DNA of 32,378 nucleotides, taken from NCBI GenBank assembly GCA_030704665.1, contig JAUYID010000009.1:224454-256831 (forward strand), written 5' to 3'. Below the pieces are notes generated by a model. That model worked only from the letters and a program-made list of their open reading frames with translations, ran no database searches and was not told the DNA's origin. Origin of the DNA: a bacterium (GTDB taxonomy: Bacteria; Patescibacteriota; Microgenomatia; Woykebacterales; RBG-16-39-9b). Every line of letters starts with the position of its first letter. Within the stretch, counting starts at the first letter, position 1. Positions 1-32,378 of this stretch are shown here, one piece after another. A program made the position numbers and the translations under genes.

Positions 1-1101
1 ATAAAAATAGAACAAAATGTACAATCTGAGCTTCAGGAAGATGACTATAAAGGTGAGTATGTCAAGGAATTGGCAAAGGAAGCAAGCAAAAAAATTGCTC
101 TGGAAAAACTTGCCAACGAAGAAGAGGCAGTCAGGGCTCTTTCTGACTTTGCTTTAAACAAACTTTTTGACGAAAATTTGCTCGTGGTCGAGGGGTTGGG
201 GATTGAGATCGACAAGATCTTTAATGAAAGCGATTTTCTTATCAGCGGCGAAACTGAAAAGGTCATCAAAAAACTACAAGCTTTAGGTTTGACCCAGGAA
301 AAGGAGGGGGCAGTTTGGTTTGCACCAAACGATGATTATTTAGAGGATCGAGAGGCAGTCTTGGTGAAAAGCGATGGCAAACCAACTTATTTTGCCAATG
401 ATATTGCCTATCACAACCTCAAGTTTAAAGATAAACCAGATTTGGTTATTGATATCTTTGGTAGTAACCACCACGGCCATGTGCCCAAACTACAAGCGGC
501 AATCTCTGCTTTGGGATACGATTTAGCTAAATTTAGAGTCATTTTGTACCAGTATGTTCGATTAAAAAAAGGAGAGGCAGTTGTGAAAATGGCCAAGAGA
601 ACTGGTGATTATGTTACGGCGGAGGAGGTATTAAAAGAGGTAGGTAAGGATGCTTTTCGCTTCTTTCTCTTGCAGCGCAGCCCTGAAACACATATGGATT
701 TTGATTTAGAGCTGGCCAAAAAAGAATCAGATGACAACCCAGTCTATTACATTCAATACGCCTATGCTCGTATGAGTAGTCTTATCGCCAAAGAAAATAG
801 AGAAAAAGCGGTCAAAGTAGATCTAAAACTCATTAAAGAAGATCAAGAACTGGAACTGATCAAAAAACTAATTGAACTACCGGAGTTGGTCGAGACTATC
901 TCAAAAAATTTTGCGGTTCACCAGCTGACGAACTATGCACTTGAACTGGCTGACTGTTTTAACCGCTTTTATGAGGCTTGTCGCGTCATTAGTGAGGACA
1001 AAGAAATGACTGACTCAAGGTTAAATTTGGTTTCTGCTGCTAAAATAACTCTGGGCAATACTCTACGCTTGTTGGGTATTTCAGCTCCAGAAAGGATGTA
1101 G
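1..1101 (+). CDS. argS: Arginyl-tRNA synthetase, C-terminal part (5' end outside window)
   Basis: Class I aminoacyl-tRNA synthetase that charges tRNA-Arg with arginine in the cytoplasm. The frame is open from base 1, so the N-terminal domain and HIGH motif lie upstream of the window. Visible are the ArgS signature FGSNHHGHVPK (about residue 150 of the fragment), a KMSKR-type loop written as KMAKRTGDYVT (about residue 197) and the all-alpha anticodon-binding DALR domain ending in LRLLGISAPERM, the usual ArgS C-terminus. The Ala in KMAKR is a mild variant of the KMSKR Ser. An A/G-rich SD-like stretch at its 3' end (AGAAAGGA, about 1089-1096) serves the next gene. The match to the family is clear; only the missing 5' end limits the annotation. 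Confidence 0.95.
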   Translation: MKIEQNVQSELQEDDYKGEYVKELAKEASKKIALEKLANEEEAVRALSDFALNKLFDENLLVVEGLGIEIDKIFNESDFLISGETEKVIKKLQALGLTQEKEGAVWFAPNDDYLEDREAVLVKSDGKPTYFANDIAYHNLKFKDKPDLVIDIFGSNHHGHVPKLQAAISALGYDLAKFRVILYQYVRLKKGEAVVKMAKRTGDYVTAEEVLKEVGKDAFRFFLLQRSPETHMDFDLELAKKESDDNPVYYIQYAYARMSSLIAKENREKAVKVDLKLIKEDQELELIKKLIELPELVETISKNFAVHQLTNYALELADCFNRFYEACRVISEDKEMTDSRLNLVSAAKITLGNTLRLLGISAPERM

Positions 1102-1162
1102 TGCCAGAACAATTAAAACTTTCTTCTCCTTAACCGTAGTTCTAATATTTATTTTTGCTTTT

Positions 1163-1975
1163 TTGTCTTTATCCCTAAACAAGTTTGGTAAAGATTTTTT
1201 TCAAGAGCTTAGCAAAATAGAGACTAGCTCGAGGCTTTTGGGTTTGGAAAAAAATTCAGATTCAAGACAGCCTCAAGGCAAAATGATCAGTAAATTCGCG
1301 CTCTTCAGTGATACACATTCAGACTCAGAAAACACTGCAAAAGCTCTCGTGCAGGCTAAAGAGGAAGGAGCCGGGTACATCGTTCACAGCGGAGACTGGA
1401 GCAAAGTGGGGACTCTTGAAGAGCTTAAGGAGCAAAGGGAGCTATTGAGCAAAAGCAAGCTACCTTTTTGGGGAGTGCTTGGTGATCACGACCTTTGGCA
1501 ATCAGGAACGGAGAACTTTAGAGAAGTCTTTGGTTACACTTACACAAGCTTTGACAAAAATGGGGTTCACCACATTCTTCTCGATAGTTCTGACACTAGT
1601 CTTGGCCTGGGTGAAAAACAACTCTCTTGGTTAGAAGAAGATTTAAAAGTTAACGCCGGCAAGATAACTTTTATTTTCATGCATTTGCCGCCCTATAATC
1701 CCTACAACGCTCGGACAATTTGGGAGAAGGGGGGTAGCAATAGCACTATCAAAGGTCAGGTTGATAAATTTCTGAAGCTTATAAAGGGAAAAGTGGCAGG
1801 AATTTTTTCTGGGGACCAGCATTTTTCTTCCAGCTACACAGAGCCTGCTAGCCATGTTAAAATAACCATCGTCGGTGCTGTTACGGGTGAAAGAAACTTA
1901 CAGCAGCCGCGTTTTGATATCGTTGAAGTTTACGACTCAGGGGAATTTAGAGTCAGCGAAGAGATTATTAAATAG
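1163..1975 (+). CDS. Calcineurin-like metallophosphoesterase, probably membrane-anchored; 5' end apparently frameshifted
   Basis: Metal-dependent phosphoesterase fold: FSDTHSD (D50, H52), HSGDWS, LGDHD and late MHLPP and GDQH motifs, the order of metal ligands in this superfamily; the substrate is unknown. The open frame begins at a TTG (1163), but the same frame upstream encodes a hydrophobic segment (LTVVLIFIFAFLSLSL) lying between the argS stop and the TTG. A better start is GTG at 1101, overlapping the argS stop and preceded by AGAAAGGA, but that frame reaches a stop at 1131. One extra A in the AAAA run at 1115-1118, or a -1 slip there, would join the GTG start to the hydrophobic segment and enzyme. 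The native protein is therefore probably about 290 residues with an N-terminal signal anchor. An internal ATG at 1283 would give a soluble core. Confidence 0.85.
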   Translation: MSLSLNKFGKDFFQELSKIETSSRLLGLEKNSDSRQPQGKMISKFALFSDTHSDSENTAKALVQAKEEGAGYIVHSGDWSKVGTLEELKEQRELLSKSKLPFWGVLGDHDLWQSGTENFREVFGYTYTSFDKNGVHHILLDSSDTSLGLGEKQLSWLEEDLKVNAGKITFIFMHLPPYNPYNARTIWEKGGSNSTIKGQVDKFLKLIKGKVAGIFSGDQHFSSSYTEPASHVKITIVGAVTGERNLQQPRFDIVEVYDSGEFRVSEEIIK

Positions 1976-1999
1976 GTTTTGTTATTGATAAAGGTTCAA

Positions 2000-3268
2000 A
2001 TGCAAGCAAAGGTAAAAAAACTAAGGAATAATTTGAGTTTGATGACGGTAAATCTACCTGCTTTTAAATCCGTTACCATCCTTGTTTTCGTTGCCACCGG
2101 ATCTCGCTACGAGATAAAGAGAACCAATGGCATTGCTCATTTTGCGGAGCACATGTTTTTTAAAGGTACGAAGAAGCGACCAACGGCAGCAGATATTTCA
2201 GCCACTATCGATGGGATTGGTGGAGAGTTTAACGCCTTCACCTCAAAGGAATACACTGGCTACTATGTTAAGGGTTCCTCGCAGCATTTAGATCTGATCA
2301 TGGACGTTTTGTCCGACATGCTTCTCAATTCAAAATTCGAACAGAAAGAGATTGATAAAGAACGTGGCGTTATCGGGGAAGAGCTGCGTATGTATCTGGA
2401 CCAACCAATGCGCTACGTTGCGGAAATTTATGAAGAGCTTCTTTATGGGGACCAGCCTTTGGGTTGGGATACAGTTGGTACTCTGGAGTCTTTGACCAAT
2501 ATCAACCGAGATCAGTTTCTGGGTTACTTAGACGATTATTACCATCCGAACAACATGCTGGTTGTCATCGCCGGAGATATTACTGAGGAGAAAGCAGAAG
2601 CCCTGACCGATAAATATTTTGGTAGTTTGCAAGATAAAGAGACAAAAAAATTTCTTCCGGCCAAATTTTCACAAGCTCAGCCCGCAGTCCGGCTCTTTGA
2701 AAAAGACACGGAACAAGCCCATTTTTGTCTTGGGGTTCGTTCTTTGCCTTTGGGAAATCCAGATAGATACAAAATATCAGTTTTAAACACTGTTTTGGGA
2801 GCGGGAATGAGCAGCCGTCTTTTCCTTGAGGTCAGAGAGCGACGCGGTCTGGCCTATTACGTGCGTGGTAGTGTTGATGAGTACTTAGATGCAGGAGCAG
2901 TCACTTTTCAAGCCGGGGTCGAACCAAAGAAAATTGAGGAGGCAATCAAGGTTGTTTTGGCAGAGCTCAACAAAATAGCTGAGAAGGGGCTTTCTAGTGT
3001 AGAATTAAACAAAGCCAAAGAGTATATGAAAGGAAAACTTGTCCTTGGCTTGGAGGACTCAAGGGATGTGGCCATGATGTTTGGTCTGGAACAACTTCTG
3101 GAAAAGAAGACACGGACTCCGGAGAATATAGCTTCAGAAATTGATAAAGTAAGAGAGGAAGATGTTCAAGAAATGGCCAAGAATTTATTCAAAAACGAAG
3201 GCCTGAATTTAGCCGTAATTGGCCCTTTTAAAGACCAAGAAAATTTTGCTAGTATCACTAAACTTTAA
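2000..3268 (+). CDS. M16 family zinc peptidase (pitrilysin/processing-peptidase type)
   Basis: Zinc metallopeptidase of the insulinase/mitochondrial processing peptidase family. The inverted zinc motif HxxEH is intact (HFAEH, H47-E50-H51 from the chosen start), with the downstream Glu in the region GVIGEELRMY. The length of 422 residues fits the single M16 unit (catalytic half plus inactive-like half; the second half carries the R/Y substrate-binding region ERRGLAYYV). The ATG at 2000 is preferred over the TTG at 1979 because it has AAAGG six bases upstream and because the conserved N-terminus starts there. It follows the phosphoesterase by 24 bases, so the two are probably co-transcribed with argS. 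The role is probably processing or quality control of peptides or exported proteins; no signal peptide is visible. Confidence 0.93.
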   Translation: MQAKVKKLRNNLSLMTVNLPAFKSVTILVFVATGSRYEIKRTNGIAHFAEHMFFKGTKKRPTAADISATIDGIGGEFNAFTSKEYTGYYVKGSSQHLDLIMDVLSDMLLNSKFEQKEIDKERGVIGEELRMYLDQPMRYVAEIYEELLYGDQPLGWDTVGTLESLTNINRDQFLGYLDDYYHPNNMLVVIAGDITEEKAEALTDKYFGSLQDKETKKFLPAKFSQAQPAVRLFEKDTEQAHFCLGVRSLPLGNPDRYKISVLNTVLGAGMSSRLFLEVRERRGLAYYVRGSVDEYLDAGAVTFQAGVEPKKIEEAIKVVLAELNKIAEKGLSSVELNKAKEYMKGKLVLGLEDSRDVAMMFGLEQLLEKKTRTPENIASEIDKVREEDVQEMAKNLFKNEGLNLAVIGPFKDQENFASITKL

Positions 3269-3301
3269 AAATATCGTAAGAGCAACTAATAGAGAGCAAA
3301 T

Positions 3302-3352
3302 TAGCAATTGTGCAAACTAATTGCTAGGTTAAAACTCAAACCTAGAAGGAGG
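3302..3352 (+). promoter_or_regulatory. Two mutually exclusive hairpins leading into a strong ribosome binding site of ndk
   Basis: Hairpin 1 pairs TAGCAATT (3302-3309) with AATTGCTA (3319-3326). Hairpin 2 pairs CTAGGTT (3324-3330) with AACCTAG (3339-3345). They share 3324-3326, so both cannot form fully at once, and hairpin 2 ends directly beside the SD sequence AGAAGGAGGT (about 3344-3352). The arrangement suggests control of translation initiation of ndk by RNA folding; no known riboswitch was recognised. Confidence 0.45.
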
Positions 3353-3358
3353 TAAAAA

Positions 3359-3934
3359 GTGGAAAAAGTTGTTGTCATTATCAAACCAGATGGAGTCAAA
3401 AGAGCCCTAGTGGGTGAAATTATTGGCCGACTTGAAAAAGTTGGCCTGAAGATAGTTGCGATCAAGATGCTTTTGCCGGGTCGCGAGTTAGTAGAGAAGC
3501 ATTATCCAGACAACCGAACTGAATTTTTGAAGGGAATGGGGGAGAAGACTCTCAAAATTTACGCTGATTTCGGCAAAGACCCGAAAGATGTTTTTGGCAC
3601 AGTTGATCCTCTAGAAATCGGGAGAAAAATTAACACTTGGAATGCCGATTTCTTTACTTCTGGGCCAGTGGTGGCGATGCTGCTTTCGGGTCGTCATGCG
3701 GTCGAGAACGCACGAACCGTTGGTGGGGCGACGATGCCGATGGCCGCTATTCCGGGAACCATTAGAGGCGATTTTGCTAGTGATTCAGCTGCCTATGCCA
3801 ACCCAGAAAAAAGAGCAGTCCAAAACTTAGTTCATATCTCTGGTTCAGCGCAAGAAGCAGAGTATGAGGAAGACATTTGGTTCAAAGAAGAGGAAAAAAA
3901 CTCTTACAAAAGGGCCGATGAAGGCTTAGTTTAG
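3359..3934 (+). CDS. ndk: Nucleoside diphosphate kinase, long form
   Basis: Transfers the gamma phosphate of NTPs to NDPs through a phospho-histidine. The N-terminus VVIIKPDGVKRALVGEII, the RxxxGATxP nucleotide-binding segment (ARTVGGATMP) and the active-site NxxHxSxS (NLVHISGS, H159) are all present. Start is GTG at 3359, six bases after an almost perfect SD (AGAAGGAGGT). At 191 residues it is about 40-50 longer than typical NDK: the extra residues lie between the conserved HYP and SGPV segments (about residues 45-100) with a short acidic tail at the end. All catalytic motifs remain, so it is probably active. Its stop overlaps by four bases the stop of the convergent pilin gene. Confidence 0.95.
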   Translation: MEKVVVIIKPDGVKRALVGEIIGRLEKVGLKIVAIKMLLPGRELVEKHYPDNRTEFLKGMGEKTLKIYADFGKDPKDVFGTVDPLEIGRKINTWNADFFTSGPVVAMLLSGRHAVENARTVGGATMPMAAIPGTIRGDFASDSAAYANPEKRAVQNLVHISGSAQEAEYEEDIWFKEEEKNSYKRADEGLV

Positions 3935-4515
3935 TTAGTTGGGTCGACCTTGTAATTATAACCGGTTGTTCCACAGATAGTTACACTTGGATCCTGATAG
4001 TGGACATCACCGCTTGCTGGGGCGATTTCGAGACGTGCGTAGAGAGTAAAGGTTTGATTGGCACTAGCACTTTTGTAGCAATAGGTTGGCCAAGAATTCC
4101 TCGCCAGCGGATCCTTTGGCATGTCCGAGAGGTAAGTTTTACTCGTCCCGCCACTTATCGGAGTACAACTGAAAGCATTAACTTGTGTACTGTTGCTCCA
4201 AGTTACATTACCACTTACACAATTAAATCTAGTTCCCCCGGTGGTATCCGCAGGGTCGTTAGCCGGGTACTGGTTTCCGTCGGCATAATATTTCGCTAGT
4301 TCAGCTTGAATCACCTTTAAATCTGTAATTCTCTGAGTATCGCGGCCTTTTCTCTGAGCAGTTGTGTAAGAGGCTGCACCAAGAGAAATCAAAATAGCAA
4401 TGATCGCAACTACGATCAGAAGCTCTATTAGAGTAAACCCTGACTGCGTCAGCGACTGCTTCGCTAATCGCGAAGTAAACCCTGCGGATTTATTTGACTT
4501 ACTTTTTGGCAGCAT
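3931..4515 (-). CDS. Type IV pilin-like / pseudopilin protein
   Basis: Exported pilin subunit with the class III prepilin signature GFTLIELLIVVAIIAILISLG: cleavage by prepilin peptidase after the Gly would leave Phe1 and Glu5 at the mature N-terminus, followed by the hydrophobic assembly helix. The C-terminal globular part has four Cys (FNCVS, FSCTP, TYCYK, TICGT). The leader is unusually long (about 25 residues), carrying an apparent 14-codon insertion that duplicates a GFT just before the true site. No pilin assembly genes (PilB/C/D) are in the window. The ATG at 4515 lies about nine bases after a probable -10 box, so the mRNA may be nearly leaderless. The gene ends inside the convergent ndk gene (4-base overlap). 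Confidence 0.88.
   Translation of the reverse strand: MLPKSKSNKSAGFTSRLAKQSLTQSGFTLIELLIVVAIIAILISLGAASYTTAQRKGRDTQRITDLKVIQAELAKYYADGNQYPANDPADTTGGTRFNCVSGNVTWSNSTQVNAFSCTPISGGTSKTYLSDMPKDPLARNSWPTYCYKSASANQTFTLYARLEIAPASGDVHYQDPSVTICGTTGYNYKVDPTN
4432..4484. repeat. 11-bp direct repeat flanking a small palindrome inside the pilin leader coding region
   Basis: AGTAAACCCTG occurs at 4432-4442 and again at 4474-4484, a period of 42 bases (14 codons). The segment between contains the inverted repeat CTTCGC...GCGAAG. The insertion is in frame and lengthens the prepilin leader. Confidence 0.7.
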
Positions 4516-4524
4516 ACTTCTTTA

Positions 4525-4553
4525 ATTAAAAGGCAAACTAGGTTTAAAGTCAA
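4525..4553 (-). promoter_or_regulatory. Promoter of the pilin gene
   Basis: On the minus strand TTGACT (4548-4553) is followed after 17 bases by TTTAAT (4525-4530). The predicted transcription start is within a few bases of the pilin ATG (4515). Confidence 0.5.
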
Positions 4554-4639
4554 CCTTCCTCGAAGAAATCTTCTTTAGCCACGAATTAAACAGGCAAGCT
4601 GACAAGAAATTGCGATCGAAAGCCAGTGTACTAGCTAAA

Positions 4640-5083
4640 TTAACTTTTTTTCCAGTTTACCTCAGAGTAAAGTAATTTATCGAAATAAGCTTGTATACCT
4701 GTTTTTACCGCAGGTATAAGGTTGTTTGGAAGCTCATCTAAAGGAAACCAAGAAAGGTCGTCGCATTTATCAGGTTCTAAGTTTTTTGCTTCTCCCGACC
4801 AAGATTTTGCAAAAAAGAATATATCAAAACGTTCCTCATCACCGCTTAAACGGTGCATCAAATGATAGAAATCAAGATCTTTTTCTTTTATATCAACACC
4901 AATCTCTTCTTTAGCTTCCCGAACTGCTGCTTGAGTTGCTCTTTCACCTTGATCTACATGGCCGCCGATAAGGGTGTAGTTCCCATCCTCATAACCAGTT
5001 TTGTAGCGCCTTTGAAGGAGAACTTTGTTGTCTTGAATAAAAAGTAGATAAACGGCAGGAATAACTTTGTGATAGTCTTTCAT
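4640..5083 (-). CDS. NUDIX hydrolase
   Basis: Hydrolyses nucleoside diphosphates linked to another moiety. The NUDIX box is complete: GGHVDQGERATQAAVREAKEEIGV fits Gx5Ex7REUxEExGU, preceded by the usual substrate strand VLLQRR. The length of about 147 residues is normal. The start is set at ATG 5083 (MKDYHKVIP) because the longer frame to 5131 runs through the tRNA-Arg gene. The gene starts 13 bases after the tRNA 3' end and has no SD, so it is probably co-transcribed with the tRNA and translated after tRNA processing. The substrate (dNTP clean-up, nucleotide sugar or cap) cannot be told from sequence. Confidence 0.92.
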   Translation of the reverse strand: MKDYHKVIPAVYLLFIQDNKVLLQRRYKTGYEDGNYTLIGGHVDQGERATQAAVREAKEEIGVDIKEKDLDFYHLMHRLSGDEERFDIFFFAKSWSGEAKNLEPDKCDDLSWFPLDELPNNLIPAVKTGIQAYFDKLLYSEVNWKKS

Positions 5084-5095
5084 ATTTTGATCTAT

Positions 5096-5171
5096 TGGCG
5101 GCCCCGAGAGGAGTCGAACCTCCAACCTCACCCTTAGGACGGGTTTGCTCTATCCATTGAGCTACAGGGCC
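5096..5171 (-). tRNA. tRNA-Arg (anticodon CCT)
   Basis: Cloverleaf with acceptor GGCCCTG / CGGGGCC (one T-G wobble), D arm with AGCTCAATGGATAGAGC, anticodon loop GTCCTAA giving CCT, T loop GGTTCGACTCC, discriminator G and an encoded CCA (5096-5098). It decodes AGG. It lies between the DUF2584-like gene (ends 5174) and the NUDIX gene (starts 5083). Confidence 0.95.
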
Positions 5172-5173
5172 AG

Positions 5174-5470
5174 TTAAAAATCTCCTTCTCTTATATAAGC
5201 CTTAGAAAAAATCTTGGATTCTACTTGAGTAAAAACCTTCAGAACCTGAACTTCTAAAGTAGTTTTGTTCTTTTCCAAAGTTAGTTTGTTAACTTTCAAT
5301 TTTCCCAAGTAAAAATAGTCTTCATCACAAAACTCAATGGGTTTGTGGAGAGGAAAAAGTCTTTCACCAGACTTTTCTACCTTGAACTTTAAGCCTTTCC
5401 TGAGCTTCTTTTTATCAAGTTCCTTTCTATTCAACTTTAGGAGACTATTGAACTCTAATTGGTAACCCAT
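5174..5470 (-). CDS. Small protein resembling DUF2584
   Basis: A 98-residue protein starting MGYQLEFNSLLKLN, with a central stretch GERLFPLHKPIEF and a C-terminal beta-rich part GKLKVNKLTLEKNKTTLEVQVLKVF. The order of N-terminal ELN-like strand, G-R-(L/I)-(F/Y)-P-L-x-x-P-I-E and KLxLxxNKT matches my memory of the DUF2584 family of Bacillus and CPR, of unknown function; this is from recall, not a search. The start is ATG 5470 because the longer frame to 5587 reads through tRNA-Pro. The ATG follows the tRNA CCA by only six bases without an SD. No catalytic motif, signal peptide or membrane segment is visible. Confidence 0.75.
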   Translation of the reverse strand: MGYQLEFNSLLKLNRKELDKKKLRKGLKFKVEKSGERLFPLHKPIEFCDEDYFYLGKLKVNKLTLEKNKTTLEVQVLKVFTQVESKIFSKAYIREGDF

Positions 5471-5476
5471 TTTATT

Positions 5477-5551
5477 TGGTCGGGGTGACACGAATTGAAC
5501 GTGCGACCTCTGCGTCCCGAACGCAGCGCTCTGCCCCTGAGCTACACCCCG
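5477..5551 (-). tRNA. tRNA-Pro (anticodon CGG)
   Basis: Perfect seven-pair acceptor CGGGGTG / CACCCCG, D arm GCTCAGGGGCAGAGC, anticodon stem CTGCG/CGCAG with loop TTCGGGA giving CGG, T loop GTTCAATTC, discriminator A and encoded CCA (5477-5479). It decodes CCG. It is the first gene of the minus-strand tRNA-Pro / DUF2584-like / tRNA-Arg / NUDIX series. Confidence 0.95.
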
Positions 5552-5613
5552 AGGTAATCCGAGGGATCCAGGACCTTTTTTGATCAAGCTCTCAAAAAAG
5601 TCCTACACCCCGA
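5542..5613. repeat. Hairpin element bounded by a duplicated tRNA-Pro 5' end
   Basis: CTACACCCCGA is present at 5542-5552 (the tRNA-Pro 5' end) and repeated at 5603-5613. Between them is a near-perfect inverted repeat, AGGACCTTTTTTGA (5570-5583) with TCAAAAAAGTCCT (5592-5604). The same hairpin with a nearly identical loop recurs at 18698-18732, so it is a dispersed element rather than a gene-specific terminator. Confidence 0.75.
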
Positions 5614-5622
5614 ATTTGTTAA

Positions 5623-5718
5623 TGTCATTCTGAGGCAAAGCCGAAGAATCTCCTAGATTCTGAAACAAGTTCAGAATGACTTAATAAAGAGATTCTTCGC
5701 TTGTAGCTCAGGATGACA
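5623..5718. repeat. GTCATTCTGAG-family palindromic repeat, long form
   Basis: Starts TGTCATTCTGAG and ends CTCAGGATGACA, inverted termini around an internal GAAGAATCT / AGATTCTTC pair, with a second internal terminus (TTCAGAATGAC to 5680). Nearly identical to 19991-20086 and related to 18615-18672 and 31559-31637. The rest of the gap 5552-5813 holds the tRNA-side hairpin and the sortase promoter. Confidence 0.9.
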
Positions 5719-5735
5719 GAAATACTGTCAGTTCT

Positions 5736-5765
5736 TTGGAATTTTAGTCTAATTTGTGCTAGAAT
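5736..5765 (+). promoter_or_regulatory. Promoter of the sortase gene
   Basis: TTGGAA (5736-5741), 18-base spacer, TAGAAT (5760-5765) with a TGTGC just upstream of the -10. The spacer resembles those at 16906 and 28275. The leader of about 40 bases contains a stem CTTTCGC (5773-5779) / GCGAAAG (5796-5802) and no SD. Confidence 0.55.
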
Positions 5766-5813
5766 TCAAACGCTTTCGCGTTTTGCATTCATTAGGCGAA
5801 AGTCAAACCCACA

Positions 5814-6512
5814 ATGGCAATTGGACACAAAAAACGCTTTTGGCTCTTTGTTTTTATACGAACTCTCGCTAACACACTGATCGTGGTGGGGGTAATTTTT
5901 AGTTTCATTGCTTTTTGGCCCTTTATCTCTTCTGAAATTCGTTACCGTTGGGATCAATGGCGAGATCAAAAGTACAGCATTGATACTGCGGCGGTCCCGA
6001 GTAGCGGTTTGGGAGGGCTTTTAGGCAAGCCGCCACCGATCAAGATCACCCCAGTCAACAAAGATTTCGGCATTATTATCGAAAAAATTCATGTTAACGC
6101 TCCTGTAATTACTGATGTTGACTCGACCAAGTACGCGGTTTATATCGACGCTCTCAATCGGGGAGTGGCCCATGCTCGCGGGACTGGAAAGCCTGGAGAG
6201 CCTACCAAAGAAGGCAACAACAACACCTTTCTTTTTGCTCATTCGGCAATAAATCCATTTTATGCCAAAAAATACAACGCTGTTTTTTACCTTCTGCGCA
6301 AAGTTGAAGTTGGGAACAGAATTGTGGTTTTTTACAAACAAAAAAGGTTTGACTATTTAGTTAAAGACAAACGGGTGGTGGAAGCCAGTGACGTGCGCTA
6401 TTTGACCGAACCAAGCAAAAAACCCTTACTTACTCTCCAAACCTGTGACCCACCGGGTTCAAGCTTGCGGCGTTTGATCATTACCGCCGAGCCAGACCCA
6501 AAAACTACATAA
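5814..6512 (+). CDS. Sortase family transpeptidase
   Basis: Membrane-anchored cysteine transpeptidase that cleaves a C-terminal sorting motif and joins exported proteins to an envelope acceptor. A single N-terminal membrane segment (about residues 12-36) is followed by the sortase beta barrel. The catalytic triad is visible: H143 in FLFAHSAI, C211 in TLQTCDPP (the TLxTC motif) and R219/R220 in SSLRRLIITA. The length of 232 residues is normal; the TLxTCDPPG style recalls class D/E/F enzymes. No LPxTG-type substrate is obvious in the window; the envelope proteins here end in a dockerin or a membrane segment. Expressed from its own promoter at 5736. Confidence 0.93.
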   Translation: MAIGHKKRFWLFVFIRTLANTLIVVGVIFSFIAFWPFISSEIRYRWDQWRDQKYSIDTAAVPSSGLGGLLGKPPPIKITPVNKDFGIIIEKIHVNAPVITDVDSTKYAVYIDALNRGVAHARGTGKPGEPTKEGNNNTFLFAHSAINPFYAKKYNAVFYLLRKVEVGNRIVVFYKQKRFDYLVKDKRVVEASDVRYLTEPSKKPLLTLQTCDPPGSSLRRLIITAEPDPKTT

Positions 6513-6526
6513 AGTTAAAAAAACCT

Positions 6527-7666
6527 TTAGTGGAGGTCAATTGAATAGAGATTCGGTTGCTTGGCGATTGACGAGTTTAGACTGGTACTTATTATTAATT
6601 TCGAGCCGTTGGGCCAGGCAAAAACGGCCTCTAGATCAAAATTACCAGTATAAATTGTTGCTTGGTTGGATCCGTCAGATTCAATCAGACTGATTGAGGC
6701 TTTGCTGATCAAAATTAAGTGGTGGCTGTCATGACCGGACTGAGTTTCTTCCGGGTACCATAAATAAGAATCAGCTTTCGGTAAATTATAAATCTTAGCC
6801 TTATCGTCGAAACCAACGTAAGGTTTGGAGTCATAAACTAAGGCAGTGCCGTCCTTTTTTACGATCAAAACTCGCTCTTCGTCAGGAGAGAAAGAAACTG
6901 TCTTGGCTCCTTCGGAGAGTTTTTTGGCTTGACTACCGATGTGATTAAAGCGATCGCTAGTCTTTAAGGTAGAGTCTTGCAACCAACCTTTTTTGAGTTC
7001 GGATACTTTAGCACTAATATCGGTAAACTGCTTATTTTCACTGCTGGCATCGAGAAGAAAATTTTTCTCGACTTCAGCTACTTTTAAGGTTACCAAAACA
7101 GACTTTGAATCTGGGATCCACTGATATTCGGCCGAAGAAAATTTAAAAGTGCTTGAATCTTGCGCGATCAGTTTGGGTTCTTTCGAAAAGAACAAGGGTC
7201 GGTCGGAAAGATCAAGCACCCAAAGGCCTTCTTTGTCAGCGGAGTTGACCGCATAGACCAGCTTTTGGTTGTCCGGGGAGATTTTTGGCCCAAGGACTCC
7301 GGTGAAAGTAACTGCTTTCAAATTTGGGGCTGCTGGGAAAAGAAGAGCTTCTAGTGGTGTGACCAAACCGGCTCGGACTTCGACCTCCTTTTGCCAATCA
7401 ATAAAACCACTCTTTTTGAGAGTGATTTTGTACTTTCCGGGGTGTAGGTTGGTGAGGTTTACATCAGTAGCTTGTTTGGGACTTTTTTCACCGTCAATGA
7501 GAACAGCTGCACCTTTGGGGGTGGTAGTGATTTGAATGATACCGGTGCCATCGATAGATCTATTTTTAAAATCAATTCGATAGCCCTTAGCATAAAGATA
7601 AGCAGCGGTTGTCACCGAAAGGGCAATAACTATCAATAGGGCCAAACCCAAAAATCTTTTTAGCAT
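6527..7666 (-). CDS. PEGA-domain membrane protein with C-terminal beta-propeller-like region
   Basis: An N-terminal signal anchor (residues about 5-26, LGLALLIVIALSVTTAAYLYA) is followed by a PEGA domain (about 43-110: IQITTTPKGAAVLIDGEKS, LTNLHPGKYKITLKKSGFIDWQKEVEV), a surface carbohydrate-associated fold in S-layer and kinase proteins. The rest (about 115-379) has WD40/TolB-like repeats such as GPKISPDNQKLVYAV, EYQWIPDSKSVLVTL and TVSFSPDEERVLIV. Expected outside the membrane; a scaffold or binding role is an inference. Convergent with the sortase (14-base gap) and divergent from mreB. The ATG at 7666 lies nine bases after a -10 box. Confidence 0.88.
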   Translation of the reverse strand: MLKRFLGLALLIVIALSVTTAAYLYAKGYRIDFKNRSIDGTGIIQITTTPKGAAVLIDGEKSPKQATDVNLTNLHPGKYKITLKKSGFIDWQKEVEVRAGLVTPLEALLFPAAPNLKAVTFTGVLGPKISPDNQKLVYAVNSADKEGLWVLDLSDRPLFFSKEPKLIAQDSSTFKFSSAEYQWIPDSKSVLVTLKVAEVEKNFLLDASSENKQFTDISAKVSELKKGWLQDSTLKTSDRFNHIGSQAKKLSEGAKTVSFSPDEERVLIVKKDGTALVYDSKPYVGFDDKAKIYNLPKADSYLWYPEETQSGHDSHHLILISKASISLIESDGSNQATIYTGNFDLEAVFAWPNGSKLIISTSLNSSIAKQPNLYSIDLH

Positions 7667-7675
7667 TTGAGTCTA

Positions 7676-7704
7676 AGTTTATCACAAGGGTGGATTCTAT
7701 CCAA
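7676..7704 (-). promoter_or_regulatory. Promoter of the PEGA gene
   Basis: Minus strand: TTGGAT (7699-7704), 17-base spacer, TAAACT (7676-7681) with an extended TG one base upstream. The ATG at 7666 is nine bases from the -10, so the mRNA is probably leaderless. Confidence 0.55.
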
Positions 7705-7761
7705 TCAAGTAAGGTTTTGATCGTTTTAGGTAAATTTGGATCTAGTAGAGGAAAAAAGTCT

Positions 7762-7790
7762 TTTACAACCAAGGCGAAAAAAGTTAATAT
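7762..7790 (+). promoter_or_regulatory. Promoter of mreB
   Basis: TTTACA (7762-7767), 17-base spacer, TAATAT (7785-7790). The ATG at 7800 is nine bases beyond the -10 and there is no SD, suggesting a leaderless or two-to-three-base leader. Confidence 0.55.
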
Positions 7791-7799
7791 GGTTGGGCA

Positions 7800-8804
7800 A
7801 TGTTTTCCAAGCGAATTGGTATTGATCTCGGTACAGCCAACTGTCTAGTCTATCTGGAAGGCTCTGGGGTGGTTCTCAACGAACCAACAGTTGTTGCGGT
7901 CAGTACAGAAGAAGGGGAAGTTTTGGCAGTCGGCAACGAGGCCAAAGAGATGCTCGGCAGGACTCCAGAGGGCATTGCTGCCTCACGTCCAATGCGAGAC
8001 GGGGTCATTGCTGACTACTTGGTAACAGAAGCAATGCTGCGTTATTTTATCGACAAAGTTTGTGGTCGATCTAGGCTCTTTAAACCCGAAGTAATGATTT
8101 GTGTTCCTGCCGGTGTTACTTCTGTCGAACGTAGAGCAGTTTTGGATGCGACTCTCTCTGCCGGAGCCAAAACCGCTTATCTCATCGACGAACCTTTAGC
8201 AGCCGCGATTGGCGCCAAAATTCCGATCTCTCTTCCGAGTGGAAACATGATTGTTGATATTGGAGGAGGTTCAACTGAAGTAGCGGTTATTTCTCTGGGA
8301 GGGGTCGTAGTTCACAATTCAGCCCGAGTCGCCGGAAACAAAATCGATGAAGCAATCTCCCAGTATACTCGGCGCAAGTACAACCTTATTATCGGAGAAC
8401 GTAGTGCAGAAGACATCAAACTGACAATTGCTAGTGCAAAAGTGGTTGACGAAGAAACGAGCATGGATGTGCGGGGTAGAGACAGCATTACCGGTCTACC
8501 GAGAACGATTGAACTGTCTTCAAAGGAGGTCACGGAGGCGATAAAAGTTCCTTTGAGCCAGATTCTTGACGCCATAAAGCAAGTGCTCGAGCAGACTCCA
8601 CCTGAGTTGGCTGCGGATATCATTGAAAAAGGGGTGGTCATGAGTGGGGGGACGTCACTGCTCAAAAACTTAGACAAACTCTTTACCGACGTCCTTGGGG
8701 TACCCTGTCATATCGCCGATGAGCCTCTGCTTTGTGTTGTTCATGGAACTGGTTTGGCTTTGGAGAATATTGATTTGTACAAAAGAAGTATTATTAGAAG
8801 GTAG
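7800..8804 (+). CDS. mreB: Rod-shape determining protein MreB, bacterial actin
   Basis: ATP-binding actin homologue forming membrane-associated filaments that position wall synthesis. All actin-fold signatures are present: phosphate 1 IGIDLGTANCLVYL, VCVPAGVT-like segment, connect motif LIDEPLAAAIGA, phosphate 2 MIVDIGGGSTEVAVISLGG, and adenosine motif VVMSGGTSLLKNLDKLF. The length of 334 residues is typical. It stands alone here: no mreC, mreD or rodA neighbour is visible. The product starts nearly at its predicted transcription start. Identity is certain at family level; MreB versus a close paralogue (Mbl/MreBH) cannot be separated. Confidence 0.96.
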   Translation: MFSKRIGIDLGTANCLVYLEGSGVVLNEPTVVAVSTEEGEVLAVGNEAKEMLGRTPEGIAASRPMRDGVIADYLVTEAMLRYFIDKVCGRSRLFKPEVMICVPAGVTSVERRAVLDATLSAGAKTAYLIDEPLAAAIGAKIPISLPSGNMIVDIGGGSTEVAVISLGGVVVHNSARVAGNKIDEAISQYTRRKYNLIIGERSAEDIKLTIASAKVVDEETSMDVRGRDSITGLPRTIELSSKEVTEAIKVPLSQILDAIKQVLEQTPPELAADIIEKGVVMSGGTSLLKNLDKLFTDVLGVPCHIADEPLLCVVHGTGLALENIDLYKRSIIRR

Positions 8805-8876
8805 GAAACTAATTAAGAATGGAGAATTTTGTTTTAGTCGTTAATACACCATCATTAGTAGTTTACTATTGTACTT

Positions 8877-8932
8877 ATATCGACCAAAAAGTTGTTTCTG
8901 AAAAACTTAAAAATTTATATTACGGTCGATAT
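8877..8932 (+). promoter_or_regulatory. Inverted repeat bracketing the probable promoter of the first GT4 gene
   Basis: ATATCGACC (8877-8885) and GGTCGATAT (8924-8932) form a perfect 9-bp inverted repeat. A promoter, TTGTTT (8892-8897) - 18 bases - TATATT (8916-8921), lies between the arms. The layout suggests a regulator binding both half sites, or a hairpin. The GT4 ATG is at 8950. Confidence 0.45.
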
Positions 8933-8949
8933 TTTCATTCACTAGGTTC

Positions 8950-10053
8950 ATGAAAATTGGTATTGATGCTTCCAGAATCTCAATTGACGAAAAGTCAGGC
9001 ACAGAAAACTATAGTTTAAACCTGATCAAGGCTTTGGCCAAGATTGATTCCAAAAATCACTATCAACTTTACTTCAACCATGACCCAAAGTTTTTTGAGC
9101 TACCAGAAACAAACTTTGCGAGCAAAATCATACCGGCCCGAAAGTTCTGGACTCAAGGACGTCTGGCTGCAGAGCTCGTCCTAAATCCAGTTGACCTGCT
9201 TTTTGTTCCAGCCCATACGATCCCAATCCTACGTCGCCCGGGCTTAAAAACCGTGGTCACGATCCACGACCTTGGCGCTGAGTATTTAGCCGCCTACCAC
9301 AAGTTTCCCGATCGGATTTATTTAAATTGGTCGACTGCTTTTGTAGCCAACTATGCGAGCCACATTATTGCCGTCTCAGAAGCGACGAAAAAAGATTTAG
9401 TCAGAGAATTTAAAGTAAAAGAGGAACGTATTAGTGTCGTTTATGAGGGTGTTGATCGGAATTTTTTTAAAAAATCTCAACCAGAGCAAGTAGACCAAGT
9501 GCGAAAAAAATATGGTTTGAAAAAACCTTATTTTCTTTTCGTCGGTACGATTCAGCCTAGAAAAAATCTTTTCAACCTTATCCAAGCTTTTTCTGAGGCC
9601 AGGGTTGAGGCGGACTTGGTCATAGCTGGAAAGCCAGGCTGGTTGTTTAAAGAAATTTATGAAGCTCCAAAAAAATTTGGAATTGAAGAGAAGGTTAAAT
9701 TCCTTGGTTTTACCCCAACAGAGGACTTACCGGCGCTTTATTCTGGTGCACTAAGCTTTGTCTTTCCATCACTCTACGAAGGCTTTGGTTTGCCACTTTT
9801 GGAGGCGATGGCCTGTGCTTGTCCGGTTCTAACGTCCAACCAGTCAAGCTTACCTGAAGTAGTCGGCAGGGCTGGTTTACTTGTTAATCCTAGGTCAAGC
9901 AAAGAAATTGCCCAGGCAATAGAAAAGCTCTTCAAAGACAAGCACTTGCGAGAGTCTTTGAGTCAAAAAGGTCAAGAAAGAACCCAAAATTTTTCTTGGG
10001 AAAAAACCGCCCGAGAAACGCTTGCAGTCCTTGAGAAAGTAGGGGAGTCGTGA
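8950..10053 (+). CDS. GT4-family glycosyltransferase
   Basis: GT-B fold retaining glycosyltransferase using an activated sugar. N-terminal domain begins MKIGIDASR with GTENYSLNL; the interdomain segment is VVYEGVDRNFF; the donor-binding domain has FLFVGTIQPRKNL and the EX7E motif in FPSLYEGFGLPLLEAMACACPVLTS. The length of 367 residues is normal and there is no membrane segment, so it probably works at the inner face of the membrane on a lipid carrier or polymer. The stop overlaps the next gene's GTG by four bases (GTGA), so they are translationally coupled and probably act on the same glycan. The promoter is bracketed by an inverted repeat (8877-8932), suggesting regulation. Confidence 0.93.
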   Translation: MKIGIDASRISIDEKSGTENYSLNLIKALAKIDSKNHYQLYFNHDPKFFELPETNFASKIIPARKFWTQGRLAAELVLNPVDLLFVPAHTIPILRRPGLKTVVTIHDLGAEYLAAYHKFPDRIYLNWSTAFVANYASHIIAVSEATKKDLVREFKVKEERISVVYEGVDRNFFKKSQPEQVDQVRKKYGLKKPYFLFVGTIQPRKNLFNLIQAFSEARVEADLVIAGKPGWLFKEIYEAPKKFGIEEKVKFLGFTPTEDLPALYSGALSFVFPSLYEGFGLPLLEAMACACPVLTSNQSSLPEVVGRAGLLVNPRSSKEIAQAIEKLFKDKHLRESLSQKGQERTQNFSWEKTARETLAVLEKVGES

Positions 10054-10784
10054 AAAAAGAAGTTTTGGGGGTAGAAGTGAGTGACATCAGTCAAGCCGAA
10101 GCTTTGGTTCAGGTCAAGGACTTGATTGATCGAGGTGAGAAGGGCTATATTGTCACCCCCAATCCAGAAATGATTTTGGAGGCAAGGGTGGATAGTGAGT
10201 TTAGGAACAATTTAAATTCTGCTTTTCTCTCCCTTCCCGACGGCTTCTATTTGTTTCAGGCGGCAAAACTTCTTGGCAAAAATTTGCGTGAGGTGATCAC
10301 CGGGGTAGACTTTACTTATTCTTTGGCCGCTCTAGCGGAAGAACACGGTTACAGGGTTTTTCTTTTAGGAGGTAAAGAAGGTGTAGCCCAAAAAGCAAAA
10401 GAAAACCTGCAAAAACTTTTTCCTAGGATCAACATTGTTGGCGCTTTTTCTGGAGGATTGCTAGAGAAAAATGAAGAAGAAATTCGGCAAAATGTTCAGA
10501 AAGAATCAATTGATATCTTAGTAGTTGCCTTTGGATATAAGAAACAAGAAGCGTGGATTGTTAGGAATTTGCCAAAGTTAGATACAAAAGTCGCGATTGG
10601 AGTGGGTGGAGCTTTGGACTATATTTCCGGAGAAGTAAATCGTGCCCCAGTTTGGATGAGAAAGATTGGTTTGGAGTGGTTTTACCGTTTGTTACATCAG
10701 CCAATCCGGATCAAACGCCAGATTAAACTACCCCTCTTTGTTTACCTCGTTTTAAAAGAAAAATTTTCGAAAAGAGCTAATTAG
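10050..10784 (+). CDS. WecG/TagA/CpsF family glycosyltransferase (GT26)
   Basis: Membrane-associated GT26 enzymes add the second sugar (such as ManNAc or ManNAcA) to a polyprenyl-linked sugar in teichoic acid or enterobacterial antigen synthesis. Seen: YIVTPNPEMILEAR, LPDGFYLFQAAKLLG with ITGVDFTYSL, FLLGGKEGVAQKAKENL, VAFGYKKQEAWI and VGGALDYISGEVNRAPVWMRKIGLEWFYRLLHQP, all family hallmarks; the C-terminal appendage with Arg/Lys (RIKRQIKLPLF) is the usual membrane-docking region. The GTG start at 10050 overlaps the preceding stop and has AGGGGAG upstream. Length 244 is normal. Acceptor and donor cannot be told from sequence. Confidence 0.93.
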   Translation: MKKEVLGVEVSDISQAEALVQVKDLIDRGEKGYIVTPNPEMILEARVDSEFRNNLNSAFLSLPDGFYLFQAAKLLGKNLREVITGVDFTYSLAALAEEHGYRVFLLGGKEGVAQKAKENLQKLFPRINIVGAFSGGLLEKNEEEIRQNVQKESIDILVVAFGYKKQEAWIVRNLPKLDTKVAIGVGGALDYISGEVNRAPVWMRKIGLEWFYRLLHQPIRIKRQIKLPLFVYLVLKEKFSKRAN

Positions 10785-10796
10785 CAATACTTTAAC

Positions 10797-10848
10797 CAAA
10801 GGAAAAGCCCCTGTCGGGGCAACTTTTCTTTTCGGCCCCGACAGGGGC
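10797..10848 (-). terminator. Intrinsic terminator, minus strand
   Basis: A perfect 14-bp stem, GCCCCTGTCGGGGC (10807-10820) with GCCCCGACAGGGGC (10835-10848), is followed on the minus strand by TTTTCCTTT. On the plus strand no T-run follows, so it primarily ends a minus-strand transcript, although it may also stop transcription leaving the GT26 gene. Confidence 0.75.
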
Positions 10849-11271
10849 CAAGGTTCATGAGGACATTTAGTCCTTTCTCCCGTCTCGCTTCTTAAAGCGG
10901 ACGAGACGGTTCGGGCGCTGAGACCCCACCAAGTGGGCGGGGATTTATTTCTGAACCAGAGTTATTTTGACCCTGATTCGTGAGGCAGACAGAAAGACAC
11001 AACTAAACAAATTTATCTCTAAAGAGGGCTGACTAACTCGACAGTGGAGTCGAGGATTTCGGCTCTTGTAAACAGGACAGGTTGTTAAAGTGCAGCTTTA
11101 GCCAAAATCCTTATGGAGGGCAGAAGGATTTTAGGTTCAATGTTAAACTGCTGCAAGCAGCCGTGGCTAGGAGGAGCAGTTTTCTGACCCGCCATTTTGC
11201 AGGGCTCACCTCACATTAGCGGGCTAGACAGTTAATTTTCCTGGCATTAAGCACAGAGTACTAGCTGTCTA
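10797..11271 (-). ncRNA. Unidentified large structured RNA
   Basis: This gene-free stretch has a minus-strand promoter at 11278-11306 and a minus-strand terminator at its other end, giving a transcript of about 475 nt. It is dense in perfect stems (plus coordinates): 11145-11152/11175-11182 enclosing AGCC/GGCT, 11104-11112/11124-11132 (9 bp), 11037-11042/11049-11054, 10880-10887/10902-10909, and 10953-10959/10973-10979. The last has a U-G pair only if read from the minus strand, supporting that strand. I looked for the RNase P CR-I/CR-V sequences, a tmRNA tRNA-like end and tag reading frame, and the SRP tetraloop, and saw none. Family unknown. Confidence 0.55.
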
Positions 11272-11277
11272 TATCAA

Positions 11278-11306
11278 AGTATTTCACAAAATTCTTGAAC
11301 TGTCAA
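11278..11306 (-). promoter_or_regulatory. Promoter of the structured RNA
   Basis: Minus strand: consensus TTGACA (11301-11306), 17-base spacer, AATACT (11278-11283) preceded by TGA (extended -10). It fires away from the plus-strand promoter at 11340-11368. Confidence 0.55.
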
Positions 11307-11339
11307 TAGTAAAAACTAGCGTCAAAGAACCGAAAAAAT

Positions 11340-11368
11340 TTGACCAAGCGGGGTAACTGCAATATAAT
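11340..11368 (+). promoter_or_regulatory. Promoter of the GT4 / alpha-barrel genes
   Basis: TTGACC (11340-11345), 17-base spacer, consensus TATAAT (11363-11368). The ATG at 11381 is 12 bases past the -10 and lacks an SD, indicating a five-to-six-base leader at most. Confidence 0.7.
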
Positions 11369-11380
11369 ACGACCCACTTT

Positions 11381-12628
11381 ATGAAATCAAAACTTGACCA
11401 GAGAATTGAACTTACCCAACCGAAGGTAAGGTCCATTTATCTTTCTACTTACATACCACAGAAATGTGGCATTGCTACTTATACGAAAGACCTAACCAAC
11501 GCTATCAACGTTCTTAACCCCTACAACCTTGCCGAAATCATGGCGGTTTCCGACAACGGTTATGACTACCCCTGGGAGGTCAAGTTTCGGATTAGCCAGG
11601 CAAAGAAAGAGGATTACCTTGCTGCGGCTGATTACATCAACAAATCTTCAGCTGAAATCTTTTGTCTTCAACACGAGTATGGGATTTTCGGAGGCAAAGA
11701 TGGTGAGCTAGTTTTAGAGCTCTTAAAGAGAATCAAGAAGCCGGTAGTTACTACTTTCCACACGGTTTTAAAAAGTCCTAGTCCCTCACAAAAGAAAATT
11801 CTCAAGGCAGTTGCCGCTAGATCAAATGTAGTGGTTGTCATGATCGATACTATGGTTGATAGACTGACGAGCCTTTACGATATCCCGAGCGAAAAAATTG
11901 TCGTTATTCCCCATGGCGTACCGGATATACCTTACGGGCCAACACAATTTTACAAAAAGGAATTGGGCTTGGAAAATAAATTTGTTGTTTCAGTCAACAA
12001 TTTGCTGGCTGACAACAAAGGCTTTGAGTACTTAATCGAGGCCATAGGAAAGGTTAAGGACAAAATTCCAGAAATACAAACAATTATTATTGGCGAGACA
12101 CACCCAATTGTGAAAAAGTTTGAAGGGGAAAAGTACCGCAATTTTTTGGAGAGTAAAGTGAAACAGTTGAAACTGGAAAATTACGTCAAGTTTATCAACC
12201 GTTACGTTAGTCTAGAAGAGCTACTTAGCTATTTAAGAGCAACAGATGTTTACGTCACCCCTTACCTAGACTCTCAGGCGGCTGCAAGTGGGGCTTTGTC
12301 CTATGCGGTTGGGGCGGGAAAAGCCTGTATTTCAACACCATATATTTTTGCTAAAGAGGTGCTCAAGGACGACCGTGGTGTTTTGGTTCCTTTCAAAAAC
12401 TCAGACAAAGTTGCCGCCGCCTTGTTAAAGATTTACCGTGAGCCCAAATTCCGCGCTTCCATTGAAACAAAATCTTACCAGCACGGTCGGACGATGATCT
12501 GGCCGGCAGTTGCTTTGCGTTACCTTGATCTTTACCGCCTTGTTCTTGGAGAGTCAGCTGCTGCCACAGCAAGAAGAGTGCTGACCAATATCATCAGTCC
12601 AATCTATTCTCGTGACAAACAAAACTAA
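11381..12628 (+). CDS. GT4-family glycosyltransferase, first half of a two-part enzyme
   Basis: Retaining GT-B glycosyltransferase. The N-terminus LSTYIPQKCGIATYTKDL and HEYGIFGG are typical of the CGIATFT-type GT4 group; the donor half has SVNNLLADNKGFEYLIEAI, AIGKVKDKIPEIQTIIIGE and VTPYLDSQAAASGALSYAVGAGKACISTP. The length is 415 residues with no membrane segment. The next gene overlaps it by 17 bases in another frame and encodes an alpha/alpha barrel that, from memory of this group in other bacteria, is the C-terminal half of a single fused protein. Translation probably begins close to the transcription start. Substrate unknown; a mannose- or glucose-like glycan is a guess. Confidence 0.92.
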   Translation: MKSKLDQRIELTQPKVRSIYLSTYIPQKCGIATYTKDLTNAINVLNPYNLAEIMAVSDNGYDYPWEVKFRISQAKKEDYLAAADYINKSSAEIFCLQHEYGIFGGKDGELVLELLKRIKKPVVTTFHTVLKSPSPSQKKILKAVAARSNVVVVMIDTMVDRLTSLYDIPSEKIVVIPHGVPDIPYGPTQFYKKELGLENKFVVSVNNLLADNKGFEYLIEAIGKVKDKIPEIQTIIIGETHPIVKKFEGEKYRNFLESKVKQLKLENYVKFINRYVSLEELLSYLRATDVYVTPYLDSQAAASGALSYAVGAGKACISTPYIFAKEVLKDDRGVLVPFKNSDKVAAALLKIYREPKFRASIETKSYQHGRTMIWPAVALRYLDLYRLVLGESAAATARRVLTNIISPIYSRDKQN

Positions 12629-13715
12629 TTTTCCTTTAAACAAAGAAAAACTCTCAAACTCCTACAATTTTTTGGTCAAATTGACCAATCAGATTGGGAT
12701 TATCCAACACACCAAGTACGGGGTTCAAGATCGAAAAAATGGTTACAGTTTGGATGACAACGCCCGGGCGATTATTGTCTGTTTGCAATGGTACAAACAG
12801 ACCAAAAGCAAAAAAGCTCTGGATTTGGTCGCTACTTATCTAGCCTGGCTTTTTCATGCCAAAACTGATGAAGGCTTTTTCTACAATTTTTCCAGCTTTG
12901 ACAATCAGTTTAAAGAAGTTTTTAGTGAAGACGGTTTTGGCCGGGCCTTTTGGTCTTTGGGACAGGCTTACCAGGCCAAGGCGCGAAATGATATTACTTC
13001 AACTGCCAAGACTCTCATCGATGAAATCAAAGGCAATCTAGATACACTTATATCTCCTCGGGCGATTGCTTATTGTATTTTGGGGCTGGTTAGTCTAGCC
13101 GAGGCCGAGAAGAAGAACCCAGAATGGAGTAGTTACTTGGAGAAACTGACTCGCAAACTAGTCAACTCTTACAAAAAAACCGAAAGCAAAGACTGGCATT
13201 GGTTTGAAGAGATCATTGCCTATTCTAACCATTTGTTGCCACTCTCACTTTTTGAAGCCTATTTAATTTTAGAAAAGAAAGAGTTTTTGGAGATTGCGAC
13301 CAAAAGTCTTGAGTTTTTGGAAATAAATAGCGCTCTGGACGGGTTTCCTTCACCGGTGGGAAACCATGGTTGGTTGAAGAAGGGGCAGGAAAGGGCGGTT
13401 TTTGACCAACAGTCAATTGAAGCTTCTGAGGCGGTCTTGTGTTTTTTGAGCGCCTATAGGGTCAGCAAAGAAATAGGTTACCTGGAAAAAGCTCTTTCTT
13501 GGTTCAACTGGTACCACGGAAACAATATCAAAAAACTGTCTTTGATCAACAAGCAGACGGGTGGTTGCTTTGATAGTTTGATGAGCCAAGGTGTCAATGA
13601 AAACCAAGGGGCGGAATCAATCATTGCTTATCTCATGGCCGCTCTCGCGCTCTTAGATTTGAAGAAAAACCAAGAAAAAACCTTGCTTTCGCAAAGTTTG
13701 ATCTTGTCATCTTAG
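12612..13715 (+). CDS. Alpha/alpha-barrel glycan protein, partner of the upstream GT4 enzyme
   Basis: A six-hairpin (alpha/alpha) barrel-like protein of 367 residues. The segment IGIIQHTKYGVQDRKNGYSLDDNARAIIVCL, with its invariant-looking DRxxGYxLDDNARA, matches what follows the GT4 domain in fused CGIATFT-type glycosyltransferases elsewhere. Later hairpins carry YNFSSFDNQF, EDGFGRAFWSLGQAY, HWFEEIIAYSNHLLPLSL, FDQQSIEAS and CFDSLMSQGVNENQGAESIIAYL. The GTG start at 12612 lies inside the GT4 gene, so translation is coupled. Function is inferred only as glycan binding or processing acting with the GT4 protein; no catalytic residue is assigned. Confidence 0.85.
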   Translation: MTNKTNFPLNKEKLSNSYNFLVKLTNQIGIIQHTKYGVQDRKNGYSLDDNARAIIVCLQWYKQTKSKKALDLVATYLAWLFHAKTDEGFFYNFSSFDNQFKEVFSEDGFGRAFWSLGQAYQAKARNDITSTAKTLIDEIKGNLDTLISPRAIAYCILGLVSLAEAEKKNPEWSSYLEKLTRKLVNSYKKTESKDWHWFEEIIAYSNHLLPLSLFEAYLILEKKEFLEIATKSLEFLEINSALDGFPSPVGNHGWLKKGQERAVFDQQSIEASEAVLCFLSAYRVSKEIGYLEKALSWFNWYHGNNIKKLSLINKQTGGCFDSLMSQGVNENQGAESIIAYLMAALALLDLKKNQEKTLLSQSLILSS

Positions 13716-13733
13716 GTCCCTTTCAAGGATAAT
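13704..13733 (+). promoter_or_regulatory. Possible promoter of the GH94 gene
   Basis: TTGTCA (13704-13709), 18-base spacer, GATAAT (13728-13733), overlapping the end of the alpha-barrel gene (stop 13713-13715). The ATG at 13741 lies seven bases after the -10, so a transcript would be leaderless. Confidence 0.4.
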
Positions 13734-13740
13734 ATTGTTA

Positions 13741-16194
13741 ATGCTGCCCCCAAACTCCAATACCAAATACGGACATTTTTCTCCAGACGGAAGAGAATAC
13801 ATCATTACTCGTCCCGACACCCCTAGACCTTGGATCAATATTCTGACCAACGGCCGCTATACGAGCTTGGTTTCTCACACCGGCGGAGGTTACAGTTTTC
13901 TTGACGAGCCAGTCTACAACCGGATTACTCGTGGTGTTCCCGGTGAACAAATCCTTCAAGACCGGCCGGGGCGCTATCTTTACGTTCGTGACAACGATTC
14001 TGGAGAATATTGGAGTATCAACTGGCAGCCGGTAATGGCGAAGCCGGAGTTTTGGGAAGCAAGAATTGGTTTGGGCTACAACAAAATCGTTTCTCTCAAC
14101 CGCGGTATTCAAGGAGAAGTGACTTTTTTCGTTCCGGAAGGAATAAAGGCCGAGGTTTGGATGGTTAAGATCAAAAACACTACCGAGAGGGTGCGCAATC
14201 TTTCAGTCACTTCTTACGTTGAGTGGGTCTTGGGAAACTACATGAAGGATCTTTATGACCGTGTCTTCGACTCACTCTTTAATGATGCTTATTTTGAAGA
14301 CAACACGGTTTTTGCTACCAAACGTCGTTGGGAGAGGCCGGACAAACCTGGTCTTCCCTGGAATCTGGTTGCCTACATGAGCGGGGATCTCGATTTTGAA
14401 TGTTATGACTGTGTAAAGGAAAACTTTATTGGTCAGTACCGCTACCTCTCAAATCCAATAGCAGTTGAAAAAGGAGAGTGCCAGAATGCTTATGGAGAAA
14501 GCGAGGACGCCATTGGCTCACTGACCAAAATACTGACCCTTAAACCCAAAGAAGAGATCAGTTTTAATATTTTTGTTGGTGTCGAGCAGACAAAGAAAGA
14601 AGCCAAAAAAACGATAAAATTTCTTTCGAAAAAGGAAAATGTAATCAGAAAATTTAATGAAAGAGGGGTTTGGTGGGACAAATATCTTGATAAATTTGTG
14701 GTTGAAACCCCAGACCCTGATTTCAATTTATCCGTCAACATTTGGAACAAGTACCAGTCCTGGATTACCGCCAACTTAGGAGAAATGACTTCTTATTATC
14801 ATGGCGGTGGTGATTTTGGTTTTCGCGATGAAGCCCAACATTTGTTTGGAGTTTTGCCTTTCAACCAAGATTTTGCCAAGGAATGGACCAAAAAACTTCT
14901 CGAGCACCAGGGCAGTGATGGTAAGGTCGCCCACAACTGGAACCTGACCACTGGGAAAGCAGTTGTGACTGACCACTCAGACGACCCACAGTGGTTGGTG
15001 ATGGCGGTTTTGAACTTTATAAAGGAAACCGGAGAGACGCAGTTTCTTGAAGAAAGAGTTAATTTTTTGGACAAAGGAGCTGCCTCAGTCCTTGACCATC
15101 TCACTTTGGCCTTGGACTACACTCTTTATCACGTCAGTCCGAACGGAATACCTTTGCGCCGAACCGCGGATTGGAACGATGCTTTGGCAGGAGGGCACCT
15201 GGGTAAAGGGGAATCGCTGATGGTAGCGAACCAAGTGGCGAGCAATATTCTTGAACTCTTACCAATTTTGGACAAAATGGGCAAAAAAGCCAAGGCCAGA
15301 GTTTACGTCAACATTTACGATCACCTCAAAAAAACTATCAATGAACAGTACTGGGATGGGGAGTGGTATGTTCGGGCTACGGATGACGAAGGAAACTTCA
15401 TTGGCAGTCAAAAAAATAAAGAAGGCAAGATTCATATCAACGGCCAAACCTGGCCTGTCATCAGTCACATTGCCAGCGGGGACCGAGCCGAAGAAGCAAT
15501 GAACTCTTTGTGGAAGCATTTGCAAACTGAGTACGGGGCTTTGAGCTTTACACCAGCCTATACAAAAATGAACTCTGCTTTGGGAATCATTTCTCAATTT
15601 GCCCCAGGAACGAAAGAAAACGCAACAATTTTTTCTCATCCGAACGCCTGGGTCGTGATTGCCGAGGCGATTCTTGGTCGGGGAGACAAGGCCTACGAGG
15701 CTTGGAAGAGGAGCTCTTTTTTGACCCGCTCGAAGCAACCGGACATTTACAAAGTTGAGCCCTATGTTTATGCAGAGTTTAGCTACGGTCCACAGAACCC
15801 CCATTTTGGGCAGGGAAAATACTCCTGGATGACTGGTTCGGCGGCTTGGTTTTTGAGAGCTTGTACTGACTGGATTTTGGGAGTTCGGCCCACGGTTGAT
15901 GGTTTAATCGTTGATCCTTGTATTCCCAAAAGCTGGCAGAGATTCAAGGTAAAGAGGGAGTTCCGTGGCGCAGTTTACAATATTTCAGTCAACAATGAGG
16001 CAGGGGTTTTCAAAGGAGTCAAGGAAATCAAAGTCGATGGGAAACTTTTGAAGGAAAAGATACTACCAGTTTTTAAGTCCGGGCAACACAACATCGAAGT
16101 CAAAATGGGAGAAGTAAATACTTTCAAAACTGTTCTAGAACAGTCTTCAAAAGCTAATAGTCGAACGGCAAAACAAATCAAGGTGAAAAGCTAG
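13741..16194 (+). CDS. GH94 family glycoside phosphorylase (cellobiose/chitobiose phosphorylase type)
   Basis: Inverting phosphorylases that reversibly cleave or form beta-glucosidic links with phosphate. The N-terminal beta-sandwich starts YGHFSPDGREYIITRPDTPRPWINILTNG; the (alpha/alpha)6 barrel contains GGGDFGFRDEAQH, the catalytic acid in RTADWNDAL (D480 from the chosen ATG), INGQTWPVIS, and EPYVYAEFSYGP with GSAAWFLRACTDWILGVRP near the end, all GH94 hallmarks. The length is 817 residues. The ATG at 13741 is preferred to a TTG six bases earlier. No signal peptide, so it is cytoplasmic. Beside the GT4/alpha-barrel pair it suggests synthesis and recycling of a storage or envelope glycan; the disaccharide specificity is not readable. 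Confidence 0.93.
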   Translation: MLPPNSNTKYGHFSPDGREYIITRPDTPRPWINILTNGRYTSLVSHTGGGYSFLDEPVYNRITRGVPGEQILQDRPGRYLYVRDNDSGEYWSINWQPVMAKPEFWEARIGLGYNKIVSLNRGIQGEVTFFVPEGIKAEVWMVKIKNTTERVRNLSVTSYVEWVLGNYMKDLYDRVFDSLFNDAYFEDNTVFATKRRWERPDKPGLPWNLVAYMSGDLDFECYDCVKENFIGQYRYLSNPIAVEKGECQNAYGESEDAIGSLTKILTLKPKEEISFNIFVGVEQTKKEAKKTIKFLSKKENVIRKFNERGVWWDKYLDKFVVETPDPDFNLSVNIWNKYQSWITANLGEMTSYYHGGGDFGFRDEAQHLFGVLPFNQDFAKEWTKKLLEHQGSDGKVAHNWNLTTGKAVVTDHSDDPQWLVMAVLNFIKETGETQFLEERVNFLDKGAASVLDHLTLALDYTLYHVSPNGIPLRRTADWNDALAGGHLGKGESLMVANQVASNILELLPILDKMGKKAKARVYVNIYDHLKKTINEQYWDGEWYVRATDDEGNFIGSQKNKEGKIHINGQTWPVISHIASGDRAEEAMNSLWKHLQTEYGALSFTPAYTKMNSALGIISQFAPGTKENATIFSHPNAWVVIAEAILGRGDKAYEAWKRSSFLTRSKQPDIYKVEPYVYAEFSYGPQNPHFGQGKYSWMTGSAAWFLRACTDWILGVRPTVDGLIVDPCIPKSWQRFKVKREFRGAVYNISVNNEAGVFKGVKEIKVDGKLLKEKILPVFKSGQHNIEVKMGEVNTFKTVLEQSSKANSRTAKQIKVKS

Positions 16195-16208
16195 GTTAGA
16201 GACTGCTT

Positions 16209-16296
16209 CTAAACAACCTCATGTTTCATCTCACCCAAAAGCCAAAGAACCCCATCCTTTTTAAGTTTTCGAGTTTACGAGAAAACGCAAGAAAGC
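16209..16296 (-). repeat. Second extra copy of the HTH gene C-terminal tail (diverged)
   Basis: Read on the minus strand, 16209-16265 encodes LKKDGVLWLLGEMKHEVV and a TAG stop, against KKDAVLWLLGEMKRETV at the end of the HTH gene: three replacements in the 15 residues from Asp to Val. About 30 bases further upstream (to about 16296, plus-strand CGCAAGAAAG) also match the copy at 16318. No start codon or HTH-coding part precedes it. Confidence 0.8.
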
Positions 16297-16317
16297 AAGA
16301 AGATTTGATTAGTTAAT

Positions 16318-16404
16318 TTAGACAGTTTCCCTTTTCATTTCCCCTAATAACCAAAGCACAGCGTCTTCCTTAAGATTCGAGCAAAGCGAGAAGCGCAAGA
16401 AAGA
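16318..16404 (-). repeat. First extra copy of the HTH gene C-terminal tail (peptide identical, codons different)
   Basis: On the minus strand this encodes LKEDAVLWLLGEMKRETV and TAA. The 15 residues DAVLWLLGEMKRETV are identical to the HTH protein tail, yet 12 of the 15 codons differ, all synonymously; only Asp, Trp and Met codons are shared. The frame upstream stays open for some 30 codons but matches no HTH sequence and has no obvious start. Confidence 0.85.
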
Positions 16405-16460
16405 TCCAATATTTCTTACTTTTCGGACGAAGTGAGAAATGAAAAAGTGGGAAAGGCCAA

Positions 16461-16661
16461 TTAAACGGTCTCGCGCTTCATCTCTCCGAGCAACCACAAA
16501 ACCGCGTCTTTCTTATAACGTCGGTCCCCACGGGCATTGATTCTAATCGCGGGAAGCTTACCTCTTTTTCCCCAGCGCTTGATAGTCAGCGGGGAGACTC
16601 TCAAAAAGTTAGCCACTTCTTTTACAGTCAAAAGTTCTGGAAGATCATCACCTAAAGACAT
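16461..16661 (-). CDS. Excisionase/MerR-like helix-turn-helix protein
   Basis: A 66-residue DNA-binding protein: LLTVKEVANFLRVSPLTIKRWGKRGKLPAIRINARGDRRYKKDAVLWLL is the winged helix-turn-helix of the excisionase/MerR-like family (TVxEVAxxLxVSxxTIxRWxxxGxLPAxRI...RRxxxxxVxxWL). In this family they act as recombination directionality factors or small regulators; no integrase is in the window, so a regulator is more likely. The last 18 residues are repeated twice in the downstream DNA. The gene is preceded by a promoter (16773-16802) and a leader containing the palindrome ATACTAAACTTAGTAT, a candidate operator. AGGA lies about seven bases before the ATG. Confidence 0.88.
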   Translation of the reverse strand: MSLGDDLPELLTVKEVANFLRVSPLTIKRWGKRGKLPAIRINARGDRRYKKDAVLWLLGEMKRETV

Positions 16662-16721
16662 AAATTTATCCTAATATCCTTTCTGAGCAAGGTTCAAGTC
16701 GTTCCGACTAAGACCCTCAAA

Positions 16722-16737
16722 TACTAAACTTAGTATG
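16722..16737. promoter_or_regulatory. Operator-like palindrome upstream of the HTH gene
   Basis: ATACTAA-AC-TTAGTAT, two perfect 7-bp arms, about 60 bases before the HTH ATG and downstream of its predicted promoter. A second small inverted repeat, AGTCG-TTC-CGACT, lies at about 16699-16711. Autoregulation by the HTH protein is an inference. Confidence 0.45.
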
Positions 16738-16772
16738 CATAGACCTACTTTAAATAAACAAAATGCCTATAA

Positions 16773-16802
16773 AAGATATCAGACTAAAAATTAAGATGTC
16801 AA
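16773..16802 (-). promoter_or_regulatory. Promoter of the HTH gene
   Basis: Minus strand: consensus TTGACA (16797-16802), 18-base spacer, TATCTT (16773-16778). It gives a leader of about 105 bases. The rest of 16803-16905 is gene-free; I see only a short ATAC/GTAT inverted repeat near 16832-16845. Confidence 0.45.
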
Positions 16803-16905
16803 GTGGCAAATCAGATACTGGCGGTAACATATACTAGTGTATCAGAAAAAGTACTTTACAGCGGTGGGCCTTTTAGACTCAAACCCTCTCAAAGTCCCAT
16901 AGTAG

Positions 16906-16934
16906 TTGACTTTTAGCTTCATTTGTGCTATCAT
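16906..16934 (+). promoter_or_regulatory. Promoter of the first GC-rich ORFan
   Basis: TTGACT (16906-16911), 17-base spacer ending TTTGTGC, TATCAT (16929-16934). The leader of about 85 bases includes a small stem GCAGC/GCTGC followed by ATTTTTT (about 16952-16974), possibly an attenuator. Confidence 0.6.
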
Positions 16935-17024
16935 AAATATCCTTTTCGCACGCAGCAATTTGGCTGCATTTTTTGTGTTTTGTGGCTAAATTCTTGCTTG
17001 CGGGGAGTAGTAGGAGGGACAGCT

Positions 17025-17543
17025 ATGGGCGATCACACGCCAATCTCATTGGATCAGGGACCAGAGGTGCCCAGTTGGGTACCGAAGGCAATCCTGACCC
17101 TAGTCATTGCGGTGGTCATTCTGGGTGGTATGTTCGCTGCCGGTTGGTTCGCTCACCGTGAGGTTAGCGCCGACGGTACGAAGGACCCGCAGCGTGACTT
17201 GATCGTACGGCTCGATCGCAACCGGCTCGGTTTGGTCAACTGGTCCGATGGATTTCAGGTGTGCGTCACTCTCTTGAAGAGTGATTTCACTCCTGAGGAT
17301 CCGGTAGCCTGTGTCGACACTGACCAAGTCCTGAACTACACGGACTACGACTATGGACCTTCGGCCCTTCCGAGTCTCGGAGAGCTCTACGACATCCACA
17401 AAGTCGATGACCTTGGAGTTCAGAGTGGTTTGGTCTTTTACCTTCCAGGCAAAGGTCCGAACCCATTACCGACACCGACCAGTGCCGCTGAGCCGAGCCC
17501 AACACCTGGAGTGAATGTTCCCACAGCCACTCCAACCAAGTAA
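17025..17543 (+). CDS. GC-rich orphan membrane protein with Pro/Thr-rich tail
   Basis: Not recognised. From the ATG at 17025 (SD GGAGG seven bases upstream) the protein has 172 residues: a short acidic cytoplasmic start, one membrane segment (about residues 17-38, ILTLVIAVVILGGMFAAGWFA), an outward domain with two Cys (VCVTLL and VACVDTD) and a Pro/Thr/Ser-rich tail PTPTSAAEPSPTPG. The DNA is visibly richer in GC than the flanks (17041-17100 counts 34 G/C of 60). It has its own promoter and ends in an 11-bp hairpin. The same design recurs in the genes at 17790 and 28336. An earlier TTG at 16923 in the same frame is less likely. The Cys pair may form an external disulfide. Confidence 0.8.
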   Translation: MGDHTPISLDQGPEVPSWVPKAILTLVIAVVILGGMFAAGWFAHREVSADGTKDPQRDLIVRLDRNRLGLVNWSDGFQVCVTLLKSDFTPEDPVACVDTDQVLNYTDYDYGPSALPSLGELYDIHKVDDLGVQSGLVFYLPGKGPNPLPTPTSAAEPSPTPGVNVPTATPTK

Positions 17544-17571
17544 CGGAAATCCCTCCCCGCACGTCAAGACC

Positions 17572-17627
17572 GCCGGGGTGCCTATTGGAACCAGTTTCCT
17601 CTAAAGGCACCCCGGCACTCCCATTTT
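17572..17627 (+). terminator. Hairpin and T-run after the first GC-rich ORFan
   Basis: GCCGGGGTGCC (17572-17582) pairs perfectly with GGCACCCCGGC (17606-17616), with a 23-base loop, then CACTCCCATTTTT. The gap 17628-17789 is AT-rich to about 17690 (possible TTTACA -35 near 17664) and then becomes GC-rich before the next gene. Confidence 0.65.
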
Positions 17628-17789
17628 TAGACCCCAAATTTAGTTAAAACAAACAAATTTCTTTACAAGTAAAGTAAAATACTTAAGCTATCCAGCACAC
17701 GCGTTCGTTCTCCCAAACAACGAGAGGCTTGGGAAGAGCACTCTCAAAGGCGTGGGGGCGACAAAGACCGCTGGGGCAAGGAGAGAATC

Positions 17790-18398
17790 ATGGACTGGGC
17801 AGATGGGCTCAACATAGGCCTTTTCAGTGGCCTCGCTTTTGGGATTCTCCTGACAGCGTTTATCTGGTGGAGAATTGAGTCCTCCAATGACAAGATAAGA
17901 AAAGGAGAAAAATTCCGCGCTGCTGAGCCCTTTCTTAAGAAAGAGTACTACCACGTGGCCTACCGGGCTTTCTCGGAATTTGACCGGCTTGGCTGGAAAC
18001 GAGGTTGCCAGACCTGGGTCGGCTTTGTCACCTTTTTCAAGGCCGATAGGTTCCACAGGAACCCGCACATCGTCGAGCTCTTGGAAGAGGTCCACACCAA
18101 ATTGGCAGCCGAGTTTCACGGTCGGGTGATGTTTGCTGGATGGGATGTGGTTTCCAACCAGTATCTCATCTACCCAAAGTGGACTTTTGAACTCTACGAC
18201 AAGAAAGGAAAGCTGATAGCGCCGCAAGTTCGGAGCGACGTTGCCTACGCGAGAGAAGTCGATCACAACTCAGCTCAGCAGGAAGCTTGGCAGAACATGG
18301 TGCTAGCTCGAAACAACGCTGAGTCTGTGAAGATCTTCTACCCGGATGGAGAAATCTTCAGAATCCTTAACCGTCCGGAATTTCTACGAGCCAAGTAA
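17790..18398 (+). CDS. GC-rich orphan membrane protein
   Basis: Not recognised. 202 residues: one N-terminal membrane segment (about 8-28, IGLFSGLAFGILLTAFIWW) then a mostly polar, mixed alpha/beta domain containing KKEYYHVAYRAFSEFDRLGW, WVGFVTFFKADRFHRNPHIVELLEEVHTKLAAEF and FELYDKKGKLIAPQV. With the N-terminal anchor the domain could face either side. The ATG at 17790 has AAGGAGAG upstream. GC content and codon use resemble the genes at 17025 and 28336, not the GT/GH94 genes. It is followed three bases after the stop by a long hairpin. A separate transcription unit is likely, although no convincing -10 was fixed. Confidence 0.78.
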   Translation: MDWADGLNIGLFSGLAFGILLTAFIWWRIESSNDKIRKGEKFRAAEPFLKKEYYHVAYRAFSEFDRLGWKRGCQTWVGFVTFFKADRFHRNPHIVELLEEVHTKLAAEFHGRVMFAGWDVVSNQYLIYPKWTFELYDKKGKLIAPQVRSDVAYAREVDHNSAQQEAWQNMVLARNNAESVKIFYPDGEIFRILNRPEFLRAK

Positions 18399-18400
18399 CA

Positions 18401-18451
18401 TTGGTGAGGAGAACTTCGACCGCAAGGTCAGAGGCTTCCCCTCCTCGCCAA
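18401..18451 (+). terminator. Long hairpin directly after the second GC-rich ORFan
   Basis: TTGGTGAGGAG (18401-18411) pairs with CTCCTCGCCAA (18441-18451), one G-U pair, with an inner GACC-GCAA-GGTC hairpin; CACCTTTTT follows. The gene-free stretch 18399-18730 otherwise holds a TATATAAT-containing AT-rich segment near 18535, the minus-strand terminator at 18585 and two repeats. Confidence 0.6.
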
Positions 18452-18584
18452 ACCACCTTTTTAAACCTAATTTTCTATTTCCGAAGAAAATATATAAATA
18501 TTGCTGTAAAGTTTATCAGCCTCGAATTGTGGCCTATATAATAGTAACCCTCAATATCCTTGTTATAGCCTCGGCTTTCCCAAC

Positions 18585-18606
18585 AAAAAACCCCGGTTGC
18601 CCGGGG
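18585..18606 (-). terminator. Terminator of the rplJ-rplL operon
   Basis: On the minus strand CCCCGG-GCAA-CCGGGG (18591-18606) is followed by TTTTTTG. It lies about 125 bases beyond the rplL stop, after a hairpin element and a GTCATTCTGAG repeat. Confidence 0.8.
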
Positions 18607-18614
18607 TCTTCTGT

Positions 18615-18672
18615 TGTCATTCTGAGCTATTAGCGAAGAATCTCGAGATCCTTCGTTTCACTCAGGATGACA
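18615..18672. repeat. GTCATTCTGAG-family palindromic repeat, short form
   Basis: TGTCATTCTGAG at the left, CTCAGGATGACA at the right, with GCGAAGAATCTCGAGATCCTTCG as an internal near-palindrome: a single long hairpin of about 58 bases. Confidence 0.88.
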
Positions 18673-18697
18673 GGTTTAGTTCAGCTCCGCTGAACGC

Positions 18698-18732
18698 AGG
18701 ATCTTTTTTGATATAGCTCTCAAAAAAGTCCT
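18698..18732. repeat. Second copy of the AGGAC-T6 hairpin element
   Basis: AGGATCTTTTTTGA (18698-18711) pairs with TCAAAAAAGTCCT (18720-18732). Loop and arms match the copy at 5570-5604 with few changes. Its right end overlaps the rplL stop codon (18731-18733). Confidence 0.8.
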
Positions 18733-19363
18733 ATTTAAGTTCTACTTTAGCTCCAGCTGCTTCCAGCTTACCTTTAGCTTCGTTGGCAGCTTCTTTCCCA
18801 GCTCCCTCAAGAACTGGTTTTGGTGCGCTGTCTACCAAAGCTTTTGCTTCAGCTAGACCCAGAGTCGGGACGATTTCACGGACTGCTTTGATGACGCTGA
18901 TTTTGTTTGCACCAGCATCCGCCAAAACTACGTTGAAGCTGGTCTGACCTTCGTCAGCGGCTTCGCCAGCCTCAGCTCCGCCAGCGGCAGGAGCTGCAGC
19001 GACAGCCATCGGAGCAGCGGCGGTGACGCCAAAGCGTTCCTCCAGTGCTTTAACTAAATCAGCTAGTTCGAGAACAGTCATGGTCTCGATGTCCTTGATG
19101 ATTTTTTCAAGCTTGGCACTGACTGGTTTGGCTTCTTTCTTTGGCTCTTCTTTAGGTGTTTCCTCTTTAACTTCGGCCGCTACCTCTTTTACCTCTTCTT
19201 TGACTTCCTCTTTAGTCTCTTCAACAACTTCTTTCACTTCCTCAGCCGCCTCTTTTGCTTCCTGCGCAGCTTCGGTAGCTTCAGCTGCAGCATCTTCAGC
19301 CTTGTCAGCAGCTTCGGTAGCTTCGGCAGCTGCTTCCTCTACTTTTTTCTCATCGTCGTTCAT
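18731..19363 (-). CDS. rplL: Ribosomal protein L7/L12 with long acidic N-terminal extension
   Basis: Stalk protein that recruits translation GTPases. The standard domains are present: N-terminal dimerisation region [30 protein letters not shown] (from about residue 84), an Ala/Gly-rich hinge, and C-terminal factor-binding domain [22 protein letters not shown]...[17 protein letters not shown]. The first 83 residues are an added low-complexity Ala/Glu/Lys run, probably a long helix, making 210 residues against about 120-130 normally. The start is supported by an SD (AAAGGGGGTG) before ATG 19363, and I see no alternative start close to residue 84. Downstream of rplJ in the same operon, with the terminator at 18585. 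Confidence 0.96.
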
Positions 19364-19420
19364 TAGTTAGCACCCCCTTTCACATGAATTATGAATTCAG
19401 AATTTAGAATCAAGAAATTT

Positions 19421-19975
19421 TTAAGCATTGGTACTGCCCTTACTCTTTCCAATTTGATCCAAGGTGTAAACAAGATTGCGAAGGTTTGCGTTCAGTACTC
19501 TAACCACACCGTAGAGTGGGGAAGATATACCCCCAACCACTTGCCCAAGCAGGACTTCTTTGCTTGGAAGTTTGGCTAGTTCCATGATTTTTTCTTTGGA
19601 ATAGGCTTCCTTGTTCAAAAAGCCGATTTTTATTTTTGGAATCTCAGTACCTTTGATAAAAGTTGCCAAAGCTTTGATTGGGCTGACCTGATCTTCATAG
19701 GCAAAAATAGCTGCAGTTGGTCCGGTCAGATCCTGCGCCGGGACTTCGTAGCCTGCTTTTTTGGCAGCAATTGAAAGTAAGGTGTTTTTGGCAACCAACA
19801 TCTCAGCCTTGTCAGCCTTGAGTTTGCCTTTGAGCTCGGTCGCACCAGCTACCGAAAGACCACGAAAGTCAGTCAAAAGCAAAGCCTGAGCTTGGTTCAT
19901 TTTTTCAACTAGGCTCGCAACTTCCTCTTCTTTTTTTATTCTTGATGCGGATTTTTTCTTTTCTTCGTTTTCCAT
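19421..19975 (-). CDS. rplJ: Ribosomal protein L10
   Basis: Base of the L7/L12 stalk. Seen: N-terminal rRNA-binding part SRIKKEEEVASLVEKMNQAQALLLTDFRGLSVAGATELKGKLKADKAEMLVAKNTLLSIAAKKAG, middle TGPTAAIFAYEDQVSPIKAL, and a C-terminal helix VLNANLRNLVYTLDQI that binds L12 dimers. Start set at ATG 19975 (MENEEKKK); the longer frame to 20035 runs into a dispersed repeat. There is no SD at the ATG. About 330 bases of leader separate it from its promoter and contain an L10-leader-like fold, an intrinsic terminator and a repeat. rplL follows after 57 bases. Confidence 0.95.
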   Translation of the reverse strand: MENEEKKKSASRIKKEEEVASLVEKMNQAQALLLTDFRGLSVAGATELKGKLKADKAEMLVAKNTLLSIAAKKAGYEVPAQDLTGPTAAIFAYEDQVSPIKALATFIKGTEIPKIKIGFLNKEAYSKEKIMELAKLPSKEVLLGQVVGGISSPLYGVVRVLNANLRNLVYTLDQIGKSKGSTNA

Positions 19976-19990
19976 AGATAATAGATATTT

Positions 19991-20086
19991 GTCATTCTGA
20001 GGCAAAGCCGAAGAATCTCCTAGATTCTGAAACAAGTTCAGGATGACTTAATAAAGAGATCCTTCGCCCAACACTTCAGGATGACA
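19991..20086. repeat. GTCATTCTGAG-family palindromic repeat, long form, in the rplJ leader
   Basis: From GTCATTCTGAGGCAAAGCCG to TTCAGGATGACA. It matches 5623-5718 almost base for base for the first 75 bases. It lies between the attenuator-like terminator and the rplJ ATG (15 bases from the ATG), so it is transcribed in the rplJ mRNA. Confidence 0.9.
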
Positions 20087-20090
20087 GTCA

Positions 20091-20117
20091 AAAAAACAAA
20101 AAACTCGCCGAAGCGAG
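20091..20117 (-). terminator. Attenuator-like intrinsic terminator upstream of rplJ
   Basis: Minus strand: CTCGC-TTCG-GCGAG (20104-20117, stable UUCG loop) followed by TTTTTTGTTTTTTTG. It lies downstream of the L10 leader and upstream of rplJ, where a terminator would only make sense as a regulated one. The remainder of 20118-20227 is AT-rich with repeated GATTTAAGAT-like words; nothing else seen. Confidence 0.75.
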
Positions 20118-20227
20118 GTACATTAGATCTAAGATTTAAGATGCAAGATTGAAGATAGACTCTTAAGACGCTTGCGACGCAGAGCGCAAAGCGATCTAAT
20201 TCTGCATTCTGAATTCTTAATTCAAAC

Positions 20228-20307
20228 GATGCCTCGGCTAGGTTTATCTCGTCCGCCTGCTTCGCGAAGCGAATCAAGGCGAGACTGGACTAGCTGTCTT
20301 CGGTACG
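20228..20307 (-). promoter_or_regulatory. Ribosomal protein L10 leader (autoregulatory RNA)
   Basis: Minus strand transcript start region reads ACCGAAGACAGCTAG, then a hairpin containing CTTCGCGAAG, then CCTAGCCGAGGCATCG. The CCGAAGACAGC ... GCCGAGG pairing resembles the conserved core of the L10 leader, bound by the L10(L12)4 complex to repress its own operon. Identification is by recalled consensus. Confidence 0.7.
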
Positions 20308-20313
20308 TGGGCG

Positions 20314-20342
20314 AGTATATGTTAAGCACAAAAATTTGTCAA
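20314..20342 (-). promoter_or_regulatory. Promoter of rplJ-rplL
   Basis: Minus strand: TTGACA (20337-20342), 17-base spacer, TATACT (20314-20319). The transcript would start near 20307, directly at the L10 leader. Confidence 0.75.
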
Positions 20343-20344
20343 GA

Positions 20345-21304
20345 TTAAAGTTCTTCTTCCGCTTTTTGGAAATCCTCTCGGAGGCGCTCAAGAGGTTGGT
20401 TATTTCTAACGTCTGTTTCCAGTCTTGCCTCCAAATTTTCCAGAGTTTCTTCGAAGCGGTTGCGCCGAGTTTTACCTTGGGAGAGAAAGCCGAAAGCAAG
20501 AACTAGGAAGACCACCAAGAGCAAGATCAAAAGGGTGATAATAATGACGAAAATAAGTAAGAAGAGGAAGGAAATCTGTTTATCAATCGTTAGGTTGACT
20601 TTGATATCCGCCTTGAAATTTACTTCCGGGCTGCTAGTGCTACCACCACCGCTTGATGGGCAAGCACTGCCCGAACAAGCCTTTTTGACCTCAAAGCTGA
20701 GTCCCTGACTATTGACACTATCGGAAAGACCAACGCGGCTGAGGTTGGCGTAAACTGAGTTAGAGCCTATTTTGTAGCCAGAAGTGATGACAAACTGCCA
20801 TTTACCACTAGCTCCAATCTTGGCGTTATAAACTCGCGTGCCATTGAGAAAAAGGTTGACTGTTGAGCCCGGCGCACCCTGCCCGCTGACCGTGACTGAC
20901 TCCCCACTAGTTAGACTGCTACGCGAAAGAGCGATCGTCGGGGGTAAATGGATATTGCTGACCGGGGTATCAAAATGGTTGGCGAGACTGACATCTTTGA
21001 TCGTTGTCAGGGGAGTAGCCCGGCCCGCGCTGTCGGTTTGGTAAAGAGAAAAGGTATGAAGGCCGGGGTCAGAGACAATTTTTTTGCTGAAAGTTCCAGC
21101 CGAGCTAGCCTGCACTGTTCCGATGACCGAGCCACCTTCCTTGATGGTGACCAAAGCTTTGGGAGCAGCAAAACCAGAGAAGGTCGCGCTTGTCCCGGCA
21201 ACATTGGCAGTGATGGTGTTCTGCGCAGCAGAGACCGAACTTGTTGAAACAAAGAAAGAAACAAGGGCAGGGAAAACTATTAAAATAGCTTTGAATTTAG
21301 TCAA
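20345..21304 (-). CDS. Exported membrane protein with Ig-like repeats
   Basis: Signal peptide (TKFKAILIVFPALVSFF...SVSA), then two beta-sandwich modules (about ITANVAGTSATFSGFAAPKALVTIKEGGSVIGTV and IALSRSSLTSGESVTVSGQGAPGSTVNLFLNGTRVYNAKIG), a Gly/Ser linker with two Cys, one membrane segment (ISFLFLLIFVIIITLLILLLVVFLVLAFGFL) and a charged cytoplasmic tail ending AEEEL. The modules are closely similar to those of the neighbouring dockerin protein (22934-23719), but a membrane anchor replaces the dockerin. Start chosen at TTG 21304, overlapping the upstream stop and giving a clean signal peptide; GTG 21373 is an alternative with a Lys-rich extension. Probably co-transcribed with the three upstream genes. 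Confidence 0.85.
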   Translation of the reverse strand: MTKFKAILIVFPALVSFFVSTSSVSAAQNTITANVAGTSATFSGFAAPKALVTIKEGGSVIGTVQASSAGTFSKKIVSDPGLHTFSLYQTDSAGRATPLTTIKDVSLANHFDTPVSNIHLPPTIALSRSSLTSGESVTVSGQGAPGSTVNLFLNGTRVYNAKIGASGKWQFVITSGYKIGSNSVYANLSRVGLSDSVNSQGLSFEVKKACSGSACPSSGGGSTSSPEVNFKADIKVNLTIDKQISFLFLLIFVIIITLLILLLVVFLVLAFGFLSQGKTRRNRFEETLENLEARLETDVRNNQPLERLREDFQKAEEEL

Positions 21305-22928
21305 GTTCTTCTTCAGCTTCTTCAAACTCCTTTTCGACTTTGCTGAGAGTTTTTTTGTTGACCTTTTCGGCACTTAAGTCTTTTTCGACCTTTTCTTCAA
21401 GTTCGACTAGAAGTTCTTTGAGCTTGCGGCGGAAGAGGGCAAAGCGGAAAAGGATAAAGAAAGTTACTAAAAGCAAAAGCAAGATTAAAACGATGAACAA
21501 AACCAAAAGTAGCCAGCTTGGAATAGTTAAGCCGAAGATAATGTAGGCTCTTGGATCCATTTCAAAGTTGATCACTTCAGATTTTGGCGAGTTGATATTG
21601 TCCGGATTGGTCGCCAGGGCGTAAATCTCGTGCTTGCCGGCGCGCAGCAGTTCTTTGTAAGTAAATTCAAACTGACCGGTGCTATCAGCTTTGACACTAG
21701 CAATCTCCACCCCGTCCAAAAAGATCTTAACTTGATAACCAGGGAAGGAGTGCCCTTTGATGAAAAGACTGTTGGCGTAGGGGATGATGCTACCGCCCGC
21801 AGGCTGCTCAATTTTGGGGGCGGGAATATCTTTGACACTGAGATCAACACTGCCGGTTCTTTCGTTGCCCGCTTGGTCGAGGGCTTTAACAAAGACAGTG
21901 TGGGCACCGGAGGCGATCGAAGGAATTTTGTAAGGGTTTTTTACCTTGATCCAGTCTCCCGCATCAAGCCTAAGTTCATAGTGGTCAACTCCCGAAGTAG
22001 CGTCCGTGGTTGAGAAGGCAATGATCGGACGGGTCTCGGCGTCTTTTTTTGGATCAGCTTCAGGACTGAAGGCCCTTGGTGGAGTTGAGTCAATCTGAAG
22101 TCGGTAATGAGTAGTTCCGCTCCACTGACTGCTACCCTTGACCCGGACATGGAAATACCAAACCCCATCAGCCAGACCCTCGTAGGTTTTCTCTTTGCCT
22201 GAGCCTTCTGAGACTTGATCTGGGGTGGTTGATGACTTGTGGTCGAGGGAATAGCTGAACTGCGTTCCTGAACCACTCCAAGAGAGTTTGGCGGTCTTTT
22301 CTTTGTACCAGCGATCTTGGTTGGGGTGGGTGCTCGAAGTGATTTGTGGGGCGGCGGTTGGGGGTGGTTGGATAGTAAAGGTGGCTGTCCCTCGACTTCC
22401 GAGGATATTGGTTCCGGCTCCGTCGTTGGCCAAAACTTTTGAATTTGAACCAACAAAGACCTTCGCAATTCCCGGAGAGTTTCCTTTGACTGTAATTGCG
22501 CCAATGTAGCCAACTGAACCTTTAAAGCCAGGAGTGGGTAGCCCGCATTGAAAGTGTGCTGAGGTAGGGCTGTAGCTGGGTGGGCTGGGGTAGAGAATAC
22601 AGATTGAGCCACCGACAGAAAGGCCAGTGACCGTCAGATTGCTTACTCCTAAATAAACGTCATAAGTATTTGACGCTTGGCTTGTGGACACGTAAATCAA
22701 AACACTGAATTTATTACCCACGTTTTGAGTTCCCGAGGAAGGGGAAAGGAAAAGAGAGGCGCTTGCTGCTTGTACCGGTGCAGCTAGAAGAAAGATTGTA
22801 GTTGGAAGGTTAATCAGAACGATGAAAAGCAATTTGGAAAAGAGACTGAAGAGATGCAAGACGAATGACGAATGACGAATAGAATCGGTTTTTCCTTCCC
22901 TATTAATCTTAAATCTTAAATCTGACAT
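21297..22928 (-). CDS. Membrane-anchored cohesin-like surface protein
   Basis: After a signal peptide (LLFIVLINLPTTIFLLAAPVQA) comes a cohesin-like domain (SLFLSPSSGTQNVGNKFSVLIYVS ... GFKGSVGYIGAITVKGNSPGIAKVFVGSNSKVLANDGAGTNILG ... GTATFTI): the G-x-x-F-x-V opening and the VLANDGAGTNIL region are typical. Then Ig/Fn3-like modules (LSWSGSGTQFSYSLDH; IAFSTTDATSGVDHYELRLDAGDW; IKGHSFPGYQVKIFLDGVEIASV), a membrane segment (WLLLVLFIVLILLLLLVTFFILF) and a charged tail ending EEELD. Cohesins bind dockerins, which three exported neighbours carry, so this is the likely scaffold. ATG 22928 has AGGA nearby; the first 25 residues come from repeat-like DNA, so the true start is uncertain (a TTG near the signal peptide is possible). 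Confidence 0.85.
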   Translation of the reverse strand: MSDLRFKINREGKTDSIRHSSFVLHLFSLFSKLLFIVLINLPTTIFLLAAPVQAASASLFLSPSSGTQNVGNKFSVLIYVSTSQASNTYDVYLGVSNLTVTGLSVGGSICILYPSPPSYSPTSAHFQCGLPTPGFKGSVGYIGAITVKGNSPGIAKVFVGSNSKVLANDGAGTNILGSRGTATFTIQPPPTAAPQITSSTHPNQDRWYKEKTAKLSWSGSGTQFSYSLDHKSSTTPDQVSEGSGKEKTYEGLADGVWYFHVRVKGSSQWSGTTHYRLQIDSTPPRAFSPEADPKKDAETRPIIAFSTTDATSGVDHYELRLDAGDWIKVKNPYKIPSIASGAHTVFVKALDQAGNERTGSVDLSVKDIPAPKIEQPAGGSIIPYANSLFIKGHSFPGYQVKIFLDGVEIASVKADSTGQFEFTYKELLRAGKHEIYALATNPDNINSPKSEVINFEMDPRAYIIFGLTIPSWLLLVLFIVLILLLLLVTFFILFRFALFRRKLKELLVELEEKVEKDLSAEKVNKKTLSKVEKEFEEAEEELD

Positions 22929-22933
22929 CTTTT

Positions 22934-23719
22934 TTATCCTGTCCAATCAAAGAGCATGATGCTGAAGTCGATTAGACCCACTTTACCGTCGTCGTTGGTA
23001 TCGGCCGCGGCGTTGCTCGTATTCCAGTAATAAAGCAGAATCGAAAAATCAGTCAAATTGACGTGGCTGTCACAGTTTAAATCGCTGCGTTTGCAACTGG
23101 TTACGGTTAGGGTTTTGGTTGAGCTGTTGACTGAGTCACTCAAACCAGAGCGGGTTAAATAAGCATAGATTGTGTTGCTCCCGACGCTGTAGCCAGAGCT
23201 GAGGTTAAACTGCCAGTCGCTTCCGGAGGCGACGGTTCCACTAAACTTTTGGGTTCCATTCAGAAAAACGTGAATTGTTGAGCCAGCTGCCCCCCGGCCG
23301 AGAATCTTCGTCGTTTCCCCTTTGTTGATTGAGCTTTTGGAAAGGGCGATGGTCGGAGCAAGGTGAATATCGGCTACAGCAGTATTGAGATGGGCACTGG
23401 CAGTCACCCCACTGAGGCTTGTGTCCGGAGTAGTCCGGCCCGAAGTATCAGTCTGTCGTAGAGTAAAGTCGTGACTGCCGGGGTTTGTAGTGATTTGTTT
23501 ACTAAAGAGACTGCTGCCATTAGCGGTAGTAGTTCCTACGGTAGTGCCAGATTCTTTGATCGTGACTGTGGCGGAAGCTGAGGCATAGCCGGAAAAGGTT
23601 ATTGTTGTTTCCGGAACGGTTGAGGTCACGTTGACGTTGGCAGCCGCCACTGGCTTAACCAGGCTAAAAAGAAGACTGACTCCAAAAATTAAGTAAAGAA
23701 AAACTAATTTTTTGACCAT
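22934..23719 (-). CDS. Exported Ig-like protein with C-terminal dockerin
   Basis: Signal peptide MVKKLVFLYLIFGVSLLFSLVKPVAA, two beta-sandwich modules (ITFSGYASASATVTIKESGTTVGTT; IALSKSSINKGETTKILGRGAAGSTIHVFLNGTQKFSGTVA), then a type I dockerin with two calcium loops: DLNCDSHVNLTD and DTNDDGKVGLID, each followed by FSILLYYW / FSIMLFDW. It should bind the cohesin-like protein encoded immediately downstream. The start at ATG 23719 has GAGAGGAA directly upstream and overlaps the preceding gene by 16 bases. Together with 23704-24516, 21297-22928 and 20345-21304 it forms one minus-strand operon. The modules are a near-paralogue of those in 20345-21304. Confidence 0.9.
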   Translation of the reverse strand: MVKKLVFLYLIFGVSLLFSLVKPVAAANVNVTSTVPETTITFSGYASASATVTIKESGTTVGTTTANGSSLFSKQITTNPGSHDFTLRQTDTSGRTTPDTSLSGVTASAHLNTAVADIHLAPTIALSKSSINKGETTKILGRGAAGSTIHVFLNGTQKFSGTVASGSDWQFNLSSGYSVGSNTIYAYLTRSGLSDSVNSSTKTLTVTSCKRSDLNCDSHVNLTDFSILLYYWNTSNAAADTNDDGKVGLIDFSIMLFDWTG

Positions 23720-24516
23720 TTTCCTCTCAGTTTTAATAAAGCTAGAAGAACAAAGATCAAGGTTACAAAACCAGCTAGACCAAAGAGCCAAGGCCGTACC
23801 CAAAAAGAGGCGTGTTCTGTAGAGGGTAGTTTTTTGTCGGCATAAAGCAGAGTCGGAAAAGCCTGGTAAAAACCGGGACTTAAACTAGGACGAGCCAGCG
23901 AAAAAGTTTTTTCCTGCCCAGCTTTGAGAGTGAGAGATTCCAACTTAACTTCTTTGCTGGGACCGAAAAGTTTTTTTATTTCCAAAAGAAGCTGAAAATT
24001 GGTGCTTTGGGTACCTGGATTGGCTACCGAAACAGTAATCTTCTTCTCATCACCTTCAACCTTTGAAACTGAAAGCTTCTCTTCAACGCTGCCAAGGATT
24101 CTGATCGTAAAATCGACCTGCTTCGCTTCGTTGAGGCTGCCGATGAGCAGAGCTCCATAGTAGTCACCCGGACGGATTTCATCTGGTGGACTCAGCTCAA
24201 TGGTTACCAGGTCGGTTCCGAAAGGTTCAAGCAAAACTGTTTTGGGGTTGACTGAGGCAAAATCAATGCTGTGTTTGGTGAGGAGAGTAGAATTCAGAGT
24301 TTCGTTTTTAGGCAGTTGATAGCCAAGCCAAGTGAGAGTGAAAGATTTGCTTTGGGCAGTGAGGTTTCTGAGCAAGAGCTGGTTTTCTACGCTAGTAGCG
24401 ACATTGGTTTTGAGAGAAAATTCTTTCGGTTCAGTCTCAAAGCTAGCCGCCAGGGCTTTTCCAGGAAGGAAGAGGCAGATACTTGCAAAAATTGTGCTGA
24501 GCAGTAAATATTTCAT
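23704..24516 (-). CDS. Exported membrane-anchored beta-sandwich protein (DUF916/WxL-binding-like)
   Basis: Signal peptide (YLLLSTIFASICLFLPGKALA), an N-terminal beta-sandwich (FETEPKEFSLKTNVATSVENQLLLRNLTAQSKSFTLTW ... IELSPPDEIRPGDYYGALLIGS), a second beta module (KLSVSKVEGDEKKITVSVANPGTQSTNFQLLLEIKKL), then a C-terminal membrane segment (LFGLAGFVTLIFVLLALLKL) and basic tail. The arrangement resembles Gram-positive DUF916/DUF3324 proteins that hold WxL surface proteins, an analogy from domain layout only. First gene of the minus-strand surface operon, promoter at 24560-24588. ATG 24516 preferred over TTG 24525. Confidence 0.85.
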   Translation of the reverse strand: MKYLLLSTIFASICLFLPGKALAASFETEPKEFSLKTNVATSVENQLLLRNLTAQSKSFTLTWLGYQLPKNETLNSTLLTKHSIDFASVNPKTVLLEPFGTDLVTIELSPPDEIRPGDYYGALLIGSLNEAKQVDFTIRILGSVEEKLSVSKVEGDEKKITVSVANPGTQSTNFQLLLEIKKLFGPSKEVKLESLTLKAGQEKTFSLARPSLSPGFYQAFPTLLYADKKLPSTEHASFWVRPWLFGLAGFVTLIFVLLALLKLRGKWSKN

Positions 24517-24559
24517 TTTTTCCAAAGCAAAGTTAAGGCCGCTTTAGCCTCTAAATTTG

Positions 24560-24588
24560 ATTATAGACGCAAACTCTTTGAGCAGCAA
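24560..24588 (-). promoter_or_regulatory. Promoter of the cohesin/dockerin operon
   Basis: Minus strand: TTGCTG (24583-24588), 17-base spacer, consensus TATAAT (24560-24565). Back to back with the plus-strand promoter whose -35 begins only six bases away. Confidence 0.65.
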
Positions 24589-24593
24589 GGAAA

Positions 24594-24623
24594 TTGACAA
24601 AGTAAGAGAGTCTATTTGATAAT
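24594..24623 (+). promoter_or_regulatory. Promoter of the dockerin metalloprotease gene
   Basis: Consensus TTGACA (24594-24599), 18-base spacer, GATAAT (24618-24623). The ATG at 24639 lies 15 bases beyond the -10 without an SD. Confidence 0.65.
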
Positions 24624-24638
24624 TAGGGTACCTGCCTG

Positions 24639-27600
24639 ATGGAACAGCTTAACCGGCTCTCAAATTTTAAAAGCAAAAAATATTTAGGAAGTCTCTTCGC
24701 GACCCTTTTTATTCTCGTCGCTATTCCAGCAACAGTCTTTTTGTCCTTGAATGCCCGACAGACTCAAGTTCCCGCCTCTTCTTTCGTTTGCCCAAATCCT
24801 AGCTCAGAAAAAGTTGGCGAAAAACCCGATAAAGCCAAAGCTGAGATTTATCTAAAGGCGCTTCAGACAGAAACTAGTAATATCAGAGCTGAATCAAGAA
24901 AGATCGGGCTTTTGCGCAGTGAAGAGAAGATAAAACAAGATTTGTCCTTGAGAAAAAAGGATTTGGTAAAAGCAATGCAGACTTGTCCTGACAAAGCAAT
25001 TCAAGCTCTTTTTTCATCCGCAGAGGTTAAAAAGTACAAGAATCTTGCTGCTGGAAGTTTAGAAGAGTTAAGGGAATTTGAAGGTTCCCTAGAAGTACGA
25101 CATGTTGATTTTGCTGGAAAAAGTGGTAGCTCCTATGAGTATATCCTTCATACCAAGGAGAAAAAGAAAGTTACCATACATTTCGCTAACGGTATTCATG
25201 ACTTTGTCGAATCACGAACTGTGATTAAGGTAAAGGGGGCGTTTCTGGAGAATAATTTGCTTTTGGATGGAAGCAAAAAATTCAAACACGCCAATGATAT
25301 AACTGGCGGTTTTGAAGTGGTGAAACAGCCAGGAAACCCACCCGTTCTTGGCGTACAGCGTACGTTGCTAGTGAAAGGCCATTTTGCTTCAGATTTTGGT
25401 GTCGTAGATAGTTCTTTGACCATGGATAGAGTTGGTGTTATTTTTTCTAGGCTGGGAAACTTTATATATAACACTTCTTTCGGTCAGGCAGCAGTGAGTG
25501 GTGGAGTCTTGGACGGTGGCTACATGGGTCCTCCCAGTTGCCCGAATCCTTGGGATCAAAGCTTTCTGCGCACCTATCTTGACCCGAAAATTGATTTTCG
25601 GAATTACGACCGGGTTATACTTTTACTTCCTATGTCAGATTCTTGTGGGGTGGGTTATGTTTACGGCGGCAAAATGGACACTCCAACCGATGAAGGTACT
25701 TTCCCGATCTCTTTCGCCTATATTTCTTCCTTCCTTGATTTTTCGTCCCAACAAACATTTGGAACAATAGCTATTCAGCATGAGTATGGGCACGGCTTGG
25801 GCTTGGGGCACGCTGGGTTCTTTGGCTGTGCGTTGGCAAGACCCCCTAGCCCAGAATGCATACTACCCTATGAGGCTAGTGATCCGGTAGACACTATGGG
25901 GAATATTAGTTCAATGCGGTACAATAGTTTGCACCGCGAAATGCTTGGCTGGATGGGTGAGGGAAGGATGAAAGAGATAACTAGCTCAGGAACTTATACT
26001 CTCCTATCGCTGGACGATCTGTCTTTTACAGGCACCCCGCGAGCGCTAAAAATCCCGAGGGGAAATGGTCAGTATCTATACGTTGAGTATCGGCCCGACA
26101 CCCGCTTGGGCAGAGGAAATCTTTCCGACGGAATTCTTTTTCATGAAAAGAGTTCATTGGGGCCAACTAGTTTGTTGTTGGATGCAAATGATCGAATGGG
26201 TAAGGGAGTTTACGGCGAACCATTTGGTTCAGCATTGACCGGTAGCGAACCTTTTATTGACAAGTATACGGGAAGTACGGTCAGACTGCTCTCAGTATCT
26301 TCCACTGCCGTAACTGTATCCGTTGTTTTGGCAGAGACGCAACCTGAAGGAGTAGATATACTAACTAATACACAGGCCGATTGGAACAAGCCGACCGGGT
26401 ATTTGCATGCGGCAGGGCAAAAGAAAGACGTTGATTACGCTGATATTTACTACCAATTTGACCTGAAATGTACCTACGGTTCTTTCTGTGCCAATAGTTA
26501 CAACCAGTGGAACGATTGTGGTAGCTGGCCAAGAGCTTCTTTTGACATCAGCTCCGGTGCTTGCCCAAGATTTACAACTGCCGGAAACAGCGTCAATGTT
26601 CCCACTGTAGCTGGTTTTAGATACAAATATAGGGTTTATATTGTCACCACGGGTGGTAGTAAGGAATGGATCGGTGAGAGCGATGTACCTTCTTGTTCTT
26701 CAGGCACCTGTACGACCAACATTTCTTGGCCAAGAGTGACCTACAGAGTTCATCTGCAGAAAACAAGCAACTCCAATCCTGCCTGTGGGGGAGGGGATTA
26801 CAACACTGTCTCAGGATGTACTGATTTAATCACAACAGATGCCATTGGTAGCGACTCGAAAGTTACATTTCGAGGTCTACCAATCAGTACGGACTTTAAG
26901 GCAGTGGTCAAGGTGGGAGACTTCAATGGAGGAGTCCATACCGTACAGAACATTGCTAGCCTAGGTAGTTCACAGACCTACAGCAAAACTTGTACTTCAT
27001 CAGGAAATTCGTGCACGATTGGGGTGCTGAATTTCAATGGAAATGAGCCTCTGGTTTGGGCGGTGAGGGCAAATAGTACTTCTGGTCCGGTTCTGAAGGA
27101 TGCCTTGATTGGTAGGGCAGGTGCTGATGGAAGTTTCAGTGGCTCTTGGACGTGGGATTACACGGCAGTTGCCTATCCAAGTAGTTTCAGTAGTTGTTCT
27201 GCCGCCGGTTCAGAGTGTGTCAGTACAACTCTCTCCAACAATAATTCTTCCAACCAAGCGCTTTTGACTGGGGTGAAGGCAGGTGTTTCTTACAAGAGAG
27301 TAGTTTGTATACCGACCTGCTCTTCTAGCTCGAATACTTATCAGAACAACACTGTTACTTCCAGCCCAACCGTTGCGCCACTAGGTGCGGTTACTTCAGT
27401 GTGTTTGAGCGAAAATACTTTGACTAAACCAACCTTTGCTTGGGGGAGACCCTCCGGAGCTGTTTTTGAAAATCAGAATCTGGAAGTGCGTTTGGGGACT
27501 AGTAGCCCAATTTCCAACGGAGTTAGTCTGACTCAAACCAGCTTCACCAACCCAACTACATTTCTGCCCAACACTAGAATTTTCTGGAGGGTCAATACTA

Positions 27601-28256
27601 AGATTGTAGGTGGTAGTTGGATCTCCTCAGCTTTTCAGGAAGTGACGATGAATTCTTGTGGGCAGCCGGCTGGTATAGATACGCCTGGGATTGGGATAGT
27701 CGGTGATTATTACAAAAGCGTATTACCGCTGAGCACCCAGTATGCATTTTCGCGAAAGGAAGACAAGATTGACTTCAATTGGCAAACAGGCAGTCCAGAT
27801 CCAAGTCTGGACCCAGACAACTTTTCTGCACGTTATATATGGACAGCGAAATTCGAGGCTGAAATTTACCGCTTTACCCTCAAGGCAGCCGGAATAACTA
27901 GGGTCTATCTGGACTGGTCAAATGAACCGTTGATGGTAATAGTCGGTCCGATGGGTGATCCACACAATGTGAATGCAATCGCCCAAACGGCTTTAAAAAT
28001 GTCAGAGGGGATACATACAATCAGAATAGACTACTCGGAACTTAAAGATCGCGCTATTCTCAGGTTCAATTTTTTCAAAGCCAAAGAATGCTTAGACTTA
28101 GATGGTAGTAAAAAAATTGATTCTGCTGATCAGTTGCTTCTATCAAAGCACATTGGTGAGAAGGGTATTTCAGCTTACGACCTGACTCTCGATGGAGTAG
28201 TGAATTCCGCTGATCAGCTAAAACTAGCCCAAAACTACGGTCAAACATGCAGCTAA
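24639..28256 (+). CDS. Large exported metzincin protease (gametolysin-like) with PA14-like and dockerin domains
   Basis: 1205 residues. A hydrophobic N-terminal signal anchor (about 15-38) is followed by a coiled region, then a metalloprotease domain: HEYGHGLGLGH (H381, E382, H385, H391), the HExxHxxGxxH zinc signature of metzincins, with NSLHREMLGWM downstream as the Met-turn-like region. The middle (about 560-1020) has Fn3-like modules rich in Cys. Next is a PA14-like module (GDYYKSVLPLSTQYAFSRKEDKIDFNWQTGSPDPS...), often carbohydrate-binding. It ends in a dockerin with loops DLDGSKKIDSAD and DLTLDGVVNSAD. Likely a cell-surface protease docked on the cohesin-like protein encoded divergently. 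Substrate unknown; no inhibitory pro-region Cys switch was identified. Confidence 0.9.
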   Translation: MEQLNRLSNFKSKKYLGSLFATLFILVAIPATVFLSLNARQTQVPASSFVCPNPSSEKVGEKPDKAKAEIYLKALQTETSNIRAESRKIGLLRSEEKIKQDLSLRKKDLVKAMQTCPDKAIQALFSSAEVKKYKNLAAGSLEELREFEGSLEVRHVDFAGKSGSSYEYILHTKEKKKVTIHFANGIHDFVESRTVIKVKGAFLENNLLLDGSKKFKHANDITGGFEVVKQPGNPPVLGVQRTLLVKGHFASDFGVVDSSLTMDRVGVIFSRLGNFIYNTSFGQAAVSGGVLDGGYMGPPSCPNPWDQSFLRTYLDPKIDFRNYDRVILLLPMSDSCGVGYVYGGKMDTPTDEGTFPISFAYISSFLDFSSQQTFGTIAIQHEYGHGLGLGHAGFFGCALARPPSPECILPYEASDPVDTMGNISSMRYNSLHREMLGWMGEGRMKEITSSGTYTLLSLDDLSFTGTPRALKIPRGNGQYLYVEYRPDTRLGRGNLSDGILFHEKSSLGPTSLLLDANDRMGKGVYGEPFGSALTGSEPFIDKYTGSTVRLLSVSSTAVTVSVVLAETQPEGVDILTNTQADWNKPTGYLHAAGQKKDVDYADIYYQFDLKCTYGSFCANSYNQWNDCGSWPRASFDISSGACPRFTTAGNSVNVPTVAGFRYKYRVYIVTTGGSKEWIGESDVPSCSSGTCTTNISWPRVTYRVHLQKTSNSNPACGGGDYNTVSGCTDLITTDAIGSDSKVTFRGLPISTDFKAVVKVGDFNGGVHTVQNIASLGSSQTYSKTCTSSGNSCTIGVLNFNGNEPLVWAVRANSTSGPVLKDALIGRAGADGSFSGSWTWDYTAVAYPSSFSSCSAAGSECVSTTLSNNNSSNQALLTGVKAGVSYKRVVCIPTCSSSSNTYQNNTVTSSPTVAPLGAVTSVCLSENTLTKPTFAWGRPSGAVFENQNLEVRLGTSSPISNGVSLTQTSFTNPTTFLPNTRIFWRVNTKIVGGSWISSAFQEVTMNSCGQPAGIDTPGIGIVGDYYKSVLPLSTQYAFSRKEDKIDFNWQTGSPDPSLDPDNFSARYIWTAKFEAEIYRFTLKAAGITRVYLDWSNEPLMVIVGPMGDPHNVNAIAQTALKMSEGIHTIRIDYSELKDRAILRFNFFKAKECLDLDGSKKIDSADQLLLSKHIGEKGISAYDLTLDGVVNSADQLKLAQNYGQTCS

Positions 28257-28274
28257 AGATTCATATCCTATAGT

Positions 28275-28303
28275 TTGACTTTTTATCCTAATTTTGCTAT
28301 AAT
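28275..28303 (+). promoter_or_regulatory. Promoter of the third GC-rich ORFan
   Basis: TTGACT (28275-28280), 17-base spacer, consensus TATAAT (28298-28303). The spacer closely resembles that of 16906-16934. Confidence 0.8.
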
Positions 28304-28335
28304 CTCTTTAATTCAGCTAGCGCAAGGAGGAGAAA

Positions 28336-28644
28336 ATGAAGCTAGCGGCTGTTTTCACCCTCGCTTTCTTCGCTTGGTCGTGCTCGGCTGACGCTAAGTC
28401 AACGACAACCCCAGAGCCTTCTCGCACGCATTCGTTCGCTGCGGGAGGCAGTATTTCCTGGGGAGAGGCAGTCCGACTCATTCAAGACTGTAAGGTCGAA
28501 GGTGTCGGCTCCTTTCATGACGGTAGCGCCAAGCTGTGGCTCCACGATGGAACTGTTCTAACTGTTCCGGAGAGTGGAAATATCCTCAGTGTCGCCCACT
28601 CAGTTGAGGACAAGTGTGGTCAAGTTGGGGAAGTGATCGAGTGA
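28336..28644 (+). CDS. Small exported GC-rich orphan protein
   Basis: 102 residues with a signal peptide (MKLAAVFTLAFFAWSCSADA); the Cys at the end of the hydrophobic run (AWSC) could be an imperfect lipobox, giving a lipoprotein. The mature domain reads SWGEAVRLIQDCKVEGVGSFHDGSAKLWLHDGTVLTVPES and contains two more Cys. The helix-then-three-strand pattern with (D/H)G turn recalls the small extracellular domain of FtsH, an inference from appearance only. Perfect SD (AAGGAGGAG at 28324-28332), own promoter and a long hairpin 11 bases after the stop. Sits between two dockerin genes but lacks a dockerin itself. GC content matches the genes at 17025 and 17790. Confidence 0.82.
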   Translation: MKLAAVFTLAFFAWSCSADAKSTTTPEPSRTHSFAAGGSISWGEAVRLIQDCKVEGVGSFHDGSAKLWLHDGTVLTVPESGNILSVAHSVEDKCGQVGEVIE

Positions 28645-28654
28645 AAGCGAGGTG

Positions 28655-28693
28655 CTCCGCGGGCGTTCTCAACAGACAAACCCGCCCGCGGAG
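28655..28693 (+). terminator. Long GC-rich hairpin after the third ORFan
   Basis: CTCCGCGGGCG (28655-28665) pairs perfectly with CGCCCGCGGAG (28683-28693). An alternative GTTCTC/GAGAAC pairing (28664-28669/28691-28696) is possible. No T-run follows, so it may be a 3'-end stabiliser or processing signal instead of a classical terminator. Confidence 0.5.
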
Positions 28694-28776
28694 AACTCCA
28701 CTTACCTAGTCAGTTTACAAATCAACTCAGAGTGAAAACATTAAGAAAGTGTGGAAAGGTCGGGTTGGCAAGGAGG

Positions 28777-28805
28777 TTGACAGTTATTCTGATCGGAAAG
28801 ATAAT
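28777..28805 (+). promoter_or_regulatory. Promoter of the propeller-dockerin gene
   Basis: TTGACA (28777-28782), 17-base spacer, GATAAT (28800-28805). The ATG at 28819 is 13 bases past the -10 with no SD. Confidence 0.7.
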
Positions 28806-28818
28806 TTAACCACTACTA

Positions 28819-30135
28819 ATGAACTTCAAACTACCCAAACTGAACTTTCAAAGCAAAGAACAACTAGTTTCTTTACTTGCTGTGATTGTTCTCACTACCA
28901 CATTACCTTTAGTAATTTTAGCCGTTTTGAGGGCTCGGAGTTTGTCTGTACCGGCAGAAACTGGTTGGGAAACTGGTATTACCGCTATAGCAACAGATAG
29001 TGGCGCCTACCATTATGGCCCAAATATCTGGGGAACGAAGATAGTTTGGACTGATTACAAAGGTCCAGGACCAGAAGCAAATGTTTGGCTTTACGATACT
29101 TTGACTAAATCTAAGCGTCGCGTTACCAATCAGCCTTATGTTGTGCAGTCCTTTCCTGACATTTATCAGAACAAAATTGTTTGGCAGGATAATCGTGGAG
29201 GTGAAAGTAATCCAGATATTTATCTCTTTGATCTGGCGACTAATACTGAGAAACAACTGACAGACACGGTTCCTTTAGAGAGTCCCTTTTCTCGTTACTC
29301 GTATCAAGCCCACCCAAGTATTTACGGGGACAAAGTTGTTTACACTGATTATGCTAGTGGGCAAGCCAATACCACGCTGTATGATTTGTCGACCCAAGCT
29401 ACCCGAAGCCTGACCAGTTTCCCAAGAGGTGAAAATTGGCCTCAATTCTATCCAAAAATTTATAAAAACCTGGTTGTCTGGGAAGACCGTCGCCATGGCA
29501 AGGGGGATATCTATCTCTTTGATTTAGAAAAAAACAAGGAGACTAGAATTACCTCCGATGATTTAAATTACTCAATACCGGACATTTGGAATGACTATAT
29601 AGTTTATGAGGGTGAAGTGAAAGGCAGAAAACAAGTATTTCTTTATAATTTAAAGAAAAAAAGCCAAGTGCAGATAACGAACACTTCAGTGAATGAACGC
29701 TTACCGAAAGTTTGGCGAGATAGGATTGTTTGGTCTGGCGGTGACGGAACGAGGGAAGATTCAGTTTCTTATGGAATTATTGAGTCTGGAGGAGAGACGC
29801 TAATCCGTAATCTAGATATCTTCCAATACAACCTTGAAACTGGAAAAAAACGTAGATTATCATCGCACTTTGCAAACCAACTAGCACCAATACCCTTTGG
29901 CTATAAAGTGGTTTTTACTGATCTAAGTGCTGGTTTTAATCAAGTTTATCTTTTTGAAAATTCCTGTTTTGATCTAAACTACGATGGTCTAGTCGATAAA
30001 AAAGACCTGGATTTGCTGGCAGGACATTTTGGAGAACAAGGCGAGGATTTAATCTGGGATTTGAATGGGGATGGGAAAGTAAACTCTGCCGATCAATTAT
30101 TAATCGCTAAAAATAAAGGGGTTTGTACTATTTAG
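28819..30135 (+). CDS. Exported TolB-like beta-propeller with C-terminal dockerin
   Basis: 438 residues: an N-terminal signal anchor (about 14-38, SKEQLVSLLAVIVLTTTLPLVILAVLRAR), then about six repeats of the form IWGTKIVWTDY...VWLYDTLTKSKRRVTN / IYQNKIVWQDNR...IYLFDLATNTEKQLTD, i.e. (I/V)W.(D/N)..I/VVW.D....DIYL(F/Y)(D/N)L, a TolB/WD40-like propeller. It ends with a dockerin: DLNYDGLVDKKD and DLNGDGKVNSAD, both complete calcium loops. The N-terminus resembles that of the metalloprotease gene. A binding role on the cell surface is likely. The stop overlaps the convergent rplA stop by eight bases, marking the abrupt edge of the surface locus. Confidence 0.92.
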   Translation: MNFKLPKLNFQSKEQLVSLLAVIVLTTTLPLVILAVLRARSLSVPAETGWETGITAIATDSGAYHYGPNIWGTKIVWTDYKGPGPEANVWLYDTLTKSKRRVTNQPYVVQSFPDIYQNKIVWQDNRGGESNPDIYLFDLATNTEKQLTDTVPLESPFSRYSYQAHPSIYGDKVVYTDYASGQANTTLYDLSTQATRSLTSFPRGENWPQFYPKIYKNLVVWEDRRHGKGDIYLFDLEKNKETRITSDDLNYSIPDIWNDYIVYEGEVKGRKQVFLYNLKKKSQVQITNTSVNERLPKVWRDRIVWSGGDGTREDSVSYGIIESGGETLIRNLDIFQYNLETGKKRRLSSHFANQLAPIPFGYKVVFTDLSAGFNQVYLFENSCFDLNYDGLVDKKDLDLLAGHFGEQGEDLIWDLNGDGKVNSADQLLIAKNKGVCTI

Positions 30136-30961
30136 TCGAGGTAAGGTCCAGTTTGAGGCTTGGACCCATGGAAGAGGTAAGGTAAACGGATTTGATCAGT
30201 TCCTTTTTGAAATTGGCTGGCCGAGAAGAGTGTATTTCCTTGATCAAACTTTCAAGATTTTCTTTGAGTTTTTTCTCATCAAAACTAGCTTTGCCAAAAA
30301 CAGTATGAACGATAGGAGATTTTTCTGTTTTGATTTCGCTCATTCCGGCCGAGAGTTTTTCAACAACTGTCAGTGGATCGTCGGAGACAGTACCAGTCTT
30401 AGGGTTGGGCATCAGCCCTTTTGGTCCTAGGACCTTGGCCACTTTCGCTAGTTTCGGCATCCAAGAGGGTATAGCCACGACTTTGTCAAAGTTAATTTTA
30501 CCTTTGGCAATTTCGTCTAGACTTTTCTCAGTTCCGAGCTGGGCACCGGCTTTTTTGATTTCGGGCTCGTCCTTTTCATCGGCAAAAACAAGAACAGAGA
30601 TTTTCTTTCCCAAACCATGAGGAAGGTTGATAGCACGGCGAATTTGCTGATCCGATTTGGTTGAGTCGGTCCCCAAGTTGATATGAGCTTCGAGAGTAGA
30701 ATCAAATTTTGTCGCCGAGGTTTTTTTCAAAAGGGAAATAGCTTCTTCAACTGGGTACTTGTTGATTTTGTCGAGACCCTCTAAAAGCTTCTGATAACGC
30801 TGGCTACGAACCTTGGCTTTGCCAACCTTTTTCCGAGCCTGTTTGACTTCCTTTTTTACTTCTTCTTCACCTGCTTCGGACAATTCGAGTCTTGGCTCAA
30901 GGTCTTTGAGTTTTCCCTCTTCAATGGCAGTTTCAATTGTTTTAACTTTTGGTCGGCCCAT
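30128..30961 (-). CDS. rplA: Ribosomal protein L1 with N-terminal extension
   Basis: Protein of the large-subunit L1 stalk. The conserved body starts around residue 50 (RSQRYQKLLEGLDKINKYPVEEAISLLKKTS) and includes HINLGTDSTKSDQQIRRAINLPHGLGK, KVLGPKGLMPNPKTGTV and the C-terminal SVYLTSSMGPSLKLD. The first 48 or so residues are an additional charged, Glu/Lys-rich stretch, giving 277 residues against about 230 normally. Downstream of rplK with a 74-base gap containing a GAGTTAG/CTAACTC hairpin. Where rplJ would usually follow, a 10-kb cell-surface locus intervenes. Confidence 0.96.
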   Translation of the reverse strand: MGRPKVKTIETAIEEGKLKDLEPRLELSEAGEEEVKKEVKQARKKVGKAKVRSQRYQKLLEGLDKINKYPVEEAISLLKKTSATKFDSTLEAHINLGTDSTKSDQQIRRAINLPHGLGKKISVLVFADEKDEPEIKKAGAQLGTEKSLDEIAKGKINFDKVVAIPSWMPKLAKVAKVLGPKGLMPNPKTGTVSDDPLTVVEKLSAGMSEIKTEKSPIVHTVFGKASFDEKKLKENLESLIKEIHSSRPANFKKELIKSVYLTSSMGPSLKLDLTSTK

Positions 30962-31035
30962 GATTTGAGTTAAGAGTTGCGAGTGCGGAGTGATGAGTTA
31001 GAAAATTCCTAACTCCAAACTCCTAATTCCAAAGC

Positions 31036-31461
31036 TCACTTCTCTACATCTACCCCCATACTGCGCGCAGTTCCGGCGACGATATTCATCGCCGCTTCAA
31101 CCGTATTGGCATTCATATCTTCCATTTTGTTCTCGGCAATTTCTCGCACCTGGGCTTGAGTAAGCTTGCCAACTTTATCGCGTTGGGGAACACCGGAGCC
31201 TTTTTCTAGACCCAGGGTTTTTTTGATTGAAGCAGCCACCGGCGATTTTTTGGTGATAAAAGAAAAAGTTCGGTCTTCATAAACACTAATAACCACTGGA
31301 ACAATATCGCCCCTATGCTCAGCAGTTTTTTCGTTGAAGGCTTTGACGAAGTCCATCAAGGGAAGACCGTGAGGACCCAGAGCCGTACCAACTGGAGGGG
31401 CTGGGGTAGCCTCTCCGGCGGGGAGATTTAGTTTAATGTAAGTCTTAATCTTTTTAGCCAT
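31036..31461 (-). CDS. rplK: Ribosomal protein L11
   Basis: Binds the GTPase-associated region of 23S rRNA. The N-terminal domain [45 protein letters not shown] and C-terminal rRNA-binding domain [51 protein letters not shown] are both complete; the length of 141 residues is standard and, unlike its neighbours, it has no extension. It lies between nusG and rplA as in most bacteria. Confidence 0.98.
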
Positions 31462-31558
31462 CTTTACTCTCTACAAATTTTAAGACAAAAAAAGTAGTCT
31501 ACGTCTATTTTTTAGCCCTCAGTTTAACTTTTTGAACGCCATTCTAAAACACTTCTAC

Positions 31559-31637
31559 TGTCACTCTGAACGTAGTGAAGAGTCTCGAGTGTAGGACCGT
31601 TAAGGATCAGAGATTCTTCGTTACACTCAGAATGACA
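31559..31637. repeat. GTCATTCTGAG-family palindromic repeat, diverged
   Basis: Begins TGTCACTCTGAA and ends CTCAGAATGACA, with internal AGAGTCTCGAG and AGAGATTCTTCG. It lies in the 234-base nusG-rplK gap, so it is transcribed in that operon. Confidence 0.8.
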
Positions 31638-31695
31638 TTGCGAGAGGGGATTTTAGCAGATGAAACCAAGCTTGGCAACACCTAGCTAAATAGGA

Positions 31696-32349
31696 CTAAA
31701 GTTTCGCTACTTGTAGGAAGTCTAGCTCAACTGGGGTTTCCCGGCCGAAGATTGACACCAAAACTTTGACCTTACCTTTTTCTTCGTTAATCTCATCTAC
31801 AGTTCCTAAAAATTCACTGAAAGGACCATCAACGATTCTGACTGCTTCGCCAAGAGTGAAAGAAGCTTTGTAAGTCGGAGCTTCAAACTCAGAGAATTTC
31901 TTGATGGTCGTGACTTCGCTTTCGGCTAGTGGAGTAGGTTTGTTACCCGTTCCAACGAAACCAGTGACTCCTGGGGTAGAGCGGACGGTATGCCAACTCT
32001 CATCATCAAGTTTCATTCGTACTAGGATATAGCCAGGGAAAATCTTTTCTTGGAGAGTAACTTTTTTTCCTTCGCGAACTTCGATTTTTTCCTGAGTTGG
32101 AACCATGATGTCAAAGATTTTCTCTGCCATACCAGTAGCCTTAATTTTTTGCTTTAGGGTTGCGGCGACCTTGTTTTCGTGGCCTGAATAGGTGTGAATG
32201 ACGTACCAATGAGTGCCAAAAGGCACTTTGACTTCCTTTTCAGCTTTTTTTTCTTCAGCTGCCTCAGTTGTTTCCTCGAGAGCTTTAATCTCCTCAACCT
32301 TGTCCTGAGTTTGGAGCTGATCGTCTTGAACTGCTTTTTTCTTTGCCAT
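31696..32349 (-). CDS. nusG: Transcription termination/antitermination protein NusG
   Basis: Binds RNA polymerase and couples it to Rho or the ribosome. The NGN domain starts at about residue 46 (THWYVIHTYSGHENKVAATLKQKI), followed by FPGYILVRM, STPGVTGFVGTGNKPTPL and a KOW domain (FTLGEAVRIVDGPFSEFLGTVDEINEEKGKVKVLVSIFGRETPVELDF). The 45-residue N-terminal extension is Glu/Lys/Gln-rich and probably disordered. ATG at 32349; secE would be expected just upstream, outside the window. First gene visible of the nusG-rplK-rplA run. Confidence 0.97.
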   Translation of the reverse strand: MAKKKAVQDDQLQTQDKVEEIKALEETTEAAEEKKAEKEVKVPFGTHWYVIHTYSGHENKVAATLKQKIKATGMAEKIFDIMVPTQEKIEVREGKKVTLQEKIFPGYILVRMKLDDESWHTVRSTPGVTGFVGTGNKPTPLAESEVTTIKKFSEFEAPTYKASFTLGEAVRIVDGPFSEFLGTVDEINEEKGKVKVLVSIFGRETPVELDFLQVAKL

Positions 32350-32378
32350 AATTTAAAAACCCTAAATTCTATAATTCT

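Follow-up and report, generated by a model that had tools for sequence, protein, structure and literature searches.

A Predicted RNA Gene between Two Glycosyltransferase Genes

The window analyzed here, a 32,378-nt stretch of DNA from a bacterium of the order Woykebacterales, contains a segment devoid of genes between two glycosyltransferase genes, which raises the question of what this segment encodes. The source genome (G000; 0.96 Mb) is 96% complete and consists of nine contigs. On one side of the segment lies wecG (10050–10784, plus strand), encoding a WecG/TagA/CpsF-family glycosyltransferase (PF03808, 6e-55; TIGR00696, 145 bits), and on the other lies a gene for a GT4 glycosyltransferase of the CGIATYT/CGIATFT type (11381–12628, plus strand; PF00534, 2e-19). 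Upstream of the locus, mreB is followed by another GT4 gene. The original prediction placed an unidentified large structured RNA on the minus strand of the segment and described it as gene-free. Indeed, no open reading frame of at least 60 amino acids is present between the end of wecG (10784) and the start of the GT4 gene (11381).

The minus strand from 11306 to 10797 has the layout of a complete RNA gene, consisting of a promoter, a predicted transcript, and a 14-bp terminator. The promoter (11278–11306, minus strand) contains the −35 box TTGACA (11306–11301), a 17-nt spacer, and the extended −10 element TG-A-AATACT (hexamer 11283–11278). It was recovered by a promoter scan with 10 of 12 matches, in agreement with the earlier assignment; the region holds 4 promoter-like sites, compared with 0.8 ± 1.0 in shuffled sequences. 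With the transcript start set 7 nt past the −10 box, the positions of the promoter and terminator give a predicted transcript of ~475 nt (10797–11271, minus strand). The terminator hairpin (10807–10848, minus strand) also corresponds to the one proposed, as its 14-nt arms (10835–10848 and 10807–10820) are 100% complementary and are accompanied by a T-rich tail. The RNA gene is convergent with wecG and divergent from the CGIATFT-type GT4 gene. Since the terminator is symmetrical, it can also stop plus-strand wecG transcripts. The GT4 gene has its own promoter, TTGACC-17-TATAAT (11340–11368, plus strand; promoter scan), which ends 12 nt ahead of the ATG, so that the GT4 mRNA would be almost leaderless.

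Inverted repeats of 8–12 nt are located between the promoter and the terminator. Most of the perfect stems listed previously for this stretch are not conserved. One of them, 10953–10959/10973–10979, reads GAAUCAG/CUGGUUC on the minus strand, and its U-G wobble pair is limited to that strand, as had been noted. When folding was compared with that of shuffled sequences, z values of −6.0 (minus) and −5.0 (plus) were obtained with the terminator included, and −4.0 (minus) and −2.9 (plus) with the terminator left out. Because both strands fold better than expected by chance, stem density alone could not choose between them, and the RNA was assigned to the minus strand on the basis of the promoter, the terminator tail, and the homologues described below. 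Sequence analysis thus establishes the minus strand as the carrier of a predicted non-coding RNA gene that stands alone, equipped with a strong σ70-type promoter and a terminator of its own.

Homologues within the Order

Homologues were searched for by BLAST, promoter pattern, gene neighborhood, and covariance model, and of ten genomes sampled from the order, nine, from nine genera and two families, contained the RNA gene. A BLAST search with the whole region against 59 relatives gave a single significant match, a 40-nt promoter segment (88% identical) in G001, which belongs to another genus of the same family; this match occupies the corresponding position, 3′ of wecG, and reads towards it. 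The promoter pattern added G002 and G006 from among 374 genomes of the class, in which a control pattern with 15 unspecified bases in place of 14 gave 3 chance matches, and G005 was added via its wecG neighborhood. In 84,980 genomes, the only patescibacterial match to the exact promoter pattern was G001. The five sequences (G000, G001, G002, G005, and G006, each from a different genus) share a single strand, termed strand B, and a hairpin, termed hairpin C, at near-constant spacing. A covariance model built from these five and run on the 374 class genomes matched three more, G007 (5e-9), G008 (1e-7), and G003 (7e-5), and a model scan of the wecG locus of G004 gave the ninth member (2e-4, 25 bits), with promoter and terminator present. 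None of these four belonged to the model-building set. The matches in G003, G004, and G008 fall between wecG and a CGIATFT/CGIGTYT-type GT4 gene, and that in G007 adjoins such a gene. The suggestion that homologues would be found next to CGIATFT-type GT4 genes was thus borne out, since at least five members adjoin that gene. The tenth genome (G009, 88% complete) has no match to the RNA and likewise none to wecG.

In the class outside the order, the covariance model gave no convincing match among the 374 genomes. Candidates in G186, G264, G116, G173, G203, G039, G330, and G268 (<27 bits) either lack the core hairpin or lie inside rRNA. As the remaining matches in the class are at chance level, the family is known here from one order only. 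No BLAST match was detected in phages and plasmids, and the promoter pattern had no match in IMG/VR. IMG/VR matches to strand B alone were rejected as chance, having model scores of 17–19 bits and an unmatched hairpin.

All nine members have a perfect TTGACA, a spacer of 17–18 nt, TGn ahead of the −10 box, a −10 box of the form xAxxxT, and a terminator. Nine near-consensus extended −10 promoters are what would be expected for abundant stable RNAs. The predicted transcripts are ~188 (G007), 202, 218, 268, 289, 373, 473, 475 (G000), and 684 nt (G008) long, a 3.6-fold spread. Four of the shorter members start with GUGUUACCCC, and the same four carry (A/U)CGCCGGA or AUGCCGGA ahead of the terminator. 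The terminator arms are near-palindromic in five members, so that two tandem hairpins could form in place of one. The loops of the arms are mutually complementary in the window (10807–10848) and in homologues G002, G003, G004, and G006; the terminator can therefore adopt a single long hairpin or a tandem pair of hairpins whose loops kiss.

A Conserved Core of 66 Nucleotides

Conservation is concentrated in a 66-nt core (window 11093–11026), in which strand B is followed by hairpin C. Strand B (11075–11093, minus strand; GCACUUUAACAACCUGUCC) was aligned across the nine genera and has the consensus GYACnYUnAmAAyYUGyCC. No consistent pairing partner of strand B was found inside the RNA, and in full-length folds its unpairedness is inconsistent, ranging from the 3rd to the 97th percentile. 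Hairpin C (11026–11065, minus strand), supported by covariation, comprises an outer helix (11065–11059/11032–11026), an internal loop formed by AAUC (11058–11055) and UUAG (11036–11033), which is AAAC/UUAG in most relatives, and an inner helix (11054–11049/11042–11037) closed by a loop (11048–11043).

Covariation among homologues, named in the original prediction as a means of checking the structure, was observed in this hairpin. In the five founding sequences, two-sided changes occur in 8 of the 13 pairs, and the covariation score is 0.46, compared with 0.06–0.19 for slid partners; 0 of 500 shuffles reach 0.46. Register in that alignment was maintained by manual trimming of the loops and by one N placed in the G006 loop, with the paired bases unaltered. 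In the nine sequences, compensatory changes were found in 11 of the 13 pairs, with 26 cells changed on both sides and a score of 0.56 (slid controls, 0.04–0.16), which again is reached by 0 of 500 shuffles. Fitting to the model biases the nine-sequence alignment towards that model; the five-sequence count is free of this bias, although the structure was still picked from the same sequences. Of the 22 near-invariant bases, 18 are unpaired and lie in strand B, the linker, and the internal loop, which suggests that they form a binding or tertiary core. Collectively, the RNA shows sequence features of a stand-alone structured non-coding RNA: its own promoter and terminator in nine of nine members, homologues, and a covarying structure in 11 of 13 pairs.

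Possible Roles of the RNA

Two alternatives would make the transcript something already familiar, an mRNA for a small protein or an unusual form of a housekeeping RNA (SRP RNA, RNase P RNA, tmRNA, or 6S). In several genomes, TGAAATACTTTG past the −35 box could mark the beginning of a peptide (MKYF...), and a portion of strand B shows variation at every third base. However, MKYF overlaps the −10 box, and in G005, where the −10 box is TACGTT, it becomes MIRF; G000 and G008 have no in-frame start codon ahead of strand B, the frame is lost between strand B and hairpin C, and the frames end differently. No conserved open reading frame common to the homologues was found, and the strong base-pair covariation also makes a coding function highly improbable. 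The housekeeping reading is scarcely credible. As the original prediction had stated, the region matches none of RNase P RNA, tmRNA, and SRP RNA. RNase P RNA (RF00010; C9:839311–839782, 69 bits) and tmRNA (RF00023; full-length match at C9:74586–74962, 105 bits) of G000 are encoded elsewhere, not at this locus, which refutes both. SRP RNA models (RF00169 and RF01854, small and large bacterial) have no match in the ten genomes of the order, so that an unrecognized SRP RNA would be conceivable; yet the M domain of Ffh (PF02978), which binds SRP RNA, was not found in these ten genomes either, eight of which are at least 90% complete, whereas all 14 controls have it. Judging from these searches, the signal recognition particle (SRP) appears to be missing from the order through loss, and with both partners unfound the RNA is not a hidden SRP RNA. 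In Rfam 15, no family matched the region at the gathering score or with a credible E-value, the window otherwise yielding only two tRNAs, and eight homologous loci likewise matched no Rfam family, 6S included. The best sub-threshold matches are at chance level and differ among the homologues. A range of 188–684 nt around a 66-nt core is also ill-suited to these families. Together, these results place the RNA in none of these known families.

Two further alternatives accept a non-coding RNA but assign it a different mode of action. A cis-regulatory RNA of the envelope-glycan genes wecG and GT4, working either by its convergent or divergent transcription or as an antisense RNA that acts locally, would fit the neighborhood: the order mreB, GT4, wecG, RNA, CGIATFT-type GT4 is kept in G000, G003, and G004 and largely in G008, and all nine RNA genes adjoin wecG and/or a CGIATFT-type GT4 gene. 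General conservation of gene order also accounts for this linkage, however, and the RNA overlaps neither gene and has its own terminator. Moreover, its orientation to wecG is reversed in G005, so that it is not bound to one cis orientation, wecG is not its neighbor in G002 and G007, and its far neighbor in G001 is a different GT4 gene. Conservation also resides in the internal core and not in the gene-facing ends, and a cis role is accordingly regarded as unlikely, if still worth considering. A trans-acting base-pairing sRNA that uses as its seed either strand B or, in hairpin C, the AAACCU/CCUCC segment appears rather more doubtful. In its favor, strand B is conserved although it lacks a partner inside the RNA, and a number of its variable positions alternate between C and U only, so that pairing to a G in the target would be preserved. 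Against this, seeds tend to be short and to lie close to an end, whereas strand B has 19 nt and sits in the middle of the molecule; moreover, the hairpin's internal loop is conserved to the same degree. Duplex scans against 16S, 23S, and tmRNA gave no shared site above the background of G-rich stretches.

The G005 inversion, the other neighbors in G001, G002, and G007, and the lack of gene overlap argue against a purely cis role; together with a partnerless strand B and no shared coding frame, they favor an RNA of the ribonucleoprotein type. The preferred explanation, to which we assign a rough probability of 0.6, is therefore a stand-alone non-coding RNA gene of a family outside Rfam, whose product would be a trans-acting, ribonucleoprotein-type RNA with a binding core and expandable arms. 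The RNA would be made constitutively and act in trans. Its 66-nt core, made up of single strand B and of hairpin C including the AAAC/UUAG loop, may adopt a compact fold and serve as the binding site for a protein or a second RNA, the flanking arms would be free to grow or shrink, and the whole would serve as a housekeeping or regulatory RNA. The lasting glycosyltransferase neighborhood might reflect a link to that pathway. It is a long shot that the RNA provides the scaffold or the catalytic portion of a novel ribonucleoprotein essential to the order, possibly one that assumed a task in cells from which the SRP appears to have been lost.

Comparison with Described RNA Families

This RNA is a new family of a known general kind, namely stand-alone structured non-coding RNAs of restricted range. 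Without an Rfam family, and with homologues in nine genera and covariation in the core hairpin, the initial view that the minus strand encodes a structured RNA of unidentified type holds. No published description of it was found in the literature, although unpublished or subscription-only work could hold one. The raiA motif, OLE, ROOL, and GOLLD RNAs resemble it in being stand-alone, intergenic, several hundred nucleotides long, structured, and restricted to certain lineages, with a function not evident from sequence. These families retain an extensive ornate fold. In contrast, the present RNA has no Rfam match, its conserved part amounts to ~66 nt, and its length varies 3.6-fold. The proposed resemblance to large ornate RNAs, of which OLE and GOLLD are examples, is only partial, as size is not conserved (~188–684 nt) and the 66-nt core alone is kept. 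The present RNA, which is presumably stable, shares with SRP RNA a hairpin with an internal loop, but the loop here is AAAC/UUAG instead of the domain IV loops and tetraloop of SRP RNA.

The family occurs, previously undescribed, in almost every sampled genome of an order of ultrasmall, genome-reduced bacteria. Since a genome of <1 Mb keeps an RNA of 200–700 nt, the RNA likely matters to the cell. Its near-invariant unpaired core offers a target for pull-down, probing, and structural work, and the covariance model provides a means to find the family in other data.

Two minor observations concern the other RNA genes of G000. The tmRNA matches its model over the full length and differs from the present RNA, which has neither tRNA-like ends nor a tag frame; it does contain GCACAUUAACAA (L032 1526–1537), the 12 nt with which strand B starts in the G008 homologue, a match of 8.7 bits (E 0.9) and thus probably due to chance. 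The RNase P RNA, ~470 nt long, scores 69 bits against an Rfam gathering score of 100 bits, indicating that it is divergent or carries insertions.
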